Shown piece after piece: positions 1 to 64,000 of a DNA stretch of 64,000 nt (position 1 is its first letter; every line of letters begins with the position of its first letter). The position numbers and the translations under genes are program-made. The notes beneath the pieces were generated by a model that saw only the letters and a program-made list of their open reading frames with translations, was not told where the DNA came from and made no database searches. The stretch is from Perlucidibaca aquatica (GTDB taxonomy: Bacteria > Pseudomonadota > Gammaproteobacteria > Pseudomonadales > Moraxellaceae), in NCBI RefSeq assembly GCF_001676655.1, contig NZ_LZDB01000002.1, positions 1,364,001-1,428,000 of the forward strand. Reading direction: 5' to 3'.

Positions 1-192
1 GGCGAGCTGGAAGGCGTCAGCAAGCGCGAGATCCGTGTGCCACAGGAGCAGCTCGGGCAAATGTTGGCGCTATCGCGACAGACCGTGAATCAACTACTGC
101 GTCAGCTTGAAAGTCATGGCGTGGTGCGCCTTGGCCGGGGCGGCATCGAAATTCTTGATCTGGCGCAACTGGAGACGCTGGCTGACCTCTGA
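1..192 (+). CDS. Crp/Fnr-type transcriptional regulator, C-terminal fragment
   Basis: The window opens inside this gene; 63 codons remain before the TGA stop. The visible part is a winged helix-turn-helix: a Pro-Gln-Glu-Gln-Leu-Gly entry, then a recognition helix reading ALSRQTVNQLLRQLESHGVV, then the wing with GRGGIEI. This matches the DNA-binding end of Crp/Fnr regulators, where LSRxTVNxxLxxLExxG is typical. The cyclic-nucleotide-type sensor domain lies outside the window, so the ligand cannot be judged. Family assignment is fairly sure; regulon and subfamily are unknown. Confidence 0.8.
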   Translation, partial: GELEGVSKREIRVPQEQLGQMLALSRQTVNQLLRQLESHGVVRLGRGGIEILDLAQLETLADL

Positions 193-285
193 TAGCCGCC
201 TGATTGCGGCTTGTGTCGGCCAGCCGACGCTGACAAAGGCATCGATACGCAATACTGCTGTCGCACTCAAGCCTTGGAGACAGCC

Positions 286-780
286 ATGAAAACCCTCGTA
301 CAACATCTCGCGCAATACGCCAGCTACCATCGCAATCCGCGCAACGTCATCACCCACATCATTGGCATTCCCATTATTGTGATTTCCGCCGCGGCCCTAC
401 TCGCCAAACTCGCGCTAACGGTCAACGGCGTCACACTATCAGCCGCCATGGCCTTAGCCGCCGCCAGCATCGTGTTCTACCTGCGTTTAGATATCGGACT
501 GGGCTTGATCATGGCAGCGTTGATGACAGGCAGCGTAGTCATCGGCACGCAAATCGCGGCACTGCCGACGCAAGAATGGCTCTTGATCAGTGTCGGTAGC
601 TTCGTGGTGGGCTGGATTATTCAGTTTATCGGCCATTACTTTGAAGGGCGTAAACCGGCCTTTGTGGACGACATGAGTGGTTTAGCGATAGGCCCGCTGT
701 TTGTCACGGCAGAGGTCTTGTTCCTGCTGGGCCTGCGTCGCGAGCTGCGTGACGCCATGCTGCAAGACCAGCAGCCCTAA
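286..780 (+). CDS. Mpo1-like (DUF962) membrane protein
   Basis: A 164-residue protein. It opens with KTLVQHLAQYASYHRNPRN followed by VITHIIGIP, the N-terminal signature of the DUF962/Mpo1 (yeast YGL010w-like) family: a Tyr-x-x-x-His-x-x-x-Asn stretch and a His at the first membrane helix. About four hydrophobic segments follow (roughly residues 25-45, 48-68, 75-92 and 100-118), plus a second conserved patch FIGHYFEGRKPA. Yeast Mpo1 is a dioxygenase acting on 2-hydroxy fatty acids; activity of this bacterial homologue is inferred only from family. I chose ATG 286 because the motif begins right there; an in-frame upstream extension lacks any family similarity. It converges with the AraC-type gene and their stop codons overlap. 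Confidence 0.8.
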   Translation: MKTLVQHLAQYASYHRNPRNVITHIIGIPIIVISAAALLAKLALTVNGVTLSAAMALAAASIVFYLRLDIGLGLIMAALMTGSVVIGTQIAALPTQEWLLISVGSFVVGWIIQFIGHYFEGRKPAFVDDMSGLAIGPLFVTAEVLFLLGLRRELRDAMLQDQQP

Positions 781-1802
781 GCGGACTCAAGCCCTGCGCG
801 CTCTTCCCGCTTGCGCTTGCGATACTCGATCGGCGTTTCATTGGTCCAGCGTTTGAAAGCACGATAGAACGTGCTTGGTTCGGCAAAACCGGTGAGGTAA
901 ACGATCTGCTCAATGCTCTCGTCCGTGCGTGCCAACAGGCGGCGGGCGAGACGCGAGCGATAGTCCGCCAGAACATGATTGAAGCTGGTACCTGCATCTT
1001 CCAGCTCGGTACGCAACCGTCGAGCCGGCATGCCGATTCGCTGTGCCACGGCTTCAAGTGTGGTGTTACCCGACTCCAAGCTTTCGCCAATTGCACGCTT
1101 GACCGCACCGACCAGATCGAGTCGCGCCAGCTCAGCGAGCTTTTCGTTCGCCATTTTTTCATGCAAGCGCAGCAGGCTTGGCTCTGCATGCCAAACCTGA
1201 TGCTGCAATACCGACGGATTAAAGTAGACACGATTTTCACGACAACCCAAGGTCACGGGGCAACCGTACACTCGCAAATATTCCTCAGGCGGAGCGCCTT
1301 CAACATGGGTGAAATGCACCGCCAATGGCTTAAAGTGACCATCGGTTAGCGACCCAAAAAAGCGGATCACGCCCATCACCAAGGCTTCGGCAAAATGCCG
1401 CATCTTGGCAGCATCAGCGATATCCGCGAGATAGCATTGCTCACCGTCTAGGACGAGACGAGACGTAATGGCGTCGCTCAATAAGCGTTGATAGGCCAAG
1501 GCACGCTGCAAGCCTTCCCCAAAGGTCGGGCTGGACGAGATTAAATACTCCAGCACTTGGCCACGATACACCGGCAGATTTTCACCTAAGTGCAAGCCGA
1601 TATGCGGATCGCCCGATATTTCCTCTAAGGCTCTCCAGAATCTCGCCTGACCCGCAAACGGCGTGCGTTCCGGCGACTCCACATCCAACCACGCCGGGGA
1701 AACACGCGCCTGCAGCAGAATGGCATCCACGGGCAAGCCAGCCTTGAGCATGGCTTGATAGGCGAGACGGAGGAGAATGGGCGCATCGGTGCGCTCAGTC
1801 AT
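777..1802 (-). CDS. AraC-family transcriptional regulator
   Basis: A 341-residue regulator. Residues about 15-205 resemble the arabinose-binding-type N-terminal domain of the OruR/ArgR/VirS-like AraC group. Residues about 240-330 hold two helix-turn-helix units; the second carries the AraC hallmark IEQIVYLTGFAEPSTFYRAF followed by TPIEYR. The N-terminal half opens with a leucine-rich helix and a WLDVESPERTPF patch typical of this subgroup. The target and ligand are unknown; the convergent Mpo1-like gene is not obviously a target because the intergenic promoter space is on the far side (1803-1904), where only weak AT-rich sequence is seen. Start ATG at 1802. Confidence 0.88.
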   Translation of the reverse strand: MTERTDAPILLRLAYQAMLKAGLPVDAILLQARVSPAWLDVESPERTPFAGQARFWRALEEISGDPHIGLHLGENLPVYRGQVLEYLISSSPTFGEGLQRALAYQRLLSDAITSRLVLDGEQCYLADIADAAKMRHFAEALVMGVIRFFGSLTDGHFKPLAVHFTHVEGAPPEEYLRVYGCPVTLGCRENRVYFNPSVLQHQVWHAEPSLLRLHEKMANEKLAELARLDLVGAVKRAIGESLESGNTTLEAVAQRIGMPARRLRTELEDAGTSFNHVLADYRSRLARRLLARTDESIEQIVYLTGFAEPSTFYRAFKRWTNETPIEYRKRKREERAGLESA

Positions 1803-1904
1803 ACGAGAAATATCCTTGGTCTGCTGAAAGGTATGACTAGCAGTTGGCCCTTTTTACCGTGAAAACTGGCATTTGGGCAACCTGAAAGGCAACAATAACC
1901 AGAC

Positions 1905-2240
1905 TTAATCGGTATTGATGAGCGCCACCACATCAAATGCAGGCGTTTCATAGGGATGAGCCGCTTTTAATGCGGCCACCACCTCGGTAAGCAGGCTGCG
2001 AGCCAAGACCATCTCAACTCGGTATTCCGCCACTGACTCTTGCACACCGACAGCGCCCACAAAGGGCTGCGCGCCGGGCAAGGCGCGAAACTGGCCCTCG
2101 CCCAGCACCTGCCAGGAGCAGCGGTCATAGCCACCGAGCCGCCCGGCCCCAGCGGCAAAGAGCGCATCTTTGATCGCTTCGAGGTGGCTGGCCGGCACAA
2201 AGACCGTGAGCTTGAACAGGTCGCTCAGCCTGTCTGCCAC
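1905..2240 (-). CDS. NIF3-like (YqfO/CutA-fold) small protein
   Basis: A 111-residue protein matching the stand-alone insert domain of NIF3/YqfO proteins. KLTVFVPASHLEAIKDALF at residues about 10-28 and the C-terminal AAHPYETPAFDVVAL are the two recognisable blocks; GGYDRCSWQ lies between. Proteins of this kind are common conserved hypotheticals in gammaproteobacteria and adopt a CutA-like fold; no reaction is established. The likely start is GTG at 2240, six bases after the purL stop, so it is probably the downstream gene of a purL transcript, perhaps translated by re-initiation since no strong ribosome binding site is visible. Confidence 0.8.
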   Translation of the reverse strand: MADRLSDLFKLTVFVPASHLEAIKDALFAAGAGRLGGYDRCSWQVLGEGQFRALPGAQPFVGAVGVQESVAEYRVEMVLARSLLTEVVAALKAAHPYETPAFDVVALINTD

Positions 2241-2246
2241 GAAAGG

Positions 2247-5200
2247 TCAGCCGACGAACTGACGGGCGTTGCGGAACATGCGCGCCCACGGACCGTCTTC
2301 CAGCCACTCGTCCGGACGCCAGCTGTGCTGGATGGCGCGGAACACACGCTCCGGATGCGGCATCATGAGGGTGGCACGGCCGTCGGCCGAGGTCACACCG
2401 GCGATGCCGAACGGCGAGCCATTGGGGTTGAGCGGATACTGCTGCGTACGCTGGCCCTGGCCATCGACCCAGCCGAGCGCGACCAGGCCGCTGCCAGCCA
2501 GTGCCTGCAAATTCTCAGCACTGTCATGCGCGCGACCTTCGCCATGCGCGACGGCAATCGGCATGTACGAACCGGCCATGCCGGCGAGGAAGATCGACGG
2601 CGATGCCGGCACTTCCACCAGCGCCGTACGCGCTTCGAAGACTTCGCTGCGGTTGCGCACAAAACGCGGCCACAGATCAGCGCCAGGAACCAGCTCTTTC
2701 AGCTGCGACAGCATCTGGCAGCCGTTGCAGATACCCAGCGAGAAGCTGTCCGGACGCGCAAAGAAGGTAGCGAACTGATCACGCACGCGCTCGTTGAAGA
2801 GCACGGTCTTGGCCCAGCCGCCACCGGCACCGAGCACATCGCCGTAAGAGAAGCCGCCGCAGGCGACGAGGCCTTTGAAGCTGGCAAGATCGACGCGGCC
2901 GGCAATCAGGTCGCTCATGTGCACATCAATGGCGGTGAAGCCGGCGAGGTCGAAGGCAGCCGCCATTTCGACATGACCGTTAACGCCCTGTTCACGCAGG
3001 ATGGCCACGCGCGGACGCACGCCGCTGGCAATGAACGGTGCAGCGATGTTGTCGTTGAGATCGTAGCTGAGCTTGACGCTCAAACCTGCCTGTTCCGGAG
3101 CAGCAGGGTTTGCCAGCGCAGCAAACTCTTCCTGTGCGCAATCGGCGTTGTCACGCAGCGCCTGAATGCGATAGCTGGTTTCCGCCCAGAGCTGCTGAGC
3201 CTTGGCGCGAGCCAGCGTGAGCAGCTCGGCACCGGCTTTGACGAAGTGCAGCGTGTCATCGCCAGTGAGCGTGCCTATGGCGTGGACATGACCGGCCAGC
3301 GTGGATCCATTGAAGGCCTGCTGAACGGCCGCGACATCCGCATCGCGTACTTGCACGACCGCGCCCAGCTCTTCGCTGAACAGCGCAGCCAGCGTGTCCT
3401 CACCTAAACCGGTGAGATCCGCGCAGATGCCACTGCGACCGGCGAAAGCCATCTCCGCCAGCGTCGCGAACAGACCGCCATCGCCACGGTCGTGATAGGC
3501 CAGCAATTTACCGGCCACATTGAGCGCCTGAATGCCGTCGAAAAAATCCTGCAACAGCGCCGGGCTGTCCACATCCGCCGGCACCGAGCCGGTCTGGCCA
3601 TAAACCTGTGCCAGCGCCGAAGCGCCGAGACGGTTCTGGCCGCGACCGAGGTCGATCAGCAGCAGTGTGGTCGCGCCCTTATCGGTGCGCAGCTGCGGCG
3701 TCAGCGTGTAGCGAACATTGCTCACCGGCGCGAAACCGGTAACCACCAGCGACATCGGCGAGGTCACGGCCTTCTTCTCAGCGCCATCCTCCCAGACCGT
3801 GCGCATGGACATGGAGTCCTTGCCGACCGGAATGGTCAGATTCAGCGCCGGGCACAGCTCCATGCCGACCGCGTAGACGGCATCAAACAGGTCTTCATCC
3901 TGCTTGCCGGCACCCGCCGCCGCCATCCAGTTCGCCGACAGCTTAATGTCGGAGAGCTTGGCGATACGCGCCGCCGCAATATTGGTAATGGTCTCGCCCA
4001 CGGCCAGGCGGGCCGAAGCCGCCGCATTGAGGATAGCCACCGGCGTGCGCTCGCCCATCGCCATAGCCTCGCCGGTCTCGGTCTTGAAGCCGGTCGCAGT
4101 GACGGCGACATCGGCCACCGGCACCTGCCAGGGGCCGACCATCTGCTCGCGGGCAACGAGACCGGTCACCGAGCGGTCGCCGATGGTGATGAGGAATTGC
4201 TTGGACGCCACCGCCGGCAAGCGCAGCACGCGCGCGGCAGCATCGGCCAGCGTGATGCCCTCGGCATTGAAGGCCGGCTGCGCCAGCGCCTTGCGCTCGA
4301 AGCTGCGCTGCATCTTCGGCGTCTTGCCGAGCAGTACCTGCATGGGCATGTCGACCGGGTTGTTGCCGAACTGCGGGTCAGCCACAGTCAGGTGGCGTAC
4401 TTCTGTCGCCTCGCCTAGCACGGCAAACAGCGCCCGCTCGCGCTCACAGATGGACTGGAACAGCACCAGGCTGTCCGGCTCGATGGCCAGCACATAGCGC
4501 TCCTGCGCCTCGTTGCACCAGATCTCCACCGGTGCCATGCCCGACTCCAGGCTGGGGATGGCACGCAGGTTCAGCGTCGCGCCGAGTTCATGATCGTTGA
4601 CCAACTCCGGCATCGCGTTCGACAAACCACCGGCGCCAACATCGTGAATCGCCACGATGGGGTTGTTTGCACCCATGCTCCAGCAGGTGTCGATGACTTC
4701 TTGCGCGCGCCGCTCCATCTCCGGGTTGTCGCGCTGCACCGAGGCGAAATCGAGATTCTCGGCGCTGGCACCGCTGGCCATCGACGATGCCGCGCTGCCG
4801 CCGAGACCGATCAGCAGCGCCGGACCACCGAGCACGATCAGCAGATTTCCGGGCTGAATCGTGTTCTTCTGCACATGATCTTCACGGATGTTGCCGTAGC
4901 CGCCGGCAATCATGATGGGCTTGTGGTAGCCCGCCACTTCCGCACCATTAATGCCGTTCACGGTCATCTCAAAGCTGCGGAAATACCCGCACAGCGCCGG
5001 ACGGCCGAATTCGTTGTTGAACGCCGCGCCGCCGAGCGGGCCATCAATCATGATGTCCAGCGCGGTAACGATGCGGCCGGGCTTGCCATACGGCCTTTCC
5101 CAGGGCTGCTCGAAACCGGGAATATTCAGGTTCGATACCGTAAAGCCGGTGAGACCCGCCTTCGGCTTGCCGCCGCGACCGGTCGCGCCTTCATCGCGAA

Positions 5201-6155
5201 TCTCACCGCCGGAACCGGTGGATGCGCCGGGGAATGGCGAAATGGCGGTTGGGTGGTTGTGCGTTTCCACCTTCATCAGGATATGCACCGGCTCTTGGCT
5301 GAAGCCGTAGGTGGTGTCGCCGCCGACGCGGTAAAAGCGCTCAGCATCGTGACCGACGATCACCGCCGCATTGTCCTTGTAAGCGGAGAGGATGTCGGTG
5401 CTGTAATTCTCGTAGGTGTTTTTGATCATGCCGAACAGCGACTTGGGCGCCGGCTTACCGTCGATGGTCCACGAGGCATTGAAAATTTTGTGACGGCAAT
5501 GCTCGGAGTTCGCCTGCGCAAACATCATCAGCTCGATGTCGTTGGGGTTGCGACCGAGCTGGGTGAAGTTGTCGACCAGATAATCGATTTCGTCCGGGCT
5601 AAGCGCGAAGCCCTGCTCACGATTGGCGCTCACCAGGGCTTCGCGACCACCGCCGAGAATATCGACCGAGGCCAGCGCGCGCGGCGCTTCATGCGTGAAC
5701 AGCACGCTCGCGGCTTCGGCCGAATCAAGAACTACTTCCGTCATGCGATCGTGCAGCTTCGCGGTCAGTGCTTGCCATTCGGCGGCGCTCAGTGCTTCGG
5801 CACCGGCCAGCCAGTAGGCCGTGGCGCGTTCAATTCTGCGCACATCGGTCAGCCCAGTATTGCGCGCAATATCCGTCGCCTTCGATGACCACGGCGAGAT
5901 CGTGCCCGGACGCGGCACCACCACGGCGAGACGACCGTTGTCCAAACCATCCGCAGCTTCCTTATCCGCAGAGAGGGCATCGCCATAGGTCAGCAATGCC
6001 TGAAGCTGCGCCGGGGCTTCACTCAACTCAGTCTCAACCAAATGCAACCAGCGGGCACTCAGTGCCGTCAGTGCTGGGAAGTCGGCTTGCAGGTCTTGCA
6101 ACAGGCGGTTTTGACGAAAGACAGACAGCGCGGGCGCGCCAGACAAAATCAGCAT
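2247..6155 (-). CDS. purL: Phosphoribosylformylglycinamidine synthase
   Basis: Large single-chain FGAM synthase of 1302 residues (E. coli PurL is about 1295). It makes FGAM from FGAR, ATP and glutamine in purine synthesis, in the cytoplasm. The N-terminus [19 protein letters not shown] matches PurL. Two AIR-synthase-type halves follow, with [20 protein letters not shown] early in the first. A C-terminal glutaminase starts near residue 1030 with [17 protein letters not shown]; its nucleophile is the second Cys of GICNGCQML (about residue 1146) and the His/Glu pair is in MMPHPER (about 1266/1268). I chose ATG 6155; 29 upstream in-frame codons do not resemble PurL. A TACAAT hexamer at 6204-6199 on this strand may be the -10 element. 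Confidence 0.98.
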
Positions 6156-6198
6156 GGATGGTCTCGCGGAGCATCGGAAGGAATAAAAAGTTGCGCAT

Positions 6199-6204
6199 AT
6201 TGTA
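6199..6204 (-). promoter_or_regulatory. possible -10 element for purL
   Basis: TACAAT on the minus strand, 44 bases before the purL ATG, in the 231-bp gap between the divergent purL and mltF genes. No convincing -35 hexamer stands 16-18 bases upstream, and I see no PurR-type palindrome. Weak call. I see no other structure in the gap. Confidence 0.3.
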
Positions 6205-6386
6205 GCGAAAAACCACTCGTTTCGGGCAGCGACTTTGGGCATTCATCGTGAAAGCATCGCCTCTTCAATCGCCCAAATTGTCCGACAATCAATCACATCT
6301 CATCTGACCTGCCTAGACAAGCTCCGTTGCGCTGACTAAAGTTCAACCAACTGCACTCCGATGGGTGCGCCAAAGCCAGGTCATAG

Positions 6387-7862
6387 ATGACTAACGCCCG
6401 TTCCAAAAAGCGCCTGCGACCGCATCGGAAACTGATGCAGCAGCTGCAAAGACTGAATTCACGCCACCTCCGCGTGACGCTAGGCTTATCTTTGGCGGCC
6501 GGTAGCATGGCCCTGCAACCCTCGCTCAACACCTTGCAGCAAGTTCGCAATTCGGGCGAATTGCACTTAGTTGGTGTCAGCAGCCCCACCACGTTCTATC
6601 AGCGCGATGGCAATGTGCACGGCCTGCAATTTGAATTGGCCCAACAATTTGCCAATGAACTCGGCGTCAAGCTAGTCATTGACCCCGTCAACGATGATCA
6701 ACAAGTCTTACACTCGGTGCGTCGTAATCACGCGCAGTTAGCGTTAACCGTTCATGCCGCGCACGACCAGCGCTTGAACCGTTTGCGTGTCAGTGCACCG
6801 CTGGTTGAGCTTGAGCAACAATTAATTCAACGCACAGATCGCTTCCAGCCAACCTCTTTAGACGACTTGCGCCAGAGCACCATTGCGGTCATTGCGGGCA
6901 GCAGTGAAGCGAAACGATTACGCAGTGCCCTTGCCGATGTTGAAGGCGTTCGCCTCGTGGAATTCAAGGAAGGCGACGGCTTGGACCTGCTCACCCTGCT
7001 AGACCAAGGCAAAATTGATTACGTCGGCATGACCGATCAGGAATTCGACGCTTATCGCCCCTTATTCCCTAATCTCCGTGACGGCTTGTCGTTTGCTAAG
7101 AGCGACGCCGTGGCATGGGTATTCTTAAAATCTGCCGACGAAAGCTTGTATCAGGCAGCCCAAAATTTTTTAACACGCAAGCAGTCTGACGGCACACTGG
7201 AGCGTCTCGCAGCTTTTTATGGCACCGGCGATGCCTTTAATCGCTATGGTGCAAAAAGCTTCCAAAAAGATATTTCCGTCAGGCTTCCGCGATATCAGCG
7301 TGAGTTTGAAAAGCAAAGCGCGCAGCACGGTTTGGATTGGCGTTTATTGGCCGCCATCTCCTACCAAGAATCTCACTGGGATCAGAACGCGATTTCCCCG
7401 ACCGGCGTACAAGGCCTGATGATGCTGACGCAAGACACGGCAAAGCTAATGGGGGTTAAAAACCGCACGCTACCTAAAGACAGCATCCAAGGTGGCACCG
7501 CTTACTTCAAGCAAATCTTGTCTAAGCTCCCGGCCAGCGTGCAAGAGCCTGACCGTACTTGGATGGCATTGGCAGCCTATAACATGGGCCCTGGCCACAT
7601 GATCGCTGCGCGCAAACTCACGCGCAAACTGCAAGGCGACCCCAACAGCTGGCTAGACGTTTCCCGCAACTTAGTGAACTTAGCGCAACACAATCGTGCA
7701 ACTGGCAAGCCAGCTCCCGATGTGAAGCAAGCTTTGCACTATGTTCAACAGGTCCGTCGCTATTATGATGCGATCGCACTGAATCATGATGCCGAGCGCG
7801 ATCAACAGCGTGTGGCTCAACTCGATTACGATATTACCCTGCCGGGCCGACTCACCCAGTGA
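6387..7862 (+). CDS. mltF: Membrane-bound lytic murein transglycosylase F
   Basis: A 491-residue envelope enzyme that cleaves peptidoglycan glycan strands. Residues about 50-285 form a solute-binding-protein-like module, starting LQQVRNSGELHLVGVSSPTT. Residues about 300-450 form the SLT catalytic domain, with Glu328 in ISYQESHWDQNAISPTG as the expected acid and later AAYNMGPGH. This two-module layout defines MltF. The N-terminus is odd: about 28 strongly basic residues precede a short hydrophobic stretch (LGLSLAAGSMAL, about 32-43), and there is no lipobox Cys. E. coli MltF also uses an uncleaved-type N-terminal anchor. In E. coli mltF lies beside purL, and here it is divergent from purL, which supports the assignment. 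Confidence 0.95.
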   Translation: MTNARSKKRLRPHRKLMQQLQRLNSRHLRVTLGLSLAAGSMALQPSLNTLQQVRNSGELHLVGVSSPTTFYQRDGNVHGLQFELAQQFANELGVKLVIDPVNDDQQVLHSVRRNHAQLALTVHAAHDQRLNRLRVSAPLVELEQQLIQRTDRFQPTSLDDLRQSTIAVIAGSSEAKRLRSALADVEGVRLVEFKEGDGLDLLTLLDQGKIDYVGMTDQEFDAYRPLFPNLRDGLSFAKSDAVAWVFLKSADESLYQAAQNFLTRKQSDGTLERLAAFYGTGDAFNRYGAKSFQKDISVRLPRYQREFEKQSAQHGLDWRLLAAISYQESHWDQNAISPTGVQGLMMLTQDTAKLMGVKNRTLPKDSIQGGTAYFKQILSKLPASVQEPDRTWMALAAYNMGPGHMIAARKLTRKLQGDPNSWLDVSRNLVNLAQHNRATGKPAPDVKQALHYVQQVRRYYDAIALNHDAERDQQRVAQLDYDITLPGRLTQ

Positions 7863-7895
7863 GCCTTTAGCCCGCAGGCACTTTAAGGAGTCCCT

Positions 7896-9341
7896 GTGAG
7901 CTTAGACGCCCAAATCAATGCCGCTATTGCGCCGGTATCTGATGCCATTTCATCCACCCTGTTCTATCCCATCGAGCTTGCAGGCACACCCTTCCCCTTG
8001 ATTCTGGGCTGGTTAGTCATCGCCAGTTTTATTTTCACCGGCTATTTTGGCTTTCTACAGTTACGCGGCTTAGGCCATTCCGTTCGACTCATTCAAGGCA
8101 AGTACCGCGCAAAAAATTGCGACGCTGCTGGTGAGGCTTCGCACTTCCAAGCCTTGTCCATGGCCTTATCTGGCACGGTTGGTTTAGGCAATATTGCCGG
8201 GGTTGCCGTTGCTATCAGCATTGGCGGCGCAGGCGCGACTTTTTGGATGATTCTTGCCGGCTTCCTCGGCATGGCAACGAAGTTTGTCGAATGCACCTTG
8301 GCCGTGAAGTACCGCAATGAATACCCCGATGGCAGCATCTCGGGCGGCCCCATGTACTACCTCACCAAAGGACTTGCCCAACGCGGCATGGGTACGTTTG
8401 GGCGAGCACTGGCCATTCTGTTTGCGCTCTGCTGTATTGGTGGATCCATCGGTGCCGGCAACATGTTCCAAGCCAACCAGTCGTTCCAACAAGTGGTCAA
8501 TGTCACGGGTGGCAGCGGCAGTTGGTGGGCAGATAAAGGCTGGCTGTTCGGTCTTATTATTGCTGTCGTCCTTGGCTGCGTCATTATTGGCGGCGCTCGA
8601 TCCATCGCGCGTGTTGCCGAAAAAATTGTGCCGTTTATGGTGCTGCTCTACGTCAGTGCAGCGCTGTTCGTTATCGCCAGCAACATCGAACATATTGGCT
8701 ATGCCGTTCAACAAATTTTGGAAGGCGCATTCACCAGCGCAGGTGTCACGGGCGGGGTGCTGGGCGCACTGATTCAGGGCTTTAAGCGCGCCGCTTTCTC
8801 TAACGAAGCAGGCATAGGCTCAGCCGCCATTGCTCACGCAACGGCACGCACCAAGCACCCAATCAGCGAAGGCTATGTGGCCTTGCTGGAGCCCTTTATT
8901 GACACCGTAGTGATTTGTACCATGACCGCCCTCGTGATCATTATCACTGGTCGTTTGGATAGCGAACTCACCGGCGTTCAGCTCACCTCCGATGCCTTTG
9001 GTAGTGCTGTTTCCTGGTTCCCCCTGGTGCTGGCGGTTTCGGTGGTCATGTTTGCCTTTTCTACGATGATTTCTTGGTTTTACTACGGCCTTAAAGCACT
9101 GACCTACATCACCGGAGAAAGACCCGGCGTGGAGCTCGCCTTTAAATTATTTTTCTGCTCCTGCGCCGTCATCGGCAGCAGCATGAGCTTAGGCCCCGTC
9201 ATAGATTTCTCAGATGCCATGATTTTCTTAATGGCCATCCCCAATATTATTGGACTGTATATTTTGATGCCCGAGGTGAAACGCGACCTGAAAATTTATC
9301 AGGCTAAATTGCGCTCGGGCGAAATCGCTCGCACGCGCTGA
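7896..9341 (+). CDS. Alanine/glycine:cation symporter (AGCS family)
   Basis: A 481-residue polytopic inner-membrane protein of the sodium-coupled alanine/glycine symporter family (TC 2.A.25). The clear signatures are ALSGTVGLGNIAGVAVAIS near residues 88-106, then GATFWMILAGFLGMATKF and GGPMYYLTKG, and the C-terminal FSTMISWFYYGLKALTYI followed by MAIPNIIGLYIL. About 10-11 hydrophobic segments can be counted. The start is GTG at 7896 with AAGGAG five bases upstream (7885-7890). It follows mltF by 33 bases and may share its transcript. Substrate choice between Ala and Gly cannot be settled by eye. Confidence 0.93.
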   Translation: MSLDAQINAAIAPVSDAISSTLFYPIELAGTPFPLILGWLVIASFIFTGYFGFLQLRGLGHSVRLIQGKYRAKNCDAAGEASHFQALSMALSGTVGLGNIAGVAVAISIGGAGATFWMILAGFLGMATKFVECTLAVKYRNEYPDGSISGGPMYYLTKGLAQRGMGTFGRALAILFALCCIGGSIGAGNMFQANQSFQQVVNVTGGSGSWWADKGWLFGLIIAVVLGCVIIGGARSIARVAEKIVPFMVLLYVSAALFVIASNIEHIGYAVQQILEGAFTSAGVTGGVLGALIQGFKRAAFSNEAGIGSAAIAHATARTKHPISEGYVALLEPFIDTVVICTMTALVIIITGRLDSELTGVQLTSDAFGSAVSWFPLVLAVSVVMFAFSTMISWFYYGLKALTYITGERPGVELAFKLFFCSCAVIGSSMSLGPVIDFSDAMIFLMAIPNIIGLYILMPEVKRDLKIYQAKLRSGEIARTR

Positions 9342-9408
9342 AGCAGTCCTTCTCTGTTTAAGCTTTCGCCGTGGTTTGTCGCATGACGCCTCGGCGTAAG
9401 CTCGCTAA

Positions 9409-10578
<1,170 letters not shown>

Positions 10579-10591
10579 GCAAGACTGAATG

Positions 10592-10611
10592 AAGGGAAAT
10601 GGATTTCCCTT
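10592..10611 (+). other. hairpin after dapE without a U-run
   Basis: A perfect 9-bp inverted repeat (AAGGGAAAT, two-base centre, ATTTCCCTT) begins 14 bases after the dapE stop. No T-run follows, so it is not a standard intrinsic terminator. It may protect the dapE mRNA 3' end or act as a weak stop before the sigma-factor promoter. Confidence 0.35.
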
Positions 10612-10724
10612 ATAGGCAAAAAGCCTTCTGAACATCGCTTTTTGTACACCCTTTGTCTAGCACATACACATCATCACTAGCGAAATCCGTGTTCCTTTGC
10701 TTCCTTTCAGCCGATATAAGCCAA

Positions 10725-10747
10725 GACGTAAAGGCTGAATTTACGTC
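10725..10747 (+). promoter_or_regulatory. 8-bp inverted repeat in front of the RpoS-like gene
   Basis: GACGTAAA (10725-10732), seven bases, TTTACGTC (10740-10747): a perfect inverted repeat ending 19 bases before the ATG at 10767. The ribosome binding site AGGGA lies at 10755-10759, just outside. It could be an operator or an mRNA leader hairpin near the start of translation. Confidence 0.5.
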
Positions 10748-10766
10748 ATAGATCAGGGATGATGAT

Positions 10767-11651
10767 ATGAGCTCACTTAATGCAGCAGGGTCCGCTGCTG
10801 CCTTTAACTATTACCTTCATGATGTAAATCAGCACCCTCTCCTCAATGCAGATGAGGAGCATCAGCTCACGCTAGCGATGAGACGAGGCGATATCGCTGC
10901 CCGAGACCGCATTATTGCGAGCAATCTCCGCCTAGTTATTCATATTGCAAAACGCTACCAACGAAGCTACGGCTATAAAAGCTCCTTAAGCCTGGATGAC
11001 ATGGTGTCGGAGGGCAATTTAGGTTTAATACACGCCGCCGGTAAGTTTGATCCTAGCTTGGGCTTTCGTTTTTCAACTTACGCCACACATTGGATACACG
11101 AGACCATTCGGCGCAGCATGATGAATAAATGCCGATTAATTAGATTGCCAGTGCATATCGCTAAGCGCCTGAATATTTACTTAACCGCGCAAAAGCGGCT
11201 CAATCAAACACATTATCGAACAGCCACAGCAAGTGATATAGCCAAACAAACCGGAGACACATCGCAATGTGTCCGAGAGCTGCTTATATGGGACCAAGCC
11301 ACCTGCTCTTTACAAACACCCAGCGAGGATGGGCACAGTCAGTGGCAAGACAATCTGATTGACAGTAGCAGCTTGACGCCCGAAGAAACGCTGGAGCGCG
11401 AAGACTTAACGTTTCATTTACAACGCTTTATTGCCCAGCTGAAACCCAGAGAGCAATTCATTTTGATGGCTCGCTATGGCATGGGTGGTCGTCGCCAAGA
11501 AACCACCTTAGATGTCATAGCAGCAGAACTAGGCGTGACGCGTGAACGCATTCGACAGATTCAATTGCATCTGCAGCGGCAACTAAAAGTCTGGTTAGAA
11601 GAAGCGGGTTATGATGCCAGTTGCATCAATGACGTAGGAGAGTCGCACTGA
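10767..11651 (+). CDS. rpoS: RpoS-like sigma-70 family sigma factor
   Basis: A 294-residue alternative sigma factor. Region 1.2 reads YLHDVNQHPLLNADEEHQLT (about 15-34). Region 2 has SNLRLVIHIAKRYQRS, then MVSEGNLGLIHAAGKFDP and FRFSTYATHWIHETI. IRLPVHIAKRLNIYL matches the RpoS equivalent (IRLPIHIVKELNVYL) closely. Region 4 is LGVTRERIRQIQLHLQRQLK. RpoS of E. coli has 330 residues; here the acidic region 1.1 is absent. In region 2.4 the usual TWWIRQTIER is THWIHETIRR. The Trp-to-His change recalls RpoH, but RpoH's downstream box (QRKLFFNLR) is missing, so I prefer RpoS. The location beside pcm-surE-truD is the rpoS locus of gammaproteobacteria, yet the gene faces the cluster and nlpD is absent. 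Good ribosome binding site (AGGGA) seven bases before ATG. Confidence 0.75.
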   Translation: MSSLNAAGSAAAFNYYLHDVNQHPLLNADEEHQLTLAMRRGDIAARDRIIASNLRLVIHIAKRYQRSYGYKSSLSLDDMVSEGNLGLIHAAGKFDPSLGFRFSTYATHWIHETIRRSMMNKCRLIRLPVHIAKRLNIYLTAQKRLNQTHYRTATASDIAKQTGDTSQCVRELLIWDQATCSLQTPSEDGHSQWQDNLIDSSSLTPEETLEREDLTFHLQRFIAQLKPREQFILMARYGMGGRRQETTLDVIAAELGVTRERIRQIQLHLQRQLKVWLEEAGYDASCINDVGESH

Positions 11652-11657
11652 CTAGGC

Positions 11658-11663
11658 TAGAAT
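11658..11663 (+). promoter_or_regulatory. possible -10 element for tRNA-Arg
   Basis: TAGAAT lies 18 bases before the tRNA 5' end and is followed by a GC-rich stretch (GCGGCCC), as in stable-RNA promoters. No good -35 is seen; the tRNA could equally be processed from the sigma-factor transcript. Confidence 0.35.
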
Positions 11664-11681
11664 TGCGGCCCTGCGTAACAT

Positions 11682-11758
<77 letters not shown>

Positions 11759-11763
11759 GTGAT

Positions 11764-12438
11764 TTAGTGAATCACGCCACCTAACATCGGCACAAAATGC
11801 GCGGGCTCAATCACCTCTTGCTGCAAGCCTTCGGCTGTTCGACGGACACGCACCAATGACTGTTGCTGCCCTGCCCCAACGGGCAGAATCAAACAGCCAC
11901 CCACTGCCAGCAAATCCGTCAGCGTGCTAGGCACGCCCAGGGCTGCGGCTGTACCGATGATGCCATCATAGCCGCCCTCACCGGGCCAGCCGCCCAAGCC
12001 ATCCGCATGACGGAAGCGGACATTGTTGAGGCCTAGACTACCGAGACGTTCGCGCGCTTTATCTTGCAGAGGCTTAATGCGCTCGACGGAATGAACCATG
12101 GCCACGAGCTGAGCCAAAACGGCAGTTTGATAACCTGAGCCGGTTCCGACTTCGAGCACCTTACGACGCGGGCCATCGGCTAATAGCAGCTCAGTCATAC
12201 GCGCGACGCTGTAGGGCTGAGACAAGGTTTGGCTATGGCCGATGGGCAGCGCGGTGTCTTCATAAGCACGGTGTGCCAACGCCTCATCGACAAACAAATG
12301 ACGAGGCGTTTGACGCATCACGTCGAGCACGCGGGTATCCCGAATACCTTGAGCCATCAGGCGGCTAATCAAACGCTCACGGGTACGCGCCGAGGTCATC
12401 CCGGAGCCTTGAAGATCAATTGAAAGGCCTGAACTCAT
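11764..12438 (-). CDS. pcm: Protein-L-isoaspartate O-methyltransferase
   Basis: A 224-residue SAM-dependent methyltransferase that repairs isoaspartyl residues in aged proteins. Early [19 protein letters not shown] and [20 protein letters not shown] lead to the substrate motif [19 protein letters not shown]; the SAM site is [16 protein letters not shown] (about 98-113). The length fits Pcm with a short N-terminal extension; ATG at 12438 is used but an internal Met at residue 14 is a possible start. It is the last gene of the pyrG-to-pcm run and converges on tRNA-Arg. In many relatives nlpD and rpoS come next on the same strand; here they do not. Confidence 0.95.
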
Positions 12439-12488
12439 GTCATCATTATTCTTAAGAAACGTCTATTTTGGACTCTAGCACGAGCGCA

Positions 12489-13259
12489 CTAAACTGCACC
12501 AACTTTAGCAAGCCATTGGCTCAGCATTACAGATGAGCGTCGGCAGGTCATGTCACTCTCGAGCGCCGTCACGCTAATAAAGCCTTCTTTGATCGCGTGA
12601 AAATCGGTGCCATCGGCATCATCACTAGGCTCGCCGGACGGACCAATCCAGTAGACATCTTGACCTCGAGGGTCACGCAGCTTCAGTACAGGTGGACTAG
12701 GGTTGCGATGGCCCAGACGCGTCATGGCAAAGCCTTGATGAGAGGACAGCGGGCCTTCAGGCACGTTTACATTGAGCAAGCAGCGCGGCGGCAGGGCCAA
12801 ACTAGACCATTGCTGCAATAGCTCCCCCGCTCGAATAGCGGCTGGCCGATAAGCATCAATACCTAAGGACTTGGCTTGGCTGGCCACCAAGGACACCGCC
12901 ATAGACGATTTTCCCGTAAAGCGGCCTTCTAATGCGGCCGCGACGGTACCAGAATAAATTACGTCATCACCCAAATTAGCACCGGCATTAATGCCCGACA
13001 CAATCACATCAGGCACAAAGTCCAGTAGCCCATTGAGCGCAATATGAACGCAATCGGCGGGCGTGCCATTCACCGCAATAAAACCATTGGCGAGTCGCTG
13101 TGGGCGTAATGGACGATCCAAGGTGAGCGCACTGGAAAATGCACTGCGCTCTATGTCTGGCGCCACCACGGTGACCTCGCCGAGCGTGGCCAGCACCTCG
13201 GCCATGGCCAACAAACCCGGCGCAAAAACGCCATCATCATTACTCAGCAGAAATCGCAT
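12489..13259 (-). CDS. surE: 5'/3'-nucleotidase SurE
   Basis: A 256-residue metal-dependent survival-protein phosphatase acting on nucleoside monophosphates. The metal ligands are the Asp pair in [12 protein letters not shown] (residues 8-9), Ser in ERSAFSSALTL, and Asn in SGINAGANLGDDVIYSGTV. C-terminal ISVTALESD is the family ending. The start ATG at 13259 lies inside the 3' end of truD (20-base overlap), implying translational coupling. Confidence 0.97.
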   Translation of the reverse strand: MRFLLSNDDGVFAPGLLAMAEVLATLGEVTVVAPDIERSAFSSALTLDRPLRPQRLANGFIAVNGTPADCVHIALNGLLDFVPDVIVSGINAGANLGDDVIYSGTVAAALEGRFTGKSSMAVSLVASQAKSLGIDAYRPAAIRAGELLQQWSSLALPPRCLLNVNVPEGPLSSHQGFAMTRLGHRNPSPPVLKLRDPRGQDVYWIGPSGEPSDDADGTDFHAIKEGFISVTALESDMTCRRSSVMLSQWLAKVGAV

Positions 13260-14331
13260 CGAGCTGCCCTTCTTCTAATACCGCCAGCGATTGCAGCACG
13301 CTGGTCGCGAATGCACCAGCGGTCAACGCAAACTCAATCACTAACGTGTCGGGTGAAGTCCACTGCCACTGCGGTGCGCGTAAGCGAAGCCTGAGCGCAC
13401 GTCGTTGGCCTGGAATACGCAATGCCGCCAGGTCATCACAGGTCGTCTGCCATGGCGCTAACGTCTGCTGTTCTAACGCGAGTGCCTCCCCGGATATCAC
13501 CGAAGTGCCGTCACCCGGTAGAGGGCCGGTGGGATGCAACTCACCTCGGGCTAAGCGCGGTCCAATGTCAGCATCCAATACATCCGGCGTAAATAACGCC
13601 GAGCGACCATCTAACTGCAAAACATCACCGGGCAAACAGCTAGCCCATGTCTTGTTGCGCACACGCTCTGCCAAGACTTGATTGAATAAGGCTGAGCGAA
13701 TCGCAGACATCCACAAGTTTTCGCGATTATCGCGCCGACGAGCTCGTCCCGAGCGGCGACTGGCTAGCAGCGCCAAACCCTGGCCGATATTTCGTCCGCC
13801 ATGACCAAATCGCTGCGGTCCGAAGTAGTTGGCAACACCTTCAGCGGCGAGGAGGTTTAAGCGTGTTTCGATGTCAGCGACATCCCCTCGAACGTCACGT
13901 AGGGTGATGCGAAATTGATTGGCATCGTGGACACCTCTGCGCAATTTGCGCGCGCCTCGTAGCGCACGCAGAACACGATAGTCGCCATTGTCGGTACTGA
14001 TCCACGCATCATCCAATGGCCACATAGCCGGGGTGTGCACACTGAACCACTGGCGTGTTAATGCTTGCCTATCCTTCATGCCAGAAAAGCTAACGAGAGC
14101 AGCAGATACGTCGAGACGCGCAGCCAGTTCGCGGGCCGCCGCATCGGTATTCATGCCCCGCTTCTCGACCCACAGCCACAAATGCTCGCCTTCGCCGGTG
14201 GGCTCGAAGCCCAGCACTTCTTCCACCACAAAATCTTCGGGATGCGCTTTCAGTCGCACCTGAGCCACGGGCTCGCCCCACGGCGACGGGCAAGGGCCCG
14301 AGGTTAATATTGGCGCTTGAAGATCACTCAT
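13240..14331 (-). CDS. truD: tRNA pseudouridine(13) synthase
   Basis: A 363-residue pseudouridine synthase that modifies U13 of t[36 protein letters not shown] (split over residues about 25-57) is the N-terminal family block. The catalytic Asp lies in [28 protein letters not shown] marks the TruD insertion region. It overlaps ispF by eight bases upstream and surE by 20 bases downstream. Confidence 0.96.
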
Positions 14332-14821
14332 TGCAGGTTGGCCACAACATCACCACAGCATGAGCCTCAATACCTTCGCGGCGGCCCACAAAGCCTAATT
14401 GCTCGGTGGTGGTGGCTTTCACGCTCACTTGAGAGGGTAATACATTGAGATCATCGGCTATGCGCTCACGCATCAGTGCAATATGAGGTGCTAGCTTGGG
14501 GCGCTCTGCCAACACGGTAATGTCGACATTACCCACGCTATAGCCTTGATTTAAGACCAGGGTATGAACATGCCGGAGCAGTGCGCGACTATCCGCTCCG
14601 GCATAGGCCTGATCAGTGTCGGGAAAGTGCTTACCGATATCGCCCAATGCCAAAGCGCCCAATAGTGCATCGGCCAACGCATGTAGCGCCACGTCACCAT
14701 CGGAATGCGCGATCAGGCCTTGGTCATGCGCAATGTTCACGCCGCCTAATGTGACCGAGTTCCCTTCACCAAACTTGTGCACATCAATGCCATGACCGAC
14801 ACGTGGAAATAATTTACTCAC
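14324..14821 (-). CDS. ispF: 2-C-methyl-D-erythritol 2,4-cyclodiphosphate synthase
   Basis: A 165-residue MEP-pathway enzyme; E. coli IspF has 159. Zinc ligands are in GHGIDVHKF (Asp, His) and the family core [20 protein letters not shown] followed by [11 protein letters not shown] is intact. The ending [15 protein letters not shown]-type block reads [14 protein letters not shown]. The start overlaps the ispD stop by four bases (ATGA), so the two MEP enzymes are co-translated. Confidence 0.97.
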
Positions 14822-15525
14822 GACAACGCTCCCGTGCGTAGTTGCTCCGCTAACAGCAGTTCTGCCAGAGCCAAATCTTCAGGAAAGGTGATTTTGATAT
14901 TGTCCCGCGCGCCCTCAACCAACTTCGGCTGATAGCCCAGATGCTCCATCGCAGAGGCTTCATCTGTCACGATGGCGGCCTCGCTTTTAGCTACTAAGAG
15001 TGCCTGCCGTAGCGCATCGAGTCGGAACATTTGGGGTGTTAAGGCGTGCCAAAGCTGCTCACGATCCACGGTGGCGACAATACCCTGAGTAGAACCCCGC
15101 TTCATGGTGTCCCGTACCGGACTGGCCAAAATGCCCCCGACAGGATCCTCTTTCAATGCCGACATGAGCTGCCGGATATCGGCCGGGCGCACTAATGGCC
15201 TTGCAACATCATGCACCAGCACCCAATCCGATGGCGCGGCTCCTTGAGTCTGCAGCGCGTTCAATCCTGCCAGCACCGAGTCCATACGCTCACAACCCCC
15301 GTGCACAAATTGCAAGCGCTGCGGCTGTGCGTAGGGCAACTCATGCGCCTGATGATCTTCAGCAGAAATCGCCACCACCAACCGCGACAACTCCGGCATC
15401 GCTGATAAGCGATCTAGGGTATGCGTTTGAATACAGCTACCCGCGAGGGCTAAGTACTGCTTAGGCACGCTAGTGCCAAAGCGTTTGCCAACGCCGGCAG
15501 CAGGGATTACCGCATGAAACGCCAT
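14818..15525 (-). CDS. ispD: 2-C-methyl-D-erythritol 4-phosphate cytidylyltransferase
   Basis: A 235-residue cytidylyltransferase that makes CDP-methylerythritol. The nucleotide loop [10 protein letters not shown] follows the first strand, [11 protein letters not shown] is the KQY block, and [13 protein letters not shown] contains the HDxARP motif. Its ATG shares one base with the ftsB stop (TAATG) and it overlaps ispF by four bases. Confidence 0.97.
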
Positions 15526-15992
15526 TAAGGCTGACCCGAGGGGATGGGAGAACTTGGCGTCAGTGGCGCCACCGTGACCGGCTTTAAGTCGGAGGGCGGC
15601 GTTACCACCGCTTTTGTTGCCAGGGCTTTTTGACCGGAAACATGAGCCGGTGTGGCCGGCTTGGGCGTCGCGTTATCAGCGGTGATTGAACCCGCCAGTG
15701 CCTTGCCCGTCACCAGATAGAACGTCTCATCGTCCTTAATCATGCCCAAGTCGAGTCGGGCTCGCTCTTCAATGGCGGCCTGACCATTTTTCAGGTCATT
15801 CACTTCTGCCTCTAATACGGCATTCCGCTGACGCAGAATGAGATTTTCAGCCTGTTGAACGGCAACGGACTGTTTAATGCGATGCACATCAACGATGCCG
15901 CCCTCGCCAAACCAGAGCTTAAACTGCAGTACTAAAAAGACGCCCGCTGCCAGCCACAACAGTAAACGACCGAGGCTGGAAGTGGGCGTCAT
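15525..15992 (-). CDS. ftsB: Cell division protein FtsB with C-terminal extension
   Basis: A 155-residue single-span septal protein, partner of FtsL and FtsQ. A membrane helix (about 7-27, LGRLLLWLAAGVFLVLQFKL) is followed by WFGEGGI and a coiled coil (about 35-70) with QQAENLILRQRNAVLEAEV, then ERARLDLGMIKDDETFYLV, the FtsB ending. E. coli FtsB stops near residue 103. Here about 55 more residues rich in Pro, Ala, Thr and Val follow, with no visible fold. The position between eno and ispD is the usual one. Confidence 0.93.
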   Translation of the reverse strand: MTPTSSLGRLLLWLAAGVFLVLQFKLWFGEGGIVDVHRIKQSVAVQQAENLILRQRNAVLEAEVNDLKNGQAAIEERARLDLGMIKDDETFYLVTGKALAGSITADNATPKPATPAHVSGQKALATKAVVTPPSDLKPVTVAPLTPSSPIPSGQP

Positions 15993-15994
15993 GC

Positions 15995-17305
<1,311 letters not shown>

Positions 17306-17319
17306 TCATGCAAAAGGAA

Positions 17320-17336
17320 GCCCGCACACAGCGGGC
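17320..17336 (-). terminator. weak hairpin between kdsA and eno
   Basis: On the minus strand GCCCGC, five bases, GCGGGC, followed by TTCCTTTT. It lies in the 56-base gap after the kdsA stop and ahead of eno. The broken T-run suggests partial termination or mRNA processing rather than a full stop. Confidence 0.4.
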
Positions 17337-17346
17337 AAAAATCAAA

Positions 17347-18246
<900 letters not shown>

Positions 18247-18250
18247 TTAT

Positions 18251-19906
<1,656 letters not shown>

Positions 19907-20031
19907 TCACGGCGCACCCGCCGAAAGCAGGTACAAAGACGGGACAGGATGTTATCACGCGCCGCGAAAAGACGGGAGACGGGGCGTCGTTTTGATGCGG
20001 AAACTACGAACACTCGACAAGATACAAACAG

Positions 20032-20053
20032 AAAAAGCCCCGAAGGGCCTTTT
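20032..20053 (-). terminator. intrinsic terminator of the porin gene
   Basis: On the minus strand AAAAGGCCC, tetraloop TTCG, GGGCTTTTT: a nine-pair stem (one G-U) with the U-run in its descending arm. It starts 33 bases after the porin stop. Confidence 0.78.
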
Positions 20054-20085
20054 CTTTACAACCGTTACAACATACTCAGCTGAAC

Positions 20086-21447
20086 TTAGAAGTTGTACTG
20101 AGCGCGGGCAGTGATTGCTGCTGCATCTAACTTTGTTGTCGAAGTTTCGGCCTTACCATCCACGTACTCCACCATGAAGCGTGTGTTTGGTGTTGCATAG
20201 TAGTTAACACCCAGTGCGAAATAAGAGGCCTCTGGACGTGTTGCAAGGTCTTTGTTCTCGATCTTGTCAAAACGAGCCTTGAGCTCAATTGCACCTTCTT
20301 CACCATTCAATTTTGGCGACTTGAAAACGCCTTTTTTGAAATCGTATGGCTTGGTGTGATCTGTCAAGAAAAAGCTCGCTTGAACGTAGTAAGCATCTAC
20401 ATCTTGGTCAGGCGTGAAAGGAGCAGTACCCAGCGTATCCTTGAACGTCGACTTCACGTACTCGCCCTGCATATAAACACCACCAAAGCGTGCCGCCAAT
20501 TCTGCTGCAACAGCTTCCTGTTCATTAAAAACGCTGGCTGTGATTAGGTTGCCGCTACGGAGTCCATTTTCACGACCAACAACACGAACGTTTTTGCTGG
20601 TTGTGTTGGTTTCGAAATTGTCCTGAGTCGCGCTCACGCCAATGTGAACGAGATTGCCATTAGAACGGACTGGAACCACGAATCCACGCACGTTGTAACC
20701 AAGACCCTGAGTTTCACGATCAGCTGCAGAGCGTGGCGTGTAGAGAGCAGCACCGTAGCCGTAGCCTTCACCTGAGCCATCTAAGAACACACCCGTTGTG
20801 AACTGGTTGTTGTAGATACCAGTAGCTGTTGCGTAGGAGCGCTCCATGAAAGTGATTTCATTAGAGCTAGTCAGTTCTTCCATGCCACGATATGGCTTGG
20901 CCTGACCGATACGCAGGTTGTGATCGCCAAGCACTTTACGACCGATCCATACTTCACGGAAACCTTCGTTGGCTTTGGTGCTTGGCGCAGTTACCGAGGC
21001 ACTGTTGACAACAGTTACGACATTTGAACCCGTAGGGCAACCATCACCAGGAACGTCAGTAGCTGGAGCTACGACTGGACCGCAGGCTTGGGTAGTGGTA
21101 GTGGTTAAAACCCCACCGCTAGTAAGCTCTTCCGACGACGAAGCAAAGTCATTTTCAAACTTAAAGTTCCAGTCGTATGCCTTACCTTCTAAGGTTACGC
21201 GAGCACGGCGGAAGAAGAATTGGCTGTTAGATTTTTGTGCCGCAGCACTGAAGCCTGAATTTTTCTGCTCTTCACCGGTGTAGAAGTTGCCATCAAAATG
21301 AATACGGCCACCGAGCTTAGCTTCGAAGTTGCCATCATCCGACTTGATCTGGAAACCACCCTTGGTAGTAGCAGTATCGGCCATGACCGGGGTGGCCAGA
21401 CCAGCAGCGGCGATCGCCAGCGCTAACGATTTGATTACGAGTTTCAT
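20086..21447 (-). CDS. OprP/OprO-type phosphate-selective porin
   Basis: A 453-residue outer-membrane beta-barrel. A signal peptide of about 23 residues ends PVMA before DTATT. The N-terminal GGFQIKSDDGNFEAKLGGR and FFFRRARVTLEGKAYDWNF match the Porin_O_P family; the last strand ends AQYNF with the C-terminal Phe expected for outer-membrane insertion. Members take up phosphate or pyrophosphate. A loop of about 45 residues (near 115-160) holds two Cys and many Thr/Val. The gene is preceded by an array of PhoB half-sites and a -10 element, which independently supports a phosphate role. Anion selectivity itself cannot be read by eye. Confidence 0.88.
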   Translation of the reverse strand: MKLVIKSLALAIAAAGLATPVMADTATTKGGFQIKSDDGNFEAKLGGRIHFDGNFYTGEEQKNSGFSAAAQKSNSQFFFRRARVTLEGKAYDWNFKFENDFASSSEELTSGGVLTTTTTQACGPVVAPATDVPGDGCPTGSNVVTVVNSASVTAPSTKANEGFREVWIGRKVLGDHNLRIGQAKPYRGMEELTSSNEITFMERSYATATGIYNNQFTTGVFLDGSGEGYGYGAALYTPRSAADRETQGLGYNVRGFVVPVRSNGNLVHIGVSATQDNFETNTTSKNVRVVGRENGLRSGNLITASVFNEQEAVAAELAARFGGVYMQGEYVKSTFKDTLGTAPFTPDQDVDAYYVQASFFLTDHTKPYDFKKGVFKSPKLNGEEGAIELKARFDKIENKDLATRPEASYFALGVNYYATPNTRFMVEYVDGKAETSTTKLDAAAITARAQYNF

Positions 21448-21553
21448 AGTTCTACCTCAATCATTGAGCAAATAGTGTCGACCGACGCCGGCCGTACCCG
21501 CACAGCTCGATAAGAGCCTTGCTTTTGGGTTGGGCGTAGTATTAGCAGCAAAA

Positions 21554-21593
21554 ATGACAGCTCCGCGTCAGTAATGTGACGAATTGATGACAT
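21554..21593 (-). promoter_or_regulatory. PhoB box array and promoter of the porin
   Basis: Reading the minus strand, four 7-bp half-sites follow at exact 11-bp spacing: ATGTCAT (21593-21587), TCGTCAC (21582-21576), CTGACGC (21571-21565), CTGTCAT (21560-21554). The consensus PhoB repeat is CTGTCAT with 4-bp spacers. Nine bases after the last half-site stands TAATAC (21544-21539), a good -10, as in Pho promoters where the box replaces the -35. The porin ATG is about 90 bases further on. Confidence 0.82.
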
Positions 21594-21681
21594 TTACGAT
21601 GGTTTACAGGCATCGAAACTATTTTTAAGGCGCATTGCTAAGATTATGACCACTCAGTCTCAATTTTGATCCGTTTATCGC

Positions 21682-21705
21682 ATTTGTTTCAAAGCTGAAA
21701 CAAAT
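21682..21705. promoter_or_regulatory. 24-bp perfect palindrome, probable operator
   Basis: ATTTGTTTCA, AAGC, TGAAACAAAT: 10-bp arms without mismatch. It lies 75 bases before the ATG at 21781. An AATAAT hexamer (21703-21708) overlaps the right arm and could be a -10, which would suit a repressor operator. The binding protein is unknown. Confidence 0.55.
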
Positions 21706-21780
21706 AATGTTGCACTTTTGTCTGGCATACGCGAAAAATTGTGCACCACCGACGTGCGTGGCTAGCCCGAGGAAAACAAT

Positions 21781-22464
21781 ATGCTGAAAAAATTTCTGGC
21801 GTTAAGCACCTTAGCTTTAGCTCCCATGACCGCCTTTGCCGGCGGCTCTATCGATCTGTTCTACATTGACAATGATGCTGAGGCTGAAATTGCCACCGCT
21901 CCACAAAAATTTAAGTTTGACGGCAGTGGCTACGGCGTTCGTGGCAAAGCCGAGCTGGGCAATGGCTTTTCCATGATTGCGATGCACCAAAGTTCCAAAT
22001 TGAAAAACGACCAACTTGCTGGCTTTATAGGCGGCTCGCAAAAGCTCAATGAAACGCGTATTGGCCTAAGCTACAGCCACAAACTCAATGATCAATTCAG
22101 CGTCACCGGTAGCCTTGAGCACACCAATGTGGGTATCGATATCACCAAAGATCTAGGGGTCGGCGCCACGTTAAATGGCTATGCGGCCACGGTAGGTATT
22201 AATACCAATGTCATGGCAAACACCAACGTTTATGCTTCCATTGGTTATTTGAACGCGGGCAAACTCGCCGACAAGCGTGTGGATGGTTTAGAGTACACAG
22301 TCGGTGCTTCCTATGATGTCACTAAGAACTTCGCCGGTTTTGTTGAGTATCGTTTGACTGATCTCGAGCGGAAAGCCGGTGGTGTCGCCCCTTTCATTGG
22401 CCCTGTACCTAAAATTGAGCTTGAACTCGACACCCTCCGTATTGGTGGTCGCTACACGTTCTAA
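21781..22464 (+). CDS. Outer-membrane beta-barrel protein of unknown function
   Basis: A 227-residue protein with a 20-residue signal peptide (cleavage after AFA, before GGSIDLFY). The mature part alternates polar and hydrophobic residues in strand-length stretches, such as GYGVRGKAELGNGFSMIAMH and NVYASIGYLNAGKL, and ends IGGRYTF with C-terminal Phe. This pattern suggests a small barrel of about 8-10 strands. I do not recognise the family. It is divergent from the Pho-type porin but has its own palindromic control site and terminator. AGGA lies eight bases before ATG. Confidence 0.7.
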   Translation: MLKKFLALSTLALAPMTAFAGGSIDLFYIDNDAEAEIATAPQKFKFDGSGYGVRGKAELGNGFSMIAMHQSSKLKNDQLAGFIGGSQKLNETRIGLSYSHKLNDQFSVTGSLEHTNVGIDITKDLGVGATLNGYAATVGINTNVMANTNVYASIGYLNAGKLADKRVDGLEYTVGASYDVTKNFAGFVEYRLTDLERKAGGVAPFIGPVPKIELELDTLRIGGRYTF

Positions 22465-22481
22465 TAAGCTGACTGATTGAC

Positions 22482-22513
22482 GAACGGGCTACTTTGGTAG
22501 CCCGTTCTATTTT
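22482..22513 (+). terminator. intrinsic terminator after the small barrel gene
   Basis: GAACGGGCTAC, loop TTTG, GTAGCCCGTTC: 11 perfect pairs, then TATTTTA. It begins 18 bases after the stop at 22464. Its right edge touches the moeA stop codon, so it may slow transcription from that side too. Confidence 0.85.
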
Positions 22514-23718
22514 ACGGGGATAAACGCCACCGACTGTCCGCGCATCACCGTCGTATTAGCTTCCACTACAGCAAATCCATCCGACCATGCCGCAGACGTT
22601 AATGCGCCACTCCCTTGCTGGGGATGCGGAACGACGCGTTGATTTCCATCAGCATCTGATACTACTTTTACACGCAAATATTCACGACGACCTTGCGCTT
22701 TAAGCTGTTCGAACCCAGCGGGCAAAAACAGGCTTAATGACACTGCTGGGTCGCCTTGCAAGGCGCGAATAAAGGGGAGCGCGAGAATATGGTAAGTCAC
22801 CCAAACCGATTGGGGGTTACCGGGAAGCCCTAGGATGGGCACGCCTTGAATGTCTCCGAACGCCAGCGGCTTGCCCGGCTTAATAGCGACTTTCCAAAGA
22901 TTCAGTCGACCTAAACGCTCAACGGCTGCCCGAAGATGGTCTTCTTCACCCACCGAAACACCCCCGGTGGTCATCACTAGGTCTGCTCCTCGGGTTACCG
23001 CTTGCAATAAGGCCTGCTCGGTTGCCGCCAAGGTATCCTCGGCCACAGGCAATGAAACCAGCGAGCAACCGTATTGTTTTAACAAGGCAGCCAACATCGC
23101 TTCATTACTGTTATAGCGCTGGCCTGCCGCCAAGGCGTTTCCCGGCGCCACCAACTCGTTCCCTGTGCATACAATCGCCACAGTTAACGGCATTAATACC
23201 TTAACGTTCGCCATGCCGACAGAGGCCAACAAACCTAACTCGGCCGCGCCCAATCGAGTTCCCGCCGCTAACAACAAACTATCCCGGGCAATATCTTCAC
23301 CGGCCTCACGAATGTTGGCACCCCGTCGAGTTGCGGTCAAAAACTGAACGCGGCCCTGGCTCTCGTCACAGTTTTCTTGCATTTCAACGGTGTCTGCACC
23401 TTCCGGTATCACTGCGCCCGTAAAAATCCGTGCCGCTGTACCCGGCAATAAGGGCATAGGCGCCACGCCAGCAGGGATACGCTGACTGACCACAAGTGAC
23501 TCGGCTGCCAGCGCATCTGCCCAGGCAAACGCATAGCCATCCATCGCGCTATTGCGCTCGGGCGGGACAGGAATAGGCGCCATGATATCGTGCGCCACTA
23601 GGCAGCCGAGGGCATCAAGCAACGGCAGTGACTCTGTTCGTACAGGCGCTGACTGCCGATAAGATGAACCTGCAGCCGTGAGGTGAGTTAACGCCTCATC
23701 AACCGACATGAGCGCCAT
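22507..23718 (-). CDS. moeA: Molybdopterin molybdenumtransferase
   Basis: A 403-residue enzyme that inserts molybdate into adenylated molybdopterin. PVPPERNSAMDGYAFAW, PAGVAPMPLLPGTAARIFTG and GADTVEMQENC are MoeA blocks; GGVSVGEEDHL and KPGKPLAFGDIQGVPILGLPG form the catalytic MoCF-like domain. I chose ATG 23718, one base after the moaB stop, because GAGG stands five bases upstream; an upstream ATG at 23745 would overlap moaB by 26 bases. It ends the cysM-to-moeA unit. Its base composition is lower in GC than moaB and moaA next door. Confidence 0.95.
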   Translation of the reverse strand: MALMSVDEALTHLTAAGSSYRQSAPVRTESLPLLDALGCLVAHDIMAPIPVPPERNSAMDGYAFAWADALAAESLVVSQRIPAGVAPMPLLPGTAARIFTGAVIPEGADTVEMQENCDESQGRVQFLTATRRGANIREAGEDIARDSLLLAAGTRLGAAELGLLASVGMANVKVLMPLTVAIVCTGNELVAPGNALAAGQRYNSNEAMLAALLKQYGCSLVSLPVAEDTLAATEQALLQAVTRGADLVMTTGGVSVGEEDHLRAAVERLGRLNLWKVAIKPGKPLAFGDIQGVPILGLPGNPQSVWVTYHILALPFIRALQGDPAVSLSLFLPAGFEQLKAQGRREYLRVKVVSDADGNQRVVPHPQQGSGALTSAAWSDGFAVVEANTTVMRGQSVAFIPVK

Positions 23719-23719
23719 G

Positions 23720-24256
23720 TCAGCCTCGCGTATCGCAGGCAGCAACAGCCGTCTTGAGGTGCGGCACGAGATTGCAGGGGCGATGACGATTGTCGAGCTG
23801 GCTGCTCAGGATGCCCTCCCAGGCCGTGCGGCAGGCACCCGTGGAGCCGGGCACGCAGAAGATGGCCGTGCGATTGGCCAGCCCGGCCAGGGCGCGCGAT
23901 TGCAGCGTGCTGGTGCCGATCTCCAGATACGAAATATGGCGAAACAGCTCGCCAAAACCGTCGATGCTCTTGTCGAGCAGCGGCAGGATGGCTTCCGGCG
24001 TGCTGTCGCGCCCCGAGAAGCCGGTGCCGCCGGTGAGGATGACGGCCTGCACATCGTCGCTGGCAATCCACGCCGAGACCTGCGCGCGAATCTGGTAGAT
24101 GTCATCCTTGACGATGGCACGGGCGGCAACGACATGCCCGGCCTGCTGCAGCTGCTCGGCGAGATACTGGCCGGAGGTGTCCGTGTCCAGGCTGCGCGTA
24201 TCGGATACGGTGAGCACGGCGACTTGCAGCGGCACAAAGGATTTTTCAGTGCTCAT
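23720..24256 (-). CDS. moaB: Molybdenum cofactor biosynthesis protein MoaB
   Basis: A 178-residue MoCF-fold protein of the MoaB/MogA group, which adenylates molybdopterin. VAVLTVSDTRSLDTDTSGQ is the N-terminal block; AVILTGGTGFSGRDSTPEAI the nucleotide site; AIFCVPGSTGACRTAWEGIL the substrate end. It follows moaA by 30 bases and abuts moeA. MoaC, MoaD and MoaE are not in the window. Confidence 0.95.
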   Translation of the reverse strand: MSTEKSFVPLQVAVLTVSDTRSLDTDTSGQYLAEQLQQAGHVVAARAIVKDDIYQIRAQVSAWIASDDVQAVILTGGTGFSGRDSTPEAILPLLDKSIDGFGELFRHISYLEIGTSTLQSRALAGLANRTAIFCVPGSTGACRTAWEGILSSQLDNRHRPCNLVPHLKTAVAACDTRG

Positions 24257-24286
24257 TACGGCTCTCTTTTCAGATTGAAGGCGGCC

Positions 24287-25291
24287 TCAGCCGCCGGTCA
24301 TGTTCATGAATCGCACAATCTGCGGCTCGCCGGCAAGATCAAATTCGTGGCGCTCGGGCTTGCGCAACAAGGCCAGGCGAATCATGTCGGCCAGCTCGGC
24401 ATCGCTGGCACCGGCACGCAGCGGCGCACGCAGGTCGAGGCTGTGCTCATGCCCCAGGCAAAGCAGCAATCGCCCCTCGGCGGTGAGACGCACGCGATTG
24501 CAGTCGCCACAGAAATTATGGCTGTGCGGCGAGATGAAACCGAGCCTCGTTTTGCTGCCAGCCACACGATAATAGCTTGCCGGGCCACTGCGATGATCCG
24601 CACCTTCAGGCTCGAGTACATGTTGTGTCGCGATCATAGCGCGCAGGGCATCGCTGGTGAGTAGCGTTTCGGCACGATCATGATCATCGATGACGCCCAG
24701 CGGCATCTCCTCGATGAACGCCAGGTCGATGCCCTTGGCCAGCGCAAACGCGACCAGCGCCAGCACATCCTGATCGTTGCGGCCCTGCAGGATGACGGCG
24801 TTCAGGCGGATGCGCGGGAAGCCGGCAGCGATGGCGGCATCAATGCCGGCGAGCACATCGGCCAGCTCGCCGGTGCGGGTCATGGCATGGAAGCGGTCGG
24901 GATCGAGACTGTCCAGACTGATGTTGATCTGCTGCAGGCCGGCCTGACGCAAGGCCACGGCCTGCCCGGCAAGACGGGCACCGTTGCTGGTCATGGCCAG
25001 GGTGTCCAGCCCCGGAATCTGCGCGACCTGGCGCACCAGATCCGTCAGCCCGCGCCGTACCAGCGGCTCGCCACCGGTGAGACGGATCTTGCGCACGCCC
25101 AGCCCCACGAACACCCGCGCCAGCCGCTCGATCTCCTCCAGCGACAGCACCTCGCTGCGCGGCAGGAACTTCATGTCCTCACTCATGCAGTAGACACAGC
25201 GGAAGTCGCAGCGATCCGTCACCGACATGCGCAGATAGCGAATCTCGCGTTGAAACGGATCGATGAGCGCGGTCGCTTTTAGTTCAGTCAC
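24287..25291 (-). CDS. moaA: GTP 3',8-cyclase
   Basis: A 334-residue radical-SAM enzyme that starts molybdopterin synthesis from GTP. The SAM cluster is TDRCDFRCVYCMSE (Cys28, 32, 35); the second cluster uses FCGDCNRVRLTAEGRLLLCLG. LTGGEPLVRRGL is the GGEP motif. The C-terminal Gly-Gly tail needed by MoaA is present (MNMTGG). ATG overlaps the mazG stop by four bases. No Moco riboswitch can fit ahead of it because mazG abuts directly. Confidence 0.97.
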   Translation of the reverse strand: MTELKATALIDPFQREIRYLRMSVTDRCDFRCVYCMSEDMKFLPRSEVLSLEEIERLARVFVGLGVRKIRLTGGEPLVRRGLTDLVRQVAQIPGLDTLAMTSNGARLAGQAVALRQAGLQQINISLDSLDPDRFHAMTRTGELADVLAGIDAAIAAGFPRIRLNAVILQGRNDQDVLALVAFALAKGIDLAFIEEMPLGVIDDHDRAETLLTSDALRAMIATQHVLEPEGADHRSGPASYYRVAGSKTRLGFISPHSHNFCGDCNRVRLTAEGRLLLCLGHEHSLDLRAPLRAGASDAELADMIRLALLRKPERHEFDLAGEPQIVRFMNMTGG

Positions 25292-26145
25292 AAGCCGGCC
25301 TTCTTGGCGTCCTGCCAGAGCGCTTCCATGTCGTCGAGGCTGGCATCGGCCAAGGCAACAGAGCGCGCCTTGAGCTGCTGCTCAATATGACCGAAACGGC
25401 GGCGGAACTTGGCGATGCCACCGAGCAGGGCCTGCTCGCTGTCTACCTGCAAATGGCGGCCGATGTTGACGCAACAAAAGAGAATATCGCCCAGCTCGTC
25501 CTGCAATTCGGCTTGCGGCAGCTGCTCATCCAGCGCGGCTTCCAGCTCGTCAATCTCTTCACGCAGCTTGGCGATGACGGCACGCGGATCGTGCCAGTCG
25601 TAACCGACCTCGCTCGCCCTCGCCTGCAGCTTCTCCGCGCGCAGCAGTGGCGGCAGGCCGGCACCGACCTTGTCGAGAAAGGCCGCCGGTGGCAGCTCGC
25701 CGCCGTGGGCAGCGGCCTTCAGAGCCTTTTCCTGAGCCTTGATCACGCCCCATTGCGCACTCACTTCATCGGCCGTCAGATCCAGCCGCGGCAGATCCAG
25801 GCGGCCATCGCGAAAAATATGGGGATGCCGGCGCTCCAGCTTTTCGGCGATGGACAGCGCCACCGCATCGAAATCGAACAAGCCCTGCTCCTGCGCCAGC
25901 TGCGCCTGAAACACCACCTGCAAGAGCAGATCGCCCAGCTCCTCGCGCCAGTCGGCCGAGTCGCCACGGGCAATGGCATCGATGACCTCGTAGGCCTCCT
26001 CGATGGTATACGGCGCCAGCGTGGCCGGGGTCTGCGCCAGATCCCAGTTGCAGCCCTGCTCGGGGTCACGCAGACGCGCCATGATCTGGATCAGGCGCTG
26101 CAAGGCCGGCGTAGCCGCCAAGGCAGGCAGATTTACCAAGGTCAT
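25288..26145 (-). CDS. mazG: Nucleoside triphosphate pyrophosphohydrolase
   Basis: A 285-residue house-cleaning NTPase (E. coli MazG 263). Two MazG repeats are seen: the first has MARLRDPEQGCNWDLAQT, TIEEAYEVIDAI and ELGDLLLQVVFQAQLAQEQG; the second has LREEIDELEAAL and LQDELGDILFCCVNIGRHL. The EExxE..ExxD metal pattern is present in both. In E. coli MazG also lowers ppGpp, and it lies directly after relA as here, with a four-base overlap. Confidence 0.96.
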   Translation of the reverse strand: MTLVNLPALAATPALQRLIQIMARLRDPEQGCNWDLAQTPATLAPYTIEEAYEVIDAIARGDSADWREELGDLLLQVVFQAQLAQEQGLFDFDAVALSIAEKLERRHPHIFRDGRLDLPRLDLTADEVSAQWGVIKAQEKALKAAAHGGELPPAAFLDKVGAGLPPLLRAEKLQARASEVGYDWHDPRAVIAKLREEIDELEAALDEQLPQAELQDELGDILFCCVNIGRHLQVDSEQALLGGIAKFRRRFGHIEQQLKARSVALADASLDDMEALWQDAKKAGL

Positions 26146-28418
26146 TCCTGCCCCCCGGCCCGGTGCTCGGTCAGCCGCCGGGCCTCCGTGATATTGGGCA
26201 GCTGCTCGATGCGTGTTAACACGCGCGAGAGCTTCGACAGCCCCGGCACTTCCAGCGTCAGGCGCATGGTCGCGGTGCCATCCTGCTTGTCGGACTGGGT
26301 CTGCACACCGATGACATTGACCTGCTCGTTAGCGAGCACGGCGGTGATGTCGCGCAGCAGGCCGGTGCGATCCCAGGCGCGCACCAGAATATCGACCGGA
26401 TACGCCCCGGTTTCGCGCGCCTGCCACTGCACATCCACCGTGCGCGCCGGCTCGTCCTGCGCCAGACGCAGGTACTCCGGGCAGGCACGGGCGTGAATGC
26501 TGACGCCGCGCGTGTGGGTGACGAAGCCGACAATGGGCTCGCCCGGCACCGGCTTGCAGCAGCCGGCGATTTGCGTGAGCAGATTGCCCACGCCTTCAAT
26601 GGTGATGGCCGAGCTGGAATCGGACTTGCGCGTCGGCCGCACCGGAATCTCGGGCAGCGCCAGCTCCTGCTGCGCGGTCTGATCCAGGCCGTCGGTCAGG
26701 GCGTGGGTAATGCGCGCCAGCGGCAGGTCGCCGCCACCGAGCCCGACCAGCACATCGTCGCCGGTTCGCACATTGAAGCGCGGCGCGATGCGCTCCAGCT
26801 CGACCTTCGACAGCGACATGCCAAGGCGGCTGAGCTCGCGCTCCAGCAGCGCCCGGCCCTCGGCCAGATTGCCTTCACGGTCTTGCTGCTTGAACCAGTG
26901 CCTGACCTTGGCCAGCGCCCGCCCGGTGCCGAGATAGCCCAGCGACGGGTTCATCCAGTCGCGACTCGGCGTGCCGCCGCGCTGAGTCATGATGTCGACC
27001 TGCTCGCCGGTCTGCAGCTTGTAGGTCATCGGCACGATGCGGCCGTTGATTTTCGCGCCTCGGCAGCCGTGCCCGACCTCGGTGTGGATGTGATAGGCGA
27101 AGTCCAGCGGCGTAGCACCGGCCTGCAAATCAATCACATGGCCGTCACGCGTGAACACGTAGATGCGCTCGTCGTGGATGGCCTCGTTAAAATGCACGGC
27201 CATATCGTCGAGACGCTGATCGCCGATGTCGTCCTGCCATTCCAGCACTTGCCGCAGCCAGGCGATCTTGTTCTCGTAGCGGGCATCGGCCTTGGACGAC
27301 TTGCCTTCCTTATAGGTCCAGTGTGCGCACACGCCCAGCTCGGCTTCCTGATGCATGTCGTGCGTGCGGATCTGCACTTCGATCGGCTTGCCGGACGGCC
27401 CGATCACGGCCGTGTGCAGTGAGCGATAGCCATTCTCTTTCGGCGTCGCGATGTAATCGTCGAACTCGCGCGGAATATGCTTCCACAGCGAATGCACCAC
27501 ACCGAGCGCGGCATAGCAGTCGCGAATTTCCGGCAGCAGCACGCGCACAGCACGCACATCGTAGACCTCATGGAAGCCGATGCCCTTGCGCTGCATTTTT
27601 CGCCAGATCGAGTAGATGTGCTTGGCCCGTCCGCTGACCTCGATCACGCCCATGCCCATGCGTTCGAGGTTGTCGTGCAGGGTCTTGATGATCTGCTGGA
27701 TGTAGCCGTCGCGATCCAAGCGCTTCTCGTCGAGCAGGCTGGCGATCTGCTTGTAGGCTTCCGGTTCCAGATAGCGGAACGACAGATCCTCCAGCTCCCA
27801 CTTGATGTGGCCGATGCCGAGGCGATGCGCCAGCGGCGCGTAGATGTCGAAGATTTCCCGCGCCACGCGGCGTTTGCGCTCGTCGCTGGCTTCCTTCAGC
27901 TCGCGGATGGCAAACGTACGCTCGGCGAGCTTGATCAGCGGCACGCGCACATCGTCGATCATCGCCACCAACATCTTGCGAATGTTGTCGAGCTGCTGCT
28001 CTTCGGTGCCGACCGTGCGGTGGTCCGGGTTGATCAGCCGACTGATGGCCGCCATGCGCAGCACGCCATCGATCAGCGTGGAGATGTCTTCGCCGAAGTC
28101 TTTCTCGATACGCTTGAGTGTGACCTTGCCCTCACGCACGGCGCGATAGAGCACCGCCGCCATCAGCGAATCCTGATCGAGATTGAGCTCGGCGAGGATG
28201 TCGGCCATGGCCAGACCGGTGAGGAAGCTCGACGTACGTGTCATCCACACGTTGTGCTTGGCGAGGTTTTCGCGATCGAGCTGCTCGGCAAACTGGCAGG
28301 CGCGCAGAAGCTCGTCGGGCTCGTGCAACTCGACCTGATCTTCAATGCGGGACAGCCACACCGCGAGATCGACGCTGCCGTCGGCTCGGGTGGGATAATC
28401 TGCGCGGACTTTTACCAT
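26142..28418 (-). CDS. relA: GTP pyrophosphokinase RelA
   Basis: A 758-residue ribosome-associated (p)ppGpp synthetase (E. coli 744). Where SpoT has the hydrolase HDxxED box this protein reads AVLYRAVREGKV, so the hydrolase is dead and it is RelA, not SpoT. The synthetase has KHIYSIWRKMQRKGIGFHEV and TPKENGYRSLHTAVIGPSGK. A TGS domain follows (VFTRDGHVIDLQAGATPLDF), then a zinc-finger-like stretch and a C-terminal ACT domain (DILVRAWDRTGLLRDIT). Gene order rlmD-relA-mazG is the gammaproteobacterial one. Confidence 0.98.
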   Translation of the reverse strand: MVKVRADYPTRADGSVDLAVWLSRIEDQVELHEPDELLRACQFAEQLDRENLAKHNVWMTRTSSFLTGLAMADILAELNLDQDSLMAAVLYRAVREGKVTLKRIEKDFGEDISTLIDGVLRMAAISRLINPDHRTVGTEEQQLDNIRKMLVAMIDDVRVPLIKLAERTFAIRELKEASDERKRRVAREIFDIYAPLAHRLGIGHIKWELEDLSFRYLEPEAYKQIASLLDEKRLDRDGYIQQIIKTLHDNLERMGMGVIEVSGRAKHIYSIWRKMQRKGIGFHEVYDVRAVRVLLPEIRDCYAALGVVHSLWKHIPREFDDYIATPKENGYRSLHTAVIGPSGKPIEVQIRTHDMHQEAELGVCAHWTYKEGKSSKADARYENKIAWLRQVLEWQDDIGDQRLDDMAVHFNEAIHDERIYVFTRDGHVIDLQAGATPLDFAYHIHTEVGHGCRGAKINGRIVPMTYKLQTGEQVDIMTQRGGTPSRDWMNPSLGYLGTGRALAKVRHWFKQQDREGNLAEGRALLERELSRLGMSLSKVELERIAPRFNVRTGDDVLVGLGGGDLPLARITHALTDGLDQTAQQELALPEIPVRPTRKSDSSSAITIEGVGNLLTQIAGCCKPVPGEPIVGFVTHTRGVSIHARACPEYLRLAQDEPARTVDVQWQARETGAYPVDILVRAWDRTGLLRDITAVLANEQVNVIGVQTQSDKQDGTATMRLTLEVPGLSKLSRVLTRIEQLPNITEARRLTEHRAGGQE

Positions 28419-28446
28419 CTTGCTCGCCTTGCCCTAAATGCGCTTT

Positions 28447-29826
28447 TCAAATACCGCGCTTTTCAAAAACAGCAATCGACTCCACATGCGTGGTGTGCGT
28501 GAACATGTCCATCACACCGGCCTGCACCAGATCATAGCCGGCCTTGTCCATCTCGCCGGCATCACGCGCCAGCGTAGCCGGGTTGCATGACACGTATACG
28601 ACACGCTGAGCACCGAAGCGGGCCAGGTGCGGAATCACTTCCAGCGCGCCACTGCGCGGTGGATCAATCAAAATCTTGTCAAAACCCTGGCTCGCCCACG
28701 GCTGCTCGGAGAAATCCTTGGTCAAGTCCTGAGCATAGAACGAGACATTGCCCAATCCGTTGGCACGCGCGTTCTCGTAACCGCGCTGCACCATGGCATC
28801 CACGCCCTCAACGCCAACAACCTCGCGAGCCCGCGTGGCCAGTGGCAAGGTGAAGTTGCCAAGGCCACAGAACAGGTCCAGCACGCGGTCTGTTGGTTGC
28901 GGGTCGAGCAAATCCAGTGCCAACTTCACCATGCGCTGGTTGATACCCGCATTGACCTGGGTGAAATCGTTGGGGTGAAAGGCCATGGCCAGGCCCTTGC
29001 CCGTGGGTGCCATGAAGTCGAGCAGCTGGTAATGCAGGCGATCCGTGCCATCGACGGGCCAGATGCGATGCACGGTGTCGTAGTTACCCGGCTGCAGATA
29101 GCACTGCCAGTTGCGCTCGGCACAGAAGTCGGTCAGCGCCTGCACATCCGCCGGGACCAGCTCCACGAGATTGCGGAAAATCAGCGCCACCGACGGCAGG
29201 CCATCGAGCTCATCGCCCGCCGCCACTTCCACCTGGGCAATATGATCCCGCGCGGCCAGGCCGGCAATGAGCTGCTTCAGCGGCGTGATGCTCTGGCCCA
29301 GGCGCGGATCCATGACAAAACAGGCATCGAGATCGGCCAGATAGCTGGCCTGACGCTCGCGGAAGCCGACCAGCAGCTTGTCTTTCTTGATGACGAAACG
29401 CACGCCAAGACGCGCCTTGCGGCGATAGGAATGATCCGGCGAGGTCAGCGGCGGCAGCCAGGTCTGCGGCTTGATGCCGCCGAAATGCCGGAGGTGATCG
29501 ACCAGCACAGTCTGCTTGAAGGCAATCTGCGCGGCCGGGTCCATGTGCTGCAGCGAGCAGCCGCCACAGACGCCGAAATGCGCGCACGGCGGCGTCACAC
29601 GCTGGGCCGACGGCGACTGCACGCTGAGCACCGAGGCCTCATCGTATTTCTTGTGCGTGAAGGTGACCTGCGCGGTGACCTGCTCGCCGGGCAGGGCGCC
29701 ATCGACAAAGACGATCTTGCCATCGTCACGATGCGCAATGCCGCGCCCCTCGTGGCTCAGACGGTCAATGACCAGTTCAACGGGCGGCATGGCTCGCAGT
29801 TTTTCACGCTTGTTGGTTCGGGCCAT
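28447..29826 (-). CDS. rlmD: 23S rRNA (uracil(1939)-C(5))-methyltransferase
   Basis: A 459-residue methyltransferase with an N-terminal TRAM domain (DRLSHEGRGIAHRDDGKIVF). The 4Fe-4S ligands are Cys81, Cys87, Cys90 (CAHFGVCGGCSLQHM) and Cys169 (DACFVMDPRLG), matching the E. coli spacing. SAM binding is VLDLFCGLGNFTLPLA; DPPRSG and the nucleophile in VYVSCNPATLARDA complete the active site. Start ATG 29826; it is 28 bases ahead of relA. Confidence 0.97.
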   Translation of the reverse strand: MARTNKREKLRAMPPVELVIDRLSHEGRGIAHRDDGKIVFVDGALPGEQVTAQVTFTHKKYDEASVLSVQSPSAQRVTPPCAHFGVCGGCSLQHMDPAAQIAFKQTVLVDHLRHFGGIKPQTWLPPLTSPDHSYRRKARLGVRFVIKKDKLLVGFRERQASYLADLDACFVMDPRLGQSITPLKQLIAGLAARDHIAQVEVAAGDELDGLPSVALIFRNLVELVPADVQALTDFCAERNWQCYLQPGNYDTVHRIWPVDGTDRLHYQLLDFMAPTGKGLAMAFHPNDFTQVNAGINQRMVKLALDLLDPQPTDRVLDLFCGLGNFTLPLATRAREVVGVEGVDAMVQRGYENARANGLGNVSFYAQDLTKDFSEQPWASQGFDKILIDPPRSGALEVIPHLARFGAQRVVYVSCNPATLARDAGEMDKAGYDLVQAGVMDMFTHTTHVESIAVFEKRGI

Positions 29827-29856
29827 AACAGACTCTTGCTGGTAACGAAAAGGGTA

Positions 29857-29873
29857 ACGGGCACACGGCCCGT
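29857..29873 (-). terminator. weak hairpin between exonuclease gene and rlmD
   Basis: On the minus strand ACGGGC, five bases, GCCCGT, then TACCCTTTT. Only 51 bases separate the two genes. Probably partial termination or mRNA processing. Confidence 0.35.
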
Positions 29874-29877
29874 CACA

Positions 29878-30705
29878 TCAGGAATTGATGGGGTGATTCA
29901 GCGGCAGATCAAGGCTGGGCAGCGCCGCCTGAGCCGCATCCCAGTCCGCCAGAAAGGCTTGCAGATGCGGCATCGCCGAGGCTTGCAGCAGCTCGCGCAC
30001 CAGACCCAGCTCAGCATCCAGCCCGGCCTTGTCGAGCTGGCCGCGCATGAACTGGAAGCGCAGCCAGACCAGCCAGGTGTTGAGCACATCGGTCTCGCAA
30101 TACTGGCGGATCTTGCTCAGCTCGCCGGCCAGAAAAGCCGGCCAGACCTGGCTGCCGTCCATGCCGGCCTTGCCCGGAAAGCCGAGCAGCGTCGCGACCT
30201 GATCCAGCGGCTGCACGGCGCGGGCCTGATAGCCGGCAAGCAGGTCCATCAGGTCGGTATGACGCGAGTGGAAACGGCCGAGGTAGTTGTTGAACTTGGC
30301 CTCGCGGTTGTGCTCGCCCTGATCCCAGTAGCTCGGCGCCTGAATACCGTTGATCAGTGCGCGATAATGCAGCACCGGCAGGTCAAAGCCGCTGCCGTTC
30401 CACGACACCAGCGTCGGCTGGGTCTTCTCCAGACCATCGAAAAACCGCTTGATGATCTGCGCCTCGCTTTCCGACTCGTCACCCAGCGACCAGACCTTCA
30501 CGCCATCACGCGAACGCAGCACCGCGGAGATGCAGACCACGCGCTGCAGCGAATGACGGATGAAGTCGGAGCCGCCAGTTTCCTGCCGACGCAGCTTGAA
30601 CAGCGCCTCGCCGGCAGCCGCATCATCCAGCCCGTCCAGGCCATAGAGGCGACGGCCGCCGGCGATGTCGGGCACCGTCTCGATGTCGAACACCAGCGTA
30701 TTCAT
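29878..30705 (-). CDS. Predicted 3'-5' exonuclease (PolB-like, DnaQ fold)
   Basis: A 275-residue protein of the stand-alone exonuclease group related to DNA polymerase B proofreading domains. Exo I is LVFDIETVPD (Asp6, Glu8); Exo II is VSWNGSGFDLPVLHYR; Exo III is IRQYCETDVLNTWLVWLRF with the Tyr-x3-Asp pattern CETDVLNTW. All metal ligands are in place, so it should be active. The physiological role is not established. It overlaps cysM by four bases, and precedes rlmD. Confidence 0.88.
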   Translation of the reverse strand: MNTLVFDIETVPDIAGGRRLYGLDGLDDAAAGEALFKLRRQETGGSDFIRHSLQRVVCISAVLRSRDGVKVWSLGDESESEAQIIKRFFDGLEKTQPTLVSWNGSGFDLPVLHYRALINGIQAPSYWDQGEHNREAKFNNYLGRFHSRHTDLMDLLAGYQARAVQPLDQVATLLGFPGKAGMDGSQVWPAFLAGELSKIRQYCETDVLNTWLVWLRFQFMRGQLDKAGLDAELGLVRELLQASAMPHLQAFLADWDAAQAALPSLDLPLNHPINS

Positions 30706-31622
30706 ACCGGCTCCGTGTATACGCCAGTGGACAGGTAGCGGTCGCCACGATCACAGACAATGGCCACAATCACGGCATTCTCCAATTGCTTCGACAGCTC
30801 CAGCGCCGCCCACACCGAGCCGCCCGACGACACCCCGCAGAAAATGCCTTCTTCGCGTGCCAGCCGACGCATGGTCGCCTCCGCTTCGGGCTGGGCGATA
30901 TCCATCACCCAATCCACGCGAGAACGATCGAAGATGGTCGGCAGATACGCCTCCGGCCAGCGCCGGATGCCGGGAATCGCCGCACCCTCGCAGGGTTGCA
31001 AGCCGACGATCTGCACCGCCGGGTTCTGTTCTTTCAAATAGCGCGACGTGCCCATGATGGTGCCGGTCGTGCCCATGGAGCTGATGAAATGCGTGATCGT
31101 GCCCTGCGTCTGCTGCCAGATTTCCGGACCGGTGCCCCTATAGTGCGCCAGCGGATTGTCGAGGTTGCCGAACTGGTTCAGCACCACGCCCTGGCCTTCG
31201 CTTTGCATGCGCATGGCCAGATCACGCGCGCCTTCCATGCCGTCTTCCTTGGTGACCGAAATCAGCTCGGCACCATAAGCCGCCATGGCATCTTTGCGCT
31301 CCTGGCTCTGGTTCGCCGGCATGATCAGCTTCATCTTGTAGCCCTTGATTGCTGCCGCCATCGCCAGCGCAATGCCGGTATTGCCAGAGGTTGCCTCGAT
31401 CAGCGTGTCGCCGGGCTTGATGTCGCCGCGCCGCTCGGCCTGCTCGATCATCGACAGCGCCGGGCGGTCCTTGACTGAGCCGGCCGGATTATTTCCCTCC
31501 AGCTTCACCAGCACGATATTGCTGGTATTGCCGGGCAGGCGCTGCAGGCGCACCAGTGGCGTGTTGCCCACGGTATCGGCAATGGTGGCATAGCGAGGGG
31601 GCGAACCGGGAAAATCGCTCAT
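30702..31622 (-). CDS. cysM: Cysteine synthase B
   Basis: A 306-residue PLP enzyme (E. coli CysM 303) making cysteine from O-acetylserine and sulfide or thiosulfate. TIADTVGNTPLVRLQRLPG, KLEGNNPAGSVKDRPALSMI with the PLP lysine, and EATSGNTGIALAMAAAIKG are intact. The short RKD-type sequence LEGNNPAGSVKDRPA favours CysM over CysK. I chose ATG 31622; 14 upstream in-frame codons (to 31664) run into the terminator of the next gene. It opens the long unit that ends at moeA. Confidence 0.95.
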   Translation of the reverse strand: MSDFPGSPPRYATIADTVGNTPLVRLQRLPGNTSNIVLVKLEGNNPAGSVKDRPALSMIEQAERRGDIKPGDTLIEATSGNTGIALAMAAAIKGYKMKLIMPANQSQERKDAMAAYGAELISVTKEDGMEGARDLAMRMQSEGQGVVLNQFGNLDNPLAHYRGTGPEIWQQTQGTITHFISSMGTTGTIMGTSRYLKEQNPAVQIVGLQPCEGAAIPGIRRWPEAYLPTIFDRSRVDWVMDIAQPEAEATMRRLAREEGIFCGVSSGGSVWAALELSKQLENAVIVAIVCDRGDRYLSTGVYTEPV

Positions 31623-31662
31623 TGCGCGCAGGCTCCAGAAGGTGATGGCGGATTGTAAAGAC

Positions 31663-31698
31663 AAAGCGCCCGCTGACCAAATGGCCAGCGGGCGCTTT
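31663..31698 (-). terminator. intrinsic terminator of the lipoprotein hydrolase gene
   Basis: Two perfect 13-bp arms, 31663-31675 and 31686-31698, around a ten-base loop; on the minus strand the descending arm ends in TTT and is followed by GTCTTTA. It lies 30 bases after the stop at 31728 and isolates cysM from that gene. Confidence 0.8.
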
Positions 31699-31727
31699 GC
31701 AAGCGTCGCTGAACGTGTCGTTAGCGG

Positions 31728-33629
31728 TTAAAGGCCAGGAATGGGCAGGCCGCCACCTGATGCACTGGGCGAAAGACTGGGCAAGTCACCCAACAAAGGT
31801 AGTTTGACCGTGCCACTGAGGGTCACGATAGCAGTGCTCAAATCGCGGGAGCTCGTGGCGATAAAGGTCGGGCTATTCCCGTAGACCAGTAGCACCAGCT
31901 GGTCGCCGGCATGAATTCGCTCTGCAACGCCCACCATGTCCACATCAAAGTCGCCAAAGCCGCGCAAAGGCATGACCTGATTGTCAATCAACTCCGGCAC
32001 GACCGGAATTTTACCGCTCGCCGATGCGGTGATGATGCCCAGCCCCACAAAAACCGTGCTATCGCAGCTACCCAATCGCAGCAATGGCTCCTGAGCCTTC
32101 TGACACAAGGCATCCAAGGCCTCTACACCTCGACCTACCTTGACCTTCAATCGCGGAATGCCCGCCAGCACATTCGTACCCTCTGCTACGCCGGTCAACG
32201 GCACAATCGTGGGCACTAGTTGCGCCAAGGTCACCGGGACCGGCAAACCGCCGGGCAGGGCCACTGGAAACTCCGTACCACCGACAGTGACTTGAGGCAC
32301 TGCCACGGCATCTTTTTGCGTGAGCGACAGGCACACATTTTTACCCGACGGAATTGCCGAATCGGCATTGCCCTTGCCCAGCAGCTTCTCGTTGAACCAG
32401 GCCAATGTGGCCGCTGTCGCGTCTACCGAGCCGCAGTTACGACTCAGCGGCAAAGCTTGGATCTGGACGGCTTGCGAAACCAAGCCAACATCTGGCGACA
32501 ACGCCCCATGACCGGTTTCGTAACTCAGGAGACGGACATCACCGCCACCGCGCTGCAAGCATTGGTAGTTGTGATAAGCCTCGTTGAAGTTAAACAGGTG
32601 ATCACGCATCCCTTGGAAAATCAGCGCATCCACTTTTTGGAAGCGCTTCAACGGTGAGCGGCTGATGGAGAACACGCCAGACGTGAGCGGAATATTGGTG
32701 GCCAAAGGCGCCAGCACATAGCTAGAGCCATCAGCCGTTACGCCCTTCATGTCGCTATAGCCTTGGCCACAGAAGTACGCGGGGGAATGGGCGGCAAACT
32801 GAGGCAATGCATCCGCAGGAAAGACCCCGGTTGCCACACCATCGAGTAAGGTGGCGCGAATAAACGGGTCCTGGCGACCCTGCGTTAAAGCATCCCCCGC
32901 ACCGGCCAAAAACAACGCCCAATAACTCTTCACCACATTGCCGGGATTCAGGCTGTAGGGAAGATCGTTCCACGTAATTTCCGGCACTATGGCATCCATG
33001 CGCTGGCTGGGGTCCGTCTCCCAGAGCAGCATCTGATAACCGCCACCGTAGCTTCCCCCGATGCCGCCGAGCAATAAGTTGCCGTCGCGATACTTCAGGA
33101 AGTCGAGGTGCTGTTCTGCCCAGTCAACAATGGCAACCAGATCCTGCCCTTCAAAGGCCGGGTCCATGACACGCACCGTACCGCCGGATTCACCATGCCC
33201 GCGCTGATCAATACTGATGACGGCATAGCCTGCTTTCGTCAAATCGCCAATGGGCGCACCAAAAGACAAGGGCGACTGGCCGCCGCTCTTATCGGTTTGG
33301 CGAGAGCCTGAGTAACCATGCCCTTCCAAAATCAGCGCATGCTTCTCGACGCAGTTCAGGGTGTCCGGCTCAAACACTTGAAATACGATGCTCTCGCCAT
33401 CAACCCGGGAAGGGATTTCAACACGATACACCTGACCCGCGACGTTTTTAGCATTAGAGCAGGAGGCCGGCTTAACACCCTGCGCCGTACCCAAAGGCAA
33501 GTCACCCCGCTGACGAGCCTGTGTACTCGAACCCGAAGAACCCGTTTCACTGGTGCCACACGCTGTCAGCAGCGCGGCCAAGGAGGTGGTTAGCATGACT
33601 AATCGAAAAAATGCAGGTATTTGGCGCAT
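31728..33629 (-). CDS. Lipoprotein alpha/beta hydrolase (CocE/X-Pro dipeptidyl-peptidase type)
   Basis: A 633-residue exported lipoprotein: lipobox LLTAC with Cys24, then a Ser/Gly linker. An alpha/beta-hydrolase core follows: ALILEGHGYSGSR, YAVISIDQRGHGESGGTVR, and the nucleophile elbow GGIGGSYGGGYQ with Ser193. QGMRDHLFNFNEAYHNYQC and SYETGHGALSP look like the Asp and His segments. The last ~200 residues resemble the beta-sandwich of the X-Pro dipeptidyl-peptidase/CocE group. Several spaced Cys suggest disulfides. Substrate unknown: peptidase, esterase or amidase are all possible. The gene stands alone between its terminator and a 182-bp gap. Confidence 0.8.
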   Translation of the reverse strand: MRQIPAFFRLVMLTTSLAALLTACGTSETGSSGSSTQARQRGDLPLGTAQGVKPASCSNAKNVAGQVYRVEIPSRVDGESIVFQVFEPDTLNCVEKHALILEGHGYSGSRQTDKSGGQSPLSFGAPIGDLTKAGYAVISIDQRGHGESGGTVRVMDPAFEGQDLVAIVDWAEQHLDFLKYRDGNLLLGGIGGSYGGGYQMLLWETDPSQRMDAIVPEITWNDLPYSLNPGNVVKSYWALFLAGAGDALTQGRQDPFIRATLLDGVATGVFPADALPQFAAHSPAYFCGQGYSDMKGVTADGSSYVLAPLATNIPLTSGVFSISRSPLKRFQKVDALIFQGMRDHLFNFNEAYHNYQCLQRGGGDVRLLSYETGHGALSPDVGLVSQAVQIQALPLSRNCGSVDATAATLAWFNEKLLGKGNADSAIPSGKNVCLSLTQKDAVAVPQVTVGGTEFPVALPGGLPVPVTLAQLVPTIVPLTGVAEGTNVLAGIPRLKVKVGRGVEALDALCQKAQEPLLRLGSCDSTVFVGLGIITASASGKIPVVPELIDNQVMPLRGFGDFDVDMVGVAERIHAGDQLVLLVYGNSPTFIATSSRDLSTAIVTLSGTVKLPLLGDLPSLSPSASGGGLPIPGL

Positions 33630-33701
33630 AACATCCCTAAAGACGAGGCTTACGTAGCCTCAAAACAGTTGTAATTGTTGACTTTTGTTTTTGTCAGAAT
33701 G

Positions 33702-33722
33702 AGGCACATTGTGCCTTTTTTT
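33702..33722 (+). terminator. possible leader hairpin with T-run ahead of the hybrid kinase gene
   Basis: AGGCACA, one base, TGTGCCT, then seven T in all. It is short, but looks like a small intrinsic terminator 90 bases before the kinase ATG. It could be an attenuator, or a chance repeat in an AT-rich stretch. Confidence 0.35.
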
Positions 33723-33811
33723 GCTCAAAAAGCAATCGCATGCCCCAGCCAAGATCGGCATGATAGTCTTACTTTTAACTCATCAATTTTTACCCGCCAA
33801 GGAGCGCCCGG

Positions 33812-36070
33812 ATGTATCCGTGGACCCTGCATCACCGCCTGTTATTTGCTTTTTTGTTGCCTGTGGCGGCCTTATTGCTGAGCCTATCTTGGGCAATCAG
33901 CTCGCACTACCAAGACGATTTATTGGCACGCTATCAACACAGCAAGGACATCACGCTGCACAGCACAGCAGAAGTCTTGAATCGATCCATCCTGAGCAGC
34001 AGCGAACTAGAGGCCTTCCTAAAGCTCGGCCTACGGGATGACTCCATTCGTCAAATCAGTGTGCTCAGTCCCGCAGGAAGGCTCATCAAACAAGTCGGGC
34101 AGAGCCAGGTCCGTCTACCCATGATTGAGCAACTCAATCGGGTAGATCCCGCGCAGGCTAGCTTTGCGATTGACGGCGGAGCCCAAGAGGTTCGCCAACT
34201 CGATGATGGTCGCTGGTTGGTCCTCGAAGCCTCCCAGCAAGTGATTAGACTCGCGTTTTACGAGCGACTCGTCCAGTACATCGCCCTTAGCATGGCACTC
34301 TTACTGGTGCTGGCCATCCTGCTATTACTGTTCCTTCGGCAAACGTTGTTGCCGATCAATCGCTTTGCAGTTGCGCTTAACCACCCGGAAAGAATCACGC
34401 CGAAGCAACATGCCCAGGCCAAGCGAATTTGGCCCGAATTGGTGAGCTTCCTAACGCGCTACTACTTCAAGCAGAAGACCGCCATCGAGCAGCTGGTTCA
34501 AGACAGTGAGCACACCGAAGCAGAACTTCGCGAAACCTTGGATGCCATTGAACGTCAGAACATTGAGCTGCATGCGACCCGCCGCAGTGCGCAGGTGAGC
34601 AACCAATTAAAGTCAGAGTTTCTCGCCAATATCAGTCATGAAATTCGTACGCCGCTAACCAGCCTACTAGGGTTTGCGCGCTTACTCGAACGCAGCTCGC
34701 TATCCGCTTTGCAGCAACAACATGTGCAAGCACTGTCCCGTTCTGGCGAGCACCTGTTGGCCATTTTGAATGACCTGTTAGATCTATCCAAAATTGAAGC
34801 GGGACGTTTAGTACTGGATGAAACGCCGGTTCAACTTGGTAGCCTGTTAAGTGACAGCACCGCCATGCTTGCGCCCCTATTAGGCGACAAAGCCGTGGAA
34901 ATTCTCGTGGATGTCGATGCGAATTTACCCGAGTCCGTGTTGGGGGACCCGCTACGCTTGCGTCAGATCATGACCAACCTAATAAGCAATGCCATTAAGT
35001 TTACGGCTCGTGGGCAAATCCTAGCGCAACTGAGGTTATTGGCCGAAGAAGCAGGCCGCGTGCATTGTCAGCTCAGCATAAGCGACACTGGCGTTGGTAT
35101 AGATCCCAATCGATTACAGCGATTGTTTGAGGCCTTCGAGCAAGCGGACACATCCACCTCTCGACACTTCGGCGGCACAGGCCTGGGGCTCACCATCACC
35201 CGGCAACTGGTTCAGATCATGGCTGGAAACATCTCGGCGGTCAGTGAGATCGGCAAGGGCTCTACGTTTACGGTGACGTGGTGGGCATCTCGCGACCCCT
35301 TCTTCCATTCGGCGCTGGCAAATCCACAAAGCCACACGCAATTGCACTATAACCAGCTCGCCAGCGACCCGATTCGCGTGCTGGTGGTGGATGATCACCC
35401 CGCCAACTTACACCTCATGCAGGTCTGGTTGAGTGAGCTCGGTATTCGTGTAGAGACCGCCGAAAACGGCGCACTGGCCATTGAGAAAGCCGCAGGCGCT
35501 ATCTTTGATCTGATCTTCATGGACATTCAAATGCCCATCATGAATGGCCTAGAAGCGGCTCAATGCATTCGTGCCCAAGAGCGTGGCGGCCAACGTGTTC
35601 CCATCATTGCGCTCACTGCCCATGCATTGAGCTCCGAGCGCGAATTTTGGCTGCGCAATGGCATTGATGACTACCTCAGCAAACCTTTAGATGAGAGTCA
35701 GCTCAACCACATCCTGCAGCAGTGGACACGGTTTATCAGCGCGCCTTTGGCGACGATTGATTGGCCTGAGGCCGAGCGACTCGCTGGCGGACGTCGTGAT
35801 CTGGCGGAAAAGCTCATTGCCACATTGGCCGAGGATATGCCGTTGGCTCGTGAACAACTTCAGCTGGCTCGTGATACGCAAGATGCCGACGCGTGGCGAC
35901 GGGCCGTGCATCGACTACTCGGTGCCTGCCGATACACCGGTGTGCCGGCATTACGCGCCAGCTTGGAGGCTGCACTCAACTTACCGGAAGGTTTTTTGGA
36001 TGACCGTTTACAGCAGCGCATTTTGCAAGAAATGGATGCGCTGCTGCAGGCGGCTAACGAGAGAACTTAA
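33812..36070 (+). CDS. gacS: GacS/BarA-type hybrid sensor histidine kinase
   Basis: A 752-residue inner-membrane tripartite kinase. Two membrane helices (about 9-29 and 155-177) enclose a ~125-residue periplasmic loop. H-box FLANISHEIRTPLTSLLGF carries His276; N, G1 and G2 boxes are NLISNAIKFTA, SDTGVGI and GGTGLGLTI. A receiver domain (IRVLVVDDHPANL, Asp571 in FMDIQMPIMNG) and an Hpt domain (His700 in VHRLLGACRYTG) follow. The domain order and the neighbouring cysM-rlmD-relA-mazG genes match GacS/BarA. It is about 165 residues shorter than those proteins; the juxtamembrane HAMP region is degenerate. The partner regulator GacA/UvrY is not in the window. Its stop is one base from the convergent dehydrogenase gene. 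Confidence 0.85.
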   Translation: MYPWTLHHRLLFAFLLPVAALLLSLSWAISSHYQDDLLARYQHSKDITLHSTAEVLNRSILSSSELEAFLKLGLRDDSIRQISVLSPAGRLIKQVGQSQVRLPMIEQLNRVDPAQASFAIDGGAQEVRQLDDGRWLVLEASQQVIRLAFYERLVQYIALSMALLLVLAILLLLFLRQTLLPINRFAVALNHPERITPKQHAQAKRIWPELVSFLTRYYFKQKTAIEQLVQDSEHTEAELRETLDAIERQNIELHATRRSAQVSNQLKSEFLANISHEIRTPLTSLLGFARLLERSSLSALQQQHVQALSRSGEHLLAILNDLLDLSKIEAGRLVLDETPVQLGSLLSDSTAMLAPLLGDKAVEILVDVDANLPESVLGDPLRLRQIMTNLISNAIKFTARGQILAQLRLLAEEAGRVHCQLSISDTGVGIDPNRLQRLFEAFEQADTSTSRHFGGTGLGLTITRQLVQIMAGNISAVSEIGKGSTFTVTWWASRDPFFHSALANPQSHTQLHYNQLASDPIRVLVVDDHPANLHLMQVWLSELGIRVETAENGALAIEKAAGAIFDLIFMDIQMPIMNGLEAAQCIRAQERGGQRVPIIALTAHALSSEREFWLRNGIDDYLSKPLDESQLNHILQQWTRFISAPLATIDWPEAERLAGGRRDLAEKLIATLAEDMPLAREQLQLARDTQDADAWRRAVHRLLGACRYTGVPALRASLEAALNLPEGFLDDRLQQRILQEMDALLQAANERT

Positions 36071-36071
36071 T

Positions 36072-36839
36072 TCAGCGCGGTGCCATACGAATGGCGCCAT
36101 CAATTCGAATGGTTTCGCCATTCAGAAAGGCATTTTCGACGAGCTGAATGGCGAGCAAAGCGTACTCTTCGGGATAGCCTAAACGCTTAGGGAACTGCGT
36201 CATTTCAATAAGCGGCAGCTTCACGCTATCCGGCGCAGCGTTCATCAGCGGCGTGTTGAAAATACCCGGAGCGATGGTGTTTACACGCACACCCACACTG
36301 GCTAAGTCACGCGCTAACGGCAAGGTCATACCCACCACGCCACCTTTGGACGCGGAGTAAGCGACCTGACCAATTTGGCCATCAAACGCCGCCACGGATG
36401 CGGTGTTAATAATGACGCCGCGCTCGTTGTCGGCATTGCCTTCGTTTTTCGCCATTTCAGCAGCAGCTAAACGTGTCACGTTAAAGGTGCCGATGAGATT
36501 CACCGTGATGACTTTATTGAACACGTCGAGCGAGTGCGGGCCATTCTTACCCACCGTACGCATAGCGCTACCAATCCCGGCACAGTTTACCGCCACATGC
36601 ACACCGCCCCACTTGCTCGATACCTCGGCAAGTGCGGCTTGAACAGACGCCTCATCCGACACGTTGACCTGACAAAAGTGACAGTTTTCACCCAGCTCGG
36701 CTGCCACGGACTGACCGACGTCCACATTCAAATCAAAAATAGCGACTTTTGCGCCTTTATCGAGAAAGCCTTTGACCGTGGCTAGACCTAAACCTGAAGC
36801 GCCACCGGTCACGATGGCGATTTTATTTTGCAGCTGCAT
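36072..36839 (-). CDS. Short-chain dehydrogenase, 3-hydroxyacyl-CoA dehydrogenase type
   Basis: A 255-residue SDR enzyme. The NAD site is [25 protein letters not shown] is the NAG-like motif; the catalytic YSASKGG follows [19 protein letters not shown]. Asp in FDLNVDVG after the second strand indicates NAD(H). The overall pattern, with [18 protein letters not shown] and [13 protein letters not shown] at the end, fits the type II 3-hydroxyacyl-CoA dehydrogenase group (HSD17B10-like) used in fatty-acid or branched-chain breakdown. AGGAGTG precedes ATG by five bases. The exact substrate is inferred. Confidence 0.85.
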
Positions 36840-36940
36840 GAAGCACTCCTAAAAAATGACTATTGAGTCGCGCCGGTGAGCATAGCACTCCAAACAACCC
36901 GTTCAAGTCGGCTCTGAGGATTTCCTCAACACAAAAATGC

Positions 36941-38284
36941 TTACAGAATACCCACACCTGATATGTCTCGGGCTAATCGAGCCGCGTGGTTATCGGTCAT
37001 ACCACCCACAAAGTCGAGCACCTGCAAATAGCCTTCATAGAGCGATAAACCTGGCACTAGTGAGCGCGGCAACAGTGCTAACTGTGTGTGCTGACGATGA
37101 CTGAGCGCTGCCGCACCTTGCAAGCAAAAAGTGCGCACCGCAGGAATCAGCGTATCGAGCAAGACCGCCAAACACGGATATGCCGCAATCTCGGTGACGA
37201 CCTTGCTGCGGTGCCGATAAATTTTATCGCTAGCAAGCTGCTTAGCCGCGACCAACGTATCGCGCACTTCTGGGCTGGCTCCGGCAATCAAGTCTTTTAA
37301 CGGCAATTCGCCGGCCAGCAATGCATCGTGATGCCGCATAAAGGTGTCGGCCAAATCCTTCACACAACGACCCACCATGGTGCCGCGCAAGGCGGCTGCG
37401 TACTGACGGGGCTCGCGAATTTGCCAGACCTTGTCCGGGTCCACGATGGGCGCCAACAAGCGTTCAAACTCATGCAGATCGAGTATGTCCATTTCCACGG
37501 CATCCTCTAAATCAACAATCGCATAACAGATGTCGTCAGCAGCCTCCATGAGATAAGACAACGGATGCCGAGCCCACTGCTCCGGCCCACGCACGGGAAG
37601 CCCTAGGGCTTCAGCCACGGCACGAAAATAGCTCAGTTCAGCTTGATAGACATTGAACTTGCCTCGCTCAGGACAGGTTTGAGCGGTCCACGGATACTTC
37701 ACCAAAGCCCCGAGGCTTGCCGCCGTCAATCGCATGCCGCCTTCGCCCGCATACATTTCGAGCGATGTCAGCAGGCGCAGGCCATGCGCATTACCTTCAT
37801 AAGTTTGAATATCGTGACGCTGAGCCACGCTTAAGCCTTCAAGCAACTGCGTTCGCTCAGGCTGCGCGAACCAATCGCGCAGAGCGTATTCGCCGGTATG
37901 ACCAAAAGGCGGATTGCCCAAATCATGAGCGAGACACGCCACTTGCACGATGCCACCAATATCAAAGGGGGTGGCTAAGGGTGGCAAGAAGCCACCTGCT
38001 TGCAGCATGGCGCCGACACGGTTGCCTAAGCTGCGCCCCACACTAGCGACCTCCACACTATGCGTCAGTCGGTTATGCGTATGGTCATGCAGGGCTAGCG
38101 GATGCACCTGTGTTTTGCGGCCGAGACGACGGAACGCGCTGGAAAACACCACCCGATCATGGTCAATGTGAAACTCTGAGCGCAGCCCTGCCGTGCCATC
38201 AGCACTCGCAGCCGCATGCGTGGCGAGTATGTGGCCCTGCTTGATTTTGAAACGCTGCGTAGACAGTAATTGTGTCCAATTCAT
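36941..38284 (-). CDS. dgt: dGTP triphosphohydrolase-like protein
   Basis: A 447-residue HD-domain enzyme hydrolysing dNTPs to deoxynucleosides and triphosphate. FSSAFRRLGRKTQVHPLALHD, HNRLTHSVEVASVGRSLG (His75), and CLAHDLGNPPFGHTGE (His120, Asp121) carry the metal ligands. I prefer ATG 38284, where MNWTQLLSTQRF matches the family start and AGGGTGG lies upstream; an in-frame upstream ATG at 38341 adds 19 unsupported residues. It is divergent from can. Confidence 0.92.
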   Translation of the reverse strand: MNWTQLLSTQRFKIKQGHILATHAAASADGTAGLRSEFHIDHDRVVFSSAFRRLGRKTQVHPLALHDHTHNRLTHSVEVASVGRSLGNRVGAMLQAGGFLPPLATPFDIGGIVQVACLAHDLGNPPFGHTGEYALRDWFAQPERTQLLEGLSVAQRHDIQTYEGNAHGLRLLTSLEMYAGEGGMRLTAASLGALVKYPWTAQTCPERGKFNVYQAELSYFRAVAEALGLPVRGPEQWARHPLSYLMEAADDICYAIVDLEDAVEMDILDLHEFERLLAPIVDPDKVWQIREPRQYAAALRGTMVGRCVKDLADTFMRHHDALLAGELPLKDLIAGASPEVRDTLVAAKQLASDKIYRHRSKVVTEIAAYPCLAVLLDTLIPAVRTFCLQGAAALSHRQHTQLALLPRSLVPGLSLYEGYLQVLDFVGGMTDNHAARLARDISGVGIL

Positions 38285-38342
38285 GCGTTGCCCACCCTCA
38301 GCTCTCAGCACCATATTCCTACTCCTTAGAGACGTCTGCATG

Positions 38343-38360
38343 ATGCCATGGCTATGGCAT
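38343..38360. promoter_or_regulatory. 18-bp palindrome between dgt and can
   Basis: ATGCCAT, GGCT, ATGGCAT: seven-base arms without mismatch, 28 bases before the can ATG and 58 before the dgt ATG. It may be an operator in the divergent promoter, but it is short enough to occur by chance. Confidence 0.35.
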
Positions 38361-38388
38361 ACTCGCGCACATTCGCTGGGAGACAGAC

Positions 38389-39027
38389 ATGCTAGAAGAG
38401 CTATTTCGCAATAATCGTGAATGGGCAGATGCCGTTAAAGCGCGTGACCCCGAGTTTTTTCAGAAGCTTGCCCAACAGCAAACACCGCAATTTTTATGGA
38501 TAGGCTGTGCGGATAGTCGCGTACCCGCGAACGAAATCATGGGCTTGCTACCCGGTGAAGTGTTTGTTCATCGCAATGTCGCCAATTTAGTCGTGCACAC
38601 CGACATGAACTGCTTATCGGTACTGCAATACGCCGTCGATGTGTTGAAGGTTAAGCATATCCTGGTCACGGGACACTACGGCTGTGGCGGCGTTAAAGCG
38701 GCACTGGAAGACCAAGAGTTTGGTCTGATTGATAACTGGTTACGTCACATTAAAGATATTTATCGACTCTATGAGTCCGAGTTTCAGGGGCTAGATGCCC
38801 AGCAGCGATTCGATCAACTCTGCGAACTGAATGTGGTCGAGCAAGTCGCCAACGTCTGCCACACCACGATTATTCAAAATGCGTGGAAACGCGGCCAAGA
38901 TGTGTCAGTTCATGGCTTTATCTTTAGTATCGAAGACGGCATCCTTCGCGACCTCGGCGTGCACTTTAATGCAGTGAATCAACTTCCGCCGATTTACCGC
39001 ATGATGCCAAAAAAAAGCGCGCCCTAA
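38389..39027 (+). CDS. can: Beta-class carbonic anhydrase
   Basis: A 212-residue zinc enzyme interconverting CO2 and bicarbonate. Zinc ligands and the Asp/Arg dyad are Cys40, Asp42, Arg44 ([10 protein letters not shown]) and His96, Cys99 (GHYGCGGV). It resembles E. coli Can (about 220 residues). GGGAGA stands upstream of ATG. The last codons (ending KKSAP) form the ascending arm of the terminator and the TAA stop is in its loop. Confidence 0.96.
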
Positions 39028-39049
39028 GGCGCGCTTTTTTTTGGCATCA
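39002..39049. terminator. bidirectional intrinsic terminator, 22-bp stem
   Basis: Perfect 22-bp arms (39002-39023 and 39028-39049) around loop CTAA. The stem contains an A8/T8 tract, so each strand shows a GC-rich hairpin followed by eight T. It serves can (+) and the OmpA-type lipoprotein gene (-), whose stop begins at 39055. The can stop codon is the TAA of the loop. Confidence 0.92.
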
Positions 39050-39054
39050 GCTCA

Positions 39055-39717
39055 TTACTGCTGCGTAGGATTGATACGAATTTCAACGCGACGATTCTGA
39101 GTACGGCCCGCCTCGCTGCTGTTATCCGCAATCGGTTGTGTCTTACCAAAACCAACGGCTGACACACGACCCGATGCCACACCACGATTGACTAAGTAGC
39201 TGGCCACCGAGCTCGCGCGATCCTGCGACAATTTCTGGTTGTAAGCAGCATCGCCTTGGCTATCGGTATGGCCGCTAACGGTAATCGTCGTGTCTTTGTA
39301 CTCTTTCAGCACGTCAGAAACAGCATCTAGTACCGGGTAAAAATCAGCACGAATGCTTGCCTGTGCCGTTGGGAAAGTGATGTTGCCTGGCATGATCAGA
39401 TTGATAGCGCCGGTGTTTGGGTCACGTTGAATGCCCACACCCACCCCCGCTAAACGATCACGCAGTTTCTTTTCTTGCACGTCCATGTAGACGCCGGCAC
39501 CGCCGCCAACAACGCCACCAATGGCCGCGCCCTGACCGCAACGCTCGTTACGTTCACCACGCTTAGTGGTGGCAGAGGCAATGGCGCAACCTGCTGCTGC
39601 ACCAATGATGGCGCCATAAGCGCCCTTGCTGACTTGACGCTCACCGGTATACGGATTTGTGGTACAACCCGCCAGAACCAATGTGCCCGCCATTGCTGCT
39701 GTCATTAAAATACGCAT
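39055..39717 (-). CDS. OmpA-family lipoprotein (YiaD-like)
   Basis: A 220-residue outer-membrane lipoprotein. Signal MRILMTAAMAGTLVLAGC has its lipid Cys at 18. A glycine-zipper segment (GAIIGAAAGCAIASA and GAAIGGVVGGGAGVYMD) lies at about 35-80. The OmpA peptidoglycan-binding domain follows: SGHTDSQGDAAYNQKLSQDRA and ending GRTQNRRVEIRI, with the Asp and Arg that hold diaminopimelate. GGAG stands just upstream of ATG 39717, directly after the U-run of a terminator-like hairpin (39728-39756). An in-frame ATG four codons upstream would lose that site. Confidence 0.92.
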   Translation of the reverse strand: MRILMTAAMAGTLVLAGCTTNPYTGERQVSKGAYGAIIGAAAGCAIASATTKRGERNERCGQGAAIGGVVGGGAGVYMDVQEKKLRDRLAGVGVGIQRDPNTGAINLIMPGNITFPTAQASIRADFYPVLDAVSDVLKEYKDTTITVSGHTDSQGDAAYNQKLSQDRASSVASYLVNRGVASGRVSAVGFGKTQPIADNSSEAGRTQNRRVEIRINPTQQ

Positions 39718-39727
39718 GTAAATCTCC

Positions 39728-39756
39728 AAAAAAAGGTTGGATGCCTTCTGGCATCC
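39728..39756 (-). terminator. terminator or attenuator between SirB-like and OmpA-type genes
   Basis: On the minus strand GGATGCC, AGAA, GGCATCC, AACC and seven T. It is 46 bases after the SirB-like stop and its T-run ends at the ribosome binding site of the lipoprotein gene, so any mRNA for that gene must read through it or start inside it. Confidence 0.72.
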
Positions 39757-39801
39757 CTCATCGCGTCAGAACGACGCAAAGTCATAAGCGTTGACACGAC
39801 A

Positions 39802-40179
39802 TCAACCCAAAAAGCCCGCAGGCACTTTGGTCACGGCAACGCTGACCAAGAACCCGTAGGTTAACAGAGCTAAGGCCATCATCACTAATTGCATTGAGCG
39901 CGTCTTTGCCCGCTTGAAGGCGACAACCCCCAACGCAATAAAAATAAACAAGCAAACTAGCTTGGTCAGTACCCACGCTGGCATGCTGCCGAACAACGCC
40001 ACCATGATTAGGCCCGTGACGAGTACACCGAAACTGAAGGTATGAGCCAACAAGGTAGGCACTTTGCCGTTTTGTGCCGGCGGACGCGTTAGCATCAGAA
40101 AGGCACGCCACAAAAATAAGCCGCCCACGGCCAGCACTAAAATAGCGTGCAGCATTTTGACTAAAACATAACTATCCAT
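39802..40179 (-). CDS. SirB-family membrane protein
   Basis: A 125-residue integral membrane protein with four hydrophobic segments (about 5-25, 38-60, 66-88, 97-117). VLVKMLHAILVLAVGGLFLWR with the early His, and HTFSFGVLVTGLIM, fit the SirB2 family (PF04247), named for an effect on Salmonella invasion genes; function unknown. I chose ATG 40179 (MDSYVLVKMLHA) because the family starts there; nine more in-frame codons lie upstream. Confidence 0.75.
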   Translation of the reverse strand: MDSYVLVKMLHAILVLAVGGLFLWRAFLMLTRPPAQNGKVPTLLAHTFSFGVLVTGLIMVALFGSMPAWVLTKLVCLFIFIALGVVAFKRAKTRSMQLVMMALALLTYGFLVSVAVTKVPAGFLG

Positions 40180-40324
40180 CACCCAATCCCCTGTGGAAAA
40201 AACCAAGTTGCTATCTCACCGAGTCGTCGGCGGTATGTCAAAGCATTTGCAACATTTGTAGACCCGCAGATTGAATCAAATTTGCTATCGTGTGCCACAC
40301 GTTTTGGCTTGCGAGTGCTCGCCC

Positions 40325-40819
40325 ATGTTGTTTCGCTCAGTTCCAACGCCCTGCATCGGCATTTGCTCCACCACCTACGGTGATACAGTTTGCCGTGGGT
40401 GTCGCCGATACTTGCCTGAAGTGATTGAATGGAATCGTTACAGCGATCACGAGAAGCGCTTAATTTGGCAGCGTTTGGACGGCTTATTGCAACAAATCAT
40501 GCCGCGCTACTTTGAGATTTTCGATGCGGAGCGTCTGCGTCATGAACTGCAAAGCCGTCGCATCCCTTTCCGTGAGGAAGCCAACCACTGGACTTGGTTG
40601 CAACAACTACTCAAAAACATGGCACGACAGATTCAGGACTTGACCACGTTTGGGGTAAGGCGATTGGATCACAGCGGGCTAGATTTATTCAGTTTGCGCG
40701 AAAGCATCAATGCCGAGCTGCATATGTTGGCGAGTGCCTATTACGAAAGGGACTTGTTGAGGGCGCAACAGTTAGCACAGGCAGCTAACAAAAAAAGTGG
40801 TGCGCCAGAGAGGACTTGA
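40325..40819 (+). CDS. DUF1289 protein with C-terminal extension
   Basis: A 164-residue protein. The first ~45 residues are a DUF1289 module: TPCIGICSTTYGDTVCRGCRRYLPEVIEWN, with four Cys as a probable iron-sulfur or zinc site (YdhL-like proteins are often only this module). The following ~120 residues are a helical, charged region without a recognised domain. I chose ATG 40325; an in-frame ATG at 40271 would add 18 residues with extra Cys. The last seven codons run into the 3' end of tRNA-Leu on the other strand (22-base overlap). A terminator on the plus strand follows the tRNA at 40887-40921. Confidence 0.8.
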   Translation: MLFRSVPTPCIGICSTTYGDTVCRGCRRYLPEVIEWNRYSDHEKRLIWQRLDGLLQQIMPRYFEIFDAERLRHELQSRRIPFREEANHWTWLQQLLKNMARQIQDLTTFGVRRLDHSGLDLFSLRESINAELHMLASAYYERDLLRAQQLAQAANKKSGAPERT

Positions 40820-40882
40820 ACCTCCACGCCTTGCGGCACCAGAACCTAAATCTGGCGTGTATACCAATTTCACCACTGGCGC
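40798..40882 (-). tRNA. tRNA-Leu (UAG)
   Basis: An 85-base class II tRNA. Acceptor GCGCCAG pairs with CTGGCGC; the anticodon stem CCAGA/TCTGG holds loop TTTAGGT, giving UAG (reads CUA/CUG). A long variable arm (TGCCGCAAGGCG region) is present, as expected for Leu. The CCA end is encoded. Its 3' end overlaps the DUF1289 coding end in antisense. Confidence 0.96.
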
Positions 40883-40886
40883 GATG

Positions 40887-40921
40887 AAGGCGGCGAACTA
40901 TACCGAGTTTGCCGCCTTTTT
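40887..40921 (+). terminator. intrinsic terminator for the DUF1289 transcript
   Basis: AAGGCGGCGAACT, six bases, AGTTTGCCGCCTT, then TTT: a 13-pair stem with one G-U and a five-T tail in all. It would stop plus-strand transcription after it has crossed tRNA-Leu antisense. The same bases form the tRNA promoter on the other strand. Confidence 0.7.
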
Positions 40922-40926
40922 GGCAA
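40897..40926 (-). promoter_or_regulatory. tRNA-Leu promoter
   Basis: On the minus strand TTGCCA (40926-40921), 18-base spacer, TATAGT (40902-40897), then a GC-rich TCGCCGCC before the predicted start, about eight bases ahead of the tRNA. The GC-rich discriminator is typical of promoters under stringent control. Confidence 0.75.
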
Positions 40927-40961
40927 CGCCTTACATCATCAGCGCCTGCTAAATTGTTGCA

Positions 40962-42200
40962 TTAGCTCGCGCGTAAGCGACGCGTTTTTAGGGTGCCACG
41001 CATATTCGTCAGCATATTGGTCAGCAGTGACCACAATGCGGACTCCTTGGGCTTGGGCTCTTCGCCGCGACTCATGCGGTGGAGTTGACGCACGTACCAC
41101 ATGACCTCCATCAGGGCCATATCATCAATTTGCTTAATGCCAGTACTAATCATTTTTACACGATGACGGGTTTCTTCGCCCGCCAACAAACGCTTAGACG
41201 CGTCAGGCTCAATACATAACGGACGCCCAAGACCGACCACATCCATCGCGCCCGAGCCCAGCGCCGCATTCATCGCAGTGAGCGTACGGAAACCACCCGT
41301 GACCATTAATGGCGTGGTGATGTGCTGACGAACTTTCTCAGCAAACTCCAAGAAATAAGCCTCACGCTCCACGGTGCTGGTTTTTTTACCCGCCATCGCC
41401 GGCGCCTCGTAGGTGCCCCCAGAAATCTCAACTAAATCAATGCCTACTGCCGCTAAAGCCTGAATCGTCGCCAAGGATTCTTCTTCGGTAAAGCCACCGC
41501 GCTGGAAGTCCGCCGAGTTCAACTTAATACCAATGGGGAAATCCGGACCAACCGCATCACGCATGGCTTGATAGACCGCCAAGACAAAACGGCGGCGATT
41601 TTCTGGCGTACCACCCCAAGCATCCGTTCGAATGTTGTGCTTAGGCGACAAGAACTGACTCACTAAGTAGCCATGCGCGCCATGAATCTGAACGCCATGA
41701 AAGCCGGCCTGCTTTACCACGCCAGCAGCACGGCCAAAACGCGCAATGATGTCGAGAATTTCAACGTCGGTTAGCTCACGAGGCGTCGTGAAAAACGCCT
41801 GCATTTGCTTACCGAAGGGAATGGCTGAGGGCGAGACATTTTCACGGTTCAGGCCTTTCGGTGATTGCTTGCCGGGATGGTTGATTTGCGCCCAGAGTTT
41901 ACTGCCATGACTGGCAACCCCCTCGGCCATGGCTTTCAACAAGGGCAGGTCACGATCGTCTTCAATAACGACGTTGCCCGGCTCACCCAAGGCGCGACGA
42001 TCAATCATGATGTTGCCGGTGATGAGCAAACCGGTACCACCCTTCGCCCAGCGCTCGTAGAGACGCACTAAAGCCGGTGTGACGCGGTTATCCATGGTAC
42101 CTAGGGTTTCACTGAGTGCCGACTTGGCCAGACGATTAGGCAGCACGCTGCCATTCGGTAAGGTGAGCGGTTGTGCGAGTAAGTGCGCTGCGGAAGCCAT
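40962..42200 (-). CDS. Old-yellow-enzyme-type NADH:flavin oxidoreductase
   Basis: A 412-residue FMN-dependent TIM-barrel reductase. LPNRLAKSALSETLGTMDN is the N-terminal FMN block, LWAQINHPGKQSP the second, GVQIHGAHGYLVSQFLSP the active-site region (His..His pair), and VTGGFRTLTAMNAAL with DVVGLGRPLCIEPD closes the phosphate site. It lacks the C-terminal iron-sulfur and NAD domains of 2,4-dienoyl-CoA reductase, and has a helical 60-residue tail. Substrate unknown; such enzymes reduce activated alkenes. Confidence 0.9.
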   Translation of the reverse strand: MASAAHLLAQPLTLPNGSVLPNRLAKSALSETLGTMDNRVTPALVRLYERWAKGGTGLLITGNIMIDRRALGEPGNVVIEDDRDLPLLKAMAEGVASHGSKLWAQINHPGKQSPKGLNRENVSPSAIPFGKQMQAFFTTPRELTDVEILDIIARFGRAAGVVKQAGFHGVQIHGAHGYLVSQFLSPKHNIRTDAWGGTPENRRRFVLAVYQAMRDAVGPDFPIGIKLNSADFQRGGFTEEESLATIQALAAVGIDLVEISGGTYEAPAMAGKKTSTVEREAYFLEFAEKVRQHITTPLMVTGGFRTLTAMNAALGSGAMDVVGLGRPLCIEPDASKRLLAGEETRHRVKMISTGIKQIDDMALMEVMWYVRQLHRMSRGEEPKPKESALWSLLTNMLTNMRGTLKTRRLRAS

Positions 42201-42269
42201 CGCTGCGTCTCCTAAATAAGCTGCGAAAAGTGGCAGCAGCCTATTTCAGACAGCAGATATTGTCAAAAA

Positions 42270-43115
42270 TTATGCGGCTTTGACGGAGGGATGATCACCT
42301 CGGCTCGGCGGCTGTTCCGACCCATGCAAATCACGCAGTGTTTGCCCCATCAGTAACTCGAAATGCTTGGCTAGCGCGCTAGCATCACGCGTGCCGGCAG
42401 CTTCCGATGGCAAGCAGTGCACGATGACGCGTACCGGCTCGCCGGCCAGCAAATTCAGCAAATGCGCGGTTAGCTCATCGTCACCAATATAGGGCGCTAA
42501 TGGATGAAGCTGACCATTGGCTTTTTGATAGCAAATCACCAACGGCTGGATAGGGCATTGACTGGTGCTGGCCGCTGTAAACAGCTTGGCAAAAAACCGA
42601 TTCACGCTAAAGCCATCGGTCGTGGTGCCTTCCGGGAAAAACAGCACACGTTTACCTTCGCGCAACGACCGCACCATTTCGTGGCTGACACGATCGGCAT
42701 CGCCGGAACCCCGCTGAATAAACAGAGTACCCGCGGCCTGTGCGAGATGACCAATAATCGGCCATTTCGCGACTTCCGCTTTAGATAAAAAGCGTAAGGG
42801 CCGAATCCCACCAATCACGGGAATGTCCATCCAGGAAACATGGTTACTGATCCACAAAGCGCTTTCTTCAACCGGAGCACCTTGGACCGTAACGTGTAAG
42901 TTCAGAACGCGACAAAACCCGCGCAGCCACCAAGCAATGACAGGACGCTGCCACACCGTGAAGCGAACGAAGAACATGCCAATGAGCAGTGCCAGGACAA
43001 CACCAAAGAGCAAGTAAGTCACTACGGCAACTAAACGCACGAGTACTTTAAACGACATGGCAGGCCTGACCACAATGGCAGGATGTTGATAACGATTGCG
43101 CGGCGCTCTGCTCAC
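42270..43115 (-). CDS. olsA: Lyso-ornithine lipid O-acyltransferase (PlsC family)
   Basis: A 281-residue membrane acyltransferase. One N-terminal hydrophobic region (about 24-55) precedes the NHxxxxD motif ISNHVSWMDIPVIGG and the FPEGTT motif VLFFPEGTTTDGF; FIQRGSGDADRV lies between. On sequence alone it could be a general lysophosphatidate acyltransferase. Its position 11 bases after olsB argues for OlsA, which completes ornithine lipid. Confidence 0.82.
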   Translation of the reverse strand: MSRAPRNRYQHPAIVVRPAMSFKVLVRLVAVVTYLLFGVVLALLIGMFFVRFTVWQRPVIAWWLRGFCRVLNLHVTVQGAPVEESALWISNHVSWMDIPVIGGIRPLRFLSKAEVAKWPIIGHLAQAAGTLFIQRGSGDADRVSHEMVRSLREGKRVLFFPEGTTTDGFSVNRFFAKLFTAASTSQCPIQPLVICYQKANGQLHPLAPYIGDDELTAHLLNLLAGEPVRVIVHCLPSEAAGTRDASALAKHFELLMGQTLRDLHGSEQPPSRGDHPSVKAA

Positions 43116-43126
43116 AGGAACTCATC

Positions 43127-43948
43127 TTAGGCTGTCTTCAGGAACCGTTGAGCATAACGCCCCGCCATCGCTTGTACATCCATGAAAATGAAAACATCTG
43201 CACAATTAAATTCTGGATCCCAGCAGGCCTCGCCACCAATTTTGCAGCCCATGCGTAAGTAAGCTTTCAATAGCGGTGGAACGCTCACAGCACCGGTACC
43301 GGCCGCCGACAGCATGATTTCACGGCTAGGGCTGACGCGCAGTTCATCGCCCACAAAGTGCTTTTCACGTAACGTTGGCATCACGCTGGCCAAGGTGGTG
43401 CCACCATCGGCCAAGCTAATGCTGGCGCAGCCAATGAGCAGATTAAAGCCTTCACGCATTAAATAATCCGACAGGGCCGACCACAGCACCGTGATAGCCG
43501 CACCCGAACGATAGTCTGGGTGAACGCAGGTGCGGCCCACTTCCAAAATACGGCCGTTGTAATTTTTCAGCGCCCCCAGGTCGAACTCTTGCGCCGAGTA
43601 AAACCCGCCCGCTAAGGCCGCTTGCTCGCTACTCAACACACGCGTGGTGGCGATCAGCAGATCATTAGCCACGTCATAGACATTTAAGTGCAGGCAAAAA
43701 TCATCGTAGGCATCTACATCCAGACCATCAAACGCAACGCCATATTCAGCACCAAAAATTTCAGCGCGCAAGCGTTGCGCGGCCGTTACCATGCCAGTAT
43801 TCGTGGCAAAGCGCGCCTCTAAGCGTGGCTTCTGACGCAATGGCGCAACCTGTTCTGTGGCATAAGTTGCCCGCGTGGTTATGGCCTGAGCATTCGTGGG
43901 TGCTTGCTGAGCATTCATCATCTGTGGGCTCGTCATCTGTGTTTTCAT
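43127..43948 (-). CDS. olsB: L-ornithine N-alpha-acyltransferase
   Basis: A 273-residue GNAT-type acyltransferase that makes lyso-ornithine lipid from ornithine and 3-hydroxyacyl-ACP. VTAAQRLRAEIFGAEYGVAF is the entry block; ATTRVLSSEQAALAGGFYSA, then GRILEVGRTCVHPDYRSGAA holds the acyl-donor site, and LLIGCASISLADGG follows. These fit OlsB/hemolysin-type GNAT proteins. The N-terminal ~45 residues are Gln/Thr/Ala-rich and several Met (residues 1, 5, 10, 11) could start translation; I give ATG 43948. An array of PhoB half-sites lies directly upstream. Confidence 0.86.
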   Translation of the reverse strand: MKTQMTSPQMMNAQQAPTNAQAITTRATYATEQVAPLRQKPRLEARFATNTGMVTAAQRLRAEIFGAEYGVAFDGLDVDAYDDFCLHLNVYDVANDLLIATTRVLSSEQAALAGGFYSAQEFDLGALKNYNGRILEVGRTCVHPDYRSGAAITVLWSALSDYLMREGFNLLIGCASISLADGGTTLASVMPTLREKHFVGDELRVSPSREIMLSAAGTGAVSVPPLLKAYLRMGCKIGGEACWDPEFNCADVFIFMDVQAMAGRYAQRFLKTA

Positions 43949-43970
43949 ACGAGCACTTTGCCTAGGACAA

Positions 43971-44010
43971 ATGCCAGTCCCGTGACAACGGGATGACATT
44001 TTGGTGAAAC
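43971..44010 (-). promoter_or_regulatory. PhoB box array upstream of olsB
   Basis: Reading the minus strand: GTTTCAC (44010-44004), ATGTCAT (43999-43993), TTGTCAC (43988-43982), CTGGCAT (43977-43971), at exact 11-bp spacing. The middle pair (ATGTCAT, 4 bases, TTGTCAC) is close to the E. coli phoA box. No good -10 is seen at the usual distance, and olsB translation may start at a later Met. The divergent permease gene (ATG 44062) might share the site. Confidence 0.75.
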
Positions 44011-44061
44011 TCACCGCCCCTGAACACCTTGAGTCGTAGCATCTACTGGAGAGATGACAGC

Positions 44062-44859
44062 ATGTTGACCAGCCTGGCGATCTTCGCGGCAACCGGTGCA
44101 TTAGCCGGCTTTTTGGCCGGTTTACTGGGCATTGGCGGCGGCATGGTACTGGTGCCTGCACTGATTTTTTGTTTCCACGCGCAGGGCATCTCGCCCACCG
44201 TGCTAACCCATTTAGCCGTCGGTACGTCGCTGGCCAGCATTGTGCTGACGTCGATCAGCTCTGTTCGCACGCATTACGCCCAAGGTGGCGTGGATACTGG
44301 GTTATTCAAGAAATTCGCCTTAGGCCTGGTGATTGGCTCGCTCATTGGCGCGCAAATTGCCCATGCCCTCCCCGCACGCACCCTGCAAATTATCATTGGT
44401 GTTTTTGCCGTGTGGACGGGTCTGAAGATGTTTCGCGGCAGTAAACCGGTTGAGACCATCGCTCCCACACCTCAACCTGCTGAGTTGCATGCGGTGGGCG
44501 GTTTGATTGGCGTGGCATCGGCCATATTTGGCATTGGCGGTGGCAGCCTGATGGTGCCTTACTTAGTCAAGCAAGGTGTGGCGATGCGCCGCGCCGTTGG
44601 CACCGCAGCCGCCTGCGGCTTCCCCATTGCTGTCGCGGGCATGATCGGATTTATCTTCAGTGGCTGGGGCCTGACAGAGCTCCCTGCTGGCAGCACAGGC
44701 TATATCTACTGGCCCGCGCTCGCCGGCATTGCGTTGACCAGCATGTTTGCCGCCCATGCCGGAGCCGTGATGGCCCATCGCATCCCTGCGCAACAACTAA
44801 AGCGCGCGTTTGCTGTTTTATTAGTCCTAGTTGGCCTACGTTTCTTAGCTGGGCTATAG
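44062..44859 (+). CDS. TauE/SafE-family permease
   Basis: A 265-residue inner-membrane protein of the sulfite/organosulfonate exporter family. Two homologous halves each start with the family glycine motif: GFLAGLLGIGGGMVLVPAL and GVASAIFGIGGGSLMVPYL. About eight hydrophobic segments are visible. GGAGAG stands eight bases before ATG 44062. Substrate unknown; sulfite, sulfonates or other small anions are the family range. It converges with ppc (11 bases between stops). Confidence 0.88.
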   Translation: MLTSLAIFAATGALAGFLAGLLGIGGGMVLVPALIFCFHAQGISPTVLTHLAVGTSLASIVLTSISSVRTHYAQGGVDTGLFKKFALGLVIGSLIGAQIAHALPARTLQIIIGVFAVWTGLKMFRGSKPVETIAPTPQPAELHAVGGLIGVASAIFGIGGGSLMVPYLVKQGVAMRRAVGTAAACGFPIAVAGMIGFIFSGWGLTELPAGSTGYIYWPALAGIALTSMFAAHAGAVMAHRIPAQQLKRAFAVLLVLVGLRFLAGL

Positions 44860-44870
44860 CGCTTCGCGCA

Positions 44871-47561
44871 TCAGCCCGTATTCCGCATGCCCGCTGCGAT
44901 GCCCGTCATCGTCACCATCAAGGCGCGATCATGCTGCAACACCTCCGCCGAAGGATGCTCGGAGGTCAGCGACCTGCGTCGCTGCATCAGCTCGGCCTGT
45001 AGCCAGTGCAACGGCAGCAAATAGGGTGATCGCAACCGAATCGATTGCGCCAAGACGGCGTTACGCTCTGCCCAACTGGGCCCCGCTTGCAGGCGTTTGA
45101 GCAATTCAATGAGCTCGCCATGCTGATGGCGTAAACGCGCACCCAACTGCTGCAAAGCCGCGTCTTGAGTGAGCGTATTTTCGTAATGCTGGGCGATCGC
45201 TTTGTCAGACTTCGCCAGCACCATCTCCAACATATCAATCAAGCTAGCAAAAAATGGCCACTGCTTCAGCATGTCCTCTTGCGTAGCGGAAGACACCGTC
45301 TGAAGCGCTTGCGCCACGCCCAACCATGCCGGCAGCATGAGTCGAATCTGTGTCCAAGCAAAAACCCAAGGGATAGCCCGCAAGGAGGCAATCCCGCCAC
45401 CAACCTGACGCCTCGCTGGCCGAGAACCCAAGGGCAGCAATTGCAACTCAGGCTCGGGGGTGACGATCCGCAGGTATTCAATAAAATCCGGATCATTGCG
45501 TAGCTGATCCCGATAATGCTGCATGGACACCGCACTAAGTTGCGCCATGGCCTCACGCCAAGACGGCTGAAGCTGCGGCGGCGGCATCAGCACGGTCTCC
45601 AGCGTCGCTTTCAAGTAACCCATCAGGTGATGCTGGGCGACTGCGGGCGAGCCAAACTTCATGCGTATCATTTCACCTTGCTCAGTGACTCGTAACGCGC
45701 CTTTCACGGAGCCCGGCGGCTGCGAACGCAATGCCTGATCGGTGGGCGCCCCTCCGCGACTCACGCTGCCACCCCGCCCATGAAAAAACACCAGTTTGAT
45801 GCCAGCCTCTGCTGCCAGCGAGGACAGCGACTCTTGGGCTTGATACTGCGCCCAAGCCGCCGCTAAAAACCCGGCATCTTTCGCTGAGTCTGAGTAGCCA
45901 ATCATGATTTCCTGCTGGCCCTGAATACAGTCACGATAAATGGGCAGCGACCACAACGCCTGCAAGCAAGACGGCGCCCGCGCCAAGTCATCATAGGTTT
46001 CGAACAAGGGCACGACGCGCAATGGCCGCTGACTGTCAGCTTTGCGCTGTAAGACCATGACCGCCAACACATCACTGGGCTGATGCGCCATCGAAATCAC
46101 ATAGGCGCCAAGTGCCTCAGCTGGCTGCGTAGCGAGCATTCTGAACGTCGCCAGCACCTCCCTCACCTCATCACTAAACGCCGCCTCGGCTTCAGCGGAT
46201 AACGCCGACAAGGGCAACAACGGTCGTGGACTCGCTAATTCCTGCAACAAAAATTGTTGCCGGCGCGCCTCGTCCCAGGCGTTGTAGTCGCCCAAATCCA
46301 AATATTGCGTAATAGCCGCCAGAGCATCGGCATGACGCGAAGACTCTTGGCGGATGTCCAGGCGCAGCAAGCCAAAGCCGAACAGGGAAACTCGCCGCAA
46401 CGTATCGGTTAGGCCGCCATCGCAGAGCAGACCTAGCCCTGCGGCATGTAAATCGTCATGGCAAAGCTGCATATCCGCGCGCAACTCTGCTTGGGAAGCA
46501 TAGGGCTCGGCCATGGAACGCTCGGTAAGCGACACCAGCTCGCTCTGCCCCAAGGCCATGAGCGTGGCAGCCTGGGTTGCCTGCAAGCGTTGACGAATAT
46601 GCTTAAGCCAATCCCGATAGGGCTCGCGGGAGGCCTCCCCTACTTTTGCGCGCAGCGCGGCGCCACAGTGAGATAAAGACAAATCAGAACGCAGGGTATC
46701 CACATCACGCAGATACAAGTCGCAGGCCATCCAGCGCGCTAGGGCAATCACTTCTGCTGTCACTTGGTGGGTCACAAAGGGGTTGCCATCACGATCGCCA
46801 CCCATCCAAGAGCTCATACGGATAGGCGTCGCGTCAAGCGCAATGCCATCCCCTAACTCCTCACGTAAGCAGGCATCAAACTCACGCAAGCAGGCGGGTA
46901 GCGCTCGCCAAATGCTGTTTTCCACGGTGGCAAAGCCCCACTTAGCTTCGTCCACCGGTGTTGGCCGCTGGCCGCGAATTTCATCCGTTTCCCAGGCGGC
47001 AACAATTCGGCGACGTAATCGTCCCCACTCCCCGGCCTGCTCACTAGCCGTCAATTTTGATTCGTGCAAATTGGCCAAAATGTCGGCAATTTCATCCTGC
47101 TTTTGCATGAGCGTGCGGCGCGTTACTTCCGTGGGGTGCGCGGTGAGCACCAGTTCAATGTTTAATTGCCCAACGGCTGACAAGATTTGCTCTCGTGACA
47201 TCCCCTGCGCCAAGGCGCGGCGCAGAACCGCCCGCAAACCATCTGCAGCCGTGGGCGTCATGGCCTGTCGACGTAATCGAATGGGATGATATTGCTCGGC
47301 GATATTGGCCAAATTTAAGAAATGACCAAAGGCTCTCGCCACATTACGCAGCGTATCGGCATCCGCTTGTCGAAGAAATTGCGACAGCTGGGTATGCGCT
47401 TCTACATCACCTTGAACCGCTCGCTGCGACCAGAGTCGTACTTGCTCAACTTGCTGAAAAAAGGGTTGGCCCGACTGAACCTGAAGCACTTCACCTAAGA
47501 GCTGCCCTAAGCGCCGGACATCATCCCGCAGGGGCTCTTCGCGTTGGCTAGTTAATGTCAT
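44871..47561 (-). CDS. ppc: Phosphoenolpyruvate carboxylase
   Basis: An 896-residue anaplerotic enzyme (E. coli 883) forming oxaloacetate from phosphoenolpyruvate and bicarbonate. Catalytic blocks: VLTAHPTEVTRRTLMQKQDE (active His), MGGDRDGNPFVTHQVT, YSDSAKDAGFLAAAW, and the loop FFHGRGGSVSRGGAPTDQA. It ends with the invariant AAGMRNTG. I chose ATG 47561 (MTLTSQREEPLRDDVR); nine more codons lie upstream in frame. Carbonic anhydrase in the same region would supply its bicarbonate. Confidence 0.98.
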   Translation of the reverse strand: MTLTSQREEPLRDDVRRLGQLLGEVLQVQSGQPFFQQVEQVRLWSQRAVQGDVEAHTQLSQFLRQADADTLRNVARAFGHFLNLANIAEQYHPIRLRRQAMTPTAADGLRAVLRRALAQGMSREQILSAVGQLNIELVLTAHPTEVTRRTLMQKQDEIADILANLHESKLTASEQAGEWGRLRRRIVAAWETDEIRGQRPTPVDEAKWGFATVENSIWRALPACLREFDACLREELGDGIALDATPIRMSSWMGGDRDGNPFVTHQVTAEVIALARWMACDLYLRDVDTLRSDLSLSHCGAALRAKVGEASREPYRDWLKHIRQRLQATQAATLMALGQSELVSLTERSMAEPYASQAELRADMQLCHDDLHAAGLGLLCDGGLTDTLRRVSLFGFGLLRLDIRQESSRHADALAAITQYLDLGDYNAWDEARRQQFLLQELASPRPLLPLSALSAEAEAAFSDEVREVLATFRMLATQPAEALGAYVISMAHQPSDVLAVMVLQRKADSQRPLRVVPLFETYDDLARAPSCLQALWSLPIYRDCIQGQQEIMIGYSDSAKDAGFLAAAWAQYQAQESLSSLAAEAGIKLVFFHGRGGSVSRGGAPTDQALRSQPPGSVKGALRVTEQGEMIRMKFGSPAVAQHHLMGYLKATLETVLMPPPQLQPSWREAMAQLSAVSMQHYRDQLRNDPDFIEYLRIVTPEPELQLLPLGSRPARRQVGGGIASLRAIPWVFAWTQIRLMLPAWLGVAQALQTVSSATQEDMLKQWPFFASLIDMLEMVLAKSDKAIAQHYENTLTQDAALQQLGARLRHQHGELIELLKRLQAGPSWAERNAVLAQSIRLRSPYLLPLHWLQAELMQRRRSLTSEHPSAEVLQHDRALMVTMTGIAAGMRNTG

Positions 47562-47663
47562 CGTTACTCCCTTCAGCATCGATAGCAAATAGGTATACTG
47601 GGAAACAGTGTAGCCGTTGGCTCACAACTGATTTGATCGGCCAGCCTTGAGACTACCACCCGC

Positions 47664-48770
47664 ATGACCGCCTCAACACACTCTCTGCGTCACACTTTTT
47701 CACGCCTTGATCCGCGCTTAGTTCCCGTGGTCATGGCCATTAATGAACAGCGCGCTTTGCGCTTAGTCGCGGCACTCTGTCTTGCCATTTATGCGGTGCT
47801 TTTACAGGGCGGCCTGCTGGCATCATTAACGGTTTGCCTACTGGTGATCGTTGGCTACGCCGTCTTGCAGAGCATTTTTTCGATTCTTGAAGCCCGCATC
47901 CTGCCTCGCACCTGGCTCTCAGTGTTCATTACTGCACTGGATCTTGCCTTGTTAGCCTGGCAAATGGGAAATGACCCGCTCGCCAGCCTGCCAACCGCTA
48001 CCTTAAGTGTTTTAGTCCTCGGTTTGGCGGCCTTACGTTGGCCACTGAAAGCCCAAGCAGTGACCTTCACCCTGATTCTGACCATCGCAATTCTGAGCAC
48101 TGTGTGGCGCACACAAACCCATCTGCAATATTCGTGGACATCCGTCGCGACCATTGGCTTAGCCAGCATCATTTTGATGTCGCTGGTAACGGTCATGACC
48201 CAACTAGCACGTCAGCACTTCAATACCAGCCTAAGCGCTCCCGGCATTGACGCCAGCACGGGGCTATTTAATCGCCCCACGCTCTATGCCGCCGCCGAAT
48301 TACTCATGCCCTTGATGCACCGGCAGCAGCAACCACTGACATTGCTCTATATCGTCATTGAACCTACCGGCCTCGCACCAGGCCGCGAACCCAGTCTGGC
48401 CTTACAAAATGATCTGTGTCGCGAGTTCGCCGAGATTGCTCGAAAGCGTCTAAGAGGTAGCGACATTCTGGTGCGTTATAGCCCGCTGGAGTTTGTCTTT
48501 TTGTTGCTGGACTGCCCCAGCAAACAAGCCGATCCGATTGCTCACTACCTCCAAGAAAGTTTTCATGCCTCACGCGTGCATCAACAAAGTCCGGCCACCG
48601 CTCACATTGGTGCCACGTGGCTACCCAGTGAGCCTATGGCGCTGGATCAACTGCTCTATCAATTGGATGAAGCCATGGCGCGGGCACGACAAAGTCGAAT
48701 TGGGGTTTCGGGCGCCATCTACACCGATCCCGAACAAGGCCGCATGGGTCACCAGTTAAGTGACCGTTAA
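47664..48770 (+). CDS. Membrane protein with degenerate GGDEF domain
   Basis: A 368-residue inner-membrane protein. Six hydrophobic segments occupy about 30-180. The cytoplasmic half (about 194-350) has the GGDEF-family entry DASTGLFNRPTLYAAAELLM, but the catalytic GGDEF is SPLEF (273-277), so diguanylate cyclase activity is not expected. The inhibitory-site RxxD is kept: Arg264 and Asp267, exactly five residues before SPLEF as in PleD. It may thus bind cyclic-di-GMP as a receptor. Divergent from ppc. Confidence 0.8.
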   Translation: MTASTHSLRHTFSRLDPRLVPVVMAINEQRALRLVAALCLAIYAVLLQGGLLASLTVCLLVIVGYAVLQSIFSILEARILPRTWLSVFITALDLALLAWQMGNDPLASLPTATLSVLVLGLAALRWPLKAQAVTFTLILTIAILSTVWRTQTHLQYSWTSVATIGLASIILMSLVTVMTQLARQHFNTSLSAPGIDASTGLFNRPTLYAAAELLMPLMHRQQQPLTLLYIVIEPTGLAPGREPSLALQNDLCREFAEIARKRLRGSDILVRYSPLEFVFLLLDCPSKQADPIAHYLQESFHASRVHQQSPATAHIGATWLPSEPMALDQLLYQLDEAMARARQSRIGVSGAIYTDPEQGRMGHQLSDR

Positions 48771-48834
48771 GGTCACAACAGGACAAGTGGATGATGTTGT
48801 CGGACAAAATCGGGGTGCAAAGTCAAAAAACCAG

Positions 48835-48843
48835 TGCTATTAT
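48835..48843 (+). promoter_or_regulatory. extended -10 promoter of the Ala-rich lipoprotein gene
   Basis: TGCTATTAT: a TGn extended -10 with TATTAT at 48838-48843. GTGCAA 17 bases upstream is a poor -35, as usual for extended -10 promoters. The leader would be about 95 bases and contains two inverted repeats (48851-48857 with 48894-48900; 48899-48904 with 48917-48922). Confidence 0.55.
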
Positions 48844-48944
48844 GCGTTCGTCTGATGTTAGCCAATAGTTCGCCGCAATGAATTATTGAACGGCATCAGA
48901 CTGGAAATAGACTAGTCCAGTCCAACCTAAGAGAGAATTTTATC

Positions 48945-49160
48945 ATGATGATCAAGAAAATCGCCGTTATGGCCGCTGTTGCCGCTGCTCTGACCATCGC
49001 TGGTTGCGCAAAGAAAGAAGAAGCTGCTGCTGTTGAAGCTCCAGCTGCTGAAGCTGCTGTTGAAGCCCCAGCTGCCGAAGCTGCTCCAGTTGAAGCTCCA
49101 GCTGCTGAAGCTGCTCCAGCTGCTGAAGCTGCTCCAGCTGCCGAAGCTGCTGCTCAGTAA
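48945..49160 (+). CDS. Small Ala/Glu/Pro-rich lipoprotein
   Basis: A 71-residue lipoprotein: basic N-end MMIKK, hydrophobic stretch, lipobox TIAGC with Cys21, then AKKEE and a low-complexity tail. The tail is a run of PAAEAA/VEAPAAEAA units, about seven in 45 residues, using near-identical GCT-CCA-GCT codons. No domain is recognised; size and lipid anchor recall abundant Lpp-like envelope proteins, but the repeat is not a leucine heptad. GAGAGA stands eight bases before ATG. A strong terminator follows. Confidence 0.8.
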   Translation: MMIKKIAVMAAVAAALTIAGCAKKEEAAAVEAPAAEAAVEAPAAEAAPVEAPAAEAAPAAEAAPAAEAAAQ

Positions 49161-49183
49161 TGAGCTGAGGCCTCGGCCTCAAC

Positions 49184-49211
49184 AAAAAGGGGTGCTTCGG
49201 CACCCCTTTTT
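49184..49211 (+). terminator. intrinsic terminator of the Ala-rich lipoprotein gene
   Basis: AAAAAGGGGTGC, TTCG, GCACCCCTTTTT: a perfect 12-bp stem with a TTCG tetraloop, 23 bases after the stop at 49160. Confidence 0.93.
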
Positions 49212-49235
49212 CATGCCCGTTTTTTGGAGAATGAC

Positions 49236-49733
49236 ATGTCCTGCCCTTGTGGTTCCGGTAACCCACTAGAATCTTGTTGCGCCCCCATTATTGCCGGCGC
49301 CCCTGCGGCCACTGCCGAAGCCTTAATGCGCGCTCGCTATACCGCCTACACGCAACACAATATTGATTTCATCGTGGCCTCCACGCACAAAGACGGCATG
49401 GAAAACAGCGATTTAGAGGCGATGCGCGCTTGGGCCGAACAGGCCGACTGGCAAGCCCTAGAGATTATTCAGGTAGAAGCCGGTGGCGAACAAGACAAAC
49501 GGGGTCTGGTAGAATTCAAAGCGCATTACGACATGGGCGGTGTTAAACACCATCATCATGAAGTGTCCGGCTTTTTACGCACAGACAAAGGCTGGCAATT
49601 CCGCGATGGCGAAGTCCTTCATAGCGGACCATCAGAAAAACCCAAGCCCATTGTTAATGAAGTTAAAATTGGCCGTAACGACCCCTGCCTTTGTGGCAGT
49701 GGTAAAAAATACAAGAAGTGCTGCGGCGCCTAA
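49236..49733 (+). CDS. ychJ: YchJ-family SEC-C motif protein
   Basis: A 165-residue protein bracketed by two SEC-C metal-binding motifs: [13 protein letters not shown] at the start and [16 protein letters not shown] at the end. Between them is the YchJ/NTF2-like domain ([20 protein letters not shown], then [17 protein letters not shown]). SEC-C motifs bind zinc; function of YchJ is not established. ATG 49236 has GGAGA five bases upstream; the frame is also open from a TTG at 49224. Confidence 0.9.
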
Positions 49734-49763
49734 TGCGTCCCCAGCTGGCATTCGGAGAGAAAC

Positions 49764-50945
49764 ATGAGTCACGATCCAATCGTCATTGTTAACGGTGCTC
49801 GCACCCCTATGGGCGGCTTTCAGGGCAACCTGAGCAGCGTTACAGCAACTACACTGGGCGCCATCACCATTCGTGAGGCCCTGAAGCGCGCTGGCGTGCA
49901 ACCTGAACAGGTTCAAGAAGTGATCATGGGCTGCGTATTGCCCGCTGGCTTGAAGCAAGGCCCGGCACGTCAATCCGCATTAGAAGCCGGAATTCCCGCT
50001 GCAGCGGGTGCAACCACCATCAACAAACTGTGCGGCTCCGGCATGAAAGCCACCATGCTGGCACACGACCTGATTGCGGCCGGCACGAATGACATCATGG
50101 TCGCCGGCGGCATGGAATCGATGAGTAACGCGCCCTACATTCTGCCCAAAGCTCGCTCGGGCTACCGCATGGGTCATGGTCAAGTCATGGATCACATGTT
50201 CCTCGACGGCTTGGAAGACGCTCGCACGGGCCGCCTCATGGGCTCCTTTGCACAAGATATGGCTAACACACTGGGCCTGGGCCGTGCCGATATGGACGCC
50301 TTTGCCGTTGAGTCCCTGCGTCGCGCCAATGCCGCCATCGCCAACGGTGATTTCAAAGCCGAAATCGTGCCCGTGCCCGTCACCACACGCAAAGGTGAAG
50401 TACTGGTCGACACGGACGAACAGCCCGGCAACGCCAGCCCAGAAAAAATTCCAACCCTGAAGCCTGCATTCGCTAAAGACGGCACTATCACTGCCGCCAA
50501 CGCCTCGTCGATTTCCGATGGCGCATCGGCACTGGTGTTAATGAAGGAAAGCAAGGCGCGGGAACTGGGCCTGCAACCTTTGGCCCGTATCATCGGCCAC
50601 TCAACTCAATCGCAAGATCCTAGCGAGTTCACCATCGCGCCGGTGGGAGCTTTTGCCACGCTGTTTGCCAAAACGGGTTGGAGTGCAGATTCGGTAGACC
50701 TGTTCGAAATTAACGAAGCGTTTGCGATGGTCACCATGGCCGCGATGATGAAGCACAACATTCCGCACGAGAAGGTCAATGTCTACGGTGGTGCTTGTGC
50801 CCTGGGCCATCCCGTTGGTTCGACTGGCTCTCGCATTATCCTCACGCTGATTCACGCGCTAAAGCAACACGGTAAAACCCGTGGTGTGGCCGGCCTGTGT
50901 ATCGGTGGGGGTGAAGCGGTTGCGATGGCTTTAGAGATTATCTAA
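49764..50945 (+). CDS. Acetyl-CoA C-acetyltransferase (thiolase)
   Basis: A 393-residue biosynthetic-type thiolase joining or splitting acetyl-CoA and acetoacetyl-CoA. The acyl Cys is Cys90 in NKLCGSGMKA; NEAFA, then GGACALGHPVGSTG (His349) and LCIGGGEAVAM (Cys379) complete the site. Length and motifs fit PhaA/AtoB. No PHA synthase or CoA-transferase gene is adjacent, so its pathway is open. GGAGAG precedes ATG. Confidence 0.95.
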   Translation: MSHDPIVIVNGARTPMGGFQGNLSSVTATTLGAITIREALKRAGVQPEQVQEVIMGCVLPAGLKQGPARQSALEAGIPAAAGATTINKLCGSGMKATMLAHDLIAAGTNDIMVAGGMESMSNAPYILPKARSGYRMGHGQVMDHMFLDGLEDARTGRLMGSFAQDMANTLGLGRADMDAFAVESLRRANAAIANGDFKAEIVPVPVTTRKGEVLVDTDEQPGNASPEKIPTLKPAFAKDGTITAANASSISDGASALVLMKESKARELGLQPLARIIGHSTQSQDPSEFTIAPVGAFATLFAKTGWSADSVDLFEINEAFAMVTMAAMMKHNIPHEKVNVYGGACALGHPVGSTGSRIILTLIHALKQHGKTRGVAGLCIGGGEAVAMALEII

Positions 50946-50954
50946 GCCGTCACC

Positions 50955-50981
50955 TGCTGTGGCACTCACGGTGCCACAGCA
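50955..50981. terminator. hairpin between convergent thiolase and patatin genes
   Basis: TGCTGTGGCAC, TCACG, GTGCCACAGCA: 11 perfect pairs followed by ATTTAAC. It overlaps the last codons of the patatin-like gene. The T-run is poor; a two-way stop for converging transcription is likely but not certain. Confidence 0.5.
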
Positions 50982-51856
50982 TTTAACTCTGCACGTTTCT
51001 TCGCGATCGCCGCTAGGATGGCCGGCAACTTGGCTTGAGCGGCTCGCTCGCCTTCCAGCAAACTTCGGTGTTTGCTTTCCAGTTCCAGCGTACCCACACC
51101 CAGCACCATCGGTTTAATCACCACATCCGCCAGCGGCAATTCACGGTTAATCGCCTGCTGCCCCATGATGTTGATGGTTTGGTCCAGTAACGCCCATGCT
51201 GAACGCGTTTGACCCGCCGTTGGCCGTGCCGAAATATCCACCGCAATCACTACATCCGCGCCCATATCGCGCGCCGTTTCGACCGGAATGGGGCTAACCA
51301 ACCCACCGTCTACATACTCTTTTCCTGCAATGGTGGCCGGTACAAACACATTCGGAATACTGCACGACGCGCGAATTGCCTGGCCGGCGCTTCCACGCGT
51401 AAACACGACTTTACGACCGCTATCGGCCTCGGTTGCCACGGCAGCAAAGCGAATCGGGAAGTTCTGAATGGGCTGTTGGTTGACCTGCACATTAATGTAG
51501 TCCTGAAGCTTCTGACCGAGCAAAAAGCCTTGGCGACTCAGCGTTAAATCGCGCACATCGCTCTCTTCCAAATTCAGCGCCAACTGCTGTAACGCAAAGG
51601 GACTGAGGCCGCTGGCATAGAGCCCGCCCACGAAGCTTCCCGCACTGGTCCCCACCACCAACTTGGGGCGAATACCATGCGATTCCAACACTTTAATCAC
51701 GCCAATATGCGCAAAGCCCTTCGCTCCACCGCCACCTAGCACCAGAGCCACAACCGGCTCGCGTGTAGGCTTGACCGGCGCAAGGGGAGCCTGCTGGCAG
51801 CTCGTCAGTAGCATCACTGAGACTAAGACTAAGCATCGGTTGATCCCAAAAAACAT
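50966..51856 (-). CDS. Patatin-like phospholipase lipoprotein
   Basis: A 296-residue RssA-like serine hydrolase. Signal peptide with lipobox LLTSC (Cys20). Oxyanion motif LGGGGAKGFAHIGVI; nucleophile Ser71 in VGTSAGS; catalytic Asp183 in EYVDGGLVSPIP. The catalytic dyad is complete, so lipid acyl hydrolase activity is expected; substrate unknown. I chose ATG 51856 because GAGGA stands five bases upstream; an ATG four codons earlier overlaps tatD. Last gene of the leuA-to-patatin run. Confidence 0.92.
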   Translation of the reverse strand: MFFGINRCLVLVSVMLLTSCQQAPLAPVKPTREPVVALVLGGGGAKGFAHIGVIKVLESHGIRPKLVVGTSAGSFVGGLYASGLSPFALQQLALNLEESDVRDLTLSRQGFLLGQKLQDYINVQVNQQPIQNFPIRFAAVATEADSGRKVVFTRGSAGQAIRASCSIPNVFVPATIAGKEYVDGGLVSPIPVETARDMGADVVIAVDISARPTAGQTRSAWALLDQTINIMGQQAINRELPLADVVIKPMVLGVGTLELESKHRSLLEGERAAQAKLPAILAAIAKKRAELNAVAP

Positions 51857-51864
51857 GTTCGTCC

Positions 51865-52716
51865 TCACATCAAATTAAGCCGCGCCTGCAAATGCAGTGC
51901 GGTCACGGTATTGCTAAAAAACTGGGCTGCTAACTCGGCCTCGGGCAGTCCACGCAACTGCGCAAAAACGGTTAGCACCGAGGGCAAAAACGCCGGGCTG
52001 TTTCGTACTCGCTCACCCGGTTGGCGAGCGCGCCCATCACCGTGCACATAACTATGCCCATAAGGTATAAGGTCCGGCGCATCGGTTTCCAACACAAAGC
52101 TATCTAAAGGCAACTGCGTCGCCACCGCATGCAGACGCTTAGCCTGTGGCCAGGTCAGCGGCCCGCCCAAGCCCAAATGCATGCCAAGCGCACGATACTG
52201 CCGAGCCTCCTCTACGCTGCCGGAGAAGGCATGCACAATACCGCCGTGCCGATGCCCAACGCGCTTCAGGGCGCGGCAGATATCCGCATGACAGCGTCGC
52301 GCATGAATAATGACCGGCAAATTCGAATCGCGAGCCAGGTGCAATTGGGCTTCAAATAACGCGACTTGCTTAGCCCAGTGCACAGGTTGGCTCAGCTCGG
52401 GCAAAAATTTATCCAGTCCGATCTCACCGACTGCGACCACCGCTGATTGCTTAAGCGCCGCACTCAAGCGCTGCAAGTCGTCATCCTGATGCTGGGAAAG
52501 ATAGACCGGGTGCAACCCAAGCGCTGGCAGCAGGCAGGGCCAATCATTGTGATGAGCCTGCCTTTGGCACAGCGCCAGCAAACTAGGCCAGCGTTCCGCC
52601 ACATAAGCGGGCACAACGATATGACTCACCCCCTCCGAGCGTGCGGAGCGCAGAACATCGTCACGATCGGCGTCGAACTCCGGCGCATCAATGTGGCAAT
52701 GGCTGTCGAAGAGCAT
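51865..52716 (-). CDS. TatD-family metal-dependent hydrolase (YjjV-like)
   Basis: A 283-residue TIM-barrel hydrolase of the TatD DNase family. Metal ligands: DSHCHID (His6, His8), VGEIGLD (Glu), PVIIHARR (His), GIVHAFSGS (His) and LETDAPDL (Asp). GLHPVYLSQH fits YjjV rather than TatD proper. ATG shares one base with the upstream DUF3298 stop (TGATG). Confidence 0.93.
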   Translation of the reverse strand: MLFDSHCHIDAPEFDADRDDVLRSARSEGVSHIVVPAYVAERWPSLLALCQRQAHHNDWPCLLPALGLHPVYLSQHQDDDLQRLSAALKQSAVVAVGEIGLDKFLPELSQPVHWAKQVALFEAQLHLARDSNLPVIIHARRCHADICRALKRVGHRHGGIVHAFSGSVEEARQYRALGMHLGLGGPLTWPQAKRLHAVATQLPLDSFVLETDAPDLIPYGHSYVHGDGRARQPGERVRNSPAFLPSVLTVFAQLRGLPEAELAAQFFSNTVTALHLQARLNLM

Positions 52717-53492
52717 CAGGGCTTGGGCAAGAATTCCGGCTTGAAAATGCCGGTGAGGCGTGCATAGGGAATCACCAGCTCAGGGGTACCCATTGAGTAA
52801 GGCCCTAAGGCATACGGCTGATATTTTAGGACTAACCCAGTGGGTAAAAGCGCCAGCACATCGGTCTTATCAAACGGCCAAACATCCGCCAGCGACTTAG
52901 CATCCGGCTGCCCGGCCAGCCAGCGTTTATGTGCCAGTTTGGCCTCCTGCCAAAACGCGGCTTCTTGGGCGGGCAATAACAAGTCCTTCAACGTCAGCAC
53001 ACGCTGTAATCGAGTGTCCCAATTCAGCGCGGAAACCACATTCGTGCCGTGAGCCCCACCGGTGTAGGTGTAATTATCAATATCAATCACGACGATGTGG
53101 CCAATACCCGACACTTGCTGCGCCCGAATAATTTGCTGCCAGGGTTCATGAAACTCCGCAGCCTCTTTCATGAGGGTCTTAGCCATGGCCAGGACACGCT
53201 GCTCGGCCGTTGGACCTACCGGCGCATCAATGACCGTTAGAAATGCGTCGGTTAAGGCTGGAGATTTAGGGAATTGCAGCGCCTCCAAATCAAATTCCGC
53301 ACACCGCTCAGAACAAGCCGGATCCCTGAGCTTTAGACGCAGTGGTTTAGCGGGCAACTCCGGGGCTGTGCTAACCAGAGCGGGCTTCGCTGGCGCTGGT
53401 AAGGTCGCTAAAGCGGGTGTTTCAGGCTGCCACTGCCACCAGCCCAAGCTGGCCAGTAAAGCCACCCCAATCAGTCGCAGCGCGTAGGGCAT
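52716..53492 (-). CDS. DUF3298/RsiV-like exported protein
   Basis: A 258-residue protein with a short N-terminal hydrophobic helix (about 5-18, signal or anchor), a Pro/Ala-rich linker (about 25-50) and a C-terminal DUF3298 domain with YTYTGGAHGTNVVSALNWDT and YALGPYSMGTPELVIPYARL. RsiV proteins with this fold bind lysozyme in Firmicutes; here only the fold is inferred. Four-Cys patch DPACSERCAEFD could form a disulfide. It is coupled one base to prfC above and tatD below. Confidence 0.85.
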   Translation of the reverse strand: MPYALRLIGVALLASLGWWQWQPETPALATLPAPAKPALVSTAPELPAKPLRLKLRDPACSERCAEFDLEALQFPKSPALTDAFLTVIDAPVGPTAEQRVLAMAKTLMKEAAEFHEPWQQIIRAQQVSGIGHIVVIDIDNYTYTGGAHGTNVVSALNWDTRLQRVLTLKDLLLPAQEAAFWQEAKLAHKRWLAGQPDAKSLADVWPFDKTDVLALLPTGLVLKYQPYALGPYSMGTPELVIPYARLTGIFKPEFLPKP

Positions 53493-55081
53493 TAGTGCTC
53501 TCGGGTCGGTGAAAAAACAATGTCTGGATAGCGTTCTTGCATGATCTGCAAGTTCACCCGTGAAGGCGCCAAATAGGTCAAATAACCACCGCCATCCAAA
53601 GACAGCTGGTCGTGCGCCTTCTTCTTAAACTCTGCCAGCTTGCGTTCATCGTCGCAATGAATCCAACGCACGGTGGAAACGTTCACCGCCTCGTATACGC
53701 ACTCCACTTTGTACTCTTCCTGGAGTCGGAACGCGACCACATCGAACTGCAGCACACCGACTGCGCCGAGGATGAGATCGTTGTTGATCTGCGGCATAAA
53801 GACCTGCGTCGCGCCCTCCTCCGACAGCTCCTTCAAGCCTTTCTGCAATTGCTTGCTCTTCAGCGGGTCACGCAGACGCACGCGGCGGAACATTTCCGGC
53901 GCAAAGTGCGGGATACCAAGGAACTGCAACTTCTCGCCTTCAGTGAAGGTGTCGCCGATTTGAATGGTGCCGTGGTTGTGCAGACCAATGATGTCGCCAG
54001 GCCAGGCCTCTTCCAAGTGGGCGCGTTCGCCGGCGAGGAAGGTCAGCGCATCGGCTACACGAACCTCTTTACCCAGACGCACATGCTGCATCTTCACGCC
54101 CTTTTGATAGCGCCCGGAACAGATGCGCAAAAAGGCGATACGGTCGCGATGTTTGGGGTCCATGTTTGCCTGAATCTTGAACACGAAGCCGGAGAAAGTC
54201 TCTTCCGTAGGCGCAACTACGCGTTGTGAGGCCTTGCGCGCCAAGGGCGTCGGTGCCCAATTCACAAAACCGTCGAGAATGTGATTGACGCCGAAATTGC
54301 CCAGTGCGGTGCCGAAAAAGACCGGCGACAGGCGGCCAGCCAGAAAATCATCAAGGTTAAAGCTGTGACTAGCACCCTGCACCAGCTCCAGCATGTCGCG
54401 CAAATTCGCAGCATCATCGCCCAGCGTGGCGTCGGCATCTGGATTATTCAGGCCATCAATCGTCTTATCTGCGATCAACTCGGAGCCATGCCCCTGCTGA
54501 TACAAGTAGTAGCGGTCTTCTAAGAGATGGTAGACGCCCTTGAAGTCGCGGCCACAGCCAATCGGCCAGGTAACGGGTGAGCACTTAATGCCCAGTACAC
54601 TTTCAATTTCATCCATCAGCTCAATGGGGTCACGAATCTCGCGATCGAGCTTGTTCACAAAGGCAATAATCGGCGTATCGCGCAGACGACACACTTCCAT
54701 CAATTTGATGGTGCGATCTTCCACGCCCTTACCGCCGTCAATGACCATCAGAGCCGAGTCGACCGCTGTTAGCGTGCGATACGTATCTTCCGAGAAGTCT
54801 TCGTGGCCTGGTGTGTCGAGCAGGTTAATGGTCGCGTCTTTGTACGGGAACTGCATGACCGAGGTGGTGATGGAGATACCGCGCTGCTGCTCCATCGCCA
54901 TCCAGTCCGAAGTTGCATGGCGATCGGACTTGCGCGACTTTACCGTTCCAGCGACCTGAATGGCCTTACCCCAGAGCAGTAACTTCTCGGTAATGGTGGT
55001 CTTACCAGCGTCAGGGTGAGAGATGATGGCGAAAGTACGGCGCGAAGCGACTTCGGCAGCGAGTTGTTCGGTAAAGGACAT
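53492..55081 (-). CDS. prfC: Peptide chain release factor 3
   Basis: A 529-residue GTPase (E. coli RF3 529) that recycles RF1/RF2. G1 [16 protein letters not shown], the switch-I region [21 protein letters not shown]3 [16 protein letters not shown] and G4 [11 protein letters not shown] are intact. ATG 55081; the 68-base gap after rimI holds a perfect TATAAT, so prfC may have its own promoter. Confidence 0.98.
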
Positions 55082-55112
55082 GAGCGTTCAGCACTGAATT
55101 CGGAATGGACAG

Positions 55113-55118
55113 ATTATA
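55113..55118 (-). promoter_or_regulatory. possible -10 element for prfC
   Basis: A perfect TATAAT on the minus strand 31 bases before the prfC ATG. No clear -35 at 16-18 bases. Confidence 0.42.
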
Positions 55119-55149
55119 CGGCGCTGCGCATGGAATGGGGCAGAAAAGC

Positions 55150-55599
55150 TCAGCCCATACCCGTAGAGCATGCCATCAACAGGGCATCCTCTTTACCTTC
55201 GGGGCCGTCGTAATAATTACGCCGCAAACTGAGCTCGTTATAGCCCAAGGATTGGTAGAGCGAAATCGCCGTGACATTCGATACCCGGACCTCAAGAAAC
55301 CAGATTGTCACGCCGGAAACTAAAACCTCATCCATGAGTTGCCGTAGCAATTCGCGGCCCAAGCCCTTGCCGCGATGCGAGGGGGCAAGGGCGATATCGA
55401 GCAGGTGAGCCTCATCCAGAATGCGCTGCACAAAGGCAAAGCCGATTACCGCGCCATCCTGCTCCAGCACATAGGCCACATGATTTTGCAGCGACTCCTG
55501 CAAGCCTTTCATGGGCCAGGGTGAGGGATGCGACACTTGCTCAATGGCAAAGACCTGCGCGAGGTCATCCGGGGTCATGATGCGAAGCGTGTTTTTCAT
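55150..55599 (-). CDS. rimI: Ribosomal protein S18 alanine N-acetyltransferase
   Basis: A 149-residue GNAT enzyme. LAQVFAIEQVSHPSPWPMKGL is the RimI entry, LLDIALAPSHRGKGLGRELL holds the acetyl-CoA loop (RGKGLG), and EVRVSNVTAISLYQSLGYNEL with RRNYY closes the fold. Overlaps the HolD-like gene by four bases. TsaB is often the neighbour in other species; here it is HolD-like. Confidence 0.95.
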   Translation of the reverse strand: MKNTLRIMTPDDLAQVFAIEQVSHPSPWPMKGLQESLQNHVAYVLEQDGAVIGFAFVQRILDEAHLLDIALAPSHRGKGLGRELLRQLMDEVLVSGVTIWFLEVRVSNVTAISLYQSLGYNELSLRRNYYDGPEGKEDALLMACSTGMG

Positions 55600-56306
55600 G
55601 AGGCTGACTGAGGCTCACTCAATTGCTGCCAAACCTGACGCTTGGCCAGCGGGCTCGCGAGCAACTGCTTTAAGCTAGGCAACAAACGATGTGGGCGCGT
55701 CACAAAAGGCGCCAGGGCCTCGCCAAATACCCACAAACGCACTTGGGGTTGTATCTGCCGCTTCAACCACGCCGACAGCATGTCACGCGCCGTATCAGCA
55801 TCATCCCCTAACAAACCCTTTACGGCGCGAGGCCAAATAAAATCAGGCTCAGCTTCGCCCGGGGTCCACGCCAGTGCGCGCTGAATATTGCGCCAGAGCT
55901 GCTGTTCGGCAGGTGCCAAGTTCAGCACTTCACCGGCAACAACATCTGGAAACTCACCCAAATCGAGCAAGACAAAGCCCTGCTCGCCCAGAGGCATGAG
56001 TCGGCAGGCAAAGCGCGGCACAGGCGTGGCTGGAGTTACAGGCTCAACCACTACCTCCGGCGACGTAGGACGCACCGGCTCTGGGGTTACATCCACTGCT
56101 TTAGGGCGTAGAACCGGATCGGGTAGCACCAATCGACTCACTGGGCTGGCACTGATTGGAGTTGCCGGCACAGGCTCTACCCATCGCTCCACGATCTCGC
56201 TGACAGCCGCGCCGGGCAACACGCGACGCGCTTGGAATAAAGGAATGCCCAGCGCCGCGAGGTATTCGCGACGGCGGCCTTCAGTGAGCGTGGTTTCTGG
56301 CATCAA
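55596..56306 (-). CDS. holD: HolD-like (DNA polymerase III psi subunit) candidate
   Basis: A 236-residue protein. The N-terminus [22 protein letters not shown] aligns with E. coli HolD (RRDWQLQQLGITQWSLRRPG), and the C-terminus with [14 protein letters not shown] aligns with its NPTARAALWQQI. The middle block [20 protein letters not shown] fits the conserved core. A ~55-residue Pro/Val/Thr-rich insert (about 40-95) separates the N-terminal peptide, which in E. coli binds chi (HolC), from the core. The place directly before rimI is the holD locus of E. coli. HolD is fast-evolving, so this is probable rather than certain. It overlaps leuA and rimI by four bases each. Confidence 0.68.
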
Positions 56307-57847
56307 ATCGCTTCAGCCTGCGGGTGCGCGCGATCGAGGCCGCTGCGTAATAAGTTCAGTGCATTCAAATAGGCCTTCGCACTGGCGATGACGATATCGG
56401 TATCGGCACCATGGCCATTAATAATGCGGCCAGCCTGACTTAGGCGCACGGTCACTTCGCCCTGGGAGTCGGTGCCGCTGGTAATGGCGTTCACCGAGTA
56501 CAGCTCCAGCGTGGTGCCGGAATTGGCCACAGCCTCGATAGCACGGAAGGTTGCATCGACCGGACCGGAGCCCGTCGCCGTCACCGGCTTCTCAGCGCCA
56601 TTAACCGACAGCAGCAATTTAGCTTCGGGTAGCGTGCCGGTTTTCGATGTCACTTCCAGTGTGACCAACTTGAAAACTTCTTCGGCGTTGGGCTGCGCAT
56701 CAGAGACTAAGGCGTGAATGTCTTCATCGAAAATTTCATGCTTCTTATCCGCCAGTTCCTTAAAGCGAACAAAGAGCTGGTTCAGCGTATTGTCGCTGCC
56801 AACCGGAATGCCGAGCTCATCTAAGCGAGCCCGGAAAGCCGCACGCCCTGAGTGTTTACCAAGCACCATTTTATTGGCATTCCAACCCACGTCTTCGGCG
56901 CGCATGATTTCGTAAGTTTCACGATGCTTGAGCACACCGTCCTGATGAATGCCCGATTCGTGCGCAAAGGCATTTGCCCCGACGATGGCTTTATTCGGCT
57001 GCACCGGAAAGCCGGTAATGGACGACACCAGACGAGAGGCCGGCACAATTTCAGGCGTCCAAATGCGTGTACTGACCGGGAATAAATCCGCGCGGGTATT
57101 CACCGCCATCACAATTTCTTCCAGCGCGGCATTACCGGCACGCTCACCAAGACCATTGATGGTGCACTCCACTTGGCGCGCACCCTGCAAGACGGCGGCC
57201 AGCGAGTTAGCCACCGCTAAACCTAGGTCGTTATGGCAATGCACGGAGAAAATTGCTTTGTGCGCATTCGGAATGCGCGTCAGTAGTTGTCCAATGAGGT
57301 CGCCGTACTGACCTGGAATGGCATAGCCAACCGTGTCTGGGATGTTGATGGTGCTGGCACCGGCATCAATCGCCGCCTCAATAATACGGCAGAGAAAATC
57401 CACTTCCGAACGTCCGGCGTCCTCGCAAGAGAACTCCACATCATCGACCAGATTGCGCGCGTACTTCACCGCGCGCACGGCATTTTCCACCACCGCGTCT
57501 GGCTCTAGACGCAGCTTGTACTTCATGTGAATCGGTGAGGTAGCGATAAACGTATGGATGCGGGCAGCATTGGCCGGCTTTAGCGCCTCGGCAGCCCGGT
57601 CAATATCCTCAGCACGAGCACGAGACAGCGAACAAATTCGCGAGTCCTTTACCGCCGCTGCGACCGCGCGCACCGCCTCAAAGTCGCCCTGTGAGGCCAC
57701 CGCAAAGCCTGCTTCAATGACATCCACTCGCATGCGCTCCAATGCTTTGCCGATGCGCACTTTTTCTTCCAAAGTCATCGAAGCGCCGGGGCTTTGCTCG
57801 CCATCACGCAGGGTGGTATCAAAAATAATTAGCTGATCTTTGCTCAT
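56303..57847 (-). CDS. leuA: 2-isopropylmalate synthase
   Basis: A 514-residue enzyme for the first committed step of leucine synthesis. [18 protein letters not shown] holds the metal Asp; [17 protein letters not shown] and [15 protein letters not shown] are catalytic; [18 protein letters not shown] carries the HxH metal pair. The C-terminal ~130 residues form the leucine-sensing regulatory domain. I see no Leu-codon-rich leader in the 159-bp upstream gap, so no attenuation is apparent. First gene of the run that ends at the patatin lipoprotein. Confidence 0.97.
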
Positions 57848-58006
57848 CGCACTACTTCCTTAATCCGGTGATGCCCGTGGGCAACAGCCTTCTATTATTC
57901 GCCAGTTTGACTGTACTCGGCCAGCCACAAAAAAGAACGCACCAAGCCCTTCCATCACCGCGAATTATTGGTATTGTGCGCGGCTGTTTTTACACAAGGA
58001 ACGTGC

Positions 58007-58714
58007 ATGAGCCTCCCCCTGCCTTGCGTGGCATACGCAACCACTCCAGAACTGCAATCTCAGGTATTCCGGCTACATGAAGCGCTGCAAAGTGGCGTAC
58101 GTGCCGACCAAGCTAAGCTGGCGACTCGTCTCATTCAGGACGCCGCGCATGAGCTCATCACCACGTTTTTCAGCGAGCTGATCACTCACTTGCAACGGGC
58201 CGGCGATGTGCCTGCTTATCGCGAAGCGGCCAGCATGGTAAGCGAGATTGCCGACAAGCTGACGCACTATCTGGGTTGGGCATCGGCGTTTTTTAGCAAC
58301 GAGCGCATAAAGCCGGCGGTCAGTCATTATCACGCCATGATGCTGCAACGCCCAATGCAGGGCAGCATGCAACCGGTCATCGCATTTGCTATTCCCGCAG
58401 AGCTGGCCCAGCGCTTGGAGCGACTACTGACGCCACTCAGCCAAGGGCAAGCCGCAAGTGCACACGAAGGTATCGAAGCGCTTATCGAGGTCATCGATAT
58501 CGCCCTGCACGCGCTGCTCATCAAGCCTAAGCAGCTGATGAAGTTCAACTTCGTGGTGGACAAGACCCTAAATGGCGTCATTTCCCTCACGCAAACCTTA
58601 TCCTATCGTAGCCTACGCAAAATTGCCGATCAGATGCCCGCAGCGCATCAACCGGTGCTCGCTCAGCACTTGCAGCAATTAGTTCAGACCGCCAGCCAGG
58701 CCCAAGCAGCCTAA
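58007..58714 (+). CDS. Conserved protein of unknown family, paralogue A
   Basis: A 235-residue soluble, mostly helical protein; no signal peptide or membrane segment. I do not recognise it. It is a clear paralogue of the next gene: shared blocks are LPxxA near the start, HYLGW..FFSNER..P.VSHY (about 88-108) and MKFNFVVDKTLNGVIS (about 178-193), with a third, SLRK, after it. ATG 58007 has AAGGA six bases upstream and gives the same N-terminus as the paralogue. It is convergent with B (29 bases between stops). The two share 41 identical bases in the second block. Confidence 0.75.
   Translation: MSLPLPCVAYATTPELQSQVFRLHEALQSGVRADQAKLATRLIQDAAHELITTFFSELITHLQRAGDVPAYREAASMVSEIADKLTHYLGWASAFFSNERIKPAVSHYHAMMLQRPMQGSMQPVIAFAIPAELAQRLERLLTPLSQGQAASAHEGIEALIEVIDIALHALLIKPKQLMKFNFVVDKTLNGVISLTQTLSYRSLRKIADQMPAAHQPVLAQHLQQLVQTASQAQAA
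58538..58578 (+). repeat. 41-bp perfect inverted repeat, left copy
   Basis: Identical in reverse complement to 58871-58911. It encodes MKFNFVVDKTLNG plus two bases in paralogue A. The copies match at every third codon position, including a rare CTA Leu codon, while other conserved blocks of the two genes differ at many silent sites. Confidence 0.95.
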
Positions 58715-58743
58715 GAAAACCGCCTGAGCCGAGCTGTCGCGAC

Positions 58744-59445
58744 TCAGCGCGGCATCTCGCGAAACAGGAAGCTTTCCAGATGATCCGCGACCGGCACGAA
58801 CATCGGTCGCGGCAGGAACTGACCGAGCTTGCGAAGACTGCGATTCGACAGCGCCAAGGTCACTGAAATCACGCCATTTAGGGTCTTGTCCACCACGAAG
58901 TTGAACTTCATGCGCTGCTTTGGCACATAGAGCAACGGCTCCAGCGCCTCATCAATCACGCGTATCAAAATCTCGATGCCGGCCTTGGCATCCGGTGCCG
59001 AACCATCACGCAGCGCATCCAACGAGGCCTTCGCCTCAGCAGCCAACCCGGGGCTGATGCTGAAGGCCAGATGCGCCAGCGGCACACCCTCCACCGGCAG
59101 CGGTGTCATCAGCGAGCGATAATGCGACACCACGGGAGCCAGACGCTCATTGCTGAAGAAGCCAGTAACCCAACCCAAGTAATGACGCAGCTTACCCTTA
59201 ATGTCTTCGACCACCGCCACTGCCTCACGGAACACCGGCGAACCGGGGTCTTTGGCTTGCAGCGAGAGCATGAGCTGACCGAAGAAAGCATCAATTAAAT
59301 CGCAAGATGCTTCGGTGATGAGCTTGCCAGCCAGTTCCGCCTGCGACTCTTTCACGCGTTGCTGCAGTGCGTTATCGAGTGAGGCCACGGCATCGGGTAA
59401 TGAGTCAGAAATACGGCAAGCAATAAACGGAAGAGTTAACGGCAC
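58744..59445 (-). CDS. Conserved protein of unknown family, paralogue B
   Basis: A 233-residue homologue of the preceding gene, on the opposite strand, collinear over its whole length with the same blocks: HYLGWVTGFFSNERLAPVVS and MKFNFVVDKTLNGVIS. I chose GTG 59445 (PLTLPFIACRISDS) since it aligns with the start of paralogue A and AGGT stands eight bases upstream; an in-frame ATG at 59523 would add 26 basic/hydrophobic residues that could look like a signal anchor. Function unknown. Differences from A are concentrated in the last 30 residues and in a two-residue insertion near 70. Confidence 0.72.
   Translation of the reverse strand: MPLTLPFIACRISDSLPDAVASLDNALQQRVKESQAELAGKLITEASCDLIDAFFGQLMLSLQAKDPGSPVFREAVAVVEDIKGKLRHYLGWVTGFFSNERLAPVVSHYRSLMTPLPVEGVPLAHLAFSISPGLAAEAKASLDALRDGSAPDAKAGIEILIRVIDEALEPLLYVPKQRMKFNFVVDKTLNGVISVTLALSNRSLRKLGQFLPRPMFVPVADHLESFLFREMPR
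58871..58911 (-). repeat. 41-bp perfect inverted repeat, right copy
   Basis: Mate of 58538-58578, inside paralogue B; 292 bases separate the copies. Confidence 0.95.
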
Positions 59446-59588
59446 GATAAAATTACCTATGAGCAAAGATAGGACAAACAGTAAACGAATACGCACTCGC
59501 GGGGTACGCTGAGATGACCACAAAAGCAGTCATTACGGCGAATGCCTTGGGCGGCTCACTCGCGGGCACGACCCTTTTGAACGCCCAT

Positions 59589-59617
59589 AAAAAAGCCCGG
59601 AACGAATCCGGGCTTTT
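59589..59617 (-). terminator. intrinsic terminator of groESL
   Basis: On the minus strand AAAAGCCCGG, seven bases, CCGGGCTTTTTT. It begins 25 bases after the groEL stop. The plus strand also ends in TTTT. Confidence 0.87.
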
Positions 59618-59641
59618 CAATACAACCTATCGGTCGCGTTT

Positions 59642-61288
<1,647 letters not shown>

Positions 61289-61339
61289 CTAATAAGTTTC
61301 ATTCAACACGAGCAGGCTTTGCCTGCCCACCGGCGACAC

Positions 61340-61630
61340 TCAGGCTTCGAGTACCGCGAAAATTTCGGATTCTTTCATCATCAACAGCTCTTCGCCGTCG
61401 ACCTTAACGGTGCTGCCGGCATACTGACCGAACAGAACTTTGTCGCCCACTTTCACGTCCAACGGGCGAACATCACCGCTTTCTTTGATAATGCCGTTGC
61501 CTACCGCAACAACCACACCTTGCGATGGCTTTTCTGCGGCCGAACCCGGCAACAAAATACCGCCAGCCGTCTTGGTTTCTTCTTCAACGCGACGAATGAC
61601 TACGCGATCGTGCAAAGGACGAATTTTCAT
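61340..61630 (-). CDS. groES: 10 kDa co-chaperonin GroES
   Basis: A 96-residue lid protein. [20 protein letters not shown] starts it; the mobile loop is [39 protein letters not shown] ends it. A near-perfect AGGAGGT precedes ATG. It is the first gene behind the heat-shock promoter. Confidence 0.99.
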
Positions 61631-61694
61631 CTGAACCTCCTAGGTTTGTTGCAAAAAAGGGGTGTCGGCTTAATGCACCGACTTGTCATCACTA

Positions 61695-61721
61695 ATGGGG
61701 GATGGAATACCGCCCTTCAAG
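61695..61721 (-). promoter_or_regulatory. sigma-32 heat-shock promoter of groESL
   Basis: On the minus strand CTTGAA (61721-61716), 15-base spacer, CCCCAT (61700-61695), both perfect matches to the sigma-32 consensus. The start would be near 61687, giving a leader of about 57 bases. No CIRCE element is present, so control is by RpoH rather than HrcA. Confidence 0.88.
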
Positions 61722-61816
61722 GGCAAATCGATAAAAAAATGCAATGTCGCGACCGATAGGGTCGCTGTTGACCGGCGGACTCGCTAGAGTAGCGTCAGCC
61801 GATCAGAGAAGTCGCC

Positions 61817-63094
61817 ATGTCAGCCGACCGTTCCACCTCATTTTTTCACGCATTCACCCAGCCTGCCGCACTGACCTTATTTTTGTTTGGGTTCGCATCC
61901 GGGCTCCCATTCCTGCTTGTCGGCGGCACACTTTCGGTGTGGCTAAAGGAAAGTGGCGTTTCACTAGAAGACATCGGCCTCATCAGCTTGGCCGGTCTGG
62001 CCTATGCCTTTAAGTTTGTATGGGCACCCTTGGTGGATCGCTTTCGTCTCCCACTCATAGGCCGCCTTGGCCAGCGGCGTAGTTGGTTATTTGCGGCGCA
62101 GTTGTTGCTCGCCCTAAGCCTGATCGCCATGAGTATGGTGACGCCAATGGGCTCGCTCAGCAGCTTCGTCATGATTACGGTAGTAGCCGGATTTGCTGGC
62201 GCCACACAAGATGTTGTGGTTGATGCCTATCGCATTGAAATCGCCCCTGCCGAACAACAGGGCGCCCTCGCCGCGACCTATACCCTAGGATACCGTTTAG
62301 CTCTACTTGTATCGGGCGCATTAGCTTTGCTGTTAGCGGACCACCTGCCCTGGGCGCTTATTTATCAACTCATGGCAGCGATCGTGGCGCTCGTCCTCTG
62401 TGTCACGCTCTGGGCACGCGAGCCTGAACGCCCAGCAGTGATTGCAAGCCATGAGGCCTTTTGGCCTGCGCTCGCACACAGCGTCGTTGGCCCCTTCAAG
62501 GACTTCTTTTCGCGATATGCCGGCGGCCTAGGCTTAGCCTTGCTGCTCTTTATTGGCCTGTTCAAAATCTCCGATCAAATGCTCGGCGTCATGGCACTAC
62601 CTTTCTACTTAGACTGTGGCTTCAGCAAAACGCAAATTGCGGCCGTGTCGAAATTGTTTGGCGTGTGGGTAGGCATTGCCGGCGCATTTCTGGGGGGCGC
62701 CGTGGTGGTTCGCTGGGGCGTGCACAGGACTTTGCTAGTCGCCATGCTATTGGGCGCGATCAGTAATCTGCTGTACTTATTACTCTCTCAGTACCCTGCC
62801 AACGTGAATGTCTTTGTTGCGGTGATTGGCGGCGAAAATCTGTCCGGAGGGTTTTTAGGTGCCGCCGCAGTGGCGTGGCTTTCCAGCTTGGTCAACCAAC
62901 ATTATACCGCGACTCAATATGCCCTTTTCAGTTCGTTAGTCACGCTACCGGGCAAATTAGTCGGTGGTTTCTCAGGCTTTATGGTGGCCGACATGAGCTA
63001 TAGCGGCTTCTTTATTTTCTCCACGGTTGCCGTCATACCCGCGCTGATCCTGTTCGCTTGGATAGTGCCTCGTCTGCAGCAGCGCACAAGATAA
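61817..63094 (+). CDS. AmpG-like MFS transporter
   Basis: A 425-residue inner-membrane transporter with about 12 hydrophobic segments. GFASGLPFLLVGGTLSVWLKE, then GLAYAFKFVWAPLVDRFRLP and GRLGQRRSW form the MFS loop 2-3 motif of the AmpG/acetyl-CoA transporter group; QDVVVDAYRIEIAPAEQQG is the hallmark AmpG-like segment. AmpG imports anhydromuropeptides for cell-wall recycling. At 425 residues it is shorter than E. coli AmpG (491). Substrate inferred from family only. Confidence 0.85.
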   Translation: MSADRSTSFFHAFTQPAALTLFLFGFASGLPFLLVGGTLSVWLKESGVSLEDIGLISLAGLAYAFKFVWAPLVDRFRLPLIGRLGQRRSWLFAAQLLLALSLIAMSMVTPMGSLSSFVMITVVAGFAGATQDVVVDAYRIEIAPAEQQGALAATYTLGYRLALLVSGALALLLADHLPWALIYQLMAAIVALVLCVTLWAREPERPAVIASHEAFWPALAHSVVGPFKDFFSRYAGGLGLALLLFIGLFKISDQMLGVMALPFYLDCGFSKTQIAAVSKLFGVWVGIAGAFLGGAVVVRWGVHRTLLVAMLLGAISNLLYLLLSQYPANVNVFVAVIGGENLSGGFLGAAAVAWLSSLVNQHYTATQYALFSSLVTLPGKLVGGFSGFMVADMSYSGFFIFSTVAVIPALILFAWIVPRLQQRTR

Positions 63095-63229
63095 ACCTTG
63101 CCGTTCGTCATTTGTGACAGCCAACTGTCTGGATAGACACAATTCATAAACAAAACGTTATACAACTTCCCTCGAGTGCGCCGCTTTGTATCAATAGGCT
63201 ACGCACACCACTAAGAAAGAGGGAACACC

Positions 63230-64000
63230 ATGAAAATCAAACAACTAGCACTGGCAATCTTTTCCGCCAGCGTTGCAGGAAGCGCACTAGCCGGTGGCTT
63301 CTCACTTTCCGAACAAAGCGTTTCCGCCATGGGCACTGCTAATGCGGGTCGTGCCTCGAATGCGCAAGATGCTTCTGTCGTTTTCAATAACCCAGCCGCG
63401 ATGCATCAACTGAAGCAGGCACAGTTCACGCAAGCCGTCGCGTTTATTGATGCGCAGACGAAGATCAAGAATGTTACCGCTCCGTTTGGCGGAACGAACG
63501 ATGGCGACATGGTGCCGCACACCTTCATTCCTTCCGGCTACTTCACGTCGGGTGACAAGGGTGGCTGGGCCTGGGGACTGGGCGTGTATGGCAGCTTTGG
63601 CTTGAAAACCAATTACGAATCCACGTTTGCAGGACGCCATCTCGGCGATAAAAGCTCCGTCAAAGTCACCACAATTCAGCCGGCGTTCAGCTACCGTATC
63701 AATGACAAGGTCAGTGTCGGTTTCGGCCCGACCATCAATCGTGTTGATGCCTTGCTAACGAAAAACGTCTCCTCTGTGCCAGATATCAGTCCCGCTCCAG
63801 GCGCTCAGCCAGGTACATTGCTCGGCACGAGCTCCCTCGAAGGCGATGACTACGGCTACGGCTACAATCTCGGCATTCACTCCGTATTGGATGAAAACAC
63901 ATCCGTAGGTGTTGTTTATCGCTCCAAGGTCAAATACAAGATTGACGACGGCACACTGACAACGACTGGAACAGGCGCTCCGATTGGCCCAGGTGGCGCC
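63230..64000 (+). CDS. FadL/OmpP1-type outer-membrane transport protein, N-terminal part
   Basis: The gene runs off the window; 257 codons are visible. The signal peptide ends SALA (residue 21) before GGFSLSEQSVSAMGTANAG, then NAQDASVVFNNPAAM: the FadL N-terminal hatch, with the NPA motif. The following strands contain WAWGLGVYGSFGLKTNY. FadL proteins carry long-chain fatty acids or other hydrophobic compounds across the outer membrane. GAGGGA precedes ATG 63230. No clear operator is seen in the 135-bp upstream gap. Confidence 0.92.
   Translation, partial: MKIKQLALAIFSASVAGSALAGGFSLSEQSVSAMGTANAGRASNAQDASVVFNNPAAMHQLKQAQFTQAVAFIDAQTKIKNVTAPFGGTNDGDMVPHTFIPSGYFTSGDKGGWAWGLGVYGSFGLKTNYESTFAGRHLGDKSSVKVTTIQPAFSYRINDKVSVGFGPTINRVDALLTKNVSSVPDISPAPGAQPGTLLGTSSLEGDDYGYGYNLGIHSVLDENTSVGVVYRSKVKYKIDDGTLTTTGTGAPIGPGGA

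Follow-up and report, generated by a model that had tools for sequence, protein, structure and literature searches.

An undescribed family of internally duplicated helical proteins in Pseudomonadales, with a tentative link to acyl-lipid metabolism

Small accessory genes adjoin ws/dgat homologues and encode, for example, an acyl-CoA-binding protein or an SDR (PMC10351704). Some of the genes that we describe here are likewise small accessory genes beside ws/dgat homologues; the available part of that paper mentions no family of their kind.

Phasins (PF05597) and other proteins of lipid or PHA inclusions are another close comparison. They are small, soluble, helical proteins tied to storage lipids, and a gene from a cluster that matches PF05597 is a recurrent neighbor in one orthologous group of our family. 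Unlike phasins, our family is duplicated, with central strands. None of 59 members matched the phasin profile at E ≤ 0.01.

The window that we analyzed is a stretch of 64,000 nucleotides from Perlucidibaca aquatica. It contains two genes, which we call A and B, whose products belong to a soluble, mainly helical family that is undescribed in databases. The features are:

58007..58714, + strand: gene A, two-unit family protein (ORF with ATG start, 235 amino acids, 47% identity to B; AF2 model)
58007..58360, + strand: first repeat unit of A, residues 1–118 (profile comparison, AF2 model)
58265..58306, + strand: block HYLGW..FFSNER of A, first unit, third to fourth helix (ORF and AF2 model)
58361..58711, + strand: second repeat unit of A, residues 119–235 (profile comparison, AF2 model)
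58538..58585, + strand: block MKFNFVVDKTLNGVIS of A, second unit, end of the second helix and start of the third (ORF and AF2 model)
58715..58743, no strand: gap of 29 bases between the stop codons of A and B (ORF coordinates)
58744..59445, − strand: gene B, two-unit family protein (ORF with GTG start, 233 amino acids; AF2 model)
58747..59088, − strand: second repeat unit of B, residues 120–233 (AF2 model, profile comparison)
58864..58911, − strand: block MKFNFVVDKTLNGVIS of B, which holds Lys187 (ORF and AF2 model; Lys187 in 58/62 members)
59089..59445, − strand: first repeat unit of B, residues 1–119 (AF2 model, profile comparison)
59143..59184, − strand: block HYLGW..FFSNER of B, first unit, third to fourth helix (ORF and AF2 model)

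BLASTP aligns A and B with 106 of 227 residues identical (47%), one gap, and E = 4e-64, which is far above chance. This confirms the preliminary description of the two genes as paralogues that lie tail to tail, with 29 bases between the stops. The two conserved blocks that it named also hold up: HYLGW..FFSNER occurs in both proteins, and MKFNFVVDKTLNGVIS is identical in both over 16 residues. Its expectation that A and B are soluble is supported as well, as the highest 19-residue Kyte-Doolittle means are only 1.56 (A) and 1.22 (B), so we expect no membrane helix in either. Among 61 family members, this mean exceeds 1.6 in four, with a maximum of 1.87.

A terminator-like hairpin on the − strand (58724–58747) overlaps the gap between the stops (RNA fold z of −1.19). 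There are two terminator-like sites in the 1.9 kb that we scanned, versus 2.2 expected by chance. By eye, we also saw a GC-rich inverted repeat with a run of T at 59583–59620, between groEL and B, which the terminator scan did not list; it may separate the groEL and B transcripts. The pair is flanked by leuA and groEL, and prfC and a rimI-like gene lie 2.4–2.9 kb away (all named by eye). Between leuA and the rimI-like gene, the − strand encodes a protein of 236 residues (55596–56306) that had no Pfam match at E = 0.001; relatives of this protein are found at four loci of genus members (L032, L033, L034, and L124).

Searches of Pfam, NCBIfam, PHROG, and the PDB gave no match of note for A or B. 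Among 59 diverse members of the family, there was no match to NCBIfam or PHROG at E = 0.001, and Pfam at E ≤ 0.01 gave six unrelated families with one member each and none shared. The view that the family was unrecognized is therefore borne out. In the literature available to us, we recognized nothing as dealing with this family.

We sampled genomes at three taxonomic levels. The order sample, which spans 47 taxonomic families (a number inferred from the labels f1–f47), yielded a match in 68 of 390 genomes; a single genome had as many as nine matches, although some matches are parts of genes. In the class, 6 of 369 genomes were positive, four of them outside the order; the phylum sample gave 7 of 398, none from outside the order. 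The host genome has five copies: A, B, one at C1:116984 that comes after a flavin monooxygenase (PF00743), and a tandem pair at C2:748127 and 748803. The tandem copies (G000:C2:748127-749474, or L065:5125-6478) are very divergent and come after an ABC transporter and queF. This gene order, with one or two family genes, recurs at three other loci (L067, L077, and L079). A member from Acinetobacter, annotated only as a hypothetical protein, has valS on one side and an SDR gene on the other, in the vicinity of adeIJK.

We considered a mobile-element origin and rejected it, as only six plasmid records matched, all from Acinetobacter, and three of these are 3.6–4.1 Mb in size. Two records that are labelled as Acinetobacter phage (CAKLQH020000002.1 and CAKLQF020000003.1) contain a family gene; these may be host contigs.

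Relatives of B in the same genus lie on contigs named Paraperlucidibaca, Perlucidibaca, and Moraxellaceae bacterium UBA2477. A and B are both present in Paraperlucidibaca baekdonensis DSM 26022 (L032). Four genus members (G000, G001, G004, and G005) have both A and B, in convergent orientation, as would be expected if the two proteins formed an obligatory heterodimer. We consider an obligatory heterodimer to be extremely unlikely, for G006 has B without A, G003 lacks B but has an A-like gene, and convergent genes are not co-transcribed. In G006, A is cleanly absent: the DNA from groEL to B is 96.7% identical over 3,054 bases, and the missing stretch corresponds to 57926–58747 of the window, that is, gene A (this locus equals that of the metagenome-assembled UBA2477, so an assembly fault is possible). 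In G003, the A-like gene is between leuA and groEL, and in G002, the contig terminates beside B. The idea that the pair acts as a unit is thus not borne out. Relatives with one copy, which the preliminary description had coupled with decay of the second copy, do exist, but their lone copies are intact and show no decay.

The best explanation is that A and B are alternatives to each other and do not make up a single machine between them; as far as the relatives show, each is separately dispensable. In a phylogenetic tree, there are separate groups for B (88/87) and for A (84/45, which is weak), and a gene from another genus (G012) lies beside both without a resolved position, so the duplication that gave rise to A and B need not be recent.

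Each protein is also duplicated internally. When we cut the alignment of 62 members at B residue 119 and compared the profiles of the two halves, they aligned end to end over 111 columns, with a probability of 99.4 and E = 4.4e-21 (this E value holds for one single comparison). Neither control matched (P of 0.043 with the C-terminal half reversed, and 0.037 for the best of 50 column shuffles). A profile built from C-terminal halves and single units picked up the N-terminal halves of three genes (E from 8.4e-10 to 1.8e-5), and in a second search, those of seven genes including the same three (E from 2.6e-12 to 1.8e-5). This profile did not report the N-terminal halves of three of the five host copies, A and B included, which is a point against our reading.

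Proteins with a single unit were found in all 14 of the f20 genomes that were already positive for the family (they were chosen because the search of the order had scored them positive), and also in four genomes outside the order; G097 has one single-unit match too. Therefore, the family holds both the unit and the fused double. On the evidence of the profiles, each two-unit protein consists of a unit of about 115 amino acids that has been duplicated, a finding that is new here. Judged from sequence comparison, the family arose by duplication and fusion of this unit.

At four of the single-unit loci (L212, L214, L216, and L217, from four f20 genomes), the gene adjoins an alr-type gene, and at two of the four, a FabB-type ketosynthase is a few genes away (both identified by eye).

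The block HYLGW..FFSNER maps to the third helix in the first unit, and MKFNFVVDKTLNGVIS maps to the third helix in the second; given the internal duplication, the 16-residue block corresponds to the HYLGW block. The preliminary description took the strict conservation of the 16-residue block to suggest a binding or catalytic surface. In the alignment of 62 diverse members, the strictness of both blocks is limited to the subfamily of A and B, so this block is a feature of the subfamily and not a family-wide active site. The sole residue that is nearly invariant is the lysine of VVDK (B residue 187), which is present in 58 of 62 members, and the matching position in the first unit (position 73) is lysine or arginine in 41 of 62.

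These two positions would hold the head group if the family were a soluble acyl carrier, with a putative cavity in the duplicated helical bundle where a fatty acyl chain or acyl-CoA would sit before its hand-over to enzymes. The paralogues do adjoin enzymes with differing acyl substrates (see below). Still, the lysine is not always kept in single-unit proteins and is absent from several of them (by eye), and we consider this carrier, which is a narrower form of the lipid-related role that we prefer, to be improbable.

The AF2 models of A (pLDDT 90.5, pTM 0.87) and B (pLDDT 86.7, pTM 0.81) have the same order of elements: a strand, four helices, a strand, and then another strand and four helices. 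Each unit is predicted to be one strand plus four helices, and in both models the units meet via a central strand hairpin. Foldseek found nothing at E ≤ 0.001 for either model in the PDB, or for the model of B among the viral models of BFVD. With VIA-align, the best Z scores were 6.2 for B, with bacterioferritin at the top, and 6.3 for A, with BAR domains and vinculin tail, but for helical proteins, scores of up to 6.3 say little: they are in the range of common helical arrangements and neither assign nor exclude a family.

We compared the family more closely to ferritin-like proteins, whose di-iron ligands are E and ExxH, twice. The model of B aligns to a bacterioferritin (PDB 6k3o) with Z = 6.2 and an rmsd of 4.6 Å over 127 residues, which is in the range for helical bundles; for the model of A, Dps chains scored lower and bacterioferritin was absent among the 50 matches listed. 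Unlike ferritin-like proteins, the family has no conserved ExxH: the columns that are conserved in at least half of the 62 members include no histidine and no ExxH. Similarly, the model of A aligns to BAR-domain proteins (PDB 4i1q, Z = 6.3, 5.7 Å over 111 residues; PDB 1uru, Z = 6.0, 5.7 Å over 112 residues) with the same ambiguity of helical bundles, and we found no sequence similarity to them. A profile search of the PDB with A3 hit two designed proteins, one a helical repeat protein (E = 8e-6 over 45 residues) and the other at E = 0.0019, both of which we discarded as generic helices.

Gene neighborhoods lead us to propose, tentatively, that the family is a non-enzymatic accessory protein of acyl-lipid or neutral-lipid metabolism. 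It would bind either to acyl lipids or to the surface of lipid inclusions and would serve the enzymes encoded nearby, with separate paralogues serving separate enzymes; the neutral lipids in question would be wax esters and triacylglycerols. This proposal is favored by the adjacency of WS/DGAT, which comes right after the family gene, on the same strand, in G205 and G265 (both of one genus), and which precedes a single-unit gene in G693, where the enzyme matches TIGR02946 (E = 1e-114).

Other members are near other lipid-related genes. One group has an acyl-CoA dehydrogenase and an SDR nearby, members from Acinetobacter have an SDR and a SnoaL-like gene, and another group has an acyl-CoA ligase (L107, L118, L120, and L121), a phasin (PF05597), a beta-lactamase-family hydrolase, and a fatty acid desaturase. 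In further groups we found PF10118, an alpha/beta hydrolase, an amine oxidase together with an ABC1 kinase, or a GDSL lipase together with a FabI-type reductase. The flavin monooxygenase before the host's third copy is one more context of this kind. In the host, a gene for an outer membrane transporter of the FadL type (PF03349) begins at 63230, about 4 kb from the A/B pair; an acyl-CoA ligase is next, about 5 kb from the pair and beyond the window (L246), and is followed by an MMPL-type membrane protein on the opposite strand. (The names leuA, groEL, prfC, rimI, cmoA, cmoB, mnmA, hpt, alr, fabB, biotin carboxylase, acyl-CoA dehydrogenase, and, at L107, L118, L120, and L121, acyl-CoA ligase were all assigned to neighbors by eye.)

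Members of the family are also found in contexts that have nothing to do with lipids, including queF, cmoA/cmoB-like, valS, hpt-like, Dus, alr, and leuA/groEL. Because leuA and groEL are the immediate neighbors of A and B, and because the other recurrent neighbors are related to tRNA (queF, cmoA/cmoB-like, valS, and Dus), these contexts argue against a role in lipid metabolism. Could the family be an accessory to translation or tRNA modification? A queF gene (by its NCBIfam match) is directly upstream of the host's tandem copies and of those in three further genomes (L067, L077, and L079); cmoA/cmoB-like, mnmA-like (by eye), valS, and Dus genes are near other members; and prfC and the rimI-like gene are not far from A and B. 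But these are ordinary housekeeping genes, and most of them are bound to one lineage context, so we consider a role in translation or tRNA modification to be very improbable.

More broadly, WS/DGAT (PF03007) is present in 151 of the 390 genomes from the order, and it co-occurs with the family: it is in 65 of 68 genomes with the family versus 86 of 322 others (p = 8e-28). By genus, it is in 19 of 21 versus 40 of 121 (p = 8e-7), which also favors the lipid-related role. By taxonomic family, the difference is not significant (7 of 9 versus 20 of 38, p = 0.16; we counted genera and families by hand), so the association is strongly structured by ancestry, and this counts against the lipid-related role. 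So do the three genomes that have the family and lack WS/DGAT (G057, G068, and G097). Conversely, the f20 genomes G055 and G387 have WS/DGAT and no match to the family.

We also counted acyl-lipid genes, using 14 query proteins, at offsets of one or two genes from family members. They made up 51 of 412 neighbors, versus 17 of 351 in 20 random stretches (one of which was shifted because it overlapped a family locus), and this enrichment favors the lipid-related role. Weighting by the 36 orthologous groups gives 12.7% versus 5.0% (permutation p = 0.047). Because we picked the queries after viewing these neighborhoods, and partly from them, the rate is inflated and the enrichment is suggestive only. 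The gene caller missed the family gene at 13 of 119 loci (L066, L089, L096, L098, L100, L116, L117, L157, L160, L177, L213, L218, and L219), which were dropped from these counts; L066 is the host's third copy, so its flavin monooxygenase is not counted. A tested lipid gene is within two genes of the family gene in 13 of the 36 groups. The other 23 groups have none, which is a further argument against the lipid-related role.

Alternatively, the family might have a general adaptor or regulatory role that is unrelated to lipids, with the lipid-related neighbors and the overlap with WS/DGAT reflecting lineage carriage only. This is a serious possibility, although we would not bet on it. It would account for the loss of significance across taxonomic families, for the marginal result across orthologous groups (including the 23 groups without a tested lipid gene), and for the housekeeping genes (identified by eye) around A and B. 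It does not explain why WS/DGAT is directly adjacent in two lineages, once to the single-unit form, or why different paralogues adjoin different lipid enzymes.

Our proposal of a lipid-related accessory protein can be taken further. This might be the founding family of lipid-inclusion coat or acyl-handling proteins of Pseudomonadales, and its evolutionary history would still be visible: a single unit of about 115 residues works beside wax ester synthase, and the fused, pseudo-two-fold form has multiplied within genomes so that every copy serves an acyl-lipid enzyme of its own. We speculate about this fuller scenario and doubt that all of it is right.

The family occurs widely in the host's order, yet it has had no name, function, or recognized fold, and its single-unit and fused forms illustrate domain duplication clearly. 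If the link to lipids fails, what remains is a further unnamed family whose structure is well predicted. Should the family prove to act in neutral-lipid metabolism, then wax ester and triacylglycerol storage in these bacteria would gain a protein component that has been missing.
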